A DNA stretch of 64,000 bases from Novosphingobium sp. PC22D (GTDB taxonomy: Bacteria > Pseudomonadota > Alphaproteobacteria > Sphingomonadales > Sphingomonadaceae). Below are positions 1-64,000 of the stretch, one piece after another. Where the stretch lies: positions 124,001 to 188,000 of the forward strand of contig NZ_MWMO01000003.1 of assembly GCF_002556635.1 (NCBI RefSeq). The letters are read 5' to 3'. Numbering within the stretch: the first letter of the stretch is position 1; each line of letters begins with the position of its first letter. Below the pieces are notes generated by a model that was not told the origin of the DNA, made no database searches, and saw only the letters and a program-made list of their open reading frames with translations. Both the position numbers and the translations under genes were made by a program.

Positions 1-909
1 TTCGGCACCAAGTCGAGCGAGCCCACCTGGCTCATCAACCTCGACTACGAGCCGACGCCCGACATCCTCGTCTATGCCAAGTACGCGCGCGGCTATCGCG
101 GCGGCGGCGTCAACGAAGCCAACCTCAACGCCGAAGTGTGGGACCCCGAGACCGTCGACGACTATGAAATCGGCGTGAAGGCGAGCTTTCGCGGGCCCGT
201 TTCGGGCAATGTCGCGGTGGGCGGCTACTGGAACGAATTTCGCGACCAGCAGGCGACCGTCACCATTCCGCAGTGCGCGCCGACCGGGCAGCCGGGCGAT
301 CCGTGCACCAAGCCGGTCCCGACCGGAATCAACGGCATCCAGAACATCGGCAAGTCGCGGATGCGCGGCGTCGAGGTGGAGGCCAGCCTCTTCGCCGGAC
401 CGGCGCGGCTCGACCTCGGCTATTCCTACCTCGACGCCAAGGTGATCGGCGCGAGCCTGCCGGACTGCAGCCCCGCCAGCTTCGACTGCGACAACGCGAG
501 CTTCCTCAGCTCGGGACAGCGGCTGCCGCTTTCGCCCAAGAACCGGCTGACCGTGACCGGCACTTTCACCCTGCCGGTGGACGAATCGGTCGGCGATATC
601 TCGTTCTCGGCCACCTACACGCACACCGACAGCCAGATCACGACCTACTCGAACGCCTCGGCGTTCGCGGCGGGGGCGATTCCGTTCGACGCGGGGATCG
701 CGCCGGCGACCGACCTGCTGAACCTCAACTTCAACTGGCGCGACGTCGGCGGCGCTCCGTTCGATCTCGCGGTCTTCGCGACCAACGTCACCAAGGAGAA
801 GTACTACGTCGCGGCCGCGAACGGTCTCTCCTCGCTCGGCGGCGAGGCGATCATCACCGGCCAGCCGCGCTTCTATGGTCTGCGGCTCAAGTACAAGTTC
901 GGCAACTGA
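1..909 (+). CDS. TonB-dependent receptor, C-terminal part (5' end outside window)
   Basis: Outer-membrane TonB-dependent receptor that would take up a ligand using energy from TonB-ExbBD. Only the last 302 residues are here: the frame is open from the first base, while the signal peptide, TonB box and plug lie upstream. The visible part is beta-barrel, with alternating hydrophobic strands, the phrase YARGYRGGGVN and the segment PETVDDYEIGVK that are common in late strands of sphingomonad receptors, and a final strand GLRLKYKFGN. The last residue is Asn, not the usual aromatic. A TetR regulator and a TauD-type dioxygenase follow on the same strand, which suggests an uptake-and-oxidation module. 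The substrate cannot be read from the sequence. Confidence 0.88.
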   Translation, partial: FGTKSSEPTWLINLDYEPTPDILVYAKYARGYRGGGVNEANLNAEVWDPETVDDYEIGVKASFRGPVSGNVAVGGYWNEFRDQQATVTIPQCAPTGQPGDPCTKPVPTGINGIQNIGKSRMRGVEVEASLFAGPARLDLGYSYLDAKVIGASLPDCSPASFDCDNASFLSSGQRLPLSPKNRLTVTGTFTLPVDESVGDISFSATYTHTDSQITTYSNASAFAAGAIPFDAGIAPATDLLNLNFNWRDVGGAPFDLAVFATNVTKEKYYVAAANGLSSLGGEAIITGQPRFYGLRLKYKFGN

Positions 910-1027
910 GCGCCGACGCGGGGGGTGGGAACGCCTTGCTTCCTTCCCCCGCGCCGCGTCTCCGCTGCCGGCCGGGCGGTTGCCAATCCGGACGCGCGCC
1001 CGTAGACCCGGGGCGAAGGGACATTGC

Positions 1028-1621
1028 ATGGCAGGCGCGACGCGCAGGGTCGGGGCGGAAACCTCGCAGACTCGCGAACTCATTCTCAAGTCGACCGAAA
1101 AGCTGATCCGCGAAGAAGGCTATGCCGCGCTTTCGACGCGGCGGGTCGCGGCGCGCGCCGGGCTCAAGCCCTCGCTGGTGCACTACTACTTTCCCACGAC
1201 CGACGACCTGCTGCTCGAGGTGTCGCGCCGGGGCGCGGCCGAGAGCGACCGGATGATCGAGGAGGCGCTGGCCTCCGACCAGCCGATGAAGGCGCTGTGG
1301 ACCTTCTTCGTCGATACGAGCCGCACCGCCAGCGCGCTCGAATTCATGGCGATGGCGAACCACCGCGAGTCGCTGCGCGAGCAGATGGCCGAGCACAGCC
1401 GCATGATGCGCCGCCGTCAGGTCGAGATCATCCGCGAGATGCTTGGCGACCGCCTGGCCGAGCACGACGGGCTCGAGCCAGAGGCCCTGAGCCTCATGCT
1501 CGCCGGGATCGGCCGCGCGATCGTGATGGAGCACAATCTCGGCGTTTCCGACGGGCACGAGGCGGCCAGGGCCTACGTCGAGCGCTGGCTCGACCGGCTG
1601 CTTCCCAAGAACGCGGACTGA
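1028..1621 (+). CDS. TetR/AcrR family transcriptional regulator
   Basis: Predicted DNA-binding repressor of 197 residues, normal for the family. The N-terminal helix-turn-helix (about residues 14-60) is clear: SRRVAARAG-like recognition in STRRVAARAGLKPSLVHYYF, followed by an all-helical ligand domain. I chose the ATG at 1028 because a longer frame from 875 runs back into the receptor gene, and because GAAGG lies just upstream of 1028. It sits between a TonB receptor and a TauD-type dioxygenase and may control either one. A short inverted repeat at 1669-1679 is a possible target. The effector is unknown. Confidence 0.85.
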   Translation: MAGATRRVGAETSQTRELILKSTEKLIREEGYAALSTRRVAARAGLKPSLVHYYFPTTDDLLLEVSRRGAAESDRMIEEALASDQPMKALWTFFVDTSRTASALEFMAMANHRESLREQMAEHSRMMRRRQVEIIREMLGDRLAEHDGLEPEALSLMLAGIGRAIVMEHNLGVSDGHEAARAYVERWLDRLLPKNAD

Positions 1622-1668
1622 GCGCCGCACAAGTCACTGGATCATAGGCCGGTTTGCCGATATTGAGG

Positions 1669-1679
1669 GAACAACGTTC
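1669..1679. promoter_or_regulatory. Short inverted repeat upstream of the first TauD gene
   Basis: GAAC-AAC-GTTC, 26 nt before the dioxygenase ATG and about 50 nt after the TetR stop. Its place would suit a TetR-type operator. The arms are only 4 bp and I see no second copy, so this is a weak candidate. Confidence 0.25.
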
Positions 1680-1704
1680 TCGACACGATACGGGAGAAGT
1701 CCGG

Positions 1705-2550
1705 ATGTCCCTCGCCACCAAGGTCGAACTCAAGGCCGAGACCATCAAGCCGAAGATCGGCAGCCGCGTGCTCAATGCCAAGGAAGAGCTGCTGTCGGGG
1801 GAAATCGCGGGCGAATTGCGCGATCTGCTCGAGGCGCGCGGCGTGCTCGTGTTCCCCAAGATCGACTTCACCGATGACGAGCAGGTGGCCTTCACCAAGA
1901 CACTCGGCACGTTCGCGCCCGAGCGCCCCGGCGATCCGGAGGTGATCTCGAAGATCACGCTCGACGTGAAGGAAAATCCCTCCTCCGCTGAATACCTCAA
2001 GGGTTCGCTCTACTGGCACATCGACGGCACCCGCAATGGCGTGCCGATCCTGGCCTCGCTGCTCTCGTGCAAGATCCCCAGCCCCAAGGGTACGGGCAAC
2101 ACCGGCTTCGCCAACACCTACAGCGCCTACGACGATCTGCCCGACGAGAAGAAGGCCGAGATCGAGGATCTGCGCGTGGTCCATGGCCCCTGGGCCTCGC
2201 TGTTCTACTACGAGCCCGAGCCGAGCCTCGCCAAGCTCGAAGGCTATGCCCAGGTCGGCGAGCAGGAACTGCCGCTGGTCTGGAAGCACAAGTCGGGCCG
2301 TAAAAGCCTCGTCATCGGCTGCACCGCCGCCGAGGTGGTCGGCAAGTCGGCGCTCGAAAGCGCGAAGATCATCCACGGGCTGCGCGACTGGGCGACGGGG
2401 CCGGACTTTACTTACAGCCATGAATGGGAAGCGGGCGACCTCGTGATCTGGGACAACACCGGCACGATGCACCGCGCCGAGCCCTACGATCCGACCTGCG
2501 GGCGGATGATGCACCGCACCAAGCTCGAAGGCGAAGAGCCCTTCGCGTGA
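1705..2550 (+). CDS. TauD/TfdA-family Fe(II)/2-oxoglutarate dioxygenase (copy 1)
   Basis: Cytoplasmic non-haem iron dioxygenase of 281 residues. The facial triad is intact: His105-X-Asp107 in YWHIDG and His256 in GTMHRA, with a 2-oxoglutarate-binding Arg267 eleven residues after the distal His, the same spacing as TauD. Family members hydroxylate next to a sulfonate, sulfate ester or carboxylate and so release the leaving group. The actual substrate is not evident. The start at 1705 is preceded by GGAGAAGT; an upstream in-frame ATG at 1654 has no such site. Copy 2 at 3934 is a close paralog with the same C-terminal phrase MHRTKLEGEE, so the pair probably arose by duplication. Confidence 0.88.
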   Translation: MSLATKVELKAETIKPKIGSRVLNAKEELLSGEIAGELRDLLEARGVLVFPKIDFTDDEQVAFTKTLGTFAPERPGDPEVISKITLDVKENPSSAEYLKGSLYWHIDGTRNGVPILASLLSCKIPSPKGTGNTGFANTYSAYDDLPDEKKAEIEDLRVVHGPWASLFYYEPEPSLAKLEGYAQVGEQELPLVWKHKSGRKSLVIGCTAAEVVGKSALESAKIIHGLRDWATGPDFTYSHEWEAGDLVIWDNTGTMHRAEPYDPTCGRMMHRTKLEGEEPFA

Positions 2551-2560
2551 GCTGAGGGGC

Positions 2561-2577
2561 GCCCGGCCTTGCCGGGC
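2561..2577 (+). terminator. Hairpin after the first TauD gene
   Basis: Perfect 7-bp stem GCCCGGC / GCCGGGC with loop CTT, 10 nt after the stop codon. No U-run follows, so termination here is only probable. Confidence 0.45.
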
Positions 2578-2600
2578 GGCCGGGCTTCGCAGGCCGCGTT

Positions 2601-2635
2601 GAAAAAATGGCGCGCCGCCGTCCGGCGCGGCGCGC
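2601..2635 (-). terminator. Intrinsic terminator of the PAS regulator gene
   Basis: On the minus strand, immediately after the TAG stop, a perfect 9-bp stem (2627-2635 with 2610-2618, sequence GCGCGCCGC) with an 8-nt loop is followed by a run of six T (2602-2607). This is a textbook rho-independent terminator. Confidence 0.8.
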
Positions 2636-2636
2636 T

Positions 2637-3548
2637 CTACGCGGCGGCGACGTGCTCCTGCTCGCCGGGCGGCAACGTGGTCATCAGACAGATCGCGCCT
2701 TCCGATCCGTAGGCGCCGTGAAGCTGCACCATCGAAAGCACCATCTCGACCAGATCGCCCCGGTTCGAGAGGAACCTGACGATGGCCCGGTCCGGACCGT
2801 CGCCGCGCAGCACCCGTTCCTGCAGATCCCGGAACCGCGGTTTGTCGCCGGTCGCAACGAGATCGCAGAGCGGGACCGCCATCAGGCGCTCCTCGGGCAG
2901 GTCGAGCATGTCGCAGAACGGCTGGTCAACGCGGTCGATCGTGCCGCGCACCGACAGGCGCACGTAGCCGATCGCGCCATGGACCGACATGCCCGCGAGG
3001 ATCGCTTCCTTGACGTCGGCGAGGCGGTGCCGGTTGACGTCCTCGGTGATGTCGCGGAACTTGATGACGAGGTTCTGGTCGAGCGGAAAGCTCTGGAAGC
3101 GCAGCCAGGCCCCGGGCTTGAACGGCGAGGGGATGTCCGCGGAACTTGGCTCCCGGCCGATGAGCGTGCGGCGCGCGTGCACTTCCATCAGGCTGCCGTT
3201 CAATCGCGGCAGCGCCTCGAACAGCGGACGGCCGAAGATCGCCGAGGCGGGAAGCTGGATCAGCGCGCGGGCGACGCGGTTGGCGAAAGTCACCACCATG
3301 TCCGCGTCGCACACGATCAGCGCTTCGTCGATCCAGTCGACGAGGCTGAAAGCCGTGTTGAGCGCTTCCGCGCCGCTGCCTTCTTCGTCAGACGACGTGG
3401 CGGCCGAATCCCGCATCGCACGATAGGATTCGACTTCGCAAAGCACGTGGGTCTCGCGGCCATGATGCGAAATACAGACGGGGGCATTGCGCGCCTCGTC
3501 CCTGTATCTGGCGAAGTGCCTCACAAAATCGGCCGCCGAGACCAACAT
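2637..3548 (-). CDS. Phd/YefM-like DNA-binding domain fused to two PAS domains
   Basis: Predicted sensor-regulator of 303 residues. Residues 1-47 (from VSAADFVRHF through THVLCEVESYRAM) match the Phd/YefM antitoxin fold: an ASEF-like start, PVxIxxHGR and a Y after the last strand. Two PAS domains follow, about 60-175 (WIDEALIVCDADMVVTFAN, ending FRDITED) and about 180-297. There is no kinase, GGDEF or HTH output domain, so the Phd part is the likely DNA-binding output. GAGGGGG precedes the ATG. No toxin gene is adjacent. It lies between two dioxygenase genes and diverges from the second, so it probably senses a ligand or redox state and controls them and itself. Confidence 0.7.
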   Translation of the reverse strand: MLVSAADFVRHFARYRDEARNAPVCISHHGRETHVLCEVESYRAMRDSAATSSDEEGSGAEALNTAFSLVDWIDEALIVCDADMVVTFANRVARALIQLPASAIFGRPLFEALPRLNGSLMEVHARRTLIGREPSSADIPSPFKPGAWLRFQSFPLDQNLVIKFRDITEDVNRHRLADVKEAILAGMSVHGAIGYVRLSVRGTIDRVDQPFCDMLDLPEERLMAVPLCDLVATGDKPRFRDLQERVLRGDGPDRAIVRFLSNRGDLVEMVLSMVQLHGAYGSEGAICLMTTLPPGEQEHVAAA

Positions 3549-3607
3549 CGCCCCCGCCCCCTCTGTTGGTCGAATATCCGTCAGCTCGTTCCACCCTGAA
3601 TTAGCAT

Positions 3608-3624
3608 AAATTGCGTATATTACA
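3608..3624 (-). promoter_or_regulatory. 17-bp motif, copy A (candidate operator)
   Basis: Read on the minus strand: TGTAATATACGCAATTT. It matches copy B at 3722-3738 at 15 of 17 positions and points the opposite way. Copy A lies 60 bp upstream of the PAS regulator ATG. Confidence 0.5.
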
Positions 3625-3721
3625 CAGTGGCGGGAGAGTCGAACGCAATTTGTCTTTCATTCCCTCGCCTTGTCGAAGAAAAGATGTCGGTTGACTTTGC
3701 TTGGGAAGCGGGCGGCATTCG

Positions 3722-3738
3722 TGTAATTTACGTAATTT
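3722..3738 (+). promoter_or_regulatory. 17-bp motif, copy B (candidate operator)
   Basis: TGTAATTTACGTAATTT, with the 8-bp palindrome TTACGTAA at its core. It is the partner of copy A and lies about 195 bp upstream of the second TauD start. A regulator binding both copies could control both divergent genes. Confidence 0.5.
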
Positions 3739-3767
3739 TCCGTATGAGCGGTGGGTTTTCCGTGTGA
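3736..3767 (+). repeat. Direct repeat TTTTCCGTRTGA, two copies 20 bp apart
   Basis: TTTTCCGTATGA at 3736-3747 and TTTTCCGTGTGA at 3756-3767, identical at 11 of 12 positions. The 20-bp period is close to two helical turns, as expected for sites occupied side by side on one face of DNA. Copy 1 overlaps the end of the 17-bp motif B. Confidence 0.45.
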
Positions 3768-3933
3768 ATCATCGATGCACGTCGGCGATCGCCATTCGCG
3801 AGACCAGTTGCTGACCGGGCGGGGCGTCGGGCGGCGGCCCTTGCCCAAGTCCGCGCTGGCTTGACCGCTGCCGCACCGCGGCTGTACACCTGTTCAGCGG
3901 CGGCACAGATCGACCGCGAGGAGAGCTTGAACC

Positions 3934-4782
3934 ATGGCCACCGTTTCCGCGACCTGGGACGTGCGCGAAGCCGCACCCAAAATCGGCAGTGTCGTCCAGA
4001 CCGACAAGCGCACGCTGCTCAGCGGCGAAAAGGCGAGCGAGATCCGTGACTTGATGGAAGCGCGCGGGGTCGTGGTGTTCCCGAGGATCAATCTCAGCGA
4101 CGATGAGCAGATCGCCTTCACCCACACGCTCGGCACTTTCGCGCACGAGGAGGGCGAGGGCGGCCGGAACGGCAAGGACGCCGTCTATCCGATCACGATG
4201 GACGAAAGCATCAACCCGATCGCGAGCTATCTGAAGGGCGCGTTCTTCTGGCATATCGACGGGACGATGTCGGACAAGCCGATCCTCGCCTCGATCATGA
4301 GCGCTCGCGCGCTCGCCAGCGAAGGCGGCGAGACCGACTTCTGCAACACTTATGCGGCCTTCGACGAATTGCCCGAGGAAGAGAAGGCGCGGATCGAGCC
4401 GCTCAAGGTCGTCCATGCGATGTGGCGCTCGCAACTCTACTGGAAGCCCGAGCCGAGCATCGAGGAACTCGAAATGTGGATGAGCCGTGGGCGCAACCTG
4501 CTGCCGCTCGTGTGGAAGCACCGCTCGGGCCGCAAGTCGCTCGTGCTCGGCGCGACCGCGCTGCAGGTCGAGGGCATGGACATCGACGAGAGCGAGAAGC
4601 TGCTGGTCAGGCTGCGGAGCTGGGCGACGCAGCCGCGGTTCTGCTATCGCCACACCTGGTCGCTGGGCGACATGGTGATCTGGGACAACACCGGCACCAT
4701 GCACCGCGCGCTGCCCTATGATCACAAGTCCGGGCGGCTGATGCACCGCACCAAGCTGGAAGGCGAGGAAGCCTTCGCCTAA
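3934..4782 (+). CDS. TauD/TfdA-family Fe(II)/2-oxoglutarate dioxygenase (copy 2)
   Basis: Paralog of the dioxygenase at 1705, 282 residues. Its metal ligands are His107-X-Asp109 (FWHIDG) and His257 (GTMHRA), with Arg268 for 2-oxoglutarate at the TauD spacing of eleven. Similarity to copy 1 runs through the whole protein (for example LLSGEKASEIRDLMEARG and MHRTKLEGEEAFA), but the stretch around residues 72-90 and the distal helices differ, so the substrate range may too. The start ATG has GAGGAG upstream. It is transcribed away from the Phd-PAS regulator, which is its best candidate controller. Confidence 0.88.
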   Translation: MATVSATWDVREAAPKIGSVVQTDKRTLLSGEKASEIRDLMEARGVVVFPRINLSDDEQIAFTHTLGTFAHEEGEGGRNGKDAVYPITMDESINPIASYLKGAFFWHIDGTMSDKPILASIMSARALASEGGETDFCNTYAAFDELPEEEKARIEPLKVVHAMWRSQLYWKPEPSIEELEMWMSRGRNLLPLVWKHRSGRKSLVLGATALQVEGMDIDESEKLLVRLRSWATQPRFCYRHTWSLGDMVIWDNTGTMHRALPYDHKSGRLMHRTKLEGEEAFA

Positions 4783-4788
4783 CTTCAC

Positions 4789-4817
4789 TTGGCGTTCAGC
4801 CGCGTGCTGGCTATAGG
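4789..4817 (+). promoter_or_regulatory. Promoter of bamD, probably leaderless
   Basis: TTGGCG at 4789-4794, a 17-bp spacer, and TATAGG at 4812-4817. Only 7 nt separate the -10 box from the ATG at 4825, so transcription should start at or one base before the start codon. No Shine-Dalgarno sequence precedes that ATG, which fits. Confidence 0.6.
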
Positions 4818-4824
4818 CGCTCCC

Positions 4825-5631
4825 ATGTCCGACCGTTCGCGCCCCGAGACCGCTTTCCTGATCGTCCGCCGCAGCATCGCCATATCGGTGATCGCCTTGG
4901 CCGCCGCTTGCGCCGGAGGCGGCGGCGTGAAGGATACCGCCTACGTCGCGCGCGACGTCGATACGCTCTACGCCGCCGCCAAGGCGCGGCTCGACCGGGG
5001 ACAGACGAAGCAGGCCGCCGCGCTCTTCGACGAGGTGGAACGCCAGCATCCCTATTCGCCCTGGGCCCGCCGCGCGCAGCTCATGAGCGCGTTCAGCTAT
5101 TACGCCGCGCGGGATTACAACAAGGCGATCCAGTCGGCCGAGCGCTTCCTTTCGATCCATCCGGGCAACAAGGATGCGCCTTACGCTTATTATCTGATCG
5201 CGATCAGCTATTACGAGCAGATCAGCGACGTCAGCCGCGACCAGAAGATCACGCTCCAGGCCAAGCAGTCGCTGACCGACGTGATACGGCGCTATCCGGC
5301 CACGCCCTACGCCAGCGACGCCAAGCTGAAGCTCGACCTGGTGAACGATCACCTCGCAGGCAAGGAAATGACGATCGGGCGCTATTACGAGCGCAGCGGC
5401 AAGTGGCTCGCGGCGACGCTGCGGTTCCGCAACGTGGTCGACAACTACGAGACGACCAGCCACACGCCCGAGGCGCTGTTCCGGCTGGTCGAGACCTATC
5501 TGTCGCTCGGCGTGCCCGAAGAAGCGCAGAAATCCGCGGCCGTGCTGGAAGCCAACTATCCCGACAGCAAGTGGTACTCGCGGGCCTATTCGCTGATGCG
5601 CAAGAACGCGCCCGATACCGTCGCGAGCTGA
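4825..5631 (+). CDS. bamD: Outer-membrane assembly lipoprotein BamD
   Basis: BamD is the essential lipoprotein partner of BamA in inserting beta-barrel proteins into the outer membrane. The 268-residue product has a signal peptide ending in a lipobox, LAAAC, with the lipidated Cys29. Tetratricopeptide-like helices follow: the typical DTLYAAAKARLDRGQ, the HPYSPWARRAQL turn and SIHPGNKDAPYAYYLIA. The ATG at 4825 is preferred over the upstream TTG at 4789, because the TTG is part of the promoter and would add 12 residues before the signal peptide. In many relatives recN follows directly; here an Rrf2 / OscA-like / TonB receptor segment lies between. Confidence 0.93.
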   Translation: MSDRSRPETAFLIVRRSIAISVIALAAACAGGGGVKDTAYVARDVDTLYAAAKARLDRGQTKQAAALFDEVERQHPYSPWARRAQLMSAFSYYAARDYNKAIQSAERFLSIHPGNKDAPYAYYLIAISYYEQISDVSRDQKITLQAKQSLTDVIRRYPATPYASDAKLKLDLVNDHLAGKEMTIGRYYERSGKWLAATLRFRNVVDNYETTSHTPEALFRLVETYLSLGVPEEAQKSAAVLEANYPDSKWYSRAYSLMRKNAPDTVAS

Positions 5632-5711
5632 GGCGCGGCGCGGCCTTTTGGGCCGCTAGTCTATCGGGGCAGTTGACAATGCGCCCCGCAAGGCGCTGGG
5701 ATAGCCTGCCA

Positions 5712-6161
5712 ATGCTGTCCCAGAAGACCCGCTACACGATCCGCGCGCTGCAGGAACTCGCCGACCACTACGGCCAGGGCTCGGTGCGGCTCGACCAGAT
5801 TGCCCAGGCGCAGAATATCCCGCGCAAGTTCCTGACCGTGATCCTGTCCGAACTGGTGCGCGAGGGGATCGTCGAATCGCATCGCGGCCGCACCGGCGGC
5901 TACGAGCTGGCGCTGCCGCCGGTCGACATCCGCTATGGCGACATCATCCGCATCACGCGCGGCAGCGTCGCGCTGGTGCCTTGCGCCAGCCGCAACGCGC
6001 ACGAGACCTGCGAGCATTGCCTGCCCGAGGCGAACTGCCGGCTGCGCGGGCTGATGCTCATGTTGCGCGACGAGACCGCGGCGATGCTCGACCGGATCAC
6101 GCTCGCCGATCCGATCATGACCGAGCCGCCCCATGAGGACGACGCGACTCCCCCCGCCTGA
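5712..6161 (+). CDS. Rrf2-family transcriptional regulator with four cysteines
   Basis: Winged-helix regulator of 149 residues, typical of the Rrf2/IscR/CymR family: TRYTIRALQELADHYG, the recognition region IPRKFLTVILSELV, and the wing GRTGGYELALPP. After the wing come Cys91, Cys100, Cys103 and Cys109. Three-cysteine Rrf2 members hold an Fe-S cluster, but the C-X8-C-X2-C-X5-C spacing here differs from IscR and NsrR, so cluster binding is an inference. Next on the same strand are an OscA/YezD-like gene and a TonB receptor, which points to sulfur limitation as the signal and those genes as targets. A TTG-free frame and the ATG at 5712 define the start. Confidence 0.88.
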   Translation: MLSQKTRYTIRALQELADHYGQGSVRLDQIAQAQNIPRKFLTVILSELVREGIVESHRGRTGGYELALPPVDIRYGDIIRITRGSVALVPCASRNAHETCEHCLPEANCRLRGLMLMLRDETAAMLDRITLADPIMTEPPHEDDATPPA

Positions 6162-6252
6162 CGGGCCCGCCCATCGCCGATTCCGGGGCGCGCCGTTCAC
6201 GTCGGCGCGCAAAACTTTCGCTTGGGCGCAGCCAAGCAAAATCCATATTGTC

Positions 6253-6271
6253 TATCTTATGAGTAGAGATA
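6253..6271. promoter_or_regulatory. Candidate Rrf2 operator or promoter element
   Basis: TATCT and AGATA arms 9 bp apart within the only AT-rich stretch of the gap between the Rrf2 gene and the OscA-like gene, 25 nt before the latter. The arms are short, so the assignment is tentative. Confidence 0.3.
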
Positions 6272-6296
6272 AATTCGGCGCGGAAGGAGTATCCAG

Positions 6297-6503
6297 ATGG
6301 GTCCACCCGACCGGGCGACATCCGCCCAGAGTACCGCCGGTTCCGACGGCCACGGGGATTCCGTGATCGCCGCAAGGAGCCATGCCGCCTTGACCGCCGT
6401 GGCCGAGGCGGTTTCCCGCCTGCGCTACGGCGCCGTTCACCTCACGATCCACGATGGCCGCGTCGTCCAGCTCGACGTGACCGAGCGCCAGCGCTTCACC
6501 TGA
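6297..6503 (+). CDS. Small OscA/YezD-family (DUF2292) protein
   Basis: Protein of 68 residues. Its last 40 residues match the DUF2292 family: a short helix ALTAVAEAVSRLRYG, then two strands AVHLTIHDGRVVQLDVTE ending QRF. The family includes Bacillus YezD and Pseudomonas OscA, the latter needed for using organosulfur compounds under sulfur starvation; its biochemical role is unsettled. The N-terminal 28 residues are low-complexity and not conserved in the family as I know it. AAGGAG lies 8 nt before the ATG. Placed between a Cys-containing Rrf2 regulator and a TonB receptor, it marks this block as a probable sulfur-scavenging unit. Confidence 0.75.
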   Translation: MGPPDRATSAQSTAGSDGHGDSVIAARSHAALTAVAEAVSRLRYGAVHLTIHDGRVVQLDVTERQRFT

Positions 6504-6569
6504 CATCCCCGCCCAGATGCAGACCGGACCGCCGGATGCATCCAATTCCCTTACCGCAAGGATTTGGAT

Positions 6570-9011
6570 ATGCATTCGTTCGTCCGCATCTCGCTGCTTG
6601 CCGGCAGCGTCCTCACCGCGCCCGCCGCATTTGCCCAGCAGGCGCTCCCGCAATCCCGCGATGACCGCACGACCTCGGTCGGCACCGGCGACGACGATAC
6701 CGGCCAGGTGATCGTCGTCACCGCGCGCCGCCGCGCCGAATCGAGCCAGGACGTGCCGCTCGCGATCTCGGTGGTCGGAGGCGACCACATCGACGCCACA
6801 GGCGCCTTCAACGTTGGCCGGCTGCAACAATTGACGCCGACGCTGCAATTCTACTCGTCCAACCCGCGCAACACCGCGGTCAACATTCGCGGCATCGGCG
6901 CGCCGTTCGGGCTGACCAACGACGGCATCGAGCAGGGCGTCGGCATCTATGTCGACGACGTCTATTATTCGCGCGTCGCCTCCTCGACGTTCGACTTTCT
7001 CGACGTCGCGCAGATCGAGGTGCTGCGTGGGCCGCAGGGCACGCTCTACGGCAAGAACACCAGCGCCGGCGCGATCGCCATCACCACCCGGCAGCCCACT
7101 GACGGCTTCGAAGGGCGCGCCGAAATCTCGATCGGCAATCTTGCCTTCAAGCAGGCCAAGGCCGCCATATCGGGACCGCTGTCCGAAACGCTCGCGGCGC
7201 GCGTGGCGATCTCCGCGACCAGCCGGCGCGGCACGATCTTCAACGTCACCACCGACAACTATGTGAACGAGCAAGATAATCTTGGCCTTCGCGGGCAGCT
7301 CGCCTGGACACCGCGCGACGACCTCAAGTTGACTTTATCTGCTGACTTCTCGCGACAGGACCCCGAATGCTGCGCAACAATCTACGTGCGCACCGGCGCC
7401 ACCCAACGCGATCTGGCGCGCCAGTACGCCGCCCTGAGCGCGGCGCAGCACTACGCGGTGCCGAGCACCGATCCGTTCGCTCGTCTGACCGATCTCGATG
7501 CCGAACTCAGCGCGCGCAACAAAATGGGTGGCGTGGCGCTCAAGGCCGAGTGGGATACCGGCTGGGGCACCTTGAGTTCGATTTCCGCGTGGCGTTTCTG
7601 GGACTGGCTGCCCGCCAACGACCGAGACTATCTCGGCCTGCCGATCACGACCCTGTCGCAGAACCCCTCGCAGCAGGACCAGTACACGCAGGAACTGCGC
7701 TTCAATCATGACGGCGCGCGCGTGGGCTTCGTCGCCGGTATCTTCGCCTTTCACCAGACGGTCCGGACGAGCGGCAGCCAGGCGCAGGGCCCCGCCGCGA
7801 GCGCCTGGCTGATAAACCCAACCAATCCGCTGTCGCAGGATCCGACGGTGCTCGACGGGCTCACGGCCAGCAACGATATCCGGCTGAGTAACACCAGCGC
7901 CGCCGCCTTCGGCCAGGTGAGCTGGAAGGTCACCGACGCGCTGACCCTCCAGCCGGGCGTGCGGCTCAACTACGACCGCAAGCGGGGCAGCTACAATTCG
8001 GTGGTGGTCAACGGTGACGGCCAGCTCGTGACCTTCGCGAGCAGCGATTCGCGCATTGCCGCTCAGCGCGCGGTGCTCGCGCCGCAGGGCTTCGAGGCGC
8101 AGTTCTCCGACTGGAACGTCAGCTACGATTTCACCGCCAGCTACAACGCCGCGCCGGGCGTGCTTGGCTACGCAACGTACGCCCGCAGCTTCAAGTCGGG
8201 CGGCGTCAATCTCAACGGCTTGCCCGCCGACGCCAATGGCGTACCGCTGCTCGCTGCGGCGTCGGTCAAGCCCGAATCGGTCGATCACTTCGAGCTGGGC
8301 CTCAAGTTGGAGTTCTGGCGCAGTCGGGCGATCGTCAACCTGGCCGCGTTCCGCACCGACATCTCGGACTATCAGGCGCTGGTCAACAACGGCCAACTCG
8401 GCGTGCTGCGCGGCTACCTCGCCAATGCCGACAAGGTGCGCACGCAGGGCGTGGAGGCGGACTTTTCGATCCGTCCAAGCCGCCGCTTCAACGCCTATGC
8501 CAACAGCGCCTATACCGATGCCACGTACCGGCGCTTTGTCGACGCGCCGTGCCCGCCGGAGCTTTCGGGCGGGACGACCGTCGGCGAAGGCCAAGTGCCT
8601 GGCGCGCCGGGAACCCCGGGCGGCCTCAGTCCCGCCGCGTGCGACATTTCGGGCCAGCGCCTTCCCGGGGTCTCGAAGTGGGCCTTTTCCTATGGCGCCG
8701 AGGGCAACGTGCCCGCGGTTCTGTTCGGGCTCGACGGCGAGGCCTATCTCGGCATCGACGGCAATTACCGGTCGCGATTCTCGTCCAATCCCTCGCCGTC
8801 CGCTTACACCTGGGTCGACGGCTACGCGCTCACCAATCTGCGGGCGGGGTTCCGCGTGCCGGGCGGAATCGACCTCTACGGCTGGGTCCGCAATGCGTTC
8901 GATGTCGAGTATTTCGAACAACTTGCGGTGCCGAGCGGCAATACCGGACTGATCGTCGGCCAACCCGGAGACCCCAGGACTTGGGGTTTCACGATTAAAA
9001 CGGAGTTCTGA
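6570..9011 (+). CDS. TonB-dependent receptor, full length
   Basis: Outer-membrane receptor of 813 residues. A signal peptide ends at AAFAQ (about residue 23), the TonB box is VIVVTARR (48-55), and the plug domain carries the NIRGIG, PFGLTNDGIEQGVGIYVDDVYY and VLRGPQGTLYGKNTSAGAI signatures. The rest is a 22-strand-type barrel ending in FTIKTEF with the canonical terminal Phe. The ATG at 6570 has AAGGA 7 nt upstream; a TTG two codons earlier is less likely. It follows an OscA-like sulfur-starvation gene, so an organosulfur ligand is plausible. That is inference from position only. Confidence 0.9.
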   Translation: MHSFVRISLLAGSVLTAPAAFAQQALPQSRDDRTTSVGTGDDDTGQVIVVTARRRAESSQDVPLAISVVGGDHIDATGAFNVGRLQQLTPTLQFYSSNPRNTAVNIRGIGAPFGLTNDGIEQGVGIYVDDVYYSRVASSTFDFLDVAQIEVLRGPQGTLYGKNTSAGAIAITTRQPTDGFEGRAEISIGNLAFKQAKAAISGPLSETLAARVAISATSRRGTIFNVTTDNYVNEQDNLGLRGQLAWTPRDDLKLTLSADFSRQDPECCATIYVRTGATQRDLARQYAALSAAQHYAVPSTDPFARLTDLDAELSARNKMGGVALKAEWDTGWGTLSSISAWRFWDWLPANDRDYLGLPITTLSQNPSQQDQYTQELRFNHDGARVGFVAGIFAFHQTVRTSGSQAQGPAASAWLINPTNPLSQDPTVLDGLTASNDIRLSNTSAAAFGQVSWKVTDALTLQPGVRLNYDRKRGSYNSVVVNGDGQLVTFASSDSRIAAQRAVLAPQGFEAQFSDWNVSYDFTASYNAAPGVLGYATYARSFKSGGVNLNGLPADANGVPLLAAASVKPESVDHFELGLKLEFWRSRAIVNLAAFRTDISDYQALVNNGQLGVLRGYLANADKVRTQGVEADFSIRPSRRFNAYANSAYTDATYRRFVDAPCPPELSGGTTVGEGQVPGAPGTPGGLSPAACDISGQRLPGVSKWAFSYGAEGNVPAVLFGLDGEAYLGIDGNYRSRFSSNPSPSAYTWVDGYALTNLRAGFRVPGGIDLYGWVRNAFDVEYFEQLAVPSGNTGLIVGQPGDPRTWGFTIKTEF

Positions 9012-9015
9012 GGCC

Positions 9016-9156
9016 ATGAAGCCGCAATACAAGTCTCGCGCGAGGCTTGACCGAACCGGACCGGGAAACGGCCGCTGGACGGCGGAGATCGATTGGATAG
9101 CGGCGCTCCTGCTCGCCGTCTGGATCAATGCCCTCCTGCATCTTTTGGCGTTCTGA
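9016..9156 (+). CDS. Putative 46-residue membrane protein
   Basis: A short frame starting 4 nt after the TonB receptor stop and followed by about 100 nt of non-coding sequence before recN. The product has a basic N-terminus (MKPQYKSRARLDR) and a C-terminal hydrophobic segment rich in Leu, Ala and Trp (about residues 27-46), long enough for one membrane span with the N-terminus inside. GGAG at 9002-9005 could serve as a ribosome-binding site, so the gene may be translated with the receptor. I recognise no family. It may also be chance. Confidence 0.4.
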   Translation: MKPQYKSRARLDRTGPGNGRWTAEIDWIAALLLAVWINALLHLLAF

Positions 9157-9243
9157 CACGTTAGGGAAATGAGCTTCGCGTGCACGTCCCCCCTTGCCGT
9201 CGCGCGGAGTGAAGCCGGGTGACGCATGTTCCGCTTTTCGCTA

Positions 9244-9258
9244 GAACGCGAGGCGAAC
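9244..9258. promoter_or_regulatory. LexA (SOS) box on the recN start
   Basis: GAAC-N7-GAAC (GAACGCGAGGCGAAC), the alphaproteobacterial LexA recognition sequence, ending on the base before the recN ATG and covering its ribosome-binding region. recN is a classic SOS gene, so the match is functionally consistent. Confidence 0.7.
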
Positions 9259-10929
9259 ATGCTCACTCGGCTTTCCATTCGCAACATCGTGCTGATCGAG
9301 GCGCTCGATCTCGATTTCGTCGCCGGGCTCGGCGTGCTCACCGGCGAGACCGGCGCGGGCAAGTCGATCCTGCTCGACGCGCTCGGCCTGGTACTGGGAA
9401 ACCGCGCCGACAGCGGCCTCGTGCGCGCGGGGGAAGACCGCGCCAGCGTGACCGCCATGTTCGATTTCGCGGCCTTGCCCGCGTCCGTCGCCGAATCGCT
9501 GGGTGAGGCGGAGATCGAGATCGAGCCGGGCGAGCCGCTCATCATCAAGCGCCAGCTCAAGGCCGACGGCGGCAGCAAGGCCTTCGTCAATGACCAGCCG
9601 GTCGGCGTCGCGCTGCTGCGCGAGATCGGCCCGGCGCTCGTCGAGATCCACGGCCAGCACGACGATCGCGGGCTGATCAACGCGCGCGGCCATCGCGCGC
9701 TGCTCGACCGATACGCGGGCGCGGGCGCCGACGGTGAGGGCGTAGCGGCTGCCTGGCGTGACTGGCAGGCGCGGCGAGAGGCGCTCGAGGCGGCGCGCGC
9801 ACGGGTGGAGAAGGCGGCCGAGGACCAGGACCTGCTGCTGGCCTATCTGGAGGAACTCAATGCGCTCGCGCCCGAGGAGGACGAGGAAGAGGGCCTCGCC
9901 CAAGCCCGCGCGACGATGCAGAAGGGCGAGCGGCTCTCGGCCGATCTGTCGGACCTGCAGCACTTGTGGCAGGGCTCCGATTCGGCGCTGGCGCAACTGC
10001 GCGCGGCGGCGCGGCGGCTCGAGCGGATCGCGGGCGAGCATCCGCTGCTCGAAGAGGCGCTGTCCGCGCTCGATCGCGCGGTGATCGAGGCGAGCGACGC
10101 CGAGGAGCGCGTCGAGCGCGCCGCCGAGGCGATGGCTTTCGACCCCGCCGAACTCGACCGCATCGAGACTCGGCTGTTCGACTTGCGCGCGCTCGCCCGC
10201 AAGCATCGCTGCGAAGTGGCGGACTTGCCGGCCACGATGCGCCGGATGCGCGCTGAGCTCGACGCGATCGAGCACGGGAGCGAGGAGGTCGCCGGGCTCG
10301 AAGTCGCCGCTGCTGAGGCCGCGCGGCACTATCGCGCGGCAGCCGAGGCGCTCCACGCGGCGCGCGAGGCGGCGGCGCTGCGGCTCGATGCGGCGGTCGC
10401 GGCCGAACTCGCGCCGCTCAAGCTTGATGCCGCACGTTTTCGTACCGCGGTGACGGCGCTGCCCGAGGAGCGCTGGGGTGCGAGCGGGATGGATTCGGTC
10501 GAATTCCTCATCTCGACCAATCCCGGCGCCGATTTCGCTCCGCTCGCCAAGATCGCCAGCGGCGGCGAGCTGTCGCGTTTCATCCTCGCGCTCAAGGTCT
10601 CGCTGGCGGAAGAGGGCGGCGCGGCGACGGTGATCTTCGACGAGATCGACCGCGGCGTCGGTGGTGCGGTGGCGAGCGCGATCGGCGAGCGGCTGGCGCG
10701 GCTCGCCGCGCAGGGCCAGCTCCTGGCGGTAACGCACAGCCCGCAAGTCGCGGCGCGCGGCGGCCAGCACTACATGATCGCCAAGTCTTCGGAAGGTACC
10801 GTCACGCGCACCTCGGTCGCACTGCTCGACGAGGGCGCGCGCAAGGAAGAGATCGCGCGCATGCTCTCGGGCGCCGAAGTCACCGACGAGGCCCGCGCCC
10901 AGGCGAACCGGCTGCTGGAAGGCGTTTGA
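9259..10929 (+). CDS. recN: DNA repair protein RecN
   Basis: SMC-like ATPase for double-strand-break repair, 556 residues. The N-terminal half-ATPase has Walker A GETGAGKS (29-36) and the Q-loop region VEIHGQHDDRGL. A long coiled coil in the middle (about 165-380) is rich in Ala, Glu and Arg. The C-terminal half has the signature ASGGELSRFILALK, Walker B VIFDEIDRGVGG and the H-loop AVTHSPQVAARGGQHY. The ATG at 9259 is used because the homologous N-terminus MLTRLSIRNIVLIE begins there and the LexA box sits directly before it. ligA lies downstream, separated by a minus-strand hydrolase gene. Confidence 0.96.
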   Translation: MLTRLSIRNIVLIEALDLDFVAGLGVLTGETGAGKSILLDALGLVLGNRADSGLVRAGEDRASVTAMFDFAALPASVAESLGEAEIEIEPGEPLIIKRQLKADGGSKAFVNDQPVGVALLREIGPALVEIHGQHDDRGLINARGHRALLDRYAGAGADGEGVAAAWRDWQARREALEAARARVEKAAEDQDLLLAYLEELNALAPEEDEEEGLAQARATMQKGERLSADLSDLQHLWQGSDSALAQLRAAARRLERIAGEHPLLEEALSALDRAVIEASDAEERVERAAEAMAFDPAELDRIETRLFDLRALARKHRCEVADLPATMRRMRAELDAIEHGSEEVAGLEVAAAEAARHYRAAAEALHAAREAAALRLDAAVAAELAPLKLDAARFRTAVTALPEERWGASGMDSVEFLISTNPGADFAPLAKIASGGELSRFILALKVSLAEEGGAATVIFDEIDRGVGGAVASAIGERLARLAAQGQLLAVTHSPQVAARGGQHYMIAKSSEGTVTRTSVALLDEGARKEEIARMLSGAEVTDEARAQANRLLEGV

Positions 10930-10990
10930 GGCCCGCCGTCGCCGGACCGGGGTTTGCGGTCATTGGCCGGGGCTGCGCCGGGTTTGCCGG

Positions 10991-11956
10991 CTAGTCGCTC
11001 AGCACGGCGTCGAGGAACGCCTCCATCTTCCCCATCGAATCCTTGCGCGCGGCGTTGTTGCCTTCGCCGGTGCCGCCGAAGTAGGTGAGGCGCGAGAGGT
11101 CGCTGCCTTGGGGCAGGGGGCTGCCGAACACCGCGTGGCCCGCATCCTCGTAGGCGGCCACCTCCACATCGGGACCGTCCTCGGCTTCGGCGCGGGCCTT
11201 GAGGCTGCGTGCCATCGGGCACGAGGGCCAAAGCGTATCGTCCTCCCCGCAGATCAGCAGCACCGGCCCGGCGATGTTCTCGACTGGGATCAGCGCGTCC
11301 GCGTGCCCGGCCGAGGCGGCTAGGCCGTTGGCGTACATCGTGACCATCGGTTCGCCCGGCGTGTAGGCGCCGTAGGGCATGAAGGCGACCGGTTCGCCGC
11401 CGAGGCTCCACGACGACTTGTAGTCGACGCCCGGCTTCATGGTGAACGAGAAACCCGCCCACATCGCGTTGCTCGGCATCGCCGCGACCACGGCCTTGAT
11501 CTCGGGCCGGCGCGCGGCGGTAATCAGTGCGGCTTCGGCGCCTTTCGAGCCGCCGACGATGCCGATCCGCTCGGGATCGACCGAGGGCTGCGCCTTGAGC
11601 CAGTCGATGGCCATGTCGAACGTCTCGAGCGGCACCATCGAGAAGTCGGCGTTGTCCTGCGAGGTGCGGTAATAGCTCTGGTAGAGCACGTTGTAGCCGC
11701 GCTCGCGCAGCGCGCGGGCTTCGCGGTCACTGCCTTGGGTGAGGCCGCCTTCCGAGCCGCCGAGCATCAGGATCGCGGGATGCTCTCCCTCGCCGCTGGC
11801 GGGGTACCAGTTGCCCGGCAGCCCGTTGATCGTCACGCGCGTGCCGCTCGCATCGACATCGGCGACGGTGATCGGCGGCGCGAAGCCTTGCGCGCTCGCC
11901 GCGACGGGGACGAGCGCGGCGCACAGGGGCAGAAGGACGGGGAGCAGAGCGCGCAC
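10991..11956 (-). CDS. Secreted alpha/beta hydrolase of the acyl-CoA thioesterase (BAAT C-terminal) family
   Basis: Predicted periplasmic hydrolase of 321 residues with a signal peptide ending VAASAQG. The nucleophile elbow is GGSKGA (Ser137), the acid is the Asp of CGEDDTLWPS and the His is in DAGHAVFG, the catalytic set of the dienelactone hydrolase/BAAT group. I chose the GTG at 11956: AAAGG lies upstream and it begins the signal peptide, whereas the longer open frame starts in the ligA leader. It is inserted on the opposite strand between recN and ligA. An export signal makes a peptide- or ester-cleaving role more likely than CoA metabolism. The substrate is unknown. Confidence 0.8.
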   Translation of the reverse strand: MRALLPVLLPLCAALVPVAASAQGFAPPITVADVDASGTRVTINGLPGNWYPASGEGEHPAILMLGGSEGGLTQGSDREARALRERGYNVLYQSYYRTSQDNADFSMVPLETFDMAIDWLKAQPSVDPERIGIVGGSKGAEAALITAARRPEIKAVVAAMPSNAMWAGFSFTMKPGVDYKSSWSLGGEPVAFMPYGAYTPGEPMVTMYANGLAASAGHADALIPVENIAGPVLLICGEDDTLWPSCPMARSLKARAEAEDGPDVEVAAYEDAGHAVFGSPLPQGSDLSRLTYFGGTGEGNNAARKDSMGKMEAFLDAVLSD

Positions 11957-11997
11957 GGCGGACCTTTCGTATCGGGAGCGAACCTTTCGACCGCTAG

Positions 11998-14277
<2,280 letters not shown>

Positions 14278-14285
14278 GGCGAAGG

Positions 14286-14307
14286 CCCCCCGGATCTCTC
14301 CGGAGGG
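14286..14307. terminator. Hairpin between convergent ligA and OmpA-family genes
   Basis: CCCCCCGGA pairs with TCCGGAGGG (one mismatch) around a 4-nt loop, in the 64-bp gap between two converging genes. No U-run on either strand, so it may act with Rho or merely block read-through. Confidence 0.4.
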
Positions 14308-14341
14308 TCCTGTTCGCTCTGGCGATCGGCCGTGACGCGCC

Positions 14342-15223
14342 TCAGAGGCCGTCGAGGCCCTTGCTGACCAGCACGTTGACCGCCACGCGGCGGTTCTGCG
14401 CCTTGCCGTCGCGCGAGCTGTTGTCGGCCACCGGGTCCGCCTCGGCCATGCCAGTGGGCGTCAGCATGCGGTAGGGCTTCCAGCCGCAGGCCTGCTGGAG
14501 ATAGTTGACCACGCGGCCCGCGCGCTTTTCGCTGAGCATCTGGTTGTACTCCTGGCTTCCGGTCGAGTCGGTGTAACCGACGACCAGCAGCAGGGCATTG
14601 TCCATCCCTTCGGCCTGCGACGCGGTGGCGCACAGCGCGTCCTTGGCCTCGGTGGAGAGCGCGTACTTGCCGGTGTCGAAGTTCACGCTCGTCGTCTGCT
14701 TGATGTTGTACTGGTCGATGTCGCCCATGCGTCCGCGCAGCGCCTCGGTCGCCGCCGTCTGCTGGGCGAAGCGCTGGTCGGTGCCGTTGTGGATCATCGC
14801 GGCGGTCTTGAGATCCTTGCTCTTGAGATCGACCTTGCTCGCCACGAGGCCGCCTTCCCAGGCCAGGGTCTCGACCGAGACGGGCAGGCCGTTCATCAGC
14901 TGGGTGGCAGCCAGCGTGTCGCGGTTGAGGCCGAGAAAGCCGCCGCTCGCCTTGATCTGCGTGTCATCGGTGATCGCGACGACGGTCTGCGCGCCGTCCG
15001 GCGTGGTGACCTGCATCTTGTCGCCGCTGCGCGCGGAGATGAAGCCGTCGATCTCGGGCCCCGCGTCCATCTCGGAAGCAGGCGGTGGGGTCGCGGCATA
15101 GACGGTGGTGGAGAGGTCGGCTTCGCCGGGATATTGCGCCTGCGCGGCCACGGTGCCCGTCGCGGGCAGGGCCAGCGCGCCAAGCATCAACAGGTATCGC
15201 GAGGTGTTGGAAACGACGCTCAT
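14342..15223 (-). CDS. OmpA-family protein with a DUF5666-like domain
   Basis: Exported envelope protein of 293 residues with a signal peptide ending TVAAQAQ. Residues of about 65-140 (GFISARSGDKMQVTTPDG, DDTQIKASG) look like the small beta-domain DUF5666. The C-terminal 120 residues are an OmpA peptidoglycan-binding domain: VNFDTGKYAL, GYTDSTGSQEYNQMLSEKRA and the closing RDGKAQNRRVAVNV. There is no N-terminal beta-barrel, so it probably tethers a periplasmic domain to the cell wall. The ATG at 15223 has AAGGAG at the right distance. Its partner or ligand is unknown. Confidence 0.85.
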   Translation of the reverse strand: MSVVSNTSRYLLMLGALALPATGTVAAQAQYPGEADLSTTVYAATPPPASEMDAGPEIDGFISARSGDKMQVTTPDGAQTVVAITDDTQIKASGGFLGLNRDTLAATQLMNGLPVSVETLAWEGGLVASKVDLKSKDLKTAAMIHNGTDQRFAQQTAATEALRGRMGDIDQYNIKQTTSVNFDTGKYALSTEAKDALCATASQAEGMDNALLLVVGYTDSTGSQEYNQMLSEKRAGRVVNYLQQACGWKPYRMLTPTGMAEADPVADNSSRDGKAQNRRVAVNVLVSKGLDGL

Positions 15224-15588
15224 TACGCTACTCCTTCGTGTTGCAACGGTCGGCCGGCGTACGCGCGGTACGTCGTCGGGCGTTTCCGCAAGTGACGTGT
15301 CCGGCTGTCCAGGATGTCCCACCCCCATTCGGATTTCGCGCGGCGGATTTCGCCGCGCTTCGAACGCGCTTCATGGGTGTTCAGGTCGACCTTGCTCGTA
15401 GATGAACGCTTCCGCGCGGCGCCCGGCCCGGGACGCTCATGCGAGCGCATCGTGCGGTGAACCGATCGCGCGCGCCGCGCGGACCGAAAGGTCTTCGCCG
15501 GGATAAGACGGGTCTCGACCGTGCGAAGGATGGGCTCGTCAGAAAGGGGCTGCGATCATCGCAAGGCGGTTCGGCGGGGGAGCGATGC
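15224..15588. other. Intergenic region without a supported gene
   Basis: A 365-bp gap upstream of the OmpA-family gene and downstream of the next minus-strand gene. Several frames are open because of high GC, but none has a ribosome-binding site or recognisable protein. It must hold the OmpA-gene promoter, which I cannot place. A short palindrome TGCGAT-C-ATCGCA lies at 15551-15563 after the upstream gene; it has no U-run. Confidence 0.5.
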
Positions 15589-16215
15589 TCAGTTTCTCGC
15601 CTTTTCGCGCTCCTTGCGCGCCTTTTCGGCCTTCTCCTCGGCTTCCTTGCGTTCTTTCTCCGCCTTTTCCTCCGCCTCCTTGCGGTCGAGCTCGGCCTTG
15701 TACTGGGCGATGACCGTGGGCGTGGCGGGAGAGGCGGGATAGGCGCAGCGCCTCGAGGCGCCCACGCCCTTGAGGAAGCCGCGGCGCGTGAGCCCGGCCT
15801 GGATCGCGGACAGGAACTCGCGCTGATGCGCGTTGGCGCCCGAAATCTCGCGGATCAGGCCGCGGAACGGAATGAACGAGCCGACCACCCACTGGCCGAC
15901 ACGGCCCGCGCTGATCCGGTCGCGTTCTTCCTCGGGCAAGTCGATGTCGGGGCCGAGCAGCGTGTCGAGGTCCTCGACCGCCTTTTTTAGCTGGCTGCAC
16001 TTGTTGAGACCGGCCAGCGTGTAGGGACGTTCCTGCGCGGCGACGAGCAGCGCGGGGATCGGGTCCTTGCTGATGTTGAGGTCGGTGATCGGCGTCTTGG
16101 CGACGTCCATTGCATCGGGGTCCTGGTTCGTCACGCGCTCCTCCTGGTCGCGCGCGAGGGCGGGGGTGGCGACAAGCGCCGCGGCCAGCGCCGCCATTAC
16201 CAGTTCTCGACGCAT
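15589..16215 (-). CDS. Exported protein with a charged C-terminal helix, function unknown
   Basis: Protein of 208 residues with a clear signal peptide (MRRELVMAALAAALVATPALA). The mature part contains two Cys (in NKCSQL and RRCAYP) that could form a disulfide, and a hydrophobic stretch VGSFIPFRGLI. The last 45 residues alternate Lys, Glu and Ala (KEAEEKAEKERK) and should form a long charged single helix or coiled coil. I recognise no named family. The gene stands alone on the minus strand, upstream of the OmpA-family gene and 57 nt downstream of a metallopeptidase gene in the same direction. Confidence 0.7.
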   Translation of the reverse strand: MRRELVMAALAAALVATPALARDQEERVTNQDPDAMDVAKTPITDLNISKDPIPALLVAAQERPYTLAGLNKCSQLKKAVEDLDTLLGPDIDLPEEERDRISAGRVGQWVVGSFIPFRGLIREISGANAHQREFLSAIQAGLTRRGFLKGVGASRRCAYPASPATPTVIAQYKAELDRKEAEEKAEKERKEAEEKAEKARKEREKARN

Positions 16216-16272
16216 CGATGCCCTCCTTTGCCGTTCTTACCGTTCGCCGTGCGAAAACGAAGTGTCTCCGCT

Positions 16273-17148
16273 TTAACGCGCGAGACCGGCGAAAGTGTCG
16301 CACTGGTCCTCGTCGCCGGTGGTCAGCCCGCGCTCCAGCCATTCCATACGCTGCGCGCTTGAACCGTGGGTGAAGCTCTCGGGACTGACAGCCTGCCCGG
16401 CGTTGCGCATCAGCGTGTCGTCGCCGATGCTGCTCGCCGCGCGAAGGCCTTCCTCCATGTCGCCCGGCTCGATCAGGTCGCGGTGCTTGGCTGCCCAGAC
16501 GCCGGCGTAGCAGTCCGCCTGCAGCTCCATGCGGACCTGCAGCGCATTGGCGCCGCTCCGGTCGCGCGCCTGCGCGCTGCGGACTTGGTTCGCCAAGCCG
16601 GTGAGGTGCTGGACGTGGTGGCCGTATTCATGGGCGATCACGTAGTAGCGCGCGAAGTCGCCCGGCGCGCCGAGCTGGCGGGCGAGCTGGTCGTAGAAAC
16701 TGGTGTCGATGTAGATGCCCTGATCGGCGGGGCAGTAGAATGGCCCCATCGCGCTCTGCGCCGCGCCGCAGCCCGAACGGGTGCCGCCGGTATAGAAGAT
16801 GAGCTGCGGCTGCTCGAAGGCGATGCCCGCCTCGCGGAACAGCGGCTCCCAGGTGCGGTTGAGCGAATCGAGCGCGTTGCAGGCTTCGAGCGAATAGGCG
16901 TTCTGCTCGCAGATCTCGGTGACGCTGCGCCCGTCTGGCGCGCCTTGTTGCGCCTGCCCGCCGCTGCCGGCCTGCTGCTGGACGGATTCGAGCGTGCCGA
17001 TCATCTGGCCCGGATCGATCCCGAACACGAGCGCGCCGATCAGCGCGATAACCAGCGTGCCGCAGCCGAGCTTGCCGCCGCCGCCGCCCGGAAAGCCCCC
17101 GCCGCTGCCAACCCGGATGTTCGAGGGATCGAACCTGTTCAGTTTCAC
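16273..17148 (-). CDS. YpfJ-type neutral zinc metallopeptidase
   Basis: Membrane-anchored zinc peptidase of 291 residues. A Gly-rich cytoplasmic N-terminus (about 15-26) is followed by one transmembrane helix (LVIALIGALVFGI, 32-44). The metal site is HEYGHH (173-178), with the third ligand probably the Glu in MELQADCYAGVWA; four to five Cys suggest disulfides outside the membrane. GTG at 17148 is the start: AAGGGG precedes it and the family N-terminus MKLNRFDPSNIR begins there. The much longer open frame upstream is antisense to the M28 peptidase. Physiological substrates of this family are not established. Confidence 0.85.
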   Translation of the reverse strand: MKLNRFDPSNIRVGSGGGFPGGGGGKLGCGTLVIALIGALVFGIDPGQMIGTLESVQQQAGSGGQAQQGAPDGRSVTEICEQNAYSLEACNALDSLNRTWEPLFREAGIAFEQPQLIFYTGGTRSGCGAAQSAMGPFYCPADQGIYIDTSFYDQLARQLGAPGDFARYYVIAHEYGHHVQHLTGLANQVRSAQARDRSGANALQVRMELQADCYAGVWAAKHRDLIEPGDMEEGLRAASSIGDDTLMRNAGQAVSPESFTHGSSAQRMEWLERGLTTGDEDQCDTFAGLAR

Positions 17149-17304
17149 GTTGAATTGTCCCCTTGGTATCCGCTTCCGGCGGAGCCGACCGTGCCTCTTT
17201 TCGCGGCGGGCCGGAAGTGAAATCGGCTTGGCGCGCAAAGGTTTCAAACGCCTGCGATGCAACCCTTCCTTGCCGGTCGCATTCGTTCGTATAGTGAGGC
17301 GACG

Positions 17305-18837
17305 ATGAACAGGGGCACTTTCGCGATCCGGGCCGCTCTTGCCGCGCTCTGCTGCGCGGCGACGGCGCTCGTGCCCGGCGCGCGGGCCGCGCCTTCCCGT
17401 CTCGAGAGCGAAATCGAGCAGCGATTGCGTGCGCATATCGACATGCTGGCGAGCGATGCGTTCGAGGGCCGCGAGCCGGGCACCGAGGGCGAGGCAAAGA
17501 CGCTGCGCTACCTCGGCCGCGAATGGTTCGATATCGGTCTCGTGTCGGGAACGAATGATCCGGGCCACGAATGGTTTGCGCCCGTCACGCTGGTTGCGCG
17601 CGAACCGGCGAGTTCGACCGCGCAGTTCCGCCGCGCTCGTCGGCCCGTCTACGTCGATCCCGAAGGCGTGCTGATGCTCACTTCGGGCAAGCGCAGCCTG
17701 GTGCGCGATGCGCCGCTGCTGTTCGTGGGCAAGGCGCAGGATGTCGATTTTACACGCGCCGAACTCGCCGGGCGCGTCGCGGTTCTGCTCGATGGCGACG
17801 TCGAGGGCGGCGCGCGACAGAACGCACTGCTGGGGCAGGGGGCCTCGGCGGTGCTGACGGTGCTCGACGGCGAGCGCACGCTGGAGGAAGTCGCGGCCCG
17901 GCGCCGCAGGTCGGGCTACGCGCTCGCCGACGACAGCCTCGGCGGCGATCTCGAGGGATTCGTCACGCGCGAGGCGATGGTAGCGCTGCTCAAGGGATCG
18001 AAGCATTCGCTCGACGGACTCGAACGGCTTGCGGCGGAGCCCGGTTTCACGCCGCTCGCGCTCGACATTACCGCCTCGCTCGAGGCGACCACGAGCGAGA
18101 CCACGATCCGCACGCACAATCTGATCGGCAAGATCCCGGGCCGTCGCAGCGGTGCCGGCGCGGTCCTGTTCGTCGCCCATTGGGACCACTTCGGCAATTG
18201 CGGCGAGGAAACGGCCGAGGACCGGATCTGCAACGGCGCGATCGACAATGCCAGCGGCGTCGCCGCGCTGACCGAGATCGCGCGGCTGCTGGTGCGCGGC
18301 AAGGAGCCCGACCGCGACATCTATTTCCTCGCCACGACCGCCGAGGAACTCGGATTGCTGGGCGCGCATGCCTTCGCCGAGAACCCGCCGCTGCCGCTCG
18401 ACCAGATCGTCGCCGCCTTCAACATCGATTCGGTCGCGATCGCGCCCGCCGGGACGCCCGTCGCCATCGTCGGGCGCGGCATGACCGCGCTCGATCCGCT
18501 GGTCGAGAAGGTCGCCCGGCGCGAGCACATCAAGGTGGTGCCCGGCGACGAGGCCAACGAATACGTCAAGCGGCAGGACGGCTGGGCCATGCTCAAGCAC
18601 GATATCCCCACGGTCATGGTAACGACCGCCTATGGCGAGATCGCGTTGATGCGGGCCTTCTTCGATGGTGATTACCATCGGCCGAGCGACGACCTGTCGC
18701 ATCCGCTCGAATTGGGCGGCGCGGTCCGGGACGTGCGGCTGGGGGTCGCGCTCGGCCGCTGGTTCGCCGATGTCGAGCGGGTTCCGGGGCCGGTTCCGCC
18801 CGAGGGAAAGGCACCGCCGTCCCCGCAAGGGAACTGA
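17305..18837 (+). CDS. Exported M28-family zinc peptidase
   Basis: Predicted secreted aminopeptidase of 510 residues. Signal peptide residues 1-31 end at GARAAP. A PA-type insertion (about 115-215) precedes the peptidase core. The dinuclear zinc ligands are all visible: His292-X-Asp294 in VAHWDHFG, Asp in GAIDNASG, the catalytic Glu-Glu of TAEELGLLG, Asp in FNIDSVAI, and His in DYHRPSDD. The GTGAGG before the ATG at 17305 supports that start; an ATG 16 codons upstream is not in front of a signal peptide. It is divergent from the YpfJ-type metallopeptidase with 156 bp between them, so two envelope peptidases share a promoter region. Confidence 0.88.
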   Translation: MNRGTFAIRAALAALCCAATALVPGARAAPSRLESEIEQRLRAHIDMLASDAFEGREPGTEGEAKTLRYLGREWFDIGLVSGTNDPGHEWFAPVTLVAREPASSTAQFRRARRPVYVDPEGVLMLTSGKRSLVRDAPLLFVGKAQDVDFTRAELAGRVAVLLDGDVEGGARQNALLGQGASAVLTVLDGERTLEEVAARRRRSGYALADDSLGGDLEGFVTREAMVALLKGSKHSLDGLERLAAEPGFTPLALDITASLEATTSETTIRTHNLIGKIPGRRSGAGAVLFVAHWDHFGNCGEETAEDRICNGAIDNASGVAALTEIARLLVRGKEPDRDIYFLATTAEELGLLGAHAFAENPPLPLDQIVAAFNIDSVAIAPAGTPVAIVGRGMTALDPLVEKVARREHIKVVPGDEANEYVKRQDGWAMLKHDIPTVMVTTAYGEIALMRAFFDGDYHRPSDDLSHPLELGGAVRDVRLGVALGRWFADVERVPGPVPPEGKAPPSPQGN

Positions 18838-18845
18838 CCCCCTAG

Positions 18846-20369
<1,524 letters not shown>

Positions 20370-20372
20370 GCC

Positions 20373-21548
20373 ATGACTCCCGCCGCGCGGGTCCAGGCCG
20401 CGATCGAGATCGTCGACCTCGTGGTCGAAGCGGCGCGCGGCAACGGTCCGCCCGCCGACCGCATCGTCGCCGACTGGTTCCGCACGCGCCGTTTCGCCGG
20501 AAGCAAAGACCGTCGCGCGGTGCGCGAACTGGTCTACCGCGCGATCCGCGCGAGCGGCGACGTGCCGCCGCACGGGCGCGCGGCGATGCTGCGGCTCGCC
20601 GAAGATGACGAGACGCTCGCGTTTCTGTTCGACGGCTCGACCCACGGGCCGCAGCCGATCACGCCGGGCGAGCCGATCGCGGCGGGCGGCATCGCGCCGC
20701 CCTGGCTCGAGGCGCGGCTCGCCGATAGCGGCATCGAGGGCGACGAGGCGCGCGCGCTGATCGGGCGGGCGCCGCTCGACGTGCGGATCAATCCGCTACG
20801 CGCCGGGCTCGCCGATCCGCCCGAGGGCGGCAGCCCGCTCGCCTTGACGCAGGGCCTGCGCTATCCGTCCGGCACCCGGATCGAGGATAGCGAAGCCTAT
20901 CGGCTGGGCGCGATCGAGGTGCAGGACGCCGGTTCGCAGCTCGCCTGCGCGATGGTCGGCGCGAGGCCGGGCGATCTGGCGATCGACTTGTGCGCCGGGG
21001 CAGGGGGCAAGACGCTCGCGCTGGCCGCTGCAGTCGGTCCGCAGGGCAAGGTCGTGGCTTGCGACACCGATCGCCAGCGCCTCTCGCGGTTGGGACCGCG
21101 CGCGGAGCGGGCGGGCGCATGGGACTGGATCGAGACCGTGTTGCTCGATCCGGGCCGCGAGGTCGAGGCGCTGGGTGCCTGGCAGGGCAAGGCCGACGCG
21201 GTGATCGTCGATGCGCCCTGTTCGGGCACGGGCACCTGGCGGCGCAACCCCGAGGCGCGCTGGCGGCTGACGGCGAAGCAGCTCGACCAGTACGCGGCGC
21301 TGCAAGCGCGCCTGCTCGACATCGCCGCGACGCTCGTGCGTCCCGGAGGCGCGCTGACCTACGTCACCTGTTCGCTGCTCGATGTCGAAGGCGCGCGGCA
21401 GGCCGACACGTTCCTCGCGCGCCATCCGCAATGGCAAGCGGCGCCGCGCGAAATCGGCGCGGGAACGGCGCGGGGCGCGGGCCTGCGCCTCTCACCCGGC
21501 CGCGACCAGACCGACGGCTTTTTCATCGCGCGTTTCGGTTTGCTGTGA
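20373..21548 (+). CDS. RsmB/NOP-family rRNA (cytosine-5) methyltransferase
   Basis: SAM-dependent m5C RNA methyltransferase of 391 residues. The C-terminal Rossmann domain shows the SAM motif DLCAGAGGKTLALA, the motif-IV Cys283 in DAPCSGTG and the catalytic Cys333 in YVTCSLLD. The N-terminal region (about 1-140) is helical and only weakly like the NusB-type domain of RsmB. The gene starts 3 nt after guaB stops. RsmB acts on 16S rRNA C967 in E. coli, but the sequence does not prove the same target here. Confidence 0.88.
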   Translation: MTPAARVQAAIEIVDLVVEAARGNGPPADRIVADWFRTRRFAGSKDRRAVRELVYRAIRASGDVPPHGRAAMLRLAEDDETLAFLFDGSTHGPQPITPGEPIAAGGIAPPWLEARLADSGIEGDEARALIGRAPLDVRINPLRAGLADPPEGGSPLALTQGLRYPSGTRIEDSEAYRLGAIEVQDAGSQLACAMVGARPGDLAIDLCAGAGGKTLALAAAVGPQGKVVACDTDRQRLSRLGPRAERAGAWDWIETVLLDPGREVEALGAWQGKADAVIVDAPCSGTGTWRRNPEARWRLTAKQLDQYAALQARLLDIAATLVRPGGALTYVTCSLLDVEGARQADTFLARHPQWQAAPREIGAGTARGAGLRLSPGRDQTDGFFIARFGLL

Positions 21549-21599
21549 TAGCTTGAGCGCATCATGACCAAGACCATGCTCTCGGCCAAGGATTTCTTG

Positions 21600-22106
21600 A
21601 TGCGTTACACCCCCCTAGCCCTTGCTCTTTCTCTCGTCGCCGCCGCCAGTTCCAGCGTTCTCCATTCCTCTCCTTCAGACCAGTTGGGCCCCCGCGCCGA
21701 GGCTCTCGTCGAAGCGAGCCAGGCGCAGATCGCCGCGGGGAACGTGAACGAGGCGATCGGCTCGCTCGAATCGGCGCTGACGCTGCAACCGGCCAATGTC
21801 GAGGTGCTGCTGGCGCTGGCTTCGGCCAACCGGCTGAACGGCATGCAGGGCAAGGCGCTGCACTACTACCGCGAGGCGCTGCAAGGCGATCCGCGCAATC
21901 TCGCCGCGATCGCGGGCGAGGGCGAGGCGCTGGCCGAGAAAGGCGCGACCGAGAAGGCGAGCCGCAACCTCGCGCGGCTCAAGGGCCTGTGCGGCGACGA
22001 TTGCAGCGAGACCCGCCAGCTCTCCGCCGCGATCCAGCGCGGCCCCGCCAAGCGCATGGTTTCGGCCGAGGCAGTGACGCCCAAGCCGGTCGTCCAGGAG
22101 AACTGA
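21600..22106 (+). CDS. Exported TPR-repeat protein
   Basis: Protein of 168 residues with an N-terminal signal-like segment (MRYTPLALALSLVAAASSS) and two to three tetratricopeptide repeats at about 35-115 (AGNVNEAIGSLESALTLQP, ALHYYREALQGDPRN). A C-terminal pair of Cys in LCGDDCSE may form a disulfide. I prefer the ATG at 21600, which has AAGGA 7 nt upstream and begins the signal segment; an ATG at 21564 is possible. TPR proteins of this size usually scaffold envelope complexes. No partner is evident. Confidence 0.75.
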   Translation: MRYTPLALALSLVAAASSSVLHSSPSDQLGPRAEALVEASQAQIAAGNVNEAIGSLESALTLQPANVEVLLALASANRLNGMQGKALHYYREALQGDPRNLAAIAGEGEALAEKGATEKASRNLARLKGLCGDDCSETRQLSAAIQRGPAKRMVSAEAVTPKPVVQEN

Positions 22107-22156
22107 GCGCCCGCGCAGCGGATGCGGATCGCCACGCGGCTGACCGGGGCTTCGCC

Positions 22157-22639
22157 TCAGATCAGCGCGCGGAATTCCTCGAGCACGGTGCGGTAGACGC
22201 GCTTCTTGAAAGGCACGATCAGGTCGGGCAGCAGATCGGGCTCGACCCACCGGAAATCGCAGAACTCGGGCGGATTGTGCGCCTTGAGGTTGATATCGTC
22301 GTCGGTTCCCACGAAACGGCCGAGGAACCACGCCTGGCGCTGCCCGCGATACTTGCCGCCCCACAGCTTGCCCATCAGCTCTTCGGGCAGGTCGTAGAGC
22401 AATTCCTCGCGGGTCTGCGAGATGAACTGGACGTTCGACGCGACGACGCCGGTCTCTTCCCACAGCTCGCGCAGCGCCGCATCGCGCAGATCTTCGCCCT
22501 CGTCGACGCCGCCTTGCGGCATCTGCCACCAGTCGCCTTCGCGATTGTCGATTCGCTTGCCGACAAAGGCCTTGCCCGAATGATTCACGAGCATGACCCC
22601 GACGCAAGGCCGGTACGGAAGTTGGGAAGAATCGCTCAT
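22157..22639 (-). CDS. rppH: RNA pyrophosphohydrolase RppH
   Basis: Nudix hydrolase of 160 residues that removes pyrophosphate from the 5' end of mRNA and so triggers decay. The Nudix box is complete at 43-65 (GGVDEGEDLRDAALRELWEE, then TGV), and the RppH-typical YRPCVGVMLVN start and WWQMPQGG phrase are present. It diverges from korA across a 242-bp gap. A minus-strand TTGACC lies about 38 nt before the ATG and may be its -35 box. Confidence 0.92.
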   Translation of the reverse strand: MSDSSQLPYRPCVGVMLVNHSGKAFVGKRIDNREGDWWQMPQGGVDEGEDLRDAALRELWEETGVVASNVQFISQTREELLYDLPEELMGKLWGGKYRGQRQAWFLGRFVGTDDDINLKAHNPPEFCDFRWVEPDLLPDLIVPFKKRVYRTVLEEFRALI

Positions 22640-22881
22640 GCCTCTGCAAAAATCCAGCGGGACTGTGAGGTCAAGGGCGATTGGGTCGATGGTGGTCCGA
22701 GCCGATTCCGGTTCATGTCCGCCAGAATGGCCGAAGCCGACGCCCTTGACTAGCCGGATTTATCGGCTTCATTCGAGCCATCGCTTTGCGCCTTGAGAGA
22801 TTTTCTAGGTTGCTTCGCACCTTGATCGGAATAGGGCACGCTCCGACATAGGAAGGGCCAGGCGGCCACGAAGGATTGAGA

Positions 22882-24837
22882 ATGGCAACGATTTCAGCCG
22901 AAAGAGACGCTGCGGCGAAGACCGGTACGGCATCGCCCGAAGCGGTGGTCGTGCGCTTCGCCGGCGATTCCGGCGACGGCATGCAACTCACCGGCGGGCA
23001 GTTCACGCTCTCCACTGCGCTGGCGGGCAACGATCTCGCCACTTTCCCCGATTTCCCCGCGGAGATCCGCGCGCCGCAAGGCACGCTGTTCGGCGTCTCG
23101 GCGTTCCAGATCAATTTCGGATCGAGTGAGATCACGACGGCGGGTGACGCGCCCGACGTGCTGGTGGCGATGAATCCGGCCGCGCTCAAGACCAACGTCC
23201 AGGCGCTCAAGCCCGGCGGTCTGGTGATCGCCGACACCGGCGAGTTCACCAAGCGTAATCTCGAAAAGGCCAAGTACGAGGCGAACCCGATCGAAGACGG
23301 CAGCCTCGCCAAGTGGGACGTACTCGCCTTCGACATCAGCGCGCTGACGCTCGAATCGGTCAAGGAATTCGGCCTCGGCAACAAGGAGGCGCTACGCTGC
23401 AAGAACATGTGGACGCTGGGTCTGGCGCTCTGGATGTTCGACCGTGACCGCACGCCGCTGATCGACTGGCTGCGCACCAAGTTCGCCAAGAACCCGATCC
23501 TCGCCGATGCCAACATCGCGGCGCTCAACGCCGGCCATGCCTATGGCGAAACCGCCGAGATCTCCGGCCCGCTCAGGAAGCTCCACGTCGATCCGGTGCC
23601 GGCCGAAGCCGGGCTCTACCGCACCATTACCGGCGCGGAAGCGGTGTCGCTGGGCCTCGTCGCGGGCGCGCAGCTCGCGGGGCTGCCGATGTTCTTCGGC
23701 GGCTATCCGATCACGCCCGCCTCGGCGATCCTGCACAATCTGGTGAAGATGAAGGAGTTCGGCGTCACCACCTTCCAGGCCGAGGACGAGATCGCCGCGA
23801 TCTGCGCCGCGATCGGCGCGTCCTACGCCGGAAGCCTTGGCGTGACGTCATCGTCGGGGCCGGGTATCGCGCTCAAGGGCGAGGCGATGGGCCTCGCGGT
23901 GATGACCGAACTGCCGCTTGTGATCGTCAATTCGCAGCGCGGCGGACCTTCCACCGGCCTGCCGACCAAGACCGAGCAGTCCGATCTCTATCAGGCGGTC
24001 TACGGCCGCAACGGCGATGCCTCGCTGCCGGTCGTCGCCGCGCGCTCGCCCGCCGACGCCTTCGAATGCGCGATCGAGGCCTGCCGCATCGCAACACAGT
24101 TCATGACCCCGGTCATGCTGCTGACCGACGGCTACATCGGCAATGCCGCCGAGCCCTGGAAGGTGCCCGATCCCGCGAGCTACAAGCCGTTCCCCGTTAC
24201 GTTCCTCGAGGAAGCCAACGGGCCCGACGGCAAGCCGCTTCCCTACAAGCGCGACGCGCGCGGCGTGCGGCCGTGGATCAAGCCCGGCACGCCGGGCCTG
24301 ATGCACCGCATCGGCGGCATCGAGAAGGGCATCGACACCGGCAATATCGATTACGCCCCCAACGTCCACCAGACGCAGACCGATGCCCGCAAGGCCAAGG
24401 TCGATGGCGTCGCACAAGGCATTCCCGCGCAGGACGTATGCCTCGGCGACGAGACCGGCCGCCTGGCGGTGGTTGGCTGGGGTTCGACTTACGGGCCGAT
24501 CAATCAGGCCGTGCGCCGCGCGCGCCGCAAGGGGATGAGCGTCAGCCACATCCACGTGCGTCACGTCTGGCCGCTGCCCGCGAACCTCGGCGATCTGCTC
24601 GCCGGTTTCGACAAGGTGCTGGTGCCCGAGATGAACACCGGCCAGTTCAAGACGGTGCTGCGCGACCAGTTCTTGGTCGATGCAGTGCCGCTCAACAAGA
24701 CCAGCGGCCAGCCTTTCGCCATCGCCGAGATCGAGCATGCCATCGGCACGTTCTTCGATGGCATCCCCGGCCACGACGAGGGCGAAGTCCCCGTCAACGA
24801 CACCCAGCTTCCGAGCCCCGAGGGCAAGCAGAATTAG
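22882..24837 (+). CDS. korA: 2-oxoacid:ferredoxin oxidoreductase, fused gamma-alpha subunit (KorA type)
   Basis: Large subunit of a CoA-dependent 2-oxoacid (probably 2-oxoglutarate):ferredoxin oxidoreductase, 651 residues. The N-terminal 200 residues are the gamma domain (VRFAGDSGDGMQLTGG, FPDFPAEIRAPQGT). The alpha domain starts near 250 with GGYPITPASAILH and contains the KGEAMGLAVMTELPLVIVN pyrimidine-domain segment. The ATG at 22882 has AAGGA 6 nt upstream. korB, the TPP subunit, should follow directly, but a small unrelated gene lies between. In an aerobic sphingomonad this enzyme would parallel the 2-oxoglutarate dehydrogenase of the TCA cycle. Confidence 0.92.
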   Translation: MATISAERDAAAKTGTASPEAVVVRFAGDSGDGMQLTGGQFTLSTALAGNDLATFPDFPAEIRAPQGTLFGVSAFQINFGSSEITTAGDAPDVLVAMNPAALKTNVQALKPGGLVIADTGEFTKRNLEKAKYEANPIEDGSLAKWDVLAFDISALTLESVKEFGLGNKEALRCKNMWTLGLALWMFDRDRTPLIDWLRTKFAKNPILADANIAALNAGHAYGETAEISGPLRKLHVDPVPAEAGLYRTITGAEAVSLGLVAGAQLAGLPMFFGGYPITPASAILHNLVKMKEFGVTTFQAEDEIAAICAAIGASYAGSLGVTSSSGPGIALKGEAMGLAVMTELPLVIVNSQRGGPSTGLPTKTEQSDLYQAVYGRNGDASLPVVAARSPADAFECAIEACRIATQFMTPVMLLTDGYIGNAAEPWKVPDPASYKPFPVTFLEEANGPDGKPLPYKRDARGVRPWIKPGTPGLMHRIGGIEKGIDTGNIDYAPNVHQTQTDARKAKVDGVAQGIPAQDVCLGDETGRLAVVGWGSTYGPINQAVRRARRKGMSVSHIHVRHVWPLPANLGDLLAGFDKVLVPEMNTGQFKTVLRDQFLVDAVPLNKTSGQPFAIAEIEHAIGTFFDGIPGHDEGEVPVNDTQLPSPEGKQN

Positions 24838-24838
24838 A

Positions 24839-25177
24839 GTGGCAAAGAAAAAGGCAATCGGAGAGCGGGGGTCGTGGTTCGCTAGCGTTGACGACGAGCG
24901 ATTGCCATGCGTTCACCGGCACTGGATGCAATGTTTTGAATATTGCGATCCGGGCTACATTGAAGGCAGTGAAAAGTGGTCCGAATTTGTTTCAGCCATT
25001 GAGCGGTGCAAGCGTGTGATCCTCACAAACGACAAACCGATCGCGGCACCTTCCGAAAAAGCCGGCGTCACGTTCGAGCGCTTGGGATATATCGCAGTCT
25101 TTGCAGTGGACGACGTAATCGTGGACGACAGCGGCCTGAAATTTCGGCTCTCCGAACGCATCTGCGATTTGATATAG
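24839..25177 (+). CDS. Small protein of unknown function inserted between korA and korB
   Basis: A 112-residue frame beginning with GTG one base after the korA stop and ending 13 nt before korB. Its base composition is clearly different from both neighbours: many A/T third positions (for example AAAGAAAAAGGC, GGATATATCGCA) in an otherwise very GC-rich operon. The product is mixed alpha/beta with phrases DDERLPCVHRHW, KWSEFVSAIERC, RVILTNDK and GYIAVFAVDDVIVDD, and five cysteines. It has no signal peptide or membrane span. I do not recognise a characterised family. Its position and composition suggest later acquisition without breaking kor transcription. Confidence 0.65.
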   Translation: MAKKKAIGERGSWFASVDDERLPCVHRHWMQCFEYCDPGYIEGSEKWSEFVSAIERCKRVILTNDKPIAAPSEKAGVTFERLGYIAVFAVDDVIVDDSGLKFRLSERICDLI

Positions 25178-25190
25178 TTAGGGCGTAAAA

Positions 25191-26261
25191 ATGAACGACA
25201 TGACCCCCATCGAAACCACGCTCAAGGACTGGGAAACCGACCAGGAAGTGCGCTGGTGCCCGGGCTGCGGTGACTACGCGATCCTCAAGGCGGTGCAGCG
25301 CACTCTGCCGATGATCGGCGCGGACCCCAAGAACACCGTGTTCGTTTCGGGCATCGGCTGTTCGAGCCGCTTTCCCTACTACGTCGAGAGCTATGGCTTC
25401 CACACCATCCACGGGCGCGCGCCGACCTTCGCGACCGGCATGAAGCTCGCCAATCCCGAGCTCGACGTCTGGCTGGTGACCGGCGACGGCGACGGCATGT
25501 CGATCGGCGGCAATCATACGATGCACGTGCTGCGCCGTAATCTCGATTGCCAGATCATGCTGTTCAACAACGAGATCTACGGCCTTACCAAGGGCCAGTT
25601 CTCGCCGACCAGCCGCCTCGGCACGCCGAGCCCGTCGAGCCCGCTCGGCTCGTTCGACCGTCCGGCGTCCCCGTGCGCCTTCGCGCTGGGATCGGGCGCG
25701 CGCTTCGTGGCGCGCGGCTTCGACGTTTCGAAAAAGCTTCCCGAGGTGCTCAAGGCCGCGCACGCGCACAAGGGCGCGGCCTTCATCGAGATCTTCCAGA
25801 ACTGCATCGTCTACAACAAGGACGTGTTCCACGATTTCGCCGCGCCGAAGGGCGCCGAGGACCAGCAGCTCTGGTGCGTCGACGGCGAGCCGCTGCTGTT
25901 CGGATCGGAAAAGTCGGGGGGCATCAAGGGTCTTTCGCTCGATTGCGAGACGCTGGCGCTCAAGGTCGTTGATGTCGCGCTCAAGGAAGACGGAACGCCG
26001 GACTGGCAGGCGGCGGGCGTCGCGGTCCACAACGTCAGGAACCGTGGCCTCGCGCATATGCTGGTCGAGCTTCCGTTCGGCCCGTTCCCGATGGCGCTGG
26101 GCGTACTCTACGACGATCCGCGCCCGACCTTCGAGGCCGCGATCGCCGAGGAGCGCGAGAAGGCCAGCGCGGGTAAGGTCGCCGATCTCGGCAAGCTGCT
26201 CGCCAAGGGGCAGACTTGGACGGTGACCGAAAAGGACGCGGACCACGGTCTGATGGACTGA
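25191..26261 (+). CDS. korB: 2-oxoacid:ferredoxin oxidoreductase, beta (TPP-binding) subunit
   Basis: Catalytic partner of KorA, 356 residues. The Cys-containing segment RWCPGCGDYAILKA and GIGCSSRFPYY are typical of KorB. The thiamine-diphosphate/Mg motif is GDGDGMSIGGNH, followed by NNEIYGLTKGQFSPTS. No separate ferredoxin-domain subunit is encoded nearby, as is usual for the two-subunit aerobic type. The start ATG is preceded by only a weak TAGGG, consistent with the upstream boundary having been rebuilt by the inserted gene. Confidence 0.93.
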   Translation: MNDMTPIETTLKDWETDQEVRWCPGCGDYAILKAVQRTLPMIGADPKNTVFVSGIGCSSRFPYYVESYGFHTIHGRAPTFATGMKLANPELDVWLVTGDGDGMSIGGNHTMHVLRRNLDCQIMLFNNEIYGLTKGQFSPTSRLGTPSPSSPLGSFDRPASPCAFALGSGARFVARGFDVSKKLPEVLKAAHAHKGAAFIEIFQNCIVYNKDVFHDFAAPKGAEDQQLWCVDGEPLLFGSEKSGGIKGLSLDCETLALKVVDVALKEDGTPDWQAAGVAVHNVRNRGLAHMLVELPFGPFPMALGVLYDDPRPTFEAAIAEEREKASAGKVADLGKLLAKGQTWTVTEKDADHGLMD

Positions 26262-26280
26262 GGCCGGACCCGACCGGCGG

Positions 26281-27252
26281 ATGGACAACGTAACGCACAG
26301 CCTTGCGGGCTGGGCGCTTGCCGAAACCGGGCTGAAGCGCCGTACCCGCAAGGGTCTGGCCGCGCTGGTGCTCGCGGCGAACATGCCCGACATCGACGTA
26401 TTCACCGGCTGGGTGCCGTGGATTCCGCTCGCCACCCATCGCGGCTTCACGCATGGCCTGCTCGGCGGCGTGGTGCTGATGCCGCCGCTACTGGCCGCAC
26501 TGCTCTGGCTGCTCGACCGCTGGCAGGCCTCGCGCGGCGCGTCGTTCAAGAGCGGGCTGCCGATGCACTTCGGCTGGCTCCTGGCGCTGAGTTATCTCGG
26601 CGCGCTGACGCATCCGTTGCTCGATTGGCAGAACACCTACGCGGTCCAGCTCATGTCGCCGTGGAACGCGCGCTGGTATCACAACGACGCGCTGTTCATC
26701 ATCGATCCGTGGATCTGGATCGTCTGGGGCGCGGCGATCTGGCTGGCGCGACGGCGCTGGTCGCGAGGGCTGGCGAGGCCCGGCGTTCCCGCCATCGCGG
26801 GGGTTGCCGCGGCGGTGGCCTACATCGCGCTCAACGGCGCGATCTCGCAGCTTGCCCGGAAAGCGCCCGCGCAGGGGGCCGGCGCCGCCGCACCTGCGAG
26901 CGTCTACGCCTCGCCCCCGCCGCTGGCTTTCTGGCGCCGCGAGGTGGTCTGGCGGGAGCGCGGCATGATCGGCCGGGGGCGCTACGATCCGTTGGTGAAC
27001 TTCGGGGCGCTCGCGCAGACCGATCCGCCCGAGCCGGACAACCTGTCCGATCCTCTCGTGCGCCGGGCGATGCATGCAAGTCCCGAGGTCGAGCGGTTCC
27101 TGCGCTGGTCGACGATGACCACCGCGCAGGTCGAGCGCGAACCGTGCCAGGCCTTCGTCACGTTCGGTGACGCGCGCTTTTCCGATCCGCGCACGCGCGG
27201 CGGCTTCACCCACGTCGCGCGCGTGCCGATCGAGAGGCCCGGCTGCCGCTAG
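26281..27252 (+). CDS. YdjM-like membrane-bound metal-dependent hydrolase
   Basis: Inner-membrane protein of 323 residues of the DUF457/YdjM group, annotated as LexA-binding or metal-dependent hydrolase. The motif residues are MDNVTHSLAGWALAE, NMPDIDVF, THRGFTHG and LGALTHPLLDW, where His and Asp are candidate metal ligands. About four to five hydrophobic helices lie between 60 and 185, and a soluble C-terminal domain follows. The gene begins 19 nt after korB. Its function in the cell is not established. Confidence 0.8.
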   Translation: MDNVTHSLAGWALAETGLKRRTRKGLAALVLAANMPDIDVFTGWVPWIPLATHRGFTHGLLGGVVLMPPLLAALLWLLDRWQASRGASFKSGLPMHFGWLLALSYLGALTHPLLDWQNTYAVQLMSPWNARWYHNDALFIIDPWIWIVWGAAIWLARRRWSRGLARPGVPAIAGVAAAVAYIALNGAISQLARKAPAQGAGAAAPASVYASPPPLAFWRREVVWRERGMIGRGRYDPLVNFGALAQTDPPEPDNLSDPLVRRAMHASPEVERFLRWSTMTTAQVEREPCQAFVTFGDARFSDPRTRGGFTHVARVPIERPGCR

Positions 27253-27273
27253 CCGCGAGAGCCCCTGGTGGCG

Positions 27274-27340
27274 GAGACGCACGTCTCGTATGCGCCAATC
27301 GGCGCTACAAGCGGACTTTCGGGAGATGACGACAAGTCCG
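27274..27340. terminator. Three consecutive inverted repeats between converging genes
   Basis: GAGACGCACGTCTC (27274-27287), GCGCC-AATC-GGCGC (27292-27305), and CGGACTT / AAGTCCG arms at 27312-27318 and 27334-27340. They fill the gap between two converging genes and could stop transcription from both sides. None has a long U-run. Confidence 0.4.
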
Positions 27341-27373
27341 TCGTTTGATCAACGGGAACAACAAGGCTGACTG

Positions 27374-28741
27374 CTATTCGGTCAGGCCGAACAAACGATC
27401 GGACCACGCATAGATCACCCGGTCGCAAGCCATGTCGCGGGTCGCTATGCAGATGAAGGTTGTCTTGTCGTCGGGAAACCGCTGCGCCGCGACACTCATC
27501 CCATACCCGGACCCTCCATGCCCCCAGAGCGGATGCTTGCCTCCCTGGGTTACAAACCCGAGGCCGTACCAGCCGGTCTCGTGCGGTGCGGTCGCCATCG
27601 CGCGTGTTTCGGCGGACAGCAGCACGTTTGACCCGAGGGCGTTGAAGAAGCGCAGCATATCGGTCGCGCTTGCAACACCGCCTCCGGCCGCAGATCCACG
27701 CCAGGGGAGTACGTCGGTGGCCGCGAGGGGCTTTGGCTCGCTTTCGAAGAAGGTGGAATAGCCGACCGGAATGTCTGCGATGTGTTCCAAGTCGGGGAAC
27801 GACGCGTGCGTCATCCCGGCGGGATCGAACACGTGGCGCTGGATAAAGTCCTGATAGGACTCTCCCGATACCCGTTCGATCACCGCTCCGAGCAGGATGA
27901 ATCCATAGTTCGAATAGTCGAACTTGCTGCCCGGAGTAAAAGCAGGGGGTCGCTTGCCGTTCAGCTTGATAAAATCGTCGATTGTCCGGACCCACGCCCG
28001 GTTTGCCGAGTCCTCGCGTTGAAGAACGCCATCCTCGCCGGTGCCGCCGCGATGACTCAGCAATTGCCTTATGGTTACCTTTGCCATTTCCTTGTTCGGA
28101 TAGTCCGGAAGATAGCGAGAGAGGGGAGCGTCCAGCGCAACCTTGCCCTTTTCGATGAGCTGGAAGACGCCCACCGCCGTGAACATCTTGCCGGCCGACG
28201 CCAGGAACATCGGCGTATCGGCAGTGATCGGCCGCGCATCGTCCCGACTGAAAGTCCCGACGGAATAGGTCCACGGAGTCTCGCCGTCCCGGGCGACGAT
28301 GATCGCGCCGGCGAAGGCATCCGATGCCGCCAGCCGCTCTGCCATGTCGCGCGTGGCGGCAAGCACGCGCGCTTCCGACATCGCAAAGGGCTGAAGGTTG
28401 AATTCCTCGAGCGTCTGTCCGTCACTCGCGACCGAAAACGACACACGGAAGAGGGTCGGGAAGCAACGCTGGACCAGGAGAGCGCGAAAGGATCTGTCGC
28501 TCTCGTCCTCGATCCTCGCAAGGTCGAACCCGCAGGTTTCCACGCGCAGATTACGGGCAGTCAATGCATTCGCATCGCCAAGGTGTTCGCCATAGAACTT
28601 CTGGATCGCGGCCTTGTCGCCGGAGTTGAACGCGGCCAGCCATTTTTCGAAGTGCCTTGTCGCAGGCTCCGCGTGAGCGACGCTCACCGGCAAACCGAAT
28701 GCCCAAAGCAGGGCAATGAAGGATCGAGCTGTCTTGGCCAT
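27374..28741 (-). CDS. Exported beta-lactamase-family serine hydrolase
   Basis: Secreted penicillin-binding-like hydrolase of 455 residues. A signal peptide ends AHAEP (about residue 25). Residues 28-120 form a separate domain starting FEKWLAAFNSGDKAAIQKFY. The class C / PBP domain follows with catalytic SAGK (182-185), YSN (276-278) and HGGSGYG near the end. AAGGAA precedes the ATG at 28741. Family members are esterases or peptidases as often as beta-lactamases, so resistance should not be assumed. Codon third positions are less GC-biased than in the neighbours, and the gene is bounded by two non-coding stretches, so recent acquisition is possible. Confidence 0.82.
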   Translation of the reverse strand: MAKTARSFIALLWAFGLPVSVAHAEPATRHFEKWLAAFNSGDKAAIQKFYGEHLGDANALTARNLRVETCGFDLARIEDESDRSFRALLVQRCFPTLFRVSFSVASDGQTLEEFNLQPFAMSEARVLAATRDMAERLAASDAFAGAIIVARDGETPWTYSVGTFSRDDARPITADTPMFLASAGKMFTAVGVFQLIEKGKVALDAPLSRYLPDYPNKEMAKVTIRQLLSHRGGTGEDGVLQREDSANRAWVRTIDDFIKLNGKRPPAFTPGSKFDYSNYGFILLGAVIERVSGESYQDFIQRHVFDPAGMTHASFPDLEHIADIPVGYSTFFESEPKPLAATDVLPWRGSAAGGGVASATDMLRFFNALGSNVLLSAETRAMATAPHETGWYGLGFVTQGGKHPLWGHGGSGYGMSVAAQRFPDDKTTFICIATRDMACDRVIYAWSDRLFGLTE

Positions 28742-29058
28742 CGTATTCCTTTCCGCGATCGCCTCCACGATGGCGGGTGACGATGCCGTAGGCGACCACA
28801 AATACCTTGTGGCCAAGAGTTTTGGGCGGCGTGGGTGAGGTCCGCTCTGGCCGCCAGACTTTGTGTGTCGCGGAACCACGCAATCGCGACGCTCGAGGCT
28901 CGCAAAGCGCTCGCCGGAAGCGGACACCTGGCCGAACTCATGCCAAAGGGCGGAGGTGCTTGTCGACTGTCCGCTCGCCGCGACTCCGCTGCCGTCCGTG
29001 CCATGGAAACGGCTTGCCACAAGCAAGACGGCCGCGCGGGGCCTACATCGGCGCATCG
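28742..29058. other. Intergenic region with no supported gene
   Basis: A 317-bp stretch upstream of the serine hydrolase and downstream of the PAP2 gene, both on the minus strand. Open frames exist but none resembles a protein or has a ribosome-binding site. It should contain the serine-hydrolase promoter, which I could not identify. Confidence 0.5.
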
Positions 29059-29775
29059 CTAGTGCAGCGTGGTCCTCTCGGCCGCCGCGACCGTGGCGCG
29101 CGCGGGGCGATATAGCAGGGGGCTGGCGAGGAAGGCCCAGCCCGCGCCGCCCAGCCAGCCCGCGATCACATCGCTCGGCCAGTGGACGCCCAGCCAGACG
29201 CGGCTCCAGGCGATCGTCATGCTCGTCACCACGGCGGTTGCGACGATCGTGTAGCGCACCGATTCGCGCGCGCTCATCGCCGCGAAGGCGAGCGCGATGG
29301 CGATGTAGACCGCTGCCGCGTTGAAGCTGTGTCCGCTGGGGAAGCTCGCGCCGCCCGCTTCGGTGAGGTGGGGCACGATCTCGGGCCGGTCCCGCCCGAC
29401 CAGCGCCTTGAGCCCGGAATTGACGAACCATCCCGCCATCACCGTCAGCACCATGAGCGCCGCTTCGCGCCGCAGCCTCATGAACAGTAGCGCGACCGCA
29501 GCCATGATCGCGAAAAAGTGGCGCAGCAGCACGCCGCCCAGCGCGGTGACGTCGCGCACCGCCTCGAGCAGCCAGGTCGGTCCCTCGGGCCTCAGGTCCG
29601 CGTCGCGCCAGAACAGCAGGCCCGCCTTGTCGATCGTCGTGGTGTGGCCCGTGGTGACCGCCCAGACCATCGCAGCGAAGCCCGCCCAGCACAGGGCCGA
29701 AGCGATCAGGGCCTTGCCCGGATCGATGCGATAGCCCCTTTGGGGCAGGGTTACCTGTTCGGCCGCTACGGTCAT
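29059..29775 (-). CDS. PAP2-superfamily membrane phosphatase
   Basis: Integral-membrane lipid phosphatase of 238 residues with about six transmembrane helices. The three catalytic motifs are present: KALVGRDRP, PSGHSFN and SRVWLGVHWPSD, the last with the nucleophilic His. It would dephosphorylate phosphatidic acid, phosphatidylglycerol phosphate or undecaprenyl pyrophosphate; which one cannot be told. I use the ATG at 29775; the open frame continues upstream into the photolyase gene but has no plausible start. The two genes are divergent with 41 bp between them. Confidence 0.87.
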   Translation of the reverse strand: MTVAAEQVTLPQRGYRIDPGKALIASALCWAGFAAMVWAVTTGHTTTIDKAGLLFWRDADLRPEGPTWLLEAVRDVTALGGVLLRHFFAIMAAVALLFMRLRREAALMVLTVMAGWFVNSGLKALVGRDRPEIVPHLTEAGGASFPSGHSFNAAAVYIAIALAFAAMSARESVRYTIVATAVVTSMTIAWSRVWLGVHWPSDVIAGWLGGAGWAFLASPLLYRPARATVAAAERTTLH

Positions 29776-29816
29776 AAGGGCAAGGAACGGGCAGAAGCAG
29801 GAGGCGTTCCCGTAGC

Positions 29817-31196
29817 ATGTCCGCACCCACGATCGTCTGGTTCCGGCGCGACCTGCGCCTGGCCGACCAGCCCGCACTCCATGCCGCCGCGGGCCAGGGC
29901 CCCGTCATCCCCGTTTACGTCCTCGATGACGAGCGGCCCCGCAACCGGCGGATGGGCGGGGCTTCGCGCTGGTATCTGCACGGCAGTCTCGAGGCGCTGG
30001 CGGCCGGGTTCGGTCGCCACCGCTCGCGCCTGATCCTGCGGCGCGGCGACGCGGTGCGCGAATTGGCCTGCATCGCCGAAGAGACCGGTGCGGCGGGCGT
30101 GCATGCGATCCGCCACTACGAGCCGTGGTGGCGCGAGGCGGAGGAAGAACTCGGCAAGGCGGTCAATCTGACCCTTCACGATGGCAACTACCTCATGCCG
30201 CCCGGCGGCGTGACGACTGGCGCGGGCGATCCCTACAAGATCTACACGCCCTTCGCGAGAGCGCTGATGCCGCACTTGCCCGCGCGAGAAGTGCTCGGCG
30301 AGCCCTCGCTGACGCTGCCCGATGCCTGGCCCGGCTCGGACACGCTTGCGGAGTGGGACCTGCTCCCGACGCGGCCCGACTGGGCAGGCGGCATGCGCGA
30401 TTTCTGGACGCCGGGCGAGGCCGCGGCGCACGAGACGCTCGAAGGCTTCAAGGACCGTGTCGCCGACTACGAGGACGACCGCAACCGTCCCTCGATCGAC
30501 GGCTCGTCGCGCCTATCGCCGCATCTGCACTTTGGCGAGATCTCGCCGGCGCAGGTGTGGGACGCGCTCGCGCATCACGGCGGCAAGGGCGCGCAGACCT
30601 TTCGCGGCGAAGTGATCTGGCGCGACTACACGCAGAACGTCATCTGCCAGTTCCCGAAGTATCCCGAAGCCAGCTACCGCGACACCTTCGCGTCCTTCCC
30701 CTGGCGCGATCCCGCGCGCACCAAAGGCGCGGCCGCGGATCTGGAAGCGTGGCAGGCCGGGCGCACCGGTTACCCGATCGTCGATGCGGGGATGCGCCAG
30801 CTCTGGGCGACGGGGTGGATGCACAACCGCGTGCGGATGATCGCGGCGAGCTTTCTCATCAAACACCTGCTGATCGACTGGCGCCACGGCGAGCGTTGGT
30901 TCTGGGACACGCTGGTCGATGCCGACTACGCCAACAACGCGGTGAACTGGCAATGGGTCTCGGGCAGCGGAGTCGATTCGAACATGTTTCCGCGGATCAT
31001 GGCGCCGCTCACCCAGTCCGAAAAGTTCGGCGCGGCAGACTACATCCGCGAATGGGTGCCCGAACTCGCGGACCTGCCCGACGATGAGATCCACGATCCC
31101 GCCGACGGCAAGCGCAACGGCTACCCGGTGAAGCGAATTGGCCACAGGGAAGCGAGAGAACGCGCGCTCGAAGCCTACCGGACGGCGAAAGGCTGA
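29817..31196 (+). CDS. phrB: Deoxyribodipyrimidine (CPD) photolyase
   Basis: Light-driven repair enzyme for cyclobutane pyrimidine dimers, 459 residues, normal for class I. The N-terminal photolyase domain starts TIVWFRRDLRLADQPAL. The FAD domain has RTGYPIVDAGMRQLWATGWMHN, the WRHGERWFWDTLVDADYANN segment and the tail region NWQWVSGSGVDSN. AGGAGG lies upstream of the ATG at 29817. cfa follows 43 nt later. Photolyase and cyclopropane-fatty-acid synthase are co-regulated in the singlet-oxygen response of Rhodobacter, so a joint photooxidative-stress role is plausible. Confidence 0.94.
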   Translation: MSAPTIVWFRRDLRLADQPALHAAAGQGPVIPVYVLDDERPRNRRMGGASRWYLHGSLEALAAGFGRHRSRLILRRGDAVRELACIAEETGAAGVHAIRHYEPWWREAEEELGKAVNLTLHDGNYLMPPGGVTTGAGDPYKIYTPFARALMPHLPAREVLGEPSLTLPDAWPGSDTLAEWDLLPTRPDWAGGMRDFWTPGEAAAHETLEGFKDRVADYEDDRNRPSIDGSSRLSPHLHFGEISPAQVWDALAHHGGKGAQTFRGEVIWRDYTQNVICQFPKYPEASYRDTFASFPWRDPARTKGAAADLEAWQAGRTGYPIVDAGMRQLWATGWMHNRVRMIAASFLIKHLLIDWRHGERWFWDTLVDADYANNAVNWQWVSGSGVDSNMFPRIMAPLTQSEKFGAADYIREWVPELADLPDDEIHDPADGKRNGYPVKRIGHREARERALEAYRTAKG

Positions 31197-31239
31197 TCCG
31201 GCGATTGCCTCGGGCGGGCATTCAGCCCATATATTAGGC

Positions 31240-32532
31240 ATGAATGCGCAGCTTCCCGGAAGAGGCGACAAGCTCGTCGCCGGTGGACGCGGCCTCGGGT
31301 TCGGACCGGGATGGCTTGCCCGTTTGTGGACCGGCGGTGTGCATCGCCTGCTCGACCGGATCGATCGCGGCCTCGTGCGCGGCTCGATCGAGGCCACGCT
31401 CCCCGACGGAACCACGCGGCTGCTCGGCGGACGCGCGCCCGGCTTCGACGCCGTCGTCGAACTCAAGAGCTACCGCGCCCTGGTGCGGCTGGCGACGGGC
31501 GGGTCGGTGGGCTGGTTCCAGGCCTGGGAAGCGGAGGAATGGACCAGTCCCGATCCGGTCCGTCTCTTCGCGCTGTTTATGGACTGCGCGACGACGCTCG
31601 GCGGCGCGGCGCGGGCGAGCGGGCCCTGGCGGCTGGCTTCGCGGATGATCCATCGCCTGCATCGCAACACCCGATCGGGCTCGCTGCGCAACGTCCATGC
31701 ACACTACGATCTCGGCAACGATTTCTACGAGCAGTGGCTCGGCGAGACGATGATCTACTCGAGCGCCATGTTTCGTCCGCAAGGACCGGGGCCGAGCGCG
31801 ACCAGCCAGTTCTACGAGCCGCTCGATCTCGCGCAGTCGGTCAAGGTCGAGGCGATCATCGAACGGATGAGGCTCGCGCCCGGCGACCGCGTGCTCGAGA
31901 TCGGCTGCGGCTGGGGCACGCTCGCCGCCTTCGTATCCGAGGCGCGCGACGTCCACGTCGATGCGATCAGCCTCTCGGACGAGCAGCTCGACTATGCCCG
32001 CAAGCGCTGGACGATCGACCGGGGCGGGCTGGTGTTCCGCAAGCAGGACTACCGCGACGTTTCGGGCCAATACGACGCCATCGCCAGCGTCGAGATGGTC
32101 GAGGCGGTGGGTCGCGAGTACTGGGGCGCGTTCCTCGACTGCATCGCGCGCAACCTCAAGCCGGGCGGTCGCGCGGCGCTTCAGTTCATCTCGATCCGCG
32201 ACGACCTGTTCGCCAGCTACGCGAGCGGCGCCGATTTCATCCAGAGCTACGTCTTTCCCGGCGGGATGCTGCTGCACGAGCCCGAATTCCGCCGCCTGGC
32301 GGAAGCGCGGGGCCTTTCATGGCAGGACCGCCACGGGTTCGCGAAGGACTACGCCCGCACGCTCGCCCAGTGGCGCATCAACTTCGACGAGGCGGTGGAG
32401 GAGGGACGCCTGCCCGCCGGTTTCGACGAGCGCTTCGTGCGGCTCTGGCGCTATTACCTGATGTATTGCCAGGGCGGCTTCGCGGGGGGCGGCATCGACG
32501 TCGCGCAAGTCACGCTGGTGAAAGAGGGGTGA
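31240..32532 (+). CDS. cfa: Cyclopropane-fatty-acyl-phospholipid synthase family protein
   Basis: SAM-dependent enzyme that methylenates double bonds of membrane phospholipid acyl chains, 430 residues. The C-terminal methyltransferase domain has NVHAHYDLGNDFYEQWL, the SAM motif VLEIGCGWGTLA, and YVFPGGMLLHEPEF near the bicarbonate-binding region. The N-terminal 120 residues form the SCP2-like lipid-binding domain. The ATG at 31240 is chosen because codons upstream lie within the photolyase end and are not conserved; only a weak ribosome-binding site precedes it. It is probably cotranscribed with phrB. Confidence 0.9.
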   Translation: MNAQLPGRGDKLVAGGRGLGFGPGWLARLWTGGVHRLLDRIDRGLVRGSIEATLPDGTTRLLGGRAPGFDAVVELKSYRALVRLATGGSVGWFQAWEAEEWTSPDPVRLFALFMDCATTLGGAARASGPWRLASRMIHRLHRNTRSGSLRNVHAHYDLGNDFYEQWLGETMIYSSAMFRPQGPGPSATSQFYEPLDLAQSVKVEAIIERMRLAPGDRVLEIGCGWGTLAAFVSEARDVHVDAISLSDEQLDYARKRWTIDRGGLVFRKQDYRDVSGQYDAIASVEMVEAVGREYWGAFLDCIARNLKPGGRAALQFISIRDDLFASYASGADFIQSYVFPGGMLLHEPEFRRLAEARGLSWQDRHGFAKDYARTLAQWRINFDEAVEEGRLPAGFDERFVRLWRYYLMYCQGGFAGGGIDVAQVTLVKEG

Positions 32533-32596
32533 CGGGCGGCTCGGGTGCGAATCCCGTCAGACGGAAGCGAGGCCGGCCATGCCTGCTCCCGGATTT

Positions 32597-32947
32597 TCAG
32601 CCCGTATAGGTTCCGTCGCCGCGCCAGCGGGCGAGAAGGTTGTCGTGGATGATCGGGCTGAGCAGTGACTCGAACGCGCAGCCGACCAGCCCGTTGTCCC
32701 ACCAGACCACGGTCGCCTGAAGCGATTCCATGCCCGGCAGCGTCAGCCAGACCAGCGTGCCCTTGTGCAGGCGGTTGATCGCGGTCGCCGAGAAACCCGA
32801 AAGCGACAGGTCGCGCACGACTGTCTGATATCCTTTGGAGCCCGATGGGCGCAACGAGGCCGGTATCGTTAGTCTCGTGCGGGGCGCGCTGCGGTCTTCC
32901 TGCGCTGCCGTAAGATACGGATCGCGGTTTTCGTTCGTGGTCATCAT
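32597..32947 (-). CDS. PilZ-domain protein
   Basis: Single-domain c-di-GMP receptor of 116 residues. The switch Arg region is RSAPRTRLTIPASL (an R-X3-R pattern), followed by the D-X-S-X2-G motif as DLSLSGFSA, and the closing strand VGCAFE. Two consecutive ATG codons (32947, 32944) can serve as start. It is a stand-alone adaptor, convergent with cfa. The GGDEF-EAL protein at 55603 could supply or remove the ligand. Confidence 0.85.
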   Translation of the reverse strand: MMTTNENRDPYLTAAQEDRSAPRTRLTIPASLRPSGSKGYQTVVRDLSLSGFSATAINRLHKGTLVWLTLPGMESLQATVVWWDNGLVGCAFESLLSPIIHDNLLARWRGDGTYTG

Positions 32948-33057
32948 CGCAGGGGCCTTGGCTATCTCTGTCTGAAACCTTCGAAATCTTGAAGCGACGC
33001 GGCATCGAGTCGCTTCTTCGCAGATTGGAAGGATGTCAGCGGGGAGTTAACGCCGGC

Positions 33058-33771
33058 TTACCGCGAAGGGTTAACAGCCTCACGGTGTCCGCTTGCGAAT
33101 GCCTCGCCCAGCAAGGCCAGCAACCGTTCGGCGACCGCCTCGGGCGGCTTGAGCGAATCAGGGTCCTCGCCCGGATAGGCGCGCGCGCGCATCGCCGTGC
33201 GCGTCGCGCCGGGATTGACGATCGCGACACGCACGTTCGAGACCTTTTCGGTCTCCTGCGCGTAGCAGGCAAGCAGGACGTCGAAAGCGGCCTTGGTCGC
33301 GCCGTAAGCGCCCCAGAAGGCGCGCGGGTTCGCGCCGACGCCGCTGGTGATGCCGATCACGCGCGCGTTCGCGCTGGCGCGCAGCAGCTTGTCGAAATTG
33401 GCGATCAGCGATTGCGTTGCCAGCACATTGGTGGTGAGCGCGCGGTTGAACGCCTTCTGGTCGATGTCCGCGACCGAAGTCAGTTCGGGCAGGACCGCGG
33501 CGTTGATGACGAGGACGTCGAGCTTTTCCCAGCGCTGCGCGACGGCGGTGGCAAGGCGGGCAATGCCGTCGGGCTCGGTCAGGTCGACTGGTGCGATCGT
33601 CGCCGAGCCGCCCGCTTCGAAGATCGTCTGTTCGACCCGCTCCAGCGCCTTGGCGTCGCGCGCGGTGAGCACGACGTGCGCGCCCGCGCCGGCCAGCGCG
33701 ATCGCGGTCGCCGCGCCAATGCCGCGGCTCGCGCCGGTCACCAGCGCGATCTGGCCCACAAGGTCGGTCAT
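33058..33771 (-). CDS. Short-chain dehydrogenase/reductase
   Basis: NAD(P)-dependent oxidoreductase of 237 residues. The cofactor motif TGASRGIG is at 12-19, the NAA-type motif is INAAVLPE, and the catalytic set is Ser in GITSGVG with Tyr and Lys in YGATK. It starts directly on the base after the purF stop codon, so translation is coupled to purF. The substrate is unknown. Confidence 0.88.
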   Translation of the reverse strand: MTDLVGQIALVTGASRGIGAATAIALAGAGAHVVLTARDAKALERVEQTIFEAGGSATIAPVDLTEPDGIARLATAVAQRWEKLDVLVINAAVLPELTSVADIDQKAFNRALTTNVLATQSLIANFDKLLRASANARVIGITSGVGANPRAFWGAYGATKAAFDVLLACYAQETEKVSNVRVAIVNPGATRTAMRARAYPGEDPDSLKPPEAVAERLLALLGEAFASGHREAVNPSR

Positions 33772-35241
33772 TCAGGCGACCTTGTGGACGGGAAGCGTCA
33801 GCAGGTCGTGCGATTCGCGATCGGCATTGTCGGTGAGGCTCGTCGGATAGTCGCTGGTGAAGCAGGCGTCGCAGAACTGCGGACACTTCCCGTTGCGTCC
33901 GGCCTCGCCAACCGCGCGGTAGAGCCCGTCGATCGAGACGAAAGCGAGGCTGTCGGCCTTGATGAACTCGGCCATGGCCTTGGTGTCCATCGTCGCGGCG
34001 AGCAGCTTCGAGCGTTCGGGCGTGTCGACGCCGTAGAAGCACGAGTTGGTGGTCGGCGGGCTGGCGACGCGGAAATGGACTTCGGCCGCGCCGGCATCGC
34101 GCATCATCTCGACGATCTTCTTGGAGGTCGTGCCGCGCACGATCGAATCGTCGATCAGCACGATCCGCTTGCCCTCGACCATGGCGCGGTTGGCGTTGTG
34201 CTTGCGCTTGACGTCCGCGTGGCGCGCGCCCTCCGAGGGCTGGATGAAGGTTCGCCCGACATAGTGCGAGCGGATGATGCCCAGTTCGAAGGGCACGCCC
34301 GATTCGTGCGCATAGCCGATCGCGGCGGGCATGCCGCTGTCGGGCACGGGGATCACCACGTCCGCCTCGGTGTGGCATTCCTTGGCGAGCTCGACGCCGA
34401 TCTGCTTGCGCACCGCGTAGACCGAGCGGCCGTCCATCACCGAATCGGGACGGCTGAAATAGACGTGCTCGAAAATGCACGGACGCGCGCTGACGTTGCC
34501 GAACGGGCGGTGGCTCGAGACGGTGCCGTTGTGGTCGACCTGGACCATTTCGCCCGGATCGATAGAGCGGATGAACTCGGCGCCGATCACGTCGAACGCG
34601 ACGCTTTCGCTGGCGAAGACCACCGCGTCGCCCAGCCGGCCCATCACCAGCGGGCGGATGCCGAGCGGGTCGCGGCAGGCGATGATGCCGTTCTCGGTCA
34701 TGCAGATCAGCGAGTAGGCGCCCTCGACCATGCGCAGCGCGTCGACGAAACGGTCGAGCAGGGTGGGATAGCGGCTCGTCGCGACGAGGTGGATGATCAC
34801 CTCGGTGTCCGAGGTCGACTGGAAGATCGCGCCCTGGCGGACCAGCTCGCGCTTGAGCGTCATCGCGTTCGAGATGTTGCCGTTGTGCGCGATCGAGAAG
34901 CCGCCCGAGGCGAGGTCGGCGAACAGCGGCTGGACATTGCGCAGTCCCGCGCCGCCGGTGGTCGAATAGCGCACGTGGCCCGAGGCCATGGCGCCGGGCT
35001 GGACATTGGCGAGCTCGGGCCCGCTGAACACGCTGGCGACGTGGCCAAGGCCGCGCTGGGCGTAGAATTCCTTGCCGTCGAACGTCACGATGCCGCAGGC
35101 CTCCTGCCCGCGGTGCTGAAGCGCATGAAGCCCCAGCGCAGTGACGTTGACCGCGCTTTCGGCGCCGATGACGCCGAAAATACCGCATTCCTCGCGCAGC
35201 TTGTCGCCGTCGAGATCAAGAAAAGGATGAGTGAGATTCAT
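33772..35241 (-). CDS. purF: Amidophosphoribosyltransferase
   Basis: First step of purine synthesis: transfers the amide nitrogen of glutamine to PRPP. The 489-residue protein begins with an 18-residue propeptide before the catalytic Cys19 (EECGIFGVIG), so it is the self-processing type like Bacillus PurF. The C-terminal CDACFTSDYP and CFYG cysteines match the Fe-S form of that type. The PRPP loop is VLIDDSIVRGTTSKKIV. The ATG at 35241 is preferred over a longer, arginine-rich upstream extension. An SDR gene is translationally coupled behind it. Confidence 0.95.
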   Translation of the reverse strand: MNLTHPFLDLDGDKLREECGIFGVIGAESAVNVTALGLHALQHRGQEACGIVTFDGKEFYAQRGLGHVASVFSGPELANVQPGAMASGHVRYSTTGGAGLRNVQPLFADLASGGFSIAHNGNISNAMTLKRELVRQGAIFQSTSDTEVIIHLVATSRYPTLLDRFVDALRMVEGAYSLICMTENGIIACRDPLGIRPLVMGRLGDAVVFASESVAFDVIGAEFIRSIDPGEMVQVDHNGTVSSHRPFGNVSARPCIFEHVYFSRPDSVMDGRSVYAVRKQIGVELAKECHTEADVVIPVPDSGMPAAIGYAHESGVPFELGIIRSHYVGRTFIQPSEGARHADVKRKHNANRAMVEGKRIVLIDDSIVRGTTSKKIVEMMRDAGAAEVHFRVASPPTTNSCFYGVDTPERSKLLAATMDTKAMAEFIKADSLAFVSIDGLYRAVGEAGRNGKCPQFCDACFTSDYPTSLTDNADRESHDLLTLPVHKVA

Positions 35242-35472
35242 CGAAATCGTCCGGACCCGGGAGCGCTTCTTACGACGGCGCATGTGGCCCGAGAGGTGCC
35301 GGAAAGCAAGGGCCCGGATGGGAAAGCGGTCCGAATTGCCGAAGTTTGTTGCCGTTTTGTGATGCTGCCTGGGCCAGCCGGGCGCCCGTCGCGGAATGTG
35401 GAGGCCGCCTCGCTTGCCAGTTGGCTTCGCGGGCCCTAACGCCGACCCGACCACAATTCACGGGCCTTTCGC

Positions 35473-36714
35473 TTGATCCTTTCTCCCTTCGAATGGACCA
35501 TCGCCAAGCGCTACATGCTTCCGGGCAAGGGCGAGGCGTTCATCGCGCTGGTCGCGGGCATCAGCCTCGTCGCGGTGATGCTCGGCGTCGCCGCGCTCGT
35601 CATCGTCATGAGCGTGATGAACGGTTTCCGCGCCGAGCTGTTCGACAAGATCACCGGGTTGAACGGCCATGCCATCATCCAGGCCTACGGCGGCCGGCTC
35701 GACGACTGGCGCGACGTGCTCAAGGACGTGCAGCGCACGCCCCATGTCACCCACGCCTCGCCGCTGATCGAGCAGCCGCTGCTGGCGAGCTTCAACGGCC
35801 GCGTCGAGGCGATCCTGGTGCGGGGCAACACCAAGCAGGACATCGACGAGCTCAAATCCAAGGTGCTCGCGGGCGACATGGACCGGCTCTCGCCGGGCAC
35901 CGACAACGTCGCGATCGGCTCGCAGCTCGCGCAGAACCTCGGCGCGCGGGTCGGCGATACGATCACGGTGATCAACCCGGCCGGCCGCGCGACGCCGTTC
36001 GGCACGGTGCCGCGACAGATCGCCTATACCGTCGCCGCGATCTTCGAGATCGGCGTCTACGACTACGATCAGGCCTTCGTGGTCATGCCGATGCAGGACG
36101 CGCAGACTCTGCTGCTTTCGGGCGACACCATCGGCATGATCGAGGTGACCACCGACGACCCCGACCGGGTCGACACGATCCTCGCCCCGCTCACCCAGAA
36201 GCTGGCGGGTAAGGCGATCGTGAGCGACTGGAAGAAGATCAACGCCTCGCTGTTCGAGGCGCTGGCGGTCGAGCGCGTGGCGATGTTCGTGGTGCTCTCG
36301 ATCATCGTGCTGGTCGCGGTGTTCAACATCCTGTCCTCGTTGATCATGCTGGTGCGCGCCAAGACGCGCGACATCGCGATCCTGCGCACGATGGGGGCGA
36401 CGCGGCGTTCGCTGCTAAAGATCTTCGTGACAACCGGCTTCCTGATCGGCGCGCTGGGCACCGTGGCGGGCGTGGCGCTTGGCTTCGTGTTCCTCTATTT
36501 CCGCCAGCCGATCGTGCGCGGGGTGGAACTGCTGACCGGACAGAACCTGTGGGACCCTTCGATCCGCTTCCTCACCGAGCTGCCAAGCCGGCCCGATCCG
36601 GTCGAGATCGTGACGATCTGCGTGCTCGCGCTCGTCCTCAGCTTCGTGGCGACGCTCTACCCGGCCTTCAAGGCGGCGAGCACCGATCCGGTACAGGTGC
36701 TGCGCTATGAGTAA
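35473..36714 (+). CDS. lolC: Lipoprotein-releasing ABC transporter permease LolC/LolE
   Basis: Inner-membrane permease that detaches lipoproteins for transfer to LolA, 413 residues. It has the standard layout: N-terminal helix ([23 protein letters not shown] without its ends), a large periplasmic domain (about 50-265), and three C-terminal helices with the MacB/FtsX-like [12 protein letters not shown] loop. The start is TTG at 35473: it alone yields the conserved [16 protein letters not shown]-terminus, and the first internal ATG would remove it. Alphaproteobacteria usually have a single LolF-like permease acting as homodimer, which fits the absence of a second copy. Confidence 0.9.
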
Positions 36715-37399
36715 TCCGATCGTGCGCATCACCGGCCTGACGCGCAGCTTCGCGCAGGGCGGCGTTACCATCGACGTGCTGCGCGGCGTCGATCTGGTCA
36801 TCGAGCCGGGCGAGATCGTCGCGCTGCTCGGGCCCTCGGGCTCGGGCAAGTCGACCATGCTTCAGGCGATCGGCCTGCTCGAGGGCGGTTTCGGCGGCAA
36901 AATCGAGATCGCGGGGACTGACGCTTCGCGGCTGGGCAAGGACCAGCGCGCGGCGATGCGGCGCGATCACATCGGCTTCGTCTACCAGTTTCATCACCTG
37001 CTGCCCGATTTCAACGCGATTGAAAACGTCGTGCTGCCACAGCTCGTCGCCGGGACGAGGCGCGAGGAGGCCGAGGCGCGCGCGCGCGAACTGCTCGGCG
37101 CGCTCGGCCTCGGCCAGCGGCTCGAACACCGGCCCAGCCAGCTTTCGGGCGGCGAGCAGCAGCGCGTGGCGGTGGCGCGCGCGCTCGCCAACAAGCCGCA
37201 GCTCGTGCTCGCCGACGAGCCCACCGGCAACCTCGACGAAGCGACCGCCGACCGGGTGTTCGGGCAGTTTCTCGAACTGGTGCGCGGGGAGGGCAGCGCC
37301 GCGCTGGTCGCGACACACAACGAACGGCTCGGCGCGCTGATGGATCGGGTCGCGCGGCTGCACGACGGCGTGCTCGACCAGGCAAACGGGCGCGATTAG
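36707..37399 (+). CDS. lolD: Lipoprotein-releasing ABC transporter ATPase LolD
   Basis: ATPase partner of the Lol permease, 230 residues. Walker A is GPSGSGKST, the Q-loop [11 protein letters not shown] is typical of LolD/MacB, the signature is [15 protein letters not shown] and Walker B is [12 protein letters not shown]. It overlaps the end of lolC by 8 bp, so translation is coupled. Confidence 0.95.
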
Positions 37400-37466
37400 G
37401 ACTGGCCAGACGGTCATTCGATCCCCATCTCGGGGGTCAGGTCAAGAGGCGAAAAAGGAGCGGGAC

Positions 37467-37739
37467 ATGAGCAGCAATCCGACCACCTATCACGGCGAAC
37501 CGGGCGATTCCGTGTTCGACTGGAACGATTCGGCCGAATTGCAGCGGCGCGGGGATTCGGGCGTGTTGCGCCAGTTCTCGACCGTGCGCCGGGGCACCGT
37601 GGCCGAACTCATCGAGTTCGTGATGGACCTGCCCGAGGACGAGCAGGCGAACTACGCGATCCAGAAGAGCGGCGATGCCCGCTTCGAGGTCGGCGCGATC
37701 CGCGCGATGGCGCGGCGCTCGGACTTTCCCAAGGCCTGA
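37467..37739 (+). CDS. Small conserved-looking protein, function unknown
   Basis: Soluble protein of 90 residues with AAGGAG upstream of its ATG. It is acidic in the middle (EFVMDLPEDEQANYAI) and basic at the end (AIRAMARRSDF). No signal peptide, membrane span or known motif is visible. It ends 13 nt before the glutathione peroxidase start, and the two are probably one transcript. I do not recognise the family. Confidence 0.65.
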   Translation: MSSNPTTYHGEPGDSVFDWNDSAELQRRGDSGVLRQFSTVRRGTVAELIEFVMDLPEDEQANYAIQKSGDARFEVGAIRAMARRSDFPKA

Positions 37740-37752
37740 GACGGGCCGCGCG

Positions 37753-38232
37753 GTGACGAGCATCGCCGATTTCAAGGTCGCGCGTCCCGACGGGACCACG
37801 CTCGACCTGGGCGAAAAGGCGGGCAAGGTCCTGCTGATCGTCAACACCGCGAGCAAATGCGGGTTCACGCCGCAGTACGAGGGGCTCGAGGCGCTCTGGC
37901 GCAAGTACCGCGATCGCGGCTTCGAGGTGCTGGCCTTCCCGTGCAACCAGTTCGGCAAGCAGGAGCCCGGCTCGGCGGACGAGATCGCCGAGTTCTGCGA
38001 CGCCAACTTCGGCGTCAGCTTCCCGCTTCTCGCCAAGATCGAGGTTAACGGCGACAAGGCCGATCCGCTCTACGACTGGCTCAAGGCCGAGGCGCCGGGA
38101 CTGATGGGAACCAAGGCGATCAAGTGGAACTTCACCAAGTTCCTGATCGGCCGCGACGGCAGCGTCGTGCGCCGCTATGCGCCCACCGACAAGCCCGCCG
38201 CCATCGAAAAGGATATCGAGGCGCTGCTCTAG
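37753..38232 (+). CDS. Glutathione peroxidase (Cys type)
   Basis: Thiol peroxidase of 159 residues that reduces hydroperoxides with thioredoxin or glutathione. The peroxidatic Cys36 is in NTASKCGFTPQY, where animal enzymes have selenocysteine; Gln is in FPCNQFGKQEPG and Trp-Asn in KWNFTKFL complete the active site. The start is GTG at 37753, giving the family N-terminus; upstream codons overlap the preceding gene in another frame. The Cys of FPCNQF is the likely resolving residue. Confidence 0.9.
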   Translation: MTSIADFKVARPDGTTLDLGEKAGKVLLIVNTASKCGFTPQYEGLEALWRKYRDRGFEVLAFPCNQFGKQEPGSADEIAEFCDANFGVSFPLLAKIEVNGDKADPLYDWLKAEAPGLMGTKAIKWNFTKFLIGRDGSVVRRYAPTDKPAAIEKDIEALL

Positions 38233-38260
38233 CGCTTGCAGGGCACGCGGACGCGCCGAT

Positions 38261-38291
38261 GCGGGCAAGCCGGCGGTTGCCGCTTGCCCGC
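38261..38291. terminator. Strong hairpin between converging genes
   Basis: Perfect 10-bp stem GCGGGCAAGC / GCTTGCCCGC with an 11-nt loop, in the gap between glutathione peroxidase (plus) and the acetyltransferase (minus). Its symmetry would serve both directions; no U-run. Confidence 0.5.
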
Positions 38292-38317
38292 AAGGGCGCG
38301 ACCCTGTTCGCTTCGAT

Positions 38318-38845
38318 TCAGGCGGGCTGCTCGAAGCTCTTGGTGAGCATGACGAGCGCGGGATCGAGGGCGAGCGGCTCGGCGACGAAGCCGCATTCCT
38401 GCTCGAGCGCGATCGCCGCCGTGTTGGCGCGGTCCTCGATCGAGATCACGCGGCGCACGCCCCGGCGGTGCGCTTCGTCGGCGAGCTTTTCGAGCATCGC
38501 CCAGCCCACGCCCTTGCCGCGGAAGTCGGCGCGCACCGAGACCGCGACTTCGGCGGTCTCGAATTTTTCATCGCACACGAGCTGTCCGGTCGCGACCAGC
38601 TTGCCTTCGCCGGTCTCGAACGCGAGGAAGCTCTCCGAGCGCAAGTGGTCGACATGGACCAGCGGCTCGACCTGGGCATGGCCGAGGTGGTCGGCCGCCT
38701 CCAGGAAGCGGAAGCGCCGGTCGTCTTCGCTAACCTGCTTGAAGAAACGGATGAGCTGCAATTCGTCGAAGTCCGTGGCGGGCCTGATCTGCAGTTCGAT
38801 GCCGGACCGGGTTGCGAGCTGTACGGGAGCACTGACGGTTGCCAT
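38318..38845 (-). CDS. GNAT-family N-acetyltransferase
   Basis: Acetyl-CoA-dependent acetyltransferase of 175 residues. The fold is clear: IRPATDFDELQLIRFFKQ at the start, the central strand VAVSVRADFRGKGVGWAML with the R-G-K-G-V-G acetyl-CoA loop, and GVRRVISIEDRANTAAIALEQECGF at the end. It resembles the C-terminal acetyltransferase domain of larger lysine acetyltransferases, but the acceptor cannot be assigned. AAGGAG precedes the ATG at 38845. Confidence 0.82.
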   Translation of the reverse strand: MATVSAPVQLATRSGIELQIRPATDFDELQLIRFFKQVSEDDRRFRFLEAADHLGHAQVEPLVHVDHLRSESFLAFETGEGKLVATGQLVCDEKFETAEVAVSVRADFRGKGVGWAMLEKLADEAHRRGVRRVISIEDRANTAAIALEQECGFVAEPLALDPALVMLTKSFEQPA

Positions 38846-38954
38846 GACGCATCTCCTTTGTTGGAACGAGCGTCTCACCAATGCTGGACGCTTTCCTTGA
38901 TCGAGGACAAGGATCGCCGTCTTTTTCGTTGCAGGCCGCGCGGGTCCGCCGCGT

Positions 38955-39794
38955 CTAGCTGACCACGCCGATCTTGCGCATGACGCGCCAGCCCAGCGAT
39001 TTGCCCCGATTGCTCACGGGCCAGCGCCCGGGCGCGGCGGGGCGGATGCCCAGCCGCCGCAACATGCCGTTGAGCGCGCGCGCGTCGGATTCGGCAAAGC
39101 TCCATTCCGAACGCCAGGTGATCGAAAGCGAGATCGAGGGAGTCGGGCCGCTGCGCACGAAGTGCGGCGCCATCACCGGCACGAAGACCGCTTCGCCGGG
39201 ACCGATCGCGAAGTCCCTGCCGCCCGCCAGCAGTTCCTCGCGCCACGGCAGTTCGCGCGCGCCGCCCTTGTGGTAGACCTCATGCATCTCGTCGGCGGCG
39301 TAGGCCGGATCGCCCGCGGGAAACTGCGTCATCGTCTTCGAGCCGCGGATCTGGAGCAGGATGTTGTGCTCGGGATCGAAGTGATAGGGCGTGACCCCGC
39401 CCGGCGACGTGACGAAGATGAAGCCCTGCGTCTTGAGCATGCGCCCGGTCCGCGCTTCGATGACCGGCCGCAGTTCGTCGAGCAGGTCCGCAAGCAACCG
39501 GGCATATTCGGAATTCTGCTCGATGTTCTTGAGCACCGCCCAGCTTCCGCTCTCGCCGATCGTGCGGATCGTCTCGCCGATCGGGATGCCTGTCGGCGCC
39601 GGCTTGCCCTCGATGCCGATGGGCTGGTCGGAGGCGTTGTATTCGATCGAGGCCTCGGGCAATGTCTCGGCGAACCGGGCAAGGGCTTCGAGTTCGAGCA
39701 GCGGGTGGTCGAGCAGCCCGTGCGCGAGCTTGTGCGGCACTTCGGGATAGGCCTCGGCGAAGGCGCTGCGGGACTCCTGGGAAAAAACGCTCAT
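38955..39794 (-). CDS. Cupin-like (JmjC-type) putative Fe(II)/2-oxoglutarate hydroxylase
   Basis: Protein of 279 residues with a double-stranded beta-helix core. The candidate iron ligands are His138-X-Asp140 (PYHFDPEHN) and His211 (MAPHFVRSG), with Lys153 (RGSKTMTQFP) where JmjC hydroxylases bind 2-oxoglutarate. The order and spacing match the cupin_8/JmjC group and not the small sugar cupins. Its start codon overlaps the stop of the FemAB-like gene by one base (TAATG), so the two are made together. Hydroxylation of the FemAB product is a reasonable guess. Similar proteins are sometimes labelled transcriptional regulators without evidence. Confidence 0.7.
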   Translation of the reverse strand: MSVFSQESRSAFAEAYPEVPHKLAHGLLDHPLLELEALARFAETLPEASIEYNASDQPIGIEGKPAPTGIPIGETIRTIGESGSWAVLKNIEQNSEYARLLADLLDELRPVIEARTGRMLKTQGFIFVTSPGGVTPYHFDPEHNILLQIRGSKTMTQFPAGDPAYAADEMHEVYHKGGARELPWREELLAGGRDFAIGPGEAVFVPVMAPHFVRSGPTPSISLSITWRSEWSFAESDARALNGMLRRLGIRPAAPGRWPVSNRGKSLGWRVMRKIGVVS

Positions 39795-40960
39795 TATTTC
39801 CCTTTCTGACGGGGGCGCGCGGTTTCACGGCGCGCCAGATGATGGAAGGCGGTGCGGCGCAGCGCTCCGCCGATGGCGACCGAGACGCGGCCGATCTCGC
39901 GGCGTTCGCGCCAGAAGTGGTCGATCATCGGGTGATCCTCCGCCGCGCAACTGTCACTCCAGGCGATGTCCGGGTTTTCGAGCACCGCGAGGTTCTCGCG
40001 CTGGAGCAGGACGCCCGGCGAGAAGCGCGCGAAGCTCTCGTCGAACGCGGTCTTGAACGAGAAGGCGCCCGGCGGCGTCAGGAAGGTGGCGAGCATGGCG
40101 ATCGGGCGGCCAGCGCTGCGGATCGTCAGCCGTTCGAGCCGGTCGCCGCGCGCCGCGCCGGACAGGCTGTCGCGAAACAGGCTCTCGGTCTCGCGGGCGC
40201 AGGACAACGCCGAGCCGGCCTTGCCCTTCCAGCCCGCCGCCTCGAGCGCGAGGAACGCGTCGAGCCACGCGCCAAGCCCGGCCTCGCCGCGCTCGCGCTC
40301 GACCGTGAGTTCGCCTTCCTCGGCAAGCCGCTTGGTCTGGCGCCGCAGTTCCTTGCGCTTCTTGCCCGAAAGCGAGCTCTCCAGATAGGCCTCGGGCGAC
40401 AGGTCGGAGGTGAGCATCGCGCGCGCCTCGCGGTGGACCACCGCCAGTTCGCGCCCCTCGCGCGCCGCCGTCCCGGCGAGCGCGCCATAGAGGGGTCCGT
40501 CGAGAGGCAGCGCGCGCAGATGGAGGAACAGGGCTGTGCCCGCATGCGCGTCGGCCCAGGGCAGGACGGCCTGCCAGAAGGCCTCCTCGCTGCCTCTGGC
40601 GACGAGCGGCGCCCCGCAGAACGCGTTGGCATGGACCCAGCTCGCGATGTTGGGGATCGGCCAGCGGTAATAGCGCGGCATGCGCACGATCGGCAGGAGA
40701 CCGGCCAGCCGCTCGCCCTGCTCGAAGCGAAGCACCGAAACCGGGAGGTCGCGCGCAAGGTGTTCGAGCGATGGCAGCAGGTACCAGCTTTCGAAGAACG
40801 GGTTGGGCTCGCTGGCGTCGCGGGCGAGGGCATCCCACGCCGCGACTTCGGCGCCAAGGCTTCGCCAGTCGACGCGATCCAGACGCACGCCCTCGACACG
40901 GCGGCGCGCATGCGGCGGCGCCACTGGCGATCCGGCAGTCCGGTCGGGTAAGCTGGCCAA
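39794..40960 (-). CDS. FemAB/CelD-like GNAT acyltransferase
   Basis: Cytoplasmic or membrane-associated acyltransferase of 388 residues with a duplicated GNAT fold as in FemAB and the BcsL/CelD group. Recognisable parts are NPFFESWYLLPSLEHLA, a basic segment SGKKRKELRRQTKRL near the centre, and the second GNAT core with FSFKTAFDESFARFSPG. Such enzymes transfer amino-acyl or acyl groups in envelope or polysaccharide assembly. It is translationally coupled to the JmjC-like gene downstream. The true substrate is unknown. Confidence 0.78.
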   Translation of the reverse strand: MASLPDRTAGSPVAPPHARRRVEGVRLDRVDWRSLGAEVAAWDALARDASEPNPFFESWYLLPSLEHLARDLPVSVLRFEQGERLAGLLPIVRMPRYYRWPIPNIASWVHANAFCGAPLVARGSEEAFWQAVLPWADAHAGTALFLHLRALPLDGPLYGALAGTAAREGRELAVVHREARAMLTSDLSPEAYLESSLSGKKRKELRRQTKRLAEEGELTVERERGEAGLGAWLDAFLALEAAGWKGKAGSALSCARETESLFRDSLSGAARGDRLERLTIRSAGRPIAMLATFLTPPGAFSFKTAFDESFARFSPGVLLQRENLAVLENPDIAWSDSCAAEDHPMIDHFWRERREIGRVSVAIGGALRRTAFHHLARRETARPRQKGK

Positions 40961-41062
40961 TGCGTTAACCTTCGCATTTCAGGCGTCTGGTGCCTGGCGG
41001 CCGCTTCTAGCGACTCGAATTCAAGGAAATCCTAACGCGGCCGTGATCGGGCGGCTCCATTG

Positions 41063-41099
41063 CGAAAAGGGCCCCCGCCGGCGGTCCGGCGGAGGCCCT
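41063..41099 (-). terminator. Intrinsic terminator of hppA
   Basis: On the minus strand a 14-bp stem with one mismatch (41086-41099 with 41068-41081) and a 4-nt loop is followed by TTTT, 22 nt after the hppA stop codon. Confidence 0.8.
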
Positions 41100-41121
41100 C
41101 GACTGTCGCGGGTACGACTGA

Positions 41122-43224
41122 TCAGCCCGCCGCGAGCGCCGCCAGCAGCAGCAGCGCGACGATGTTGGTGATCTTGATCATCGGGTTCACCGCGGGGCCT
41201 GCGGTATCCTTGTAGGGATCGCCGACGGTATCGCCGGTCACGGCGGCCTTGTGCGCTTCCGAGCCCTTGCCGCCGTGGTTGCCGTCCTCGATATACTTCT
41301 TGGCGTTGTCCCAGGCGCCGCCGCCTGCCGTCATCGACAGCGCGACGAAAAGCCCGCCGACGATCACGCCGAGCAGCAGCGCGCCGAGCGCGGCGAAGCC
41401 GTTCGCGGTTCCCCCGACCAGCGAAATCACGAAATAGACCACGATCGGCGCGAGCACCGGCAGCAGCGAGGGCACGATCATTTCCTTGATCGCAGCCTTG
41501 GTCACGAGATCGACCGTCTTGGCGTAGTTGGGCTTGCTGGTGCCGGCCATGATGCCGGGGTCGGCGGCGAACTGGTCGCGCACGTCCTTGACGACGTCGC
41601 CAGCGGCGCGGCCCACCGCGGTCATGCCCATCGCGCCGAACAGATAGGGCAGCAGCGCGCCGAGCAGCAGCCCGACGATCACGTAGGGGTTCTCGAGGCT
41701 GAAATCGACCGCGATGTCCGGGAAGAACTCGCGCAAGTCGGTGGTGTAGGCGGCGAAGAGCACCAGCGCGGCGAGCCCCGCCGAGCCGATCGCGTAGCCC
41801 TTGGTGACCGCCTTGGTGGTGTTGCCCACCGCGTCGAGCAGGTCGGTCTTCTCGCGCACGCTGTCGTCGAGGCCCGCCATCTCGGCGATGCCGCCGGCGT
41901 TGTCGGTGACCGGGCCATAGGCGTCGAGCGCGACGACCATGCCCGCCAGCGCCAGCATCGCCGTCGCCGCGTAGGCGATGCCGATCAGCCCCGCGAGCTG
42001 GTAGGCGATGACGATGCCCGCGACGATCACGAGCGTGGGCAGCGCGGTCGATTCGAGGCTGATCGCGAGGCCCTGGATCACGTTGGTGCCGTGGCCTGTC
42101 TCCGACGCCTTGGCGATCGAGCGGACCGGGCGGAAGCCCGTGCCGGTATAGTACTCGGTGATCCAGATGATCAGCCCGGTGATGACGAGGCCGAGCAGCG
42201 CGCACCAGAACAGGTCCATGCCGGTAAAGCCGCCGAGCGCGGCGCCCAGTTGCGTGCCCATGTCGCCCAGCGCGTAGCTGATCGCCCACCAGATCGCGGG
42301 AACGGCGAGTATGGCGGAGACGAGGAAGCCCTTGTACATCGCGCCCATCACGTTCGTGCCGCCGCCGAGGCGCACGAAATAGGTGCCGATGATCGAAGTG
42401 ACGATGCACACACCGCCGATCAGCAGCGGCAGCGCCATGAGGTTGGGAAGCAGGTCGCCCGCGCCCTTCAGCAGCAGCGCGGTGAGCACCATGGTCGCGC
42501 CCACGGTGACGACGTAGGTCTCGAACAGGTCGGCGGCCATGCCGGCGCAGTCGCCGACGTTGTCGCCCACGTTGTCGGCGATGACCGCCGGGTTGCGCGG
42601 GTCGTCCTCGGGAATGCCCGCCTCGACCTTGCCGACGAGGTCGGCGCCGACGTCGGCCGCCTTGGTGAAGATGCCGCCGCCCAATCGCGCGAAGATCGAA
42701 ATCAGCGAGGCGCCGAAGGCGAGGGCGGTGAGGGCCTCGACCACAGTGCGGTCGGTGCCGCCCACGCCGTAGCCGGCGGGGCCGGTGAGGTACCAGTAGA
42801 ACACCGCGATCGCGAGCAGCGCGAGGCCCGCCACCAGCATGCCGGTGATCGCGCCCGCGCGGAAGGCGAGCGTGAGCCCGGCTTGCAGGCCCGTCTGCGC
42901 GGCGGCGGCGGTGCGCACGTTCGAGCGCACCGAGATGTTCATACCGATGAACCCGGCGACTCCCGAGAGGATCGCGCCGATGACGAAGCCGGTCGCCGAG
43001 ATCGCGCCGAGCGTCACCGCGATGATCACCGCGACGACGACGCCGACCACGCCGATGGTGGTGTATTGCCGCTTGAGATAGGCCTGCGCGCCTTCCTGGA
43101 TGGCGCCCGCGATTTGCTGCATCGTCTCGTTTCCGGCGGGAGATCCCAGCACTTGCCTGCTGGTGACGAATCCGTAAACGACGGCCGCCAGACCGAGAAT
43201 TATTGCGATCGTGATCAGATTCAC
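41122..43224 (-). CDS. hppA: Membrane-bound H+-translocating pyrophosphatase, K+-independent type
   Basis: Integral-membrane pump of 700 residues and about 16 helices that couples PPi hydrolysis to proton export. The catalytic segment is [20 protein letters not shown] (208-227), and the C-terminal acidic motif is near [18 protein letters not shown]. Lys471 and Thr474 in [10 protein letters not shown] identify the K+-independent subclass; K+-dependent enzymes have Ala and Gly there. The GTG at 43224 is preceded by AGGAGGGGG. It lies 125 bp after thiL in the same direction and may be read through from the his-nusB-thiL operon as well as its own promoter. Confidence 0.95.
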
Positions 43225-43349
43225 GTTTCGCCCCCTCCTGTTCTTATTTCGATTGCGGCGGCCTTTTTTGACCGCTCGACTCAACTGGCTATCGACTAGC
43301 TATAGGGCTGGCAAGTCCAATCGCGGGCGCGTCTCTTGCTTGAAAGCGC

Positions 43350-44231
43350 CTAGTGTTCGTAGCCGAGCCCGGCCTCGCCCGCGTCCACTCCGTCGAGCAG
43401 CAGCCGCGCGGGGCCGGGCGGAAGTGCCGCGCCGATGCGGACCGCCGCGATGGGCGGTTCGTGGCCCGGAGGCAGTGCGAAGAGCAGCGCATAGTCATCG
43501 CCCCAGCGCAGTGCCTCGTCGCGGCGTGCTTCGGGCGCGGCGATCGGCACGCGGGCGGCATCGATCGCGATCGTCACGCCGCTGGCGTGCGCCATGCGCC
43601 GCGCGTCGATCAGCAGCCCGTCGGAGACATCCATCATCGCGGAGACGTGCGGCGCGAGCGCGCGCCCCTCGGCGACGAGCGCTTCCGGCCGGCGATAGGC
43701 GCGGCTGTCGGCGCCGGTGCCGTCGCGCAGCGCCTCGAAGCCGATCATCGCGGCGCCGACGGCGCCGGTGATCCACAGCGCGTCGCCCACGCGCATGCCG
43801 GCACGCGAGGGGACGGGGCGGTGGGTGGCGCGCCCGATCGCGGTGAGGCCGAGCACTTGCGGCCCGCCGCCGCCCACGGTGTCGCCGCCGAGCAGCGGCG
43901 CGCCAAAGTGGTCGATCGCCTCTTCGAGACCTTCGAGGAAGCGCGTGTCGTCGCGGCCCAGCTTGTAGCCGAGCAGCACGCCCACCGGTTCGGCGCCCTT
44001 GGCCGCAAGGTCCGAGATGTTGGTCGCGACGAGCTTCCAGGCGACGTCCGCGGGGTCCTGCCCGGCGAGATAGTGCGTCCCCTCGACCATCGCGTCGTGG
44101 GTGAGGACAAGTGCCTCGCCGCCGAACTCGAGCACCGCGGCGTCGTCGGCCAGCCCGCGCGCGGCGGGATCGCGGGTGAGGCGGCGCAGGGTTTCGATGA
44201 AGGCGGATTCGGTCGACATCGCGTCGGACAT
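43350..44231 (-). CDS. thiL: Thiamine-monophosphate kinase
   Basis: Phosphorylates thiamine monophosphate to the diphosphate cofactor. The 293-residue protein has the AIRS/ThiL fold: DDAAVLEFGG, THDAMVEGTHYL, NISDLAAKGAEPVG, GGDTVGGGGPQ and MMDVSDGLLIDARR. A second ATG four codons downstream is an alternative start. It belongs to the hisG-hisD-nusB-thiL run. KorB is one enzyme in this window that needs the product. Confidence 0.92.
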   Translation of the reverse strand: MSDAMSTESAFIETLRRLTRDPAARGLADDAAVLEFGGEALVLTHDAMVEGTHYLAGQDPADVAWKLVATNISDLAAKGAEPVGVLLGYKLGRDDTRFLEGLEEAIDHFGAPLLGGDTVGGGGPQVLGLTAIGRATHRPVPSRAGMRVGDALWITGAVGAAMIGFEALRDGTGADSRAYRRPEALVAEGRALAPHVSAMMDVSDGLLIDARRMAHASGVTIAIDAARVPIAAPEARRDEALRWGDDYALLFALPPGHEPPIAAVRIGAALPPGPARLLLDGVDAGEAGLGYEH

Positions 44232-44269
44232 GCCGGTCCGGCGCGGGCCTGTCCAGCGGCCGGACGGCG

Positions 44270-44713
44270 CTATCGGACGGCCTTGCCCACCGCGTCGAGC
44301 ACGCCGTTGACGAACTTTGCCTCGCGCTCGTCGAAGAACGCGTGGGCAACGTCGAGATACTCGCTGATCGCGGCGCCGGTCGGCACGTCGGGCCGGGCGA
44401 GCAGCTCGTAGGCTCCGGCACGCAGGATCTGGAGCATGGTGCGGTCGAGCCGCTCGATCGACCAGCCCTGTGCCAGCTTCGACGTCAGGAGCGCGTCGAT
44501 CTCGTCGCGCCGGGCGATCACGCCCTTCACCACGTCGTCGAAGAAGGCGACCTCGGCCTTGGCGTACTGGTCCTCGTCGATCTCGGCACCGAGCCTGTGG
44601 CGGTGGAATTCGTCGAGCAGCGACGCGACCGGAGTGTTCTCCATGGCGTGCTGGTAGAGCGCCTGGACCGCGGCGAGCCGCGCGGCGGCGCGGGCCTTGC
44701 TGCGTGCCTTCAT
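44270..44713 (-). CDS. nusB: Transcription antitermination factor NusB
   Basis: RNA-binding protein of 147 residues for rRNA antitermination. The helical family pattern is clear: ARLAAVQALYQHAM, then LDRTMLQILRAGAYELL and VPTGAAISEYLDVAHAFFDEREAKFVNGVLD. It overlaps hisD by 4 bp, so translation is coupled. Confidence 0.94.
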   Translation of the reverse strand: MKARSKARAAARLAAVQALYQHAMENTPVASLLDEFHRHRLGAEIDEDQYAKAEVAFFDDVVKGVIARRDEIDALLTSKLAQGWSIERLDRTMLQILRAGAYELLARPDVPTGAAISEYLDVAHAFFDEREAKFVNGVLDAVGKAVR

Positions 44714-46002
44714 GGTTCTAACCTCACTGAAATGCTGCGGGCGTGGGCGGGCAGTCCCTCGGCCCCCGCCAGCGCGACGGCGGCGGGGCCGATCTCGCGC
44801 AACGACGCCTCGTCGAGCTGAATGAAACTGGTGCGCTTCATGAAGTCGAGCACCGAAAGTCCCGACGAGAAGCGCGCGCGCCGCCCGGTCGGCAGCACGT
44901 GGTTGGGCCCGGCGACATAGTCGCCCACGGCCTCTGGCGTGTGGCGGCCGAGGAACACGCTGCCCGCGTGGCGGATGCGCGCGAACAGCGCCTCGGGATC
45001 GTCGGTCGCGATCTCGACGTGCTCGGCGGCGATCGCGTTGGCGAGGGCAGGGGCCTCGTCGAGGCTCGCCACCTCGATGATCACGCCATGCGCCTTCCAG
45101 CTCGCCTCGGCGACCCTCTGGGTCGAGAGCATCGCGGCCTCGACGCCGATGCGGTCGGCGACGCTGTCGGCGAAGACCGGATCGTCGGTGATGAGGATCG
45201 ACTGCGAGGTGGGATCGTGCTCGGCCTGGCTGAGCAGGTCGGCGGCGATCCAGTCACAGTTGTTCCGGCCGTCGGCGATGACGAGGATCTCGCTGGGACC
45301 GGCCACCATGTCGATGCCGACCACGCCGTAAAGCTGGCGCTTGGCCTCGGCGACCCAGGCATTGCCCGGGCCGGTGATGACGTCGACCGGCGTGATCCGC
45401 CCGGTGCCGTAAGCGAGCGCGGCGATGGCATGGGCGCCGCCGATGCGCCAGATCTCGTCGATCCCGGCGATATGCGCGGCCGCGAGCACGAGCGGGTTCA
45501 CCGCTCCGGCGGGCGTCGGCGTGACCACCACCAGCCGCTCCACCCCGGCGACCTTGGCGGGGATCGCGTTCATCAGCAGCGAGGAGGGATAGGCCGCGCG
45601 TCCGCCCGGCACGTAGAGCCCTGCGGCGTCGACCGGCGTCCACTTCGCGCCGAGCCGCACCCCAGCTTCGTCGGTATCGTCGCGGTCCGCGGGCTTTTGC
45701 GCCTCGTGATAGGCGCGGATGCGCGCGGCGGCGAGTTCGAGCGCGTCGCGAAGCGTGCTGTCGAGCGCGTCATAAGCGGCGCGGCAGGCGCTCTGCTCGA
45801 TCCGCCAGGCGTTGTCGCCCGAAAGATCATGGCCGTCGAAGCGCCGCGTCAACTCGGCGAGCGCCTCGTCGCCGCGCGCGCGCACGTCGGCGATGATCCG
45901 CGCGACGTCGTTGGCGACTTCGATGTCGCTTTCTCGCCGGCCCTGGACGAGGCGGCGGAAGGCCTTCTCGAAGCCGGGATCGCTGGACGAGAGCCGCAGC
46001 AT
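44710..46002 (-). CDS. hisD: Histidinol dehydrogenase
   Basis: Zinc enzyme performing the last two oxidations of histidine synthesis, 430 residues. Family segments include AGLYVPGGRAAYPSSLLMN, ITGPGNAWVAEAKRQLYG, DMVAGPSEILV and the zinc-site region DLLSQAEHDPTSQS. Its ATG overlaps the hisG stop by one base. Confidence 0.96.
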   Translation of the reverse strand: MLRLSSSDPGFEKAFRRLVQGRRESDIEVANDVARIIADVRARGDEALAELTRRFDGHDLSGDNAWRIEQSACRAAYDALDSTLRDALELAAARIRAYHEAQKPADRDDTDEAGVRLGAKWTPVDAAGLYVPGGRAAYPSSLLMNAIPAKVAGVERLVVVTPTPAGAVNPLVLAAAHIAGIDEIWRIGGAHAIAALAYGTGRITPVDVITGPGNAWVAEAKRQLYGVVGIDMVAGPSEILVIADGRNNCDWIAADLLSQAEHDPTSQSILITDDPVFADSVADRIGVEAAMLSTQRVAEASWKAHGVIIEVASLDEAPALANAIAAEHVEIATDDPEALFARIRHAGSVFLGRHTPEAVGDYVAGPNHVLPTGRRARFSSGLSVLDFMKRTSFIQLDEASLREIGPAAVALAGAEGLPAHARSISVRLEP

Positions 46003-46658
46003 CAGGCCGCGACCTCTTTTTCGGCGACCAGTGCGCGGAAGCGTTCGACCAGCGCGCCGACGCGCTCGTCGGTCTTGAGCGCGGCGCGATTGACGATCAG
46101 CCGCGCGGAGATGTCGAGAATGCGCGCGGTCTCGACGAGGCCGTTTTCCTTGAGCGTGCGTCCGGTCGAGACGAGATCGACGATGCGCGTCGAAAGGCCG
46201 AGCATGGGGGCCAGTTCCATAGCGCCGTTGAGCTTCACCACTTCGGCCTGGATGCCAAGGCCCTCGAAGTGGCGGCGCGTGAGATTGGGATACTTGCTCG
46301 CGATCCTCAGGTGGCTCGGCAGCGTTTCGCCCGCCTCGCCGACGGGCTGGGCGACCGACAGGCGGCAGTGGCCGATGTCGAGATCGACCGGCGCGTAGAG
46401 ATCGGAATAGGCGAATTCCTCGACCACGTCCGATCCGACGATGCCGACTTGCGCCGCGCCGTGCGCGACGAACGTCGCGACGTCGAAGGCGCGCACGCGG
46501 ATCAGCCGCATGTCCGAGCCTTCGCAGGCGAACGAGAGCGCGCGCGACTTCTTGTCGTGGAACTCCGCGTCCGGTACGACGCCGGCGCGCGCCATCAGCG
46601 GCAACGCCTCGTCGAGAATGCGCCCCTTGGGCACGGCGAAGGTCAGCGGATTGGGCAT
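46002..46658 (-). CDS. hisG: ATP phosphoribosyltransferase, catalytic subunit (short form)
   Basis: First enzyme of histidine synthesis. The 218-residue product has [36 protein letters not shown] and the PRPP loop region [22 protein letters not shown]. It lacks the C-terminal regulatory domain of the long form, so by family knowledge it needs a HisZ partner, which is not in this window. The ATG at 46658 is preferred over a TTG four codons upstream. Confidence 0.93.
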
Positions 46659-46667
46659 GGTCGCGGC

Positions 46668-46696
46668 CAATTAGGGTGTGACGCGCGAAAGGGCAA
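46668..46696 (-). promoter_or_regulatory. Candidate promoter of the hisG operon
   Basis: On the minus strand TTGCCC (46696-46691), a 17-bp spacer, and TAATTG (46673-46668), 9 nt before the hisG ATG. The expected start is within a few bases of the start codon. The -10 box is a poor match, so confidence is limited. Confidence 0.4.
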
Positions 46697-46697
46697 C

Positions 46698-47783
46698 ATG
46701 GCGCAGGCGGACTCGGGCGATTCGAACGGTTTCGAGGGCGGCGTCGCGCAGGCCTATGCCAACCAGGTGGCCTATTGCGAGGCGAACGGCGCGCCGGTGA
46801 CCGCGCGCGTGGTCGCGGCGATCGCCCGGCAGCTCGGCCGCCCAGGCGCGGGCCCCTTCATCGAGCGGATCGCCGCGTGGCAGGGACAGGCGCTGGCCGA
46901 CGGGCTGCCGTTGCGCTCGGCCGCGGCGGTGCATGGGCTGCACTTGTCGGGCACCGCGCCGGAACTCGCGCCGATCTATGCGGGCCGCAAGGCCGATGAC
47001 GACGTGGTGATCGGCGCGCTGTGCCGGACGCGCGCGGCGCGGATGCTGCCGTGGCTCGACGGGCCGCCGCAGACCAACGAGGCGGGCCGGTCGAGCAATT
47101 TCGTTGCCGCCATGCTGTGGCTCGCGGATCGGGGACTACCGCCGCGATTCGCATGCCGCGAGATCGGTTCGAGCGCGGGGATCAATCTCATGATCGACCG
47201 CTATCGCTACGATCTGGGCGGCGTTGCGGTCGGTCCGCGCGATGCGGCGATGGCCTTCACGCCCGAGTGGCGCGGGCCGCCGCCGCCCTCGCATCCCATC
47301 ACCTTCGAATCGCTGCGCGGCTGCGATGTCGCGCCCGTCGATCTGACCGATCCCGATCAGGCGCTTCGGCTCAAGTCGTACATCTGGCCCGAGCACCATG
47401 TCCGCTTCGAACGGCTCGAAGCCGCGATCGCTGCTGCGGGTTGTCGGCGGCCCGACCTCGCGGCGATGAACGCGGCGGATTTCGTCGAAGCCGAACTCGC
47501 GATGCCACAGGAGGCCGGTACTACCCGCGTGCTGATGCACTCGATCGTCTGGCAATATGTTCCGGCGGATGAGCAGGAACGAGTGACGCGCGCGATGGAA
47601 GCGGCGGGCGCGGCGGCGACTGCGGACCGCGCGCTCGCCTGGATCGCGGTTGAGGCGGACCGGAGCCTGCTCGGCCATCGCCTGACGGTGCGCTACTGGC
47701 CGGGCGGCGAGGCGGTGGTGGAACTCGCGGCGGCCCACGCGCACGGCGCCTGGATCGAATGGCGCGGCACGGCGGCGCGCTGA
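46698..47783 (+). CDS. DUF2332-family protein
   Basis: Uncharacterised cytoplasmic protein of 361 residues. The family pattern is visible: a helical N-terminal half with LHLSGTAPELAPIYAG, then a Rossmann-like core REIGSSAGINLMIDRYRYD, DLTDPDQALRLKSYIWPE and VLMHSIVWQYVP. The GSSAG loop and later strand order are reminiscent of SAM methyltransferases, but no activity is known. GAAAGGG precedes the ATG. It diverges from hisG with 39 bp between start codons, so their promoters must overlap. Confidence 0.8.
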   Translation: MAQADSGDSNGFEGGVAQAYANQVAYCEANGAPVTARVVAAIARQLGRPGAGPFIERIAAWQGQALADGLPLRSAAAVHGLHLSGTAPELAPIYAGRKADDDVVIGALCRTRAARMLPWLDGPPQTNEAGRSSNFVAAMLWLADRGLPPRFACREIGSSAGINLMIDRYRYDLGGVAVGPRDAAMAFTPEWRGPPPPSHPITFESLRGCDVAPVDLTDPDQALRLKSYIWPEHHVRFERLEAAIAAAGCRRPDLAAMNAADFVEAELAMPQEAGTTRVLMHSIVWQYVPADEQERVTRAMEAAGAAATADRALAWIAVEADRSLLGHRLTVRYWPGGEAVVELAAAHAHGAWIEWRGTAAR

Positions 47784-47790
47784 GCGCGCG

Positions 47791-48066
47791 TCAGGCTTCG
47801 CCCGGCGCGCGCGCGCGGATGGCGACGGCGTGGACGCGCTGGCCGGGAATGTCGCCGAGCGCTGCGATGACCTGGCGCTGACGCTGCAGCCGCGAAACGC
47901 CTTCGAACCGCGCGCTCTCTATCTCGATGGTGAAATGCGATTCGCCGCTGCCGTCGTCTCCCGAATGGCCCGCGTGGCGACCGCTGTCGTTGATGATGTC
48001 GAGGCGGCTGGGCGCGAAGGCGGCTTCGAGCAGGTGCCGCATTTCCTGTGCGATCGGTCCGGTCAT
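47791..48066 (-). CDS. BolA-family protein
   Basis: Small BolA-fold protein of 91 residues, linked to Fe-S handling with monothiol glutaredoxins. It has APSRLDIINDSGRHAGH, the SGESHFTIEIES strand and the SRLQRQRQVIAALGD helix, with the conserved His in GESHF. Start choice is open between ATGs at 48084, 48075 and 48066; the last gives the usual length. It is divergent from a J-domain gene, a pairing common in alphaproteobacteria. Confidence 0.9.
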   Translation of the reverse strand: MTGPIAQEMRHLLEAAFAPSRLDIINDSGRHAGHSGDDGSGESHFTIEIESARFEGVSRLQRQRQVIAALGDIPGQRVHAVAIRARAPGEA

Positions 48067-48105
48067 GGGTTCCATTTCGTGCATGAGTGCCCCATCTTCA
48101 AGCGG

Positions 48106-48702
48106 GTGAGACGAGACAGGCTACACGGGCGCTTCGAATCCAGAGGCAAGATCTGCGACTGGCCGGGCTGCGATGAAGCGGGAGAATTTCGCGCTCCCGG
48201 CGCGCGGCGCGCGAGCTTCGATGGGCCGGGCGACTGGCGCTGGTTCTGCCTCGATCATGTGCGCGAATTCAATTCGGGATACGACTATTTCGAGGGCATG
48301 TCGTCGGAGCAGATCTTCGAGGAGCAGTCCCCGCTCCACGGCTGGGACCAGCACACCCGCGCGTTCCGCACCGACGCGGGCGTCGACGGTATTCCCCGCT
48401 GGGCCGATTTCTCCGATCCGCTCGAGGCGATCAGCGCCCGCGCGCGCCAGCATGTGCGCGAACGCCGCGAAGACCTGCGCGCGGCGCAAAGCGCGGCGCG
48501 CTTCAGCCCCAGCGAGCGCCGCGCGCTCTCGACGCTCGGGCTGGGGCAGGATGCCGACCGCAAGGCGGTGCGCACCCGCTACACCCGGCTGGTGCGCGAC
48601 TTTCACCCCGATCACAATGGCGGCGACCGCAGCCGCGAGGACCGTCTGCGGCAAGTGGTCGAGGCCTATCAGCTCCTGCGCAAGGCGCCCGCGCTCGCCT
48701 GA
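48106..48702 (+). CDS. J-domain (DnaJ-like) protein
   Basis: Protein of about 198 residues. The C-terminal J domain (about 138-198) has LSTLGLGQDADRKAVRTRY and the HPD motif in VRDFHPDHNGG, which stimulates DnaK ATPase. The N-terminal half has a Cys/His set (CDWPGC, then WFCLDHVREFN) that may bind zinc, and a GYDYFEG motif. Start at GTG 48106 gives the usual N-terminus; the frame remains open upstream across bolA but is not coding there. In many alphaproteobacteria this gene is followed by cobS; here a detoxification operon separates them. Confidence 0.85.
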   Translation: MRRDRLHGRFESRGKICDWPGCDEAGEFRAPGARRASFDGPGDWRWFCLDHVREFNSGYDYFEGMSSEQIFEEQSPLHGWDQHTRAFRTDAGVDGIPRWADFSDPLEAISARARQHVRERREDLRAAQSAARFSPSERRALSTLGLGQDADRKAVRTRYTRLVRDFHPDHNGGDRSREDRLRQVVEAYQLLRKAPALA

Positions 48703-48706
48703 TCGC

Positions 48707-49183
48707 TCAGCCGCGCAGGGCCCTGGCGCGCGCGGCGCCTTCCTCGCCGTAGAGGCGCGGGATGTCCTTGCCCGAATAGAAGCCCGCGAAGGTCTCCGAA
48801 CCTTCGGGGATCGCCACCCAGGGCTGTTTGCTCTCGACATAGATGTGCACGTCGGGCGGGCACGCATCAGGCTCGTCGAGCGTGCCGACGCGCACGAACG
48901 CGGCCTTCTCCCCCGCGCCGGCGAAGTGGCTCCACAGCGTCACGCGGCAGACCGGGCAGCGGAACACGGCCTGGCCCTTGCCGCTGGCCGAGGGCGTCTC
49001 GACCCGGTCGGGCGCCTGGCCGGTCACTTCGATCCGCGCGGTCTCGATAAGCGCGTTGAGCGCGAAGGACGATCCGCTCTCGCGCTGGCACCAGCGGCAG
49101 TGGCAGCAGTGCACGACGTAGGGATCGTCGAGCAGGCGGTAGCGGACTGTGCCGCAGGCGCAGCCGCCTTCGGCGCCGCTCAT
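48707..49183 (-). CDS. GFA-family protein (CENP-V/GFA domain)
   Basis: Zinc protein of 158 residues of the glutathione-dependent formaldehyde-activating family. The zinc ligands are in GGCACGTVRY, HCCHCRWCQRESG and FRCPVCRVTLW. True Gfa binds glutathione and speeds S-hydroxymethylglutathione formation, but many members have no proven activity. Its ATG overlaps the end of the SRPBCC gene by 4 bp. It is the last gene of the eight-gene block, converging with the J-domain gene at a gap of 4 nt. Confidence 0.85.
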   Translation of the reverse strand: MSGAEGGCACGTVRYRLLDDPYVVHCCHCRWCQRESGSSFALNALIETARIEVTGQAPDRVETPSASGKGQAVFRCPVCRVTLWSHFAGAGEKAAFVRVGTLDEPDACPPDVHIYVESKQPWVAIPEGSETFAGFYSGKDIPRLYGEEGAARARALRG

Positions 49184-49638
49184 GCCCTTTCCCTTTCGCA
49201 GATCGTCGCAAGCTGGTCGGCGCAGGCCGTCCAGCCTTCGACGAAGCCCATCGTCTCGTGCTGCCTGCACGCGTCCTCGCTCCAGTGGCGGGCGCGGGCG
49301 GTGTAGCGGGTACCCGAGCCTTCGGGCGCGATCTCCCAGATGCCGATCATGAAGGGCTCCGAAGGCTGGAAATCATCGACGATCGCATCGGTGGTGATGA
49401 ACCGGCGGCCTTCCTCGTAAGCCAGATAGATCCCGTTCTGCGGCACGATTTCGCCCTCGGGACCGTACATCGTCATCCGGCAGGCACCGCCGGGACGCCG
49501 GTCCTGCTCGTCGACCTCGGCGCGCCAGGGGGCGGGGCACCACCACTCGTTCTGACGTTCGGCCAGTACTTCCCAGACCTTGGCGGGCGGCGCGTCTATC
49601 AGGCGGGTCACCGAAAGTTCGCGGTTTTCCTGCGGCAT
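49180..49638 (-). CDS. SRPBCC (AHSA1-like) domain protein
   Basis: Small ligand-binding-fold protein of 152 residues: LSVTRLIDAPPAKVWEVL, then WWCPAPWRAEV, and a C-terminal helix with HETMGFVEGWTACADQL, as in the AHSA1 group. Such proteins bind hydrophobic ligands in a deep cavity. GAGGAG precedes the ATG at 49638. It lies 25 nt after a glutathione-S-transferase gene, and its role in the operon is unknown. Confidence 0.83.
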   Translation of the reverse strand: MPQENRELSVTRLIDAPPAKVWEVLAERQNEWWCPAPWRAEVDEQDRRPGGACRMTMYGPEGEIVPQNGIYLAYEEGRRFITTDAIVDDFQPSEPFMIGIWEIAPEGSGTRYTARARHWSEDACRQHETMGFVEGWTACADQLATICERERA

Positions 49639-49663
49639 CGTGGTTCTCTCCTCGAACGTGATC

Positions 49664-50335
49664 TCAGTCGCGGTCGGGCGCGCCGAGCGGGAAGAAGCGG
49701 CGGTAGGGGCGGGCATCCTCGATGCAGCGCGCCACGGGCGGCAGCGCCACGAGATGCGCGCGCCATTGCCTGAGCCTGGGGTAGGCGCCCGAAATGGGAT
49801 GGACCCAGTCGGCATAGAACAGCGCGGGCGCGGCGGCGCATTCGACCAGCGTGACCTGCCCCACCACCGGATAGTATTGCAGCCAGCCCTCGAGCCAGGC
49901 GTAGGCCTTCTCGAGCCGTGCGCGCGCTTCCTCGACGCGCGCCATGTCCGGGTTCTCGCGGTCGCGCAGATACTCGTTCACGACGTCTTGCGTATTGGCC
50001 ATCACATAGTTGTCGAACACGCGGTCGATCATCCGCACGCCGATCGAGGCGTCGGACTGCAAGGGGATGAGCTGGATGTGCTCGACGTGGTGGACGGCGA
50101 GATAGTCGATGATCGCGCTCGCCTCGAAGATGACGTTGTCGCCGTCCTTGAGCACGGGGAACTTGCCCGCGGGCCCCGCCGAGCCGACGAGTTCGGCGTG
50201 CTCGGGATGATCGGCGTCGACGATGCGGAAATCGAAGGGCAGCTCACTGGCATAGAGCGCGATCAGCGCCTTCCAGGTGTAGGACGAGAACGGGTGTCCG
50301 TAGAGCGCGAGGTCGGGGGCGGGGGTCTTTTCCAT
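49664..50335 (-). CDS. Glutathione S-transferase family protein (GST 1)
   Basis: Predicted glutathione transferase of 223 residues. The thioredoxin-like domain begins LALYGHPFSSYTWKALIALYA, with the cis-Pro segment KFPVLKDGD and the glutathione gamma-Glu site FEASAIIDYL (Glu-Ala-Ser in place of E-S). A helical C-terminal domain follows. The ATG at 50335 is preferred over a TTG one codon upstream. It is one of three divergent GSTs in the same operon. Confidence 0.88.
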   Translation of the reverse strand: MEKTPAPDLALYGHPFSSYTWKALIALYASELPFDFRIVDADHPEHAELVGSAGPAGKFPVLKDGDNVIFEASAIIDYLAVHHVEHIQLIPLQSDASIGVRMIDRVFDNYVMANTQDVVNEYLRDRENPDMARVEEARARLEKAYAWLEGWLQYYPVVGQVTLVECAAAPALFYADWVHPISGAYPRLRQWRAHLVALPPVARCIEDARPYRRFFPLGAPDRD

Positions 50336-50357
50336 CAATTGCCTTTCCTGGCGGCGC

Positions 50358-50987
50358 TCACTTCTTCATTTCCTCGATCAGCTTGCTGTCGATCGCCTTG
50401 GCCGCCTTGTAGGCCGCGCGATTCTGGCAGCGCTCGGCGTAGGCGACAAAGGATTCGCGCGGCGGGAATATCCCGAAGTTGAGCCCCCAGTCGACCGAAC
50501 TGCCGACGTAGACGTCGGCCATGGTGAAGCGGTCGCCGCAGACCCAGGCGCGGTCGGTCAGGAAGGCGTCGAGCGTGTCGATCGTGCGCACGAACGACCC
50601 GAAGCCGGCCATCCCTTCCTGCTCGGGAGAGCTTGGCTCGAACTTCAGTACCCGGGCGGTGATCGCCTGTTCGACGGGGCCGGCGGCGAAGAAGGTCCAG
50701 CGCAGGTAGTCCGCGACTTCGTCGTCGCCCGGGCCGAGCTTCGCTTCGGGGTGCATCACGGCGAGATAGAGGCAGATCGCCGCGGCCTCTGTCACGACGC
50801 GCTCTCCGCTCGCGGCGTGGTGGATGATCGTGGGCACCTTGCCCATCGGATTGGCAGCGAGGAACGCGGCGGGCTTGGCCTGCCAGTCGACCAGCACCTG
50901 TTCGTAGGCGGCTCCCGCCTCGTGCAGCGCCCAGCGCGCGATCTGGCCGCGCGACATGGGATTGGTGAAGAACGTGTAATCGGCCAT
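50358..50987 (-). CDS. Glutathione S-transferase family protein (GST 2)
   Basis: Predicted glutathione transferase of 209 residues: TFFTNPMSRGQIARWALHEAG with a possible catalytic Ser or Arg in the first loop, the cis-Pro motif MGKVPTIIH, and TEAAAICLYLA at the gamma-Glu site. The C-terminal helical domain has the N-capping FTMADVYV. A 72-bp gap precedes it, the longest inside the operon, so an internal promoter is possible. Confidence 0.88.
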   Translation of the reverse strand: MADYTFFTNPMSRGQIARWALHEAGAAYEQVLVDWQAKPAAFLAANPMGKVPTIIHHAASGERVVTEAAAICLYLAVMHPEAKLGPGDDEVADYLRWTFFAAGPVEQAITARVLKFEPSSPEQEGMAGFGSFVRTIDTLDAFLTDRAWVCGDRFTMADVYVGSSVDWGLNFGIFPPRESFVAYAERCQNRAAYKAAKAIDSKLIEEMKK

Positions 50988-51059
50988 GGCATCGTTTCCC
51001 CAGAATCTCCGAGGTGAGAACGTCTATAGAACAAAGGCGCGCGGTCAATCGCCTTGCGT

Positions 51060-51866
51060 TCATTCGCCCAGCGGCCCGACCACGCCGAAGCGCGCGCCTT
51101 GCGGATCGGTCGCGGTGACGACCCAGTCCCCGCCCGGAACCTCGTGCGGGCCGCTCTCGACGGTGCCGCCGTTCTCCTCGATCGCGCGCTTCGCCGCCGC
51201 CGCCGAGGGCACGCCGAAGTAGAAGTCCCAGAGCACCGGCGTGTCGAGCCGCTTGCGCATGATCGCGCCGAGGCGCTTCCCGCCATGGTCGATGAAGCAA
51301 TAGTCGCCCAATTCACCCATCGGCATCGATTCGTCGAAGGCAAAGCCGAAGTGCCGGGCGTAGAACGCCATCGAGCCGGGCTGGTCGGGGCTGGCGAGTT
51401 CGTTCCAGCGCACGCGCTGCGTCGCGGTCTCGTCGAACACGTCGCTGGTCGCGCCGGGAGGCGCTCCGGGCGGAGGCTTGGGGGCCATGACGTAGATCGG
51501 CACGCCTTGCGGATCGCGCAGCATGGCGATGCGGCCGACCGGCAGATCGGCCGCGGGCATCTGCACGCTGCCGCCCTCGGCCTCGATCGCGACGACGGCG
51601 GCATCGACGTCGGCAACCTGAAGATAGGGCATCCAGCAAGGCCGCGCGCCGCCCGCCAGCATCGCCTCGGTCAGGCGCAGGACGCCGCCCGCATTGCCGC
51701 CGTCGTCGCGCACGATCATGCGATAGTCCATGCCCGCAGCGCTCGGGTCCGGATCGGCGTGCGCCGCGATCTTCCAGCCGATCACCGCGCCGTAGAACGC
51801 GGCGGCGCCTTGCGGATCGCTGGTCATCAGTTCGTACCAGATGAAGCCCGCGCAGCTCTCAGGCAT
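51060..51866 (-). CDS. VOC-family protein with two glyoxalase-like domains
   Basis: Protein of 268 residues with tandem VOC domains at about 4-125 (FIWYELMTSDPQGAAAFYGAVIGW, then LRDPQGVPIYVM) and 140-268 (VRWNELASPDQPGSMAFYARHFGF, then ATDPQGARFGVVG). Domains of this kind act as glyoxalases, dioxygenases or as binding proteins; the usual metal ligands His/Glu are only partly kept, so binding or sequestration is as likely as catalysis. Its start overlaps the DUF1428 gene by 8 bp. Confidence 0.85.
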   Translation of the reverse strand: MPESCAGFIWYELMTSDPQGAAAFYGAVIGWKIAAHADPDPSAAGMDYRMIVRDDGGNAGGVLRLTEAMLAGGARPCWMPYLQVADVDAAVVAIEAEGGSVQMPAADLPVGRIAMLRDPQGVPIYVMAPKPPPGAPPGATSDVFDETATQRVRWNELASPDQPGSMAFYARHFGFAFDESMPMGELGDYCFIDHGGKRLGAIMRKRLDTPVLWDFYFGVPSAAAAKRAIEENGGTVESGPHEVPGGDWVVTATDPQGARFGVVGPLGE

Positions 51867-52605
51867 CGGTCTTCTCCAGCACGACGACGGGCACGAAGCC
51901 GCCGTAGACCATCCGCATGCCGTCGAAGGGCATGCTTGCGGGCATGCTGATCTCGGGATCGTTCTGCATCCGCTCGCCCGCCGCATCGCAGGCCTCGCGC
52001 GAGGGCCAGGCCATGAACGAGAAGACGACGTTCTCCGCCTCGCGCGCGTCGACCGCGCGGAAGAAATCGGTCTGCTTGCCGCTTTCGAGGGCGTCGCCCC
52101 AACCTTCCAGCACGCACAGGGCGCCCAGGGGCTGGAACGCCTTGTCCCATCCTTCCTGGGCTACCGCCCGATAATCCTCGCGCCTGGCGTGTTCGACCGG
52201 GACGAGGAATCCCTGCACATAGGGCAATCGTGACAGATTGCCCTCGATCACCAGCGGCTCGAAGCTGCCGTAGATCATGCGCTGGCCATCGAACGGCATC
52301 GGGTGGCGGGCAGGGTCCATCCGCGGATCGGGGGGATCGGCCTCGAAGATCGCGGCCATGCCCTTGTCGCGCGTGGCCTTGTCGGGCCATTCGATCCACG
52401 AGAAGACGATGCTCTCCTCGTCCCGGGCATCGACCGCGCCGTAGAAATCGGTCTGCTTGCCATGCTTCACGTCGTCGGCCCAGCACTCGACGACGCGGCT
52501 CGCGCCATTTTCGAGAAAGAGCGGATCGACCTGCCGGGCATAGGCGATGAAAGCGTCCTTGTTCGCGGTCGGCACCGCGATCACGAGGCCGTCGAAATAG
52601 CTCAT
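51859..52605 (-). CDS. Tandem DUF1428 protein
   Basis: Protein of 248 residues made of two DUF1428 units, which normally occur as single proteins of about 115-120 residues. Unit 1 (about 1-120) has DGLVIAVPTANKDAFIAYA, VVECWADDVKHGKQTDF and MPFDGQRMIYGSFEPL. Unit 2 (about 128-246) has QGFLVPVEHARREDYRAVA, VLEGWGDALESGKQTDFF and MPFDGMRMVYGGFVPV. The fold is a ferredoxin-like dimer barrel, so the fusion may be a covalent dimer. Function is unknown. The gene is 3 nt after GST 3. Confidence 0.85.
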   Translation of the reverse strand: MSYFDGLVIAVPTANKDAFIAYARQVDPLFLENGASRVVECWADDVKHGKQTDFYGAVDARDEESIVFSWIEWPDKATRDKGMAAIFEADPPDPRMDPARHPMPFDGQRMIYGSFEPLVIEGNLSRLPYVQGFLVPVEHARREDYRAVAQEGWDKAFQPLGALCVLEGWGDALESGKQTDFFRAVDAREAENVVFSFMAWPSREACDAAGERMQNDPEISMPASMPFDGMRMVYGGFVPVVVLEKTDA

Positions 52606-52608
52606 GGT

Positions 52609-53286
52609 TCAGGCTCCTGCGGTCTGCTTGGGGGCATTGGCCTCGAAATGTCGCATCTGGTCGGCCAGCGCCTGTTTGAACGCGGGCCGCGCCTTTCCGC
52701 GTTCGACGTAGTCGCGAAGGCCCGGCCGCTCGGCGACGAGTTCGGTGCGGTCGATGTCGCGCAGTACCGTGACCATCGCGATGTCCGCGATGGAGAAGTC
52801 GCCCGCGATCCACTCGCTGTCCCCCAGCGCTGCCGCCAGCCGGTCGAGCCGCTTGCCGGTATCCTCGAGCAGCGAGGGCAGGCGCAGCGGTGCCCAGTCC
52901 TGCTTGCGCGCGAAGATCGTGGCGTTGGCGATCTCGAACATTGCCGGCTCGACGCTGTTGTAGGCGGCGAAAAGCCAGCTCAGCACCGTCGCGCGGGGCT
53001 GCCCGTCCTTCGGCAGCAGGCCGCCTTTCTCGCCGAGATGAACAAGCGTCGCGCCGCTTTCGAACATGGCGATCTCCCCCTCGCGCAAGTGCGGGACTTG
53101 TCCCCAGGGCTGTTCAGCATAGTACCACTCGGGCCGGTCGACGGCGCTGATCAGGCGCTCGCGATAGGCAAGGCCGATTTCCTCGCAGGCCCAGCGCGGC
53201 CGCAAGTCGCGCACGAAGCCCTGCGCGAAGGGGGGCACCCATTCGAACGCGGTGATCTCGATCGTGGCGTCGGGATCGATCGGCAT
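52609..53286 (-). CDS. Glutathione S-transferase family protein (GST 3)
   Basis: Predicted glutathione transferase of 225 residues. The N-terminal domain reads EWVPPFAQGFVRDLRPRWACEEIG, with PWGQVPHLREGEIAMFESGATLVHL covering in two parts the cis-Pro and gamma-Glu sites. The C-terminal domain ends in a helix followed by a short tail. It differs from GST 1 and 2 throughout, so the three are different classes and not recent copies. It is second in the operon, 26 nt after the first gene. Confidence 0.87.
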   Translation of the reverse strand: MPIDPDATIEITAFEWVPPFAQGFVRDLRPRWACEEIGLAYRERLISAVDRPEWYYAEQPWGQVPHLREGEIAMFESGATLVHLGEKGGLLPKDGQPRATVLSWLFAAYNSVEPAMFEIANATIFARKQDWAPLRLPSLLEDTGKRLDRLAAALGDSEWIAGDFSIADIAMVTVLRDIDRTELVAERPGLRDYVERGKARPAFKQALADQMRHFEANAPKQTAGA

Positions 53287-53312
53287 GGTTTTTCTCCTGT
53301 GGCGCGAAGGGA

Positions 53313-53735
53313 TCAGGCGGCGGCCTTGCCGGCGCCTTCGAAAGCGGCGAGGTCCATCCAGGTGAATTCGATGACATGGCCGTCCGGATCGGCGACCGAG
53401 CGGGTCATCATGAACCCGTGGTCGATGGCGGGATTGACGTCGCTGGTGCCGCCGGCCTGTGCTGCCTTGTTCCCCAGCGCGTTGACCTCTTCGCGGCTGT
53501 CGAGCGTGAGGCAGATCGCCACTTCGCTCGATCCCGCCGGGGCGATCGGGCGTTCGGTGAAGCTGCGCCATTTGTCGTGGGTGAGGATCATGACGAAGAT
53601 CGTCTCGGACCAGACCATGCAGGCCGCGGTTTCATCGGTGAACTGCGGGTTGTTGGCAAAGCCCATGCCTGCATAGAATGCCATGGCCCGGTCGAGATCG
53701 GCGACGGGCAGGTTTACGAAGATCATTCGAGGCAT
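53313..53735 (-). CDS. VOC-family protein (single domain), first gene of the detoxification operon
   Basis: Glyoxalase/bleomycin-resistance-fold protein of 140 residues: MIFVNLPVADLDRAMAFYAGMGF, FVMILTHDKWRSF, and the closing DPDGHVIEFTWMD. AAGGAG precedes the ATG at 53735. It is divergent from the HxlR regulator, with 77 bp between the two start codons, and the candidate operator lies in that space. Likely role: handling of a reactive or glutathione-conjugated small molecule. Confidence 0.87.
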   Translation of the reverse strand: MPRMIFVNLPVADLDRAMAFYAGMGFANNPQFTDETAACMVWSETIFVMILTHDKWRSFTERPIAPAGSSEVAICLTLDSREEVNALGNKAAQAGGTSDVNPAIDHGFMMTRSVADPDGHVIEFTWMDLAAFEGAGKAAA

Positions 53736-53795
53736 GGCGCTTCTCCTTGGACGTCGGCCTCGCGGGCGATTCGCTTGCCTCAGACTGGCCATAAG

Positions 53796-53833
53796 AGTTA
53801 CTAAAAGCAACTATGAAGTTACGAAAAGAAACC
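53796..53833. promoter_or_regulatory. Candidate HxlR operator, one palindrome plus a repeated half
   Basis: AGTTACT-AAA-AGCAACT at 53796-53812 is a 17-bp imperfect palindrome ending on the base before the regulator ATG. A second copy, AGTTACGAAAAGAAACC, starts exactly 21 bp later at 53817 and overlaps the first codons. The 21-bp period is two helical turns. AT-rich palindromes of this length are typical HxlR sites. Binding here could silence both divergent promoters. Confidence 0.65.
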
Positions 53834-54505
53834 GAGGCAGGCGAAATTCACGGCAAGTGGTACGAGGACGCCTGCGGCGCGGCCTTCGCCATGGAACTGA
53901 TCGGCGAGCGCTGGTCGCTGCTGGTGGTGCGTGAGCTTATGCTCGGCGGAAGACGGTTCAGCGACATCCGCGCCAGCCTGCCCGGTATCAGCGCCAAGGT
54001 GCTGACCGAGCGCCTCGAGCGGCTCGAAAGCGCGGGTATCGTCGTGCGGACGCTCTCGGAGCCGCCCGCGAGCGTCCAGCTTTACGATCTCACAGAATGG
54101 GGCAGGGCGGCAGAACCCCTGATCCAGGAACTGGGACGATGGGCGGTGCGCTCGCCGCTTCATGACCCCACGCTGCCGATGACGCCGGTGGCGCTGATGC
54201 TCTCGATGCGGACGATGCTCGTCGTCGAAAAGGCCGAGAAGCTGGCGCTGACCGCGCTGTTCGAGGTCGGGCAGGACCGTTTCCTGGGTCGGCTGGAGGA
54301 CGGGGCCTTGTCGTTCACGCGCCTCGGCACCGACGCGGTCGAGACCGATCTGACCTTCAAGGCGCCGACCGCGGGTGATTTCCTCCCGGTGCTCTACGGC
54401 AAGGTTCCGCCCGACACGCCGGGCATGCGAATCGAGGTCACCGGCGAGCGCGATCTCGCGGGCGCCTTCATCGATCTGTTCGTGCTGCCGCCCAAGATCC
54501 GCTGA
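53813..54505 (+). CDS. HxlR-family regulator with an SCP2-like C-terminal domain
   Basis: Winged-helix regulator of 230 residues. The HxlR domain (about 18-110) is typical: [56 protein letters not shown]. The conserved N-terminal Cys20 is the residue that senses quinones or electrophiles in several family members. Residues of about 125-228 resemble an SCP2-like lipid-binding domain, an extension seen in a minority of HxlR proteins. No ribosome-binding site precedes the ATG, which sits inside the repeat operator, so a leaderless mRNA is likely. It is divergent from the eight-gene operon. Confidence 0.88.
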
Positions 54506-54605
54506 GCGCCGGGCCCTCGGGCCTTGCCATGGCGCGGCCGGTCACGAATTTTCGCCCGTAACGTTATTGCAGCGCAGCGCCCGTCCGTTTAGGCCGGGCT
54601 GCGAG

Positions 54606-55598
54606 ATGACCGAGATAACCAACATCACCGCCGACAGCCGCGACAAGACTGTCCTGCCCGCCCCCGATATCGAGATCGACGTGCGCGAGACGTTCGGGAT
54701 CGACATCGACATGAAGGTTCCCGCGTTCTCCGAAGCCGACGAGCGCGTGCCCGATCTCGATCCGGCCTACGTCTTCGATCCCGATACGACGCTCGCGATC
54801 CTCGCTGGATTCGCGTTCAACCGCCGGGTCATGGTCCAGGGCTATCACGGGACCGGCAAGTCGACGCACATCGAACAGGTCGCGGCCCGCCTCAAATGGC
54901 CCTGCATCCGCATCAACCTCGATGCGCACATCAGCCGCATCGACCTGATCGGCCGCGACGCGATCGTGCTGCGCGACGGGCTGCAGGTGACCGAGTTCCG
55001 CGAGGGTCTGCTGCCCTGGGCGTTGCAGCACCCGGTGGCGCTGGTCTTCGACGAATACGACGCCGGCCGGCCCGACGTGATGTTCGTGATTCAGCGCGTG
55101 CTCGAGACCGAGGGCAAGCTCACGCTGCTCGACCAGAACCGCGTGATCCGCCCAGATCCGGGTTTCCGCCTGTTCGCGACGGCCAACACAGTTGGTCTCG
55201 GCGACACCTCGGGGCTCTATCACGGCACCCAGGCGATCAACCAGGGGCAGATGGACCGCTGGAACATCGTCGTGGGGCTCAACTACCTGCCGCAGCCGGT
55301 GGAGAACGAGATCGTCACCGCGAAGGTGTCCGGTGTCGATCCCAAGATGATCGCCGACATGGTCAAGGTCGCCGATCTTTCGCGGCAGGGCTTCATCAAT
55401 GGCGACATCTCGACGGTGATGAGCCCGCGCACGGTGATCACCTGGGCGCAGAACACGCAGATATTCAAGGACCCCGGCTTCGCCTTCCGGCTCTCGTTCC
55501 TCAACAAGTGCGACGAGACCGAGCGGATGCTGGTCGCGGAATACTATCAGCGCGTGTTCGGAACCGAGCTGCCAGAAAGCGTCGTCGCCAAGGCCTGA
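54606..55598 (+). CDS. cobS: Cobaltochelatase subunit CobS-like AAA+ ATPase
   Basis: AAA+ ATPase of 330 residues that works with CobT and CobN to insert cobalt in aerobic cobalamin synthesis. Walker A is GYHGTGKST (79-87), Walker B is [10 protein letters not shown], and the [19 protein letters not shown] sensor region is diagnostic of CobS. cobT normally follows but is not in this window; the next gene, on the other strand, ends 4 nt later. Without CobN and CobT in view, a true chelatase role is not proven here. Confidence 0.92.
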
Positions 55599-55602
55599 GG
55601 GC

Positions 55603-58014
55603 CTAGCACTTGCGACAGCTCACCTGGCAATAGCCCGTATCACGCGGCAGCGCGCCGCAGCCGCGCTGCCGCAGCCACTCGATCGGCTCGCTCGCGAGTG
55701 ATGGCGCCGCATCGACCGGCTTGCGGATCTCCGGCGGCAGTTCGCTCGCGGGGATCGGGCGGCCGAACAGGAACCCTTGCACCTGGTCGCAGCCCATCGC
55801 GGTGAGCGCCGCGAACTGGCCCTCGTTCTCGACGCCCTCGACGATCGTTTCCATCGAGAAGTCTCGCGCCAGACGCAGCAGCATCTCGACGATCGAGAGG
55901 CTGTCGCCGTCGCATGTCAGATCGCGCACGAACGAGCGGTCGATCTTGAGCTTGTCGAAGGGAAAGCTGCGCAAATAGTTGAGCGAGGAGTAGCCGGTCC
56001 CGAAATCGTCGAGCGCGATCCGGGCGCCGAAGGCGCGCAAGCGGTGCAGCAGCCGCGTGTGAACCTCGCATTCGTGGACCAGCAGGTTCTCGGTGATCTC
56101 GAGCTCGAGCCGTTCGGGCGCCACGCCGCTCGCCGCGAGCGCGCCGATGACTTGCCCGAGCAAGGCCTCGCCGCGCATCTGCGCGGGTGACACGTTGACG
56201 GCGATGGTGAGATTCTCGTCCCAGGTCGCGGCTTCGGCGAGCGCCTCGCGCAACACCCACGTGCCGATCGTGTTGATCAGGTCGAGGTCCTCGGCGAGCG
56301 GAATGAAGACCGAAGGGGGGACCGAGCCGCGCGTCGGATGGTTCCAGCGCAACAGCGCCTCGTAGCCCTTGGTCTGGCGTGTCGCGATGTCGATCAGCGG
56401 CTGATAATGGATCTCGAACTCGTCGCGCTCGAGCGCGTGGCGCAGGTCGCATTCCATTCGTCGGCGTTCGGCGCGTTCCTCGAGCAGGGCGGGCTGATAT
56501 TCGACATGGCAGCTCCGGCCGCGCGACTTCGCTTCATAGAGCGCGAGATCGGCGGCGCGCAGCAGCGATTCGCCGTTGGCGCCGTCGCGCGGTCCGAGCG
56601 CGACGCCCACGCTGGCGCCACCGGGCATGGTCTTGCCGTCGACGTGCATCGGGCGCGAAAGCGCCGAGACCAGCGCCTCGGCGCGCGAGACGAGGTCGTG
56701 CGCGGTCTCGGCGGACGTGACGAGCAGCGCGAACTCGTCGCCGCCGAGCCGCGCGGCGGTGTCTCCGGGCCGTGCCAGCGCGGCGATGCGCTCGGCGGTC
56801 TGGCGCAAGACTTCGTCGCCCGCGGCATGGCCGAAGGTGTCGTTGGTCGCCTTGAAGGAATCGAGGTCGATGAACAATACGCCGCAGACCTCGCCCTTGT
56901 CGCAGGCCTCGAGCGTCTCGCTCAGCCGCGCGGTGAAGACGGGGCGGTTGGCAAGGCCCGTCAGCGCGTCGGTCAGCGCCATGGTGCGCACCCGTTCTTC
57001 GGCCGTATGCCTTTCGGTGACGTCCTGCACGAAGGCGCGGTATCCCGTGTGATTGCCCTCCCCGTCGAACACCGGGCAGCCCGAAATCGACCACCAGCGC
57101 CGCTCGTCGCCGAACCGGGCGGGCAATGTCAGGTTGCTGATCTGGCGCAGCGCCTGCGCCGAGCGGATAAGCTCGCGCCATTGGGGGCCGGGTTCGAGCA
57201 GCGATGTGATGTGCATGCCCTCGACGGCCTCGACGTCGCGTCCCAGCGCGGCGCACATCCGCGCCGACGGGCGCTCGAGGCGGCCATCGCGGTCGATCTC
57301 GACCAGCCAGTCGCTGCCGTGCTGGTCATAGTGGCTGAGCAGCACCTCGATCGTCTCGTTGGCCGTCTTGAGGCGGCGCGTACGCAGCCTGCGCGTCGCG
57401 AAGAGATGGTAGAGACTGAAGATGGCGTAGTGCACGCCCATCGCCATCATCAGCGTCATCGCCGCGGCGAGCCAGGGATCGACGTCCTTGGCGCGGATCA
57501 GCGCCATGCCGATGGCGAGCATGACCGCCAGATTCGAACCGAGCCCCACCAGCGGCAGCGATGTCATGAAGATCGTGTCGATCATCACCACGGCCGCGCC
57601 GAAGAAGATCGCCTGGCCAGAGCCGTTGGCGGGCGCGGCCGCGACAGCGATTCCGATCGCCAGCGACCAGATGCAGCCGCGAACCAGCAGGAGGACCCGG
57701 AGCATATTGAGGCGGCGCATCGTCTCCGGCGCGATCCGCATGATGTTGGAGTAGAGCACGCACTCGAGGACGAAGAGCGAACCGGTGAGCGCGGCGACCG
57801 TGAGGAACGCGTGGAGGGGAGCCGACGCGATCAGCCACAGCGCCATGCCCGTGCGCACCAGGTCGGACGTGATCCATGGAAACTGCTCGAGGTGGTGCAT
57901 CCGGCAGTTGGCGAACCACTCCCGATCACGCTCGGGAATGTCGTGCCGGATCATCTCCAGCCGCGGCCCCTTGGCGAAGAAGTCCTTGAATCCTTTGACA
58001 ACCACCGAATTCAA
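55603..58014 (-). CDS. Membrane PAS-GGDEF-EAL cyclic-di-GMP protein
   Basis: Bifunctional-looking signalling protein of 803 residues. Six to seven membrane helices (about 52-205) form an input domain, then a PAS domain (about 225-335), GGDEF domain (about 345-505) and EAL domain (about 520-775). The cyclase signature GGDEF is intact at 424-428, and an I-site RPGD (415-418) allows product inhibition. The EAL signature EALLRW at 552 and LDDFGTGYSS are also intact. The C-terminal tail is unusual, with several Cys (CGALPRDTGYCQVSCRKC). The listed start is TTG; an ATG at 57954 is the alternative. A PilZ receptor is encoded at 32597. Confidence 0.9.
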   Translation of the reverse strand: MNSVVVKGFKDFFAKGPRLEMIRHDIPERDREWFANCRMHHLEQFPWITSDLVRTGMALWLIASAPLHAFLTVAALTGSLFVLECVLYSNIMRIAPETMRRLNMLRVLLLVRGCIWSLAIGIAVAAAPANGSGQAIFFGAAVVMIDTIFMTSLPLVGLGSNLAVMLAIGMALIRAKDVDPWLAAAMTLMMAMGVHYAIFSLYHLFATRRLRTRRLKTANETIEVLLSHYDQHGSDWLVEIDRDGRLERPSARMCAALGRDVEAVEGMHITSLLEPGPQWRELIRSAQALRQISNLTLPARFGDERRWWSISGCPVFDGEGNHTGYRAFVQDVTERHTAEERVRTMALTDALTGLANRPVFTARLSETLEACDKGEVCGVLFIDLDSFKATNDTFGHAAGDEVLRQTAERIAALARPGDTAARLGGDEFALLVTSAETAHDLVSRAEALVSALSRPMHVDGKTMPGGASVGVALGPRDGANGESLLRAADLALYEAKSRGRSCHVEYQPALLEERAERRRMECDLRHALERDEFEIHYQPLIDIATRQTKGYEALLRWNHPTRGSVPPSVFIPLAEDLDLINTIGTWVLREALAEAATWDENLTIAVNVSPAQMRGEALLGQVIGALAASGVAPERLELEITENLLVHECEVHTRLLHRLRAFGARIALDDFGTGYSSLNYLRSFPFDKLKIDRSFVRDLTCDGDSLSIVEMLLRLARDFSMETIVEGVENEGQFAALTAMGCDQVQGFLFGRPIPASELPPEIRKPVDAAPSLASEPIEWLRQRGCGALPRDTGYCQVSCRKC

Positions 58015-58071
58015 CAGACCGTCATCCTTCGTCCGCGGGCCATCTCCTAGGACGGGCTTGGACGACTGAAC

Positions 58072-58839
58072 TTAACCCCGGCGCATCCCCGCCGCATCCT
58101 CGGGGTAGACCGCGCGGACGAAATAGAGCCCGTCGGGCGGCGCATTGAGGCCGAGCGCCTGGCGGTCGCGCGCCGCCAGCGCCTCGGCGACGCGCGCCTC
58201 GCGCCAGCGGCCGAGCCCCACCATCGCGAGACAGCCGACCATCGAGCGAACCTGGTGATGGAGGAAGCTGCGCGCCGCCGCCTCGATGATCACCGTCTCG
58301 CCTTCGCGCCGGACGGTGAGCCGGTCGAGCGTCTTGACCGGGCTTCTCGCCTGGCAGTGGACCGAGCGGAAGGTGGTGAAGTCGTGATTGCCGACGAGCG
58401 CCTGCGCAGCGCGGTGCATCGCCGCGTGATCGAGCGGACGGGCGACTTGCCAGGCCTTGCCGCGCTCCAGCGTGAGCGGCGCGCGGCGGTTGACGATGCG
58501 ATACTCGTAGGCGCGGCCGAGGCAGGAAAAGCGCGCGTGCCAGTCCTCGCTCACGGTCTCGCAGGCGGTCACCGCCACCGGATCGGGGCGCATCAGCGCG
58601 TTGAGTGCCTCCATCAGCCGGAACGGCGTGAGCGGCTTGGCGATGTCGAGATGCGCGCGCATCGCCAGCGCGTGAACGCCCGCGTCGGTGCGCCCCGCGG
58701 CATGCATCGTCACGTCCTCGCCGGTGATCGACCTGGCGGCATCCTCGACCGATTGCTGAACGGAGGGTCCATGCGCCTGGCGCTGCAGGCCCATGAACGG
58801 GGTGCCGTCGAATTCGAGGGTCAGGGCGAAACGCGTCAT
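58072..58839 (-). CDS. truA: tRNA pseudouridine(38-40) synthase TruA
   Basis: Modifies the anticodon stem of many tRNAs. The 255-residue protein has the catalytic Asp52 in [12 protein letters not shown] and the family phrases [16 protein letters not shown] and [15 protein letters not shown]. In many relatives truA directly follows fmt; here a cupin gene on the other strand lies between them. Confidence 0.94.
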
Positions 58840-58938
58840 AGGCGGGTGCCGATACCGCGAGCCTCGCGCTGCTGCAAACGGCCTTGGCGGCGTGCGAGCA
58901 AGCTGGCACCATGCGCGAAACTCAGGAAAGGGACCGCA

Positions 58939-59469
58939 ATGGACGAGACTCAACCCGAACGTCCGCGCTTCGAGATCTTTCGCGGCGCCGAAGCGCCGAC
59001 GCTCGCCGAAGCCGGCTGCATGGCGATGGAAGGCGCGCCGGCGAACATGTTCGAAGTCATGGCCCGCGACGCCTCGATGGCCGAATCGGGCGGAGAGTAC
59101 GTCGACGTTCCCTATCGCCGCCCGGGCATGAGCCTGACTCGTCTGTGGTTCAAGAGCGGCTACCCGCTGCCGCTCCACACGCACGATTGCGACTGCCTCT
59201 ACTACGTTCTTGCCGGGTCGATCGAACTGGGCGATCGCACGCTGGTTGCGGGCGACGGGTTCTTCGTCGGCAGCGAGGTCCCCTACGGCTACTCGGCCGG
59301 ACCGCAAGGCGCCGAAGTGCTCGAGTTCCGCACGACCGAGAGCTTCAACATCCGCATCAAGGACAAGCCGGTCGCCTCGTGGGAGCGCACAGCGGAATCG
59401 ATGCGCGCGGCGCAGCCGCGCTGGGCGGACGAGGAGCCGCCGGTCCGGCGCATGCCCGAAAAGGCCTGA
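58939..59469 (+). CDS. Cupin-domain protein
   Basis: Single cupin of 176 residues. Metal-ligand positions are in [18 protein letters not shown] (two His, the usual Glu replaced by Cys or Asp), with the second motif [17 protein letters not shown] lacking the usual His. An incomplete metal set argues for a binding or weakly catalytic role. AGGAAAGGG precedes the ATG. It is convergent with fmt at a gap of 3 nt and divergent from truA. Confidence 0.75.
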
Positions 59470-59472
59470 TGC

Positions 59473-60384
59473 CTATCCGGTGAGGACGGTTCCGGCGGGG
59501 ATCGCGCGGCCGCGAAGCAGATCCGCCGTCGCCATGGCCGGGCGGCCCGCGCGCTGGACCGTCAGCGGCCGGATCGCGCCGTTGCCGCAGGCGATCGTCA
59601 GCCCGTCGTCGATCACCGTGCCGGGCGCGCCCCGGCCTTCGACGACATCGGCCGCGAGCACCTTGTAGCGCTCGTCCTCGAACGCGAACCAGGCGCCCGG
59701 TGTCGGCGCGAAGGCCCGCACTTGCCGCTCCGCCTGCTCGGCGTCGGCGGTGAAATCGAGCCGGGCCTCGGCCTTGTCGATCTTCTTCGCGTAAGTCACG
59801 CCGTCCTCGGGCTGCTGGACCGGGCGGTGGAGCGCGAGGTCGCGCAAGGTTCCGACCAAAAGCTGCGCGCCGCGTTCGGCCAGTTCGCGCGTCAGCTCGC
59901 CGGCGGTCTTGCGCTCGATCACGGTGCGCAAGGTCGCCAGCATCGGCCCGGTGTCGAGACCGGCTTCCATCTGCATGATCGTCACCCCGGTGGTCGGATC
60001 GCCCGCCAGGATCGCGCGCTGGATCGGCGCCGCCCCGCGCCAGCGCGGCAGGATCGAGGCGTGGATGTTCAGGCAGCCGAGCCGCGGCGCGTCGAGGATT
60101 GCTTGCGGCAGCAGCAGGCCATAGGCGGCGACCACGGCGATATCGGCCTTCAGCGCGGCGAATTCCGCCTGCGCCTCGGCGCTCCTGAGCGAGGCTGGAT
60201 GGCGCACCGCGATCCCGCGCAGTTCGGCCTCGCGCTGGACGGGCGAGGGGGTCGGTTCGCGGCCCCTGCGCCCGCCGGGGCGCGGCGGCTGGGTATAGGC
60301 GGCCACGACCTCGTGCCCCGCTTCTGTCAGCGCCACGAGCGCCGGTACGGCGAAATCGGGCGTTCCCATGAAGATGATGCGCAT
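59473..60384 (-). CDS. fmt: Methionyl-tRNA formyltransferase
   Basis: Formylates initiator Met-tRNA, the partner step of the peptide deformylase encoded at 61104. The 303-residue protein starts [16 protein letters not shown], binds formyl-THF through [17 protein letters not shown], and has the C-terminal OB-like tRNA-binding domain from about 205. It is divergent from recR. Confidence 0.95.
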
Positions 60385-60436
60385 ATGTCCCGGTTTGTTC
60401 TTCCTCTGGAGGGCCGCAAGCCCTATCTGCCGAGCC

Positions 60437-61033
60437 ATGGCATCGCAAGAGATCGAAGCGCTCGCGGCGGCGCTGAGCAAGCTTCCGGGGCTCGGCCCGC
60501 GCTCGGCGCGGAGGGCGGTGCTGTGGCTGATCAAGCGGCGCGAGACCGCGCTGGTCGCCTTGCTCGATGCCCTGGGCGCGGTGCGCGAGACGCTGGTCGA
60601 GTGCCGCACCTGCGGCAATGTCGATACGAGCGATCCTTGCGGCATCTGCGCCGATCCGCGCCGCGACGCGCGGCAGCTCTGCGTCGTCGAGGATGTCGCC
60701 GATCTCTGGGCGCTCGACCGCGCGCATCTGTTCACCGGCCGCTATCACGTCCTCGGCGGCCGCTTGTCGGCGCTCGACGGGGTGCGGCCCGAGGACCTGA
60801 CGATCGACCGCCTGCTCGAGCGTGTCGCCGGCGGCGGCGTCGACGAAGTGGTGCTGGCGATGAACGCGACGCTCGAGGGCCAGACCACCGCGCACTACAT
60901 CGCCGAGCGGCTGGAGGCCTATCCGCTGCGGATCACCCAGCTCGCGCATGGCCTGCCGGTGGGCGGCGAGCTCGACTACCTCGACGAAGGCACGCTGGCC
61001 CAGGCGCTGCGCGCCCGCCGCCCGGTTTCCTGA
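60437..61033 (+). CDS. recR: Recombination mediator RecR
   Basis: DNA repair protein of the RecFOR pathway, 198 residues. It has the N-terminal HhH ([15 protein letters not shown]), a four-Cys zinc finger (Cys56, 59, 68, 71), the Toprim domain ([13 protein letters not shown]) and the closing [19 protein letters not shown] with Walker-B-like acid. The gene is divergent from fmt by 52 bp. Confidence 0.95.
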
Positions 61034-61067
61034 GCCGCGAAGATCACCGTGATCGTCACGCGCAATA

Positions 61068-61096
61068 TTGCGCAATCGCGGCGCCGCGCCTATTTT
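61068..61096 (+). promoter_or_regulatory. Promoter of def, probably leaderless
   Basis: TTGCGC at 61068-61073, 17-bp spacer, TATTTT at 61091-61096, and 7 nt to the ATG at 61104, the same geometry as the bamD promoter. There is no Shine-Dalgarno sequence in between. Confidence 0.5.
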
Positions 61097-61103
61097 TGAG
61101 CGC

Positions 61104-61670
61104 ATGGCTATCCGCGAAATCATCGAAGCGCCCGATCCGCGCCTCAAGCAAATCTCGAAACCCGTCGAAAGCTTCGACGACGATCTCAGGACGCTCGTCG
61201 CCGACATGTTCGAGACGATGTACGACGCGCCGGGCATCGGCCTTGCCGCGATCCAGGTCGGCGTGCCGCTGCGCGTGCTGGTGATCGACCTCCAGCCCGA
61301 GGACCCGGACGCGGAGCCCGAAGTGTGCAACCACGGCGGCCACCAGCACACCCATCAGCCGGTGAAGAAGGAGCCGCGGGTCTTCATCAATCCCCAGATT
61401 CTCGATCCTTCCGAGGATCTTGCGATCTACAATGAAGGCTGTCTCTCTGTTCCCGAGATCTACGCCGAAGTCGAACGTCCGGCGCGCATCCGCGCGCGCT
61501 GGCAAGACCTCGACGGCACCGTCCACGAGGAAGCGATGGACGATCTCATGGCCACCTGTCTGCAGCACGAGATGGACCACCTCGAAGGCATCCTGTTCAT
61601 TGACCACTTGTCGCGCCTCAAGCGGCAGATGGCGCTCAAGAAGCTGGAAAAGCTGCGCAAGGCCGCCTGA
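61104..61670 (+). CDS. def: Peptide deformylase with a His-rich insertion
   Basis: Iron or zinc enzyme removing the formyl group from nascent proteins, 188 residues. The three motifs are GIGLAA (44-49), EGCLSVP (111-117) and HEMDH (155-159), all intact. Between motifs 1 and 2, residues 66-90 form an insertion with Cys75, His77, His80, His82 and His84 ([12 protein letters not shown]), not found in E. coli Def. It may bind metal. The ATG at 61104 follows a likely leaderless promoter; fmt, whose product this enzyme undoes, is 0.7 kb away. Confidence 0.94.
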
Positions 61671-61753
61671 CTTCGAGCCGCTCCCGAAGCGTGGTTGTGG
61701 ATTGCGGTGCGAAAGGGCTGGCGTTCTCCATTCGTTCTCGCTAGCCTCCGGGC

Positions 61754-63253
61754 ATGGACCCGATTCTGCTCGTTATCGTCGCATTGGTTCTGGGCCTTGC
61801 CGTAGGGCTGGCGGCGGGCTGGTTCTTTGGCTCGCGGCCTGTCGTGGACTGGCGGGAGCGCTATCAGGCGCGCGATGCCGAGGCGCGAGAGCTTGACGAG
61901 AAGTTCCGCGCGGCGATTCGCGATCTGGCGAGCGCCAGCGAAAGGGCCGCGCGCGCGGACGAGCTGGCCGCCGCGTTCGAAGCGGCGCGCGCGGATCACG
62001 GCCTTACGCTCGACCGGCTGCGCGCCGAGCACGCGCACGTGCTCGAACGGGTCCGCTCCGAGCTGACCGAGGCGCATGAAAAGACGCGCGCCGAGCACGC
62101 GCGGCTCTCCGGCGAACTCGCCACGCTGCGCGAGAAGACCGCCAATTTCGACGAGCAGAAACGGCTCCTGATCGAGGCGCAGGACGCGCTGCGCAAGGAG
62201 TTTGAGAACGCGGGCGCCAAAGTCCTCGAAGGCGCGCAGGAAGCCTTCCTGCGGCGCGCGGGCGCGCGCTTCGCGGAAAGCGAGAAGGCGAACGCCGAAC
62301 GCATCCGCACGATGCTCGAACCGGTCGGCGCGCGGCTCAAGAGCTACGAGGAGCAGGTCAATGCGCTCGAAGCCAAGCGCGTCGATTCGTTCGGCCAGCT
62401 CACTGGGCTCATCCGGTCGATGCGCGAAGGGCAGGAGCGGGTGCGCGAGGAGGCGCAGCGGCTCGGCAATTCGCTGCGCAACGCGCCCAAGGCACGCGGA
62501 CGCTGGGGCGAGCAGCAGCTTCGCAACGTGCTCGAGCAGTGCGGCCTCGCCGAGCACACCGATTTCGTCACCGAGCATTCGATCGAGACCGAGGAGGGGC
62601 GGCTGCGCCCCGACGCGATCGTGCGCATTCCCGGCAACAAGCTGCTGGTGATCGACGCCAAGGTCTCGCTCAACGCCTATCAGGACGCCTTTCACGCCGA
62701 CAGCGACGCCGAGCGCGAGGCGTTCCTGGCGCAGCACGCCAAGGCGATGCAGGCGCATATCCAGACGCTCGGCGCCAAGAGCTACCAGAGCCAGTTCGAG
62801 GACGCGCCCGACTATGTACTGATGTTCGTGCCGGGCGAGCACTTCATTGCCGCCGCGCTCGAATACGATCCGGGACTATGGGATTTCGCCTTCGATCGCC
62901 GGGTGCTGCTCGCGAGCCCCACCAATCTCGTCGCGATCGCGCGCACCGTCGCGCAAGTCTGGCGGCAGGACGGCCTGGCGAAGGAAGCGCGCGAGATCGG
63001 TCGCATGGGCGGCGAGCTGTACGATCGCCTCGCGGTCGCCGCCGATCACATGAAGCGCGTGGGCGCCGGGCTCGAAACGGCGGTGAACAACTACAACAAG
63101 TTCGTCGGCAGCTTCGAGCGCAACGTGCTCTCGTCGGGCCGCCGCCTGCGCGACAAGCATATCGAGATCGGCAAGCGCGAGATCGAGGATATTTCGCAGA
63201 TCGAATCGTTGCCACGCTACGGCGAGGGGTCGGTGGCCGAAGCGGCCGAATAG
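61754..63253 (+). CDS. rmuC: DNA recombination protein RmuC homolog
   Basis: Protein of 499 residues. One N-terminal membrane helix (PILLVIVALVLGLAVGLAAG), a long coiled coil (about 35-215), then the RmuC nuclease-like domain with RGRWGEQQLRNVLEQCGL, RPDAIVRIPGNKLLVIDAKVSL and ALEYDPGLWDFAFDRRVLLASP. The D and E/K of the PD-(D/E)XK-like core (RPDAIV, IDAK) are visible. RmuC limits recombination at inverted repeats in E. coli; its biochemistry is not settled. Confidence 0.93.
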   Translation: MDPILLVIVALVLGLAVGLAAGWFFGSRPVVDWRERYQARDAEARELDEKFRAAIRDLASASERAARADELAAAFEAARADHGLTLDRLRAEHAHVLERVRSELTEAHEKTRAEHARLSGELATLREKTANFDEQKRLLIEAQDALRKEFENAGAKVLEGAQEAFLRRAGARFAESEKANAERIRTMLEPVGARLKSYEEQVNALEAKRVDSFGQLTGLIRSMREGQERVREEAQRLGNSLRNAPKARGRWGEQQLRNVLEQCGLAEHTDFVTEHSIETEEGRLRPDAIVRIPGNKLLVIDAKVSLNAYQDAFHADSDAEREAFLAQHAKAMQAHIQTLGAKSYQSQFEDAPDYVLMFVPGEHFIAAALEYDPGLWDFAFDRRVLLASPTNLVAIARTVAQVWRQDGLAKEAREIGRMGGELYDRLAVAADHMKRVGAGLETAVNNYNKFVGSFERNVLSSGRRLRDKHIEIGKREIEDISQIESLPRYGEGSVAEAAE

Positions 63254-63269
63254 GGTGCCGCCGGGTGGA

Positions 63270-63680
63270 TTACCCGCCCGGTCCTGGCTCCTCCTCGCGC
63301 GTCAGTTCGGCGATGTGGCCGCTCGATCGCAGGACCATGCGATTGCCCTCGACTTCGTACTTGGGCGTGGCGGCCAGCAGGGCGCCAACGGCTTTCTCCT
63401 GGCCCCAGACCGGCCCCTCGCACACCATCTCGGTCTGTTCGAGCGGACCGGCAATCAGGCGGTCGGCCTCGGTGCGCCAAGGGCCGCCCAGGGCATTGCA
63501 GCCGACGGTGGCATCGAGCTGCGCGCGCTCGAACGTCAGTTCCGCGCTCTGCGAAGCCGGTTCCTCGCCGTCAATCGAGACGAACTTCCAGGTCGATTCG
63601 GCGAGGTGCGAGGAATCGGCGGGCCCCGCACAGGCCGAACTGAAAAGCACCAGGGCTGCTAAGATGCCGCGTTTCCGCAT
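63270..63680 (-). CDS. META-domain (HslJ-like) lipoprotein
   Basis: Small envelope lipoprotein of 136 residues. The signal peptide ends in a lipobox SSAC with Cys17. The META domain has STWKFVSIDGE, TVGCNALGGPWR and TEMVCEGP, typical of HslJ-like stress proteins. The ATG at 63680 begins the signal peptide; the longer frame upstream runs into the next gene. A GGAAC-N17-GGTT element directly upstream suggests control by the general stress sigma factor EcfG. Confidence 0.82.
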   Translation of the reverse strand: MRKRGILAALVLFSSACAGPADSSHLAESTWKFVSIDGEEPASQSAELTFERAQLDATVGCNALGGPWRTEADRLIAGPLEQTEMVCEGPVWGQEKAVGALLAATPKYEVEGNRMVLRSSGHIAELTREEEPGPGG

Positions 63681-63688
63681 AGCAGCAT

Positions 63689-63714
63689 AACCTATGTTGC
63701 AAATGCTTAGTTCC
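63689..63714 (-). promoter_or_regulatory. Candidate EcfG (general stress) promoter
   Basis: On the minus strand GGAAC (63714-63710), a 17-bp spacer and GGTT (63692-63689), close to the alphaproteobacterial EcfG consensus GGAAC-N16/17-CGTT with one -10 mismatch. It lies 8 nt before the META lipoprotein ATG. Confidence 0.4.
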
Positions 63715-63729
63715 GGATGAACGAGCCCC

Positions 63730-64000
63730 TCAGGGTCGACCGATCCGGGCAAGCGCCTCGTAGGCGAGCACCGCGCCGGCGACGGCGGCGTTGAGGCTGT
63801 CCGCCCGGCCGAGCATGGGAATGCGCACGCGCAGGTCGCAGGCCGCCTCGTAGGCCGCGGGCAGGCCCTGCGATTCGTTGCCGATCAGCAGGAAGCAGGG
63901 CGGGGCATAGGGCGCCTCGCGATAGTCGGTCGGATCGCGCAGCGAGGCCGCGACGAGCTGGCCGGGGCCCGAACGCAGCCAGCCGATGAACTCGTCCCAG
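63730..64000 (-). CDS. TrmH/SpoU-family RNA 2'-O-methyltransferase, C-terminal part
   Basis: The last 89 residues of a SPOUT methyltransferase; the start lies beyond the window edge. Motif 2 is LLIGNESQGLP and motif 3 is IPMLGRADSLNAAVAGAVLAYEA in two pieces (IPMLGRADSLN, AAVAGAVLAY), which form the knotted SAM site. Whether the target is tRNA or rRNA cannot be told from this part. Confidence 0.88.
   Translation of the reverse strand, partial: WDEFIGWLRSGPGQLVAASLRDPTDYREAPYAPPCFLLIGNESQGLPAAYEAACDLRVRIPMLGRADSLNAAVAGAVLAYEALARIGRP

Follow-up and report, generated by a model that had tools for sequence, protein, structure and literature searches.

A DUF1428-linked operon of Novosphingobium sp. 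PC22D that diverges from an HxlR-type regulator with a predicted SCP2-type domain and a predicted start-codon operator

An eight-gene operon in a 64,000-nucleotide stretch of the Novosphingobium sp. PC22D genome (the whole of this stretch is referred to as the window) is, with a rough probability of 0.6, an autorepressed, ligand-inducible module for defence against hydrophobic electrophiles or organic hydroperoxides, a class of ligand that we infer. The operon diverges from a gene encoding an HxlR-type regulator, which is predicted to carry a lipid-carrier domain and to bind a tandem DNA element spanning its own start codon.

Results

Operon layout

The open reading frames, with starts placed at chosen ATG codons, and their Pfam reading bear out the layout described in an earlier sequence-only reading: eight minus-strand genes, in the order, with the domains and with the spacing given there (overlaps or gaps of at most 72 nt), diverge from hxlR on the plus strand. 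The distance between hxlR and VOC1 is 77 nt, and each of the nine proteins (eight cargo proteins and HxlR) exceeds the curated cut-off of at least one Pfam family. The genes, with the operon read 5' to 3', are as follows.

53813-54505, plus strand: HxlR-type regulator, 230 aa (Pfam HxlR)
53313-53735, minus strand: VOC1, single VOC protein (Pfam Ble-like_N and Glyoxalase), first gene
52609-53286, minus strand: GST1, Eta-class-like glutathione transferase, gap of 26 after VOC1
51859-52605, minus strand: tandem DUF1428 protein, a single frame with two YbaA-like domains, gap of 3 after GST1
51060-51866, minus strand: double VOC protein of the Rv0577/KbpA kind, overlap of 8 with the DUF1428 gene
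50358-50987, minus strand: GST2, GstA-like glutathione transferase, gap of 72 after the double VOC gene
49664-50335, minus strand: GST3, glutathione transferase, gap of 22 after GST2
49180-49638, minus strand: SRPBCC protein, AHSA1-type, gap of 25 after GST3
48707-49183, minus strand: GFA/CENP-V zinc-domain protein, overlap of 4 with the SRPBCC gene

Across the 5.02-Mb genome, a profile search found 15 GST_N_3, 28 glyoxalase and two HxlR matches. Within 5.8 kb lie three of the GST matches, one HxlR match and three glyoxalase matches, of which one is to VOC1 and one to each half of the double VOC protein; uniform scatter would place about 0.02 GST matches there. Three features described below go beyond what the sequence-only reading had covered: the domain at the C-terminus of HxlR, the tandem DNA element and the GANTC site.

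The HxlR-type regulator

Structural modelling indicates that the regulator is an HxlR domain fused to an SCP2-type domain with a lipid-carrier fold, whose role would be in sensing. The winged helix occupies about residues 20-113 (Pfam HxlR, 76.6 bits against a cut-off of 20.8) and the SCP2-type domain about residues 117-230. The full model, in which the N-terminus is disordered, has a pLDDT of 83.7, while the C-terminal domain modelled alone reaches 95.4. In fold comparisons, this domain scores Z 13.4 with the C-domain of the Pisa1 alkylsulfatase, 10.0 with human SCP2, 9.9 with rabbit SCP2 and 9.8 with UbiJ, Eis-kind acetyltransferases also scoring about 8, and Foldseek gives an E of 1.1e-6 to SdsA1. 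The window's domain scores below every Pfam SCP2-type cut-off, and Pfam SCP2 and/or Alkyl_sulf_C is over cut-off in four of nine scanned relatives (SCP2 in L084, L116 and L133; Alkyl_sulf_C in L004, L116 and L133). A literature text search from which subscription papers mostly fall outside returned for HxlR with SCP2 a sole match, on a Bacillus transformation method, and none for HxlR with "sterol carrier protein".

The N-terminal cysteine that had been noted in HxlR is Cys21, the only cysteine of the protein, which lies before the first helix and is kept in 90/91 aligned rows. A formaldehyde sensor of the HxlR type was also considered. Formaldehyde sensing by HxlR is reported to require a Cys-x-Lys motif that forms a methylene bridge (PMC7835342), and the absence of Lys at Cys+2 (0/91 aligned rows) rules against it.

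Tandem DNA element, promoters and GANTC site

In 61 anchored loci, a 17-bp element repeated with a 21-bp period spans the hxlR start codon, the two copies being identical at a mean of 12.5/17 positions, compared with 6.8 at the next best shift. We propose that this tandem element is the HxlR operator. The relevant features in the window are listed here.

53767-53773: GANTC (CcrM-type) site CGATTCG, which fits the extended GcrA motif YGAKTCK
53775-53804, plus strand: predicted hxlR promoter, TTGCCT (53775-53780), 18 nt, TACTAA (53799-53804)
53782-53810, minus strand: predicted operon promoter, TTGCTT (53810-53805), 17 nt, CAGTCT (53787-53782)
53796-53812, plus strand: predicted operator copy 1, AGTTACTAAAAGCAACT, last base directly before the hxlR ATG
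53817-53833, plus strand: predicted operator copy 2, AGTTACGAAAAGAAACC, within hxlR at codons 2-7, offset from copy 1 by 21 bp

Copy 1, which lies outside the reading frame, is as well conserved as copy 2. Within copy 2, the Leu3 codon of hxlR is TTA in 53/53 genes, a codon used elsewhere in the same genes at 17 of 1678 positions (1%). An extended form of the pattern is present in 34 of 119 family genomes, with all 34 matches in frame at an HxlR start and none in a reversed control; the exact pattern is missing from 18 of the 52 genomes with HxlR, and the window's genome has one place that matches with zero mismatches. More distant hxlR genes, which encode a different N-terminus, are preceded by a related element in 24/28 loci. 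There, the start codon lies further downstream, a 20-nt second half is found in 14 of the 24 loci and no copy falls inside the gene.

The predicted -10 of hxlR and the TTG of the predicted operon -35 both fall within operator copy 1. No sigma-70 consensus turned up when this region was scanned for promoters. For hxlR, TTG is found at -37 in 47/61 loci (at -38 in the window) and positions -14 to -9 most often read TACTAA, TACAAA or TATAAA; for the operon -10, the first base is C in 52/61 loci and the second is A in 57/61. Since a Shine-Dalgarno-like sequence precedes hxlR in only two of the 61 loci and is absent from the other 59, the window included, the hxlR message is possibly leaderless.

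Upstream of hxlR, a GANTC occurs between -58 and -36 in 56/61 loci, against 1.8 expected, and in 54 of these 56 it extends to YGAKTCG on one strand. YGAKTCK is the extended GcrA motif as defined in PMC7987155. A GcrA family match is present in the window's genome.

Conservation of the module

The sample comprised 119 family genomes, 52 of which have an HxlR match; the loci are related by descent, so that counts across relatives are not independent. From gene neighbourhoods, the pairing of HxlR with DUF1428 is a conserved module that recurs in many related bacteria: 49 of 55 HxlR places (48 of the 52 genomes) have a DUF1428 match no more than 1.9 kb away, and all 49 are divergent. This, together with an element that covers both predicted promoters, supports the earlier proposal of a regulatory unit under a divergent HxlR. 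The neighbourhood comparison of DUF1428 homologs that had been suggested gave, when loci were drawn by DUF1428, a divergent HxlR in 41/80 under a strict rule. DUF1428 is also the most constant partner (48/53 HxlR loci), which justifies the attention drawn to it.

A PF06983-type VOC protein, which ranks second among the partners (38/53 loci), is missing from the window, and GFA, found in 1/53 loci, is peripheral to the module. The two fullest relatives (L005 and L016) have every gene of the eight but GFA and keep the order of these seven, with further genes interspersed, and the cargo of some relatives includes a gene for a RibD_C-like protein. Because cargo is picked and mixed between relatives, the fixed pathway of dedicated steps put forward in the sequence-only reading is not supported. 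Both flanks of a common chromosomal site, between cobS and dnaJ, are found in 25/53 loci. HxlR is absent, at the search threshold, from the one same-genus genome listed in the sample. TetR or MarR genes were seen near DUF1428 in other loci.

Cargo proteins

VOC1, whose closest solved structure is 4gym, was compared with the genome's own GloA-like protein at the His/Glu/His/Glu columns of glyoxalase I, the second of which aligns poorly, and is without three of the four ligand residues: the two His are replaced by Phe and by Ala or Cys (18/18 rows each) and the last Glu alone is kept (13/18 rows). The ligand residues are absent from both halves of the window's double VOC protein (again with a poor second column), which matches Rv0577 (3oxh; E 7.4e-23) and, below its cut-off, the KbpA model. 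The glyoxalase I equivalog TIGR00068 has no match in the operon (contig C23) and three in the genome, all on contig C12 and none above cut-off.

The three dissimilar GSTs fit the glutathione chemistry proposed earlier. GST1 matches 3lq7 (E 3.8e-50) and 2ycd (E 4.8e-50), and its Arg26, kept in 33/33 rows, is equivalent to the catalytic Arg34 of the Eta class, which is essential there (four residues were tested, including Ser25 and Arg187); this Eta-class relative has very high peroxidase activity on organic hydroperoxides (PMC3319563). GST2 has 6m1t as its best solved match and matches the GstA model below cut-off, and GST3 matches the rho and phi classes weakly.

The tandem DUF1428 protein scores 230.7 bits with PF07237 (cut-off 27) in two stretches and matches the structure of YbaA (2okq); in one relative (L122), a DUF1428 domain is fused to a double VOC in a single 393-aa frame. 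The SRPBCC protein (PF08327, 70.9 bits) matches 1xfs, and the GFA protein (PF04828, 96.3 bits) matches 8ajq and keeps C8, C10, C27, C29, C32, C76 and C79 in 4/4 rows.

Discussion

We propose that HxlR dimers would bind both copies of the element on one face of the DNA. Bound HxlR would cover its own -10 and the operon -35, and would therefore repress both hxlR and the operon; repression rather than activation is suggested by this promoter overlap. A hydrophobic reactive compound, be it an organic hydroperoxide (fatty-acyl or other) or a lipophilic quinone, would enter the SCP2 pocket and/or modify Cys21, releasing the repressor from DNA and allowing the GST, VOC, DUF1428 and SRPBCC proteins to be made. 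The Eta-like GST could then reduce hydroperoxides or conjugate the electrophile, while binding of the compound, or completion of its turnover, would fall to SRPBCC, DUF1428 and the VOC proteins without glyoxalase ligands, and GcrA/CcrM methylation may add a cell-cycle input. A more ambitious version, which we offer tentatively and hold to be rather unlikely, is that a single protein acts as both lipid and thiol sensor and reads lipid damage (fatty-acyl hydroperoxides or lipophilic quinones), with a ligand in the SCP2 pocket beside Cys21, a double operator at the start codon of a leaderless message, GcrA/CcrM gating that ties lipid-damage repair to the cell cycle and DUF1428 as core enzyme or binder together with the double VOC protein.

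The closest to the original proposal is a glutathione pathway dedicated to small electrophiles (methylglyoxal or formaldehyde, for example), with the HxlR cysteine alone as sensor. The near-invariant Cys21 and the occurrence of a GFA domain alongside three GSTs in a single operon speak for it, but we consider it distinctly unlikely in view of the variable cargo. Methylglyoxal loses ground as a target since the VOC proteins are without most glyoxalase ligands, and two glyoxalase-I-like genes, below the TIGR00068 cut-off, lie elsewhere in the genome. Formaldehyde fares no better, with a peripheral GFA that scores 16.6 bits against a cut-off of 234.55 for S-(hydroxymethyl)glutathione synthase (Gfa; TIGR02820), and no Cys-x-Lys. 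It is conceivable, albeit rather unlikely, that the operon instead protects against an antibiotic or natural product, binding and modifying a bioactive compound instead of a metabolic electrophile: SRPBCC and the Ble-like and Rv0577-like VOC proteins, without their metal ligands, would sequester it and GSTs, or in relatives the RibD_C-like protein, would modify it. The Ble-like_N match of VOC1, the missing glyoxalase ligands, the variable sets of small binding-type proteins and the TetR or MarR genes of other loci are in line with this, but the common cobS-dnaJ site is not a mobile setting, none of the nine proteins has a PADLOC match and the window's eight operon genes include no transporter by Pfam.

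Housekeeping of membrane lipids or quinones, in which the regulator would read an endogenous lipid or ubiquinone precursor, with lipid-damage repair adjusted to the cell cycle via GcrA/CcrM, would suit the fold likeness to UbiJ-SCP2 and fatty-acid-bound SCP2, the conserved GANTC and the common chromosomal site. We regard it as unlikely, since the patchy presence of HxlR, down to its absence from the one same-genus genome listed, implies that the module is dispensable. Finally, the DNA repeat might reflect not an operator but a conserved N-terminal peptide (MKLxKxT) and a translation signal, as the coding nature of the second copy and the missing Shine-Dalgarno sequences could suggest. This is very improbable given the extreme synonymous choice at Leu3, the equal conservation of the out-of-frame copy, the 21-bp repeat, the disordered N-terminus and the related element kept by distant genes despite their different N-terminus.

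To our knowledge, DUF1428 is a family without known function. Mentioned in only three papers of the literature searched, it gains here a regulatory setting that is conserved and a control site that can be tested, and a regulator in which an HxlR domain of the redox type is followed by an SCP2-type domain is brought to view. If the start-codon tandem operator is real, it would account for both the conserved N-terminal peptide and the rare codon, and a working GANTC site would tie a stress operon to cell-cycle methylation. What appears to be new, judging from the sequences compared, is the HxlR-SCP2 fusion, the start-codon tandem element, the conserved GANTC and the DUF1428-double VOC fusion in a relative.

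Among known systems, the HxlR/DUF24 sensors YodB, HypR, QsrR and Bacillus subtilis HxlR share the winged helix and N-terminal cysteine of the window's regulator, which differs in its 230-aa length with an SCP2-type domain, in having no Cys-x-Lys and in a tandem element that reaches into the regulator's own gene; the B. subtilis protein is named an activator, whereas we read the window's protein as a repressor. The HxlR-type protein PA1607 (2f2e) matches over the winged helix with little aligned beyond it, although its C-terminal domain is, we presume, SCP2-like. The C-terminal domains of the alkylsulfatases SdsA1 and Pisa1, SCP2 and UbiJ have a fold like that of residues 117-230, but in the window's regulator it is joined to a DNA-binding domain. 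The Eta-class AtuGSTH1-1 resembles GST1 over nearly its full length (E 4.8e-50) and shares the essential Arg, while its Ser25 and Arg187 are not kept, the alignment placing Val17 and Asp177 there. As at GcrA/CcrM-controlled promoters of Alphaproteobacteria, a conserved YGAKTCK lies near the promoter, here read from sequence alone; the well-conserved targets of GcrA/CcrM, as reported in PMC7987155, are replication and division genes.

An eight-gene operon divergent from an HxlR gene

As the sequence-only reading had described, eight genes on the minus strand diverge from a plus-strand gene encoding an HxlR-type regulator, and the following features are considered here.

48707-53735, minus strand, operon of eight genes, in 5' to 3' order VOC1, GST1, tandem DUF1428, VOC2x (double VOC), GST2, GST3, SRPBCC and GFA
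53813-54505, plus strand, hxlR, HxlR winged helix followed by an SCP2-type domain
53796-53812 and 53817-53833, copies 1 and 2, predicted operator halves flanking the hxlR ATG
47830-48702, convergent to the operon, DnaJ-domain gene ending 4 nt past the stop of the last operon gene
Downstream of hxlR, cobS-like gene

The operon genes are separated by gaps of at most 72 nt, with two short overlaps. Since the whole genome (5.02 Mb) has only 2 HxlR, 15 GST_N_3 and 28 glyoxalase matches, the presence of one HxlR, three GST and three glyoxalase matches within 5.8 kb is no accident. A role in anti-phage defence was rejected, as PADLOC returned no match for the nine proteins.

DUF1428 is the constant partner of HxlR

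Using the tandem DUF1428 protein as a query, we named 80 loci, the best of 587; the window itself, entered as L001 and L002, is excluded from the counts given. A divergent HxlR gene lies at most 5 kb upstream, by a strict rule, in 41 of these best 80. The fullest relatives are two Novosphingobium loci (L005 and L016), where HxlR diverges from VOC1, GST1, DUF1428, VOC2x, GST2, GST3 and SRPBCC, these seven cargo genes being in the order seen in the window but interspersed with additional genes, with a convergent DnaJ gene at the end. Of 119 genomes sampled evenly from the family, 81 have DUF1428 (E 1e-20 or better) and 52 have HxlR. A DUF1428 match lies less than 1.9 kb from 49 of the 55 HxlR places in this sample, and is divergent in 49 of 49.

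We then tallied the cargo on the operon strand in 53 HxlR loci, counting best matches of at least 50 bits within 9 kb, gene contact being no criterion. DUF1428 was found in 48 loci, a PF06983-type VOC in 38, VOC2x in 36, VOC1 in 30, GST1 in 24, SRPBCC in 21, GST3 in 20 and GST2 in 17, while a RibD_C-like protein (16), another VOC (4), GFA (1) and DUF899 (1) are rarer. Cargo families foreign to the window were each named from one member; the second commonest part, the PF06983-type VOC, is absent from the window. The tally may undercount two loci cut by contig ends (L089, 7,000 bases; L117, 4,500 bases), and, as only best matches are counted, it does not show the DUF1428 that L122 carries fused to the double VOC. 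Comparison of DUF1428 neighborhoods, which the sequence-only reading had proposed, bore out the pairing of DUF1428 with HxlR, but the remaining cargo varies among the 53 loci. Judged from these cargo counts, DUF1428 is the constant partner of HxlR and the remainder a variable kit.

The chromosomal setting is also shared. CobS adjoins HxlR in 28 of the 53 loci and a convergent DnaJ gene lies past the operon in 30, both flanking it in 25, as in the window. This shared position between cobS and dnaJ, together with the GC content of the block (0.65-0.69 in 2-kb bins, inside the 0.63-0.71 range of the whole window), speaks against a horizontal island. As regards spread by plasmids, DUF1428 matches occur in 83 plasmid records, every one less than 60% identical, with lengths of 0.25 to 4.9 Mb among the 20 listed.

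In one locus (L143:3577-6300), the conserved site carries CobS, DUF1428, the double VOC and DnaJ with no HxlR match; there, the regulator seems to have been lost and part of the operon retained. Elsewhere (L135:9176-9700), HxlR is split into two pieces that overlap and lie in different frames, which may reflect decay of the regulator or an error in sequencing. Within the best 80 of 587 loci, the regulator near DUF1428 can also be a divergently oriented MarR gene (8 loci of cluster 15, including L030 and L061) or a same-strand upstream TetR gene (6 loci of cluster 21, including L077, L080 and L081), each cluster being named by Pfam from one member. Regulators therefore seem to be exchanged around the DUF1428 cargo, with MarR or TetR standing in for HxlR.

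DUF1428 is duplicated and fused

In the family sample, a single DUF1428 match covers both domains in 7 places, and at least two neighboring matches occur on 15 contigs, in the same frame in some and in different frames in others. One contig carries three matches in a row (G004:C9:521805-522925), the first two sharing a frame and the third in another, which is repeated tandem duplication. In L122 (7923-9101), a single frame of 393 aa consists of one DUF1428 domain followed by a double VOC. This fusion of two operon proteins hints that DUF1428 and the double VOC act together. Cys41 of DUF1428 was rejected as an active residue, as it is conserved in only 22 of 81.

The regulator combines an HxlR winged helix with an SCP2-type domain

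Of 91 aligned rows, 90 have Cys21, the sole Cys of the window HxlR, and none has Lys at Cys+2. In a study of Bacillus subtilis HxlR (PMC7835342), formaldehyde sensing needs Lys at Cys+2, and Cys11 is described as a conserved residue that serves as an electrophile/oxidant sensor in other family members.

The whole protein was modeled with a pLDDT of 83.7, residues 1-22 being below 50. Because the winged helix dominated the first fold search, the C-terminal domain (residues 117-230) was predicted alone from 70 rows, with a pLDDT of 95.4, and searched alone. This model resembles the C-terminal domains of alkylsulfatases (Pisa1, Z 13.4, RMSD 2.5 over 111 residues) and SCP2 structures (human, Z 10.0; rabbit, 9.9; UbiJ-SCP2, 9.8; fatty-acid-bound mosquito SCP2, 9.4), and Foldseek agrees. 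When 10 such domains were scanned with Pfam, three passed the SCP2 cut-off and three that for Alkyl_sulf_C (four different relatives); the window domain falls below both.

A tandem element spans the hxlR start codon

One motif recurs at the start codon in the sequences upstream of hxlR from 65 loci and the window. Five of these 66 sequences (L116, L120, L127, L075 and L130) were set aside because the start picker had missed the anchored ATG. The consensus of the 61 anchored loci is AGTTACnAAAAGCAACt followed by ATGA and AGTTACAAAAAGAAACt, the second repeating the first at 21 bp with a mean of 12.5 of 17 positions identical (6.8 for the next best shift). Either copy is also a partial inverted repeat, with 4.7 and 4.5 of 8 pairs, the best of 115 upstream control windows reaching 3.0. 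Copy 2 encodes MKLxKxT, a stretch disordered in the HxlR model. The Leu3 codon is TTA in all 53 loci having Leu at this position, whereas TTA makes up 17 of the 1678 remaining Leu codons in the same genes. As these loci share ancestry, a p-value computed from them does not give a fair probability.

A 16-base core pattern occurs once per genome in 34 of the 119 family genomes, always in frame at the HxlR start (34/34), its reversed control in none; the exact pattern is missing in 18 HxlR genomes of the sample. In the genome of the window, the tandem pattern has one place at zero mismatches and seven at up to two mismatches (two of them the hxlR site) versus 11 for the reversed control, which speaks against a regulon beyond the locus. 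A longer promoter pattern, allowing three mismatches, found this locus only, a weak test because the GANTC portion of the pattern was not matched at the locus. Across the class, the exact start-codon pattern is present in 6 of 385 genomes, three in the same family and three in another family, f39 (G156, G283 and G379), with four reversed-control matches. On this distribution, the start-codon pattern is a lineage-limited form.

Distant hxlR genes (30 matches, of which two without the anchor peptide were skipped, leaving 28) have a related element entirely upstream of the start codon. It reads AGTAnnAAA..CAAC in 24 of the 28, and 14 of these 24 show another AGTA-like half 20 nt further on. Paracoccus and further Rhodobacterales make up most of the hosts, the others including Hyphomicrobiales such as Shinella and Hoeflea.

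Predicted promoters share copy 1, next to a conserved GANTC

The candidate hxlR promoter has TTGnnn at -37 in 47 of 61 loci (-38 in the window) and TAnnAA at -14, and the candidate operon promoter, on the opposite strand, has a TTGCTT-like box, 17 nt and CAnnAn (61 loci). These two predicted promoters have copy 1 in common. Scanning the region with a simple consensus gave no sigma-70 site. No Shine-Dalgarno sequence precedes hxlR in the window (53788-53812), and since just 2 of 61 loci have anything similar, the hxlR message may be leaderless. By eye, AGGA or GGAG precedes the start of six of the eight operon genes.

GANTC is found at about -48 in 56 of 61 loci, against 1.8 expected from its own frequency in these loci and 11 for the next palindromic pentamer. 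Of these 56 sites, 50 match YGAKTCG when read towards the operon and 4, the window's included, when read towards hxlR; 2 match it neither way. In PMC7987155, YGAKTCK is put forward as the GcrA motif of Caulobacter, with no such extended preference in Brevundimonas; its orientation is expected to matter little, and conservation in orthologs is argued to be the useful sign. The genome of the window has a GcrA family match. Among the 28 distant loci, 18 have a GANTC no more than 60 nt from the element, against 1 with such a site in the preceding 60 nt.

Enzyme features argue against formaldehyde and methylglyoxal as the leading case

GST1 is nearest to the Eta-class AtuGSTH1-1, which we take to be the protein in 2ycd and 3lq7, consistent with the mutagenic primers in the paper on it. 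The essential Arg34 of AtuGSTH1-1 corresponds to Arg26 in GST1, conserved in 33 of 33 homologs above the per-family bit threshold, and no equivalents of Ser25 and Arg187 are retained. AtuGSTH1-1 has very high peroxidase activity with organic hydroperoxides, proposed as its natural substrates in PMC3319563. VOC1 lacks the glyoxalase ligands save the last Glu (13/18), and the double VOC of the window, similar to Rv0577, is without any. GFA retains its cysteines (counted under the same threshold), but its score is not that of Gfa. These ligand residues, the missing Lys in HxlR, the Gfa score and the rarity of GFA led us to reject formaldehyde and methylglyoxal as the leading case.

A proposed mechanism

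Beyond the linkage, domain fusion, tandem element and GANTC conservation that we demonstrate here, we propose that HxlR bound at copies 1 and 2 would repress both promoters. A hydrophobic electrophile or hydroperoxide would then act on the SCP2 pocket and/or Cys21 and cause release, and the cargo proteins would reduce, conjugate and bind the compound. The ligand, which we infer, is the weakest step. A text search of the literature found no paper joining HxlR with GST, glyoxalase and operon, and among the papers listed on HxlR operators none is, by title, on this module.

As for known systems, the module belongs to neither the glyoxalase nor the Gfa systems. Its regulator is a member of the HxlR family by its winged-helix domain and Cys, but differs from the formaldehyde type. 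By analogy, the module would work similarly to an HxlR-type electrophile switch.
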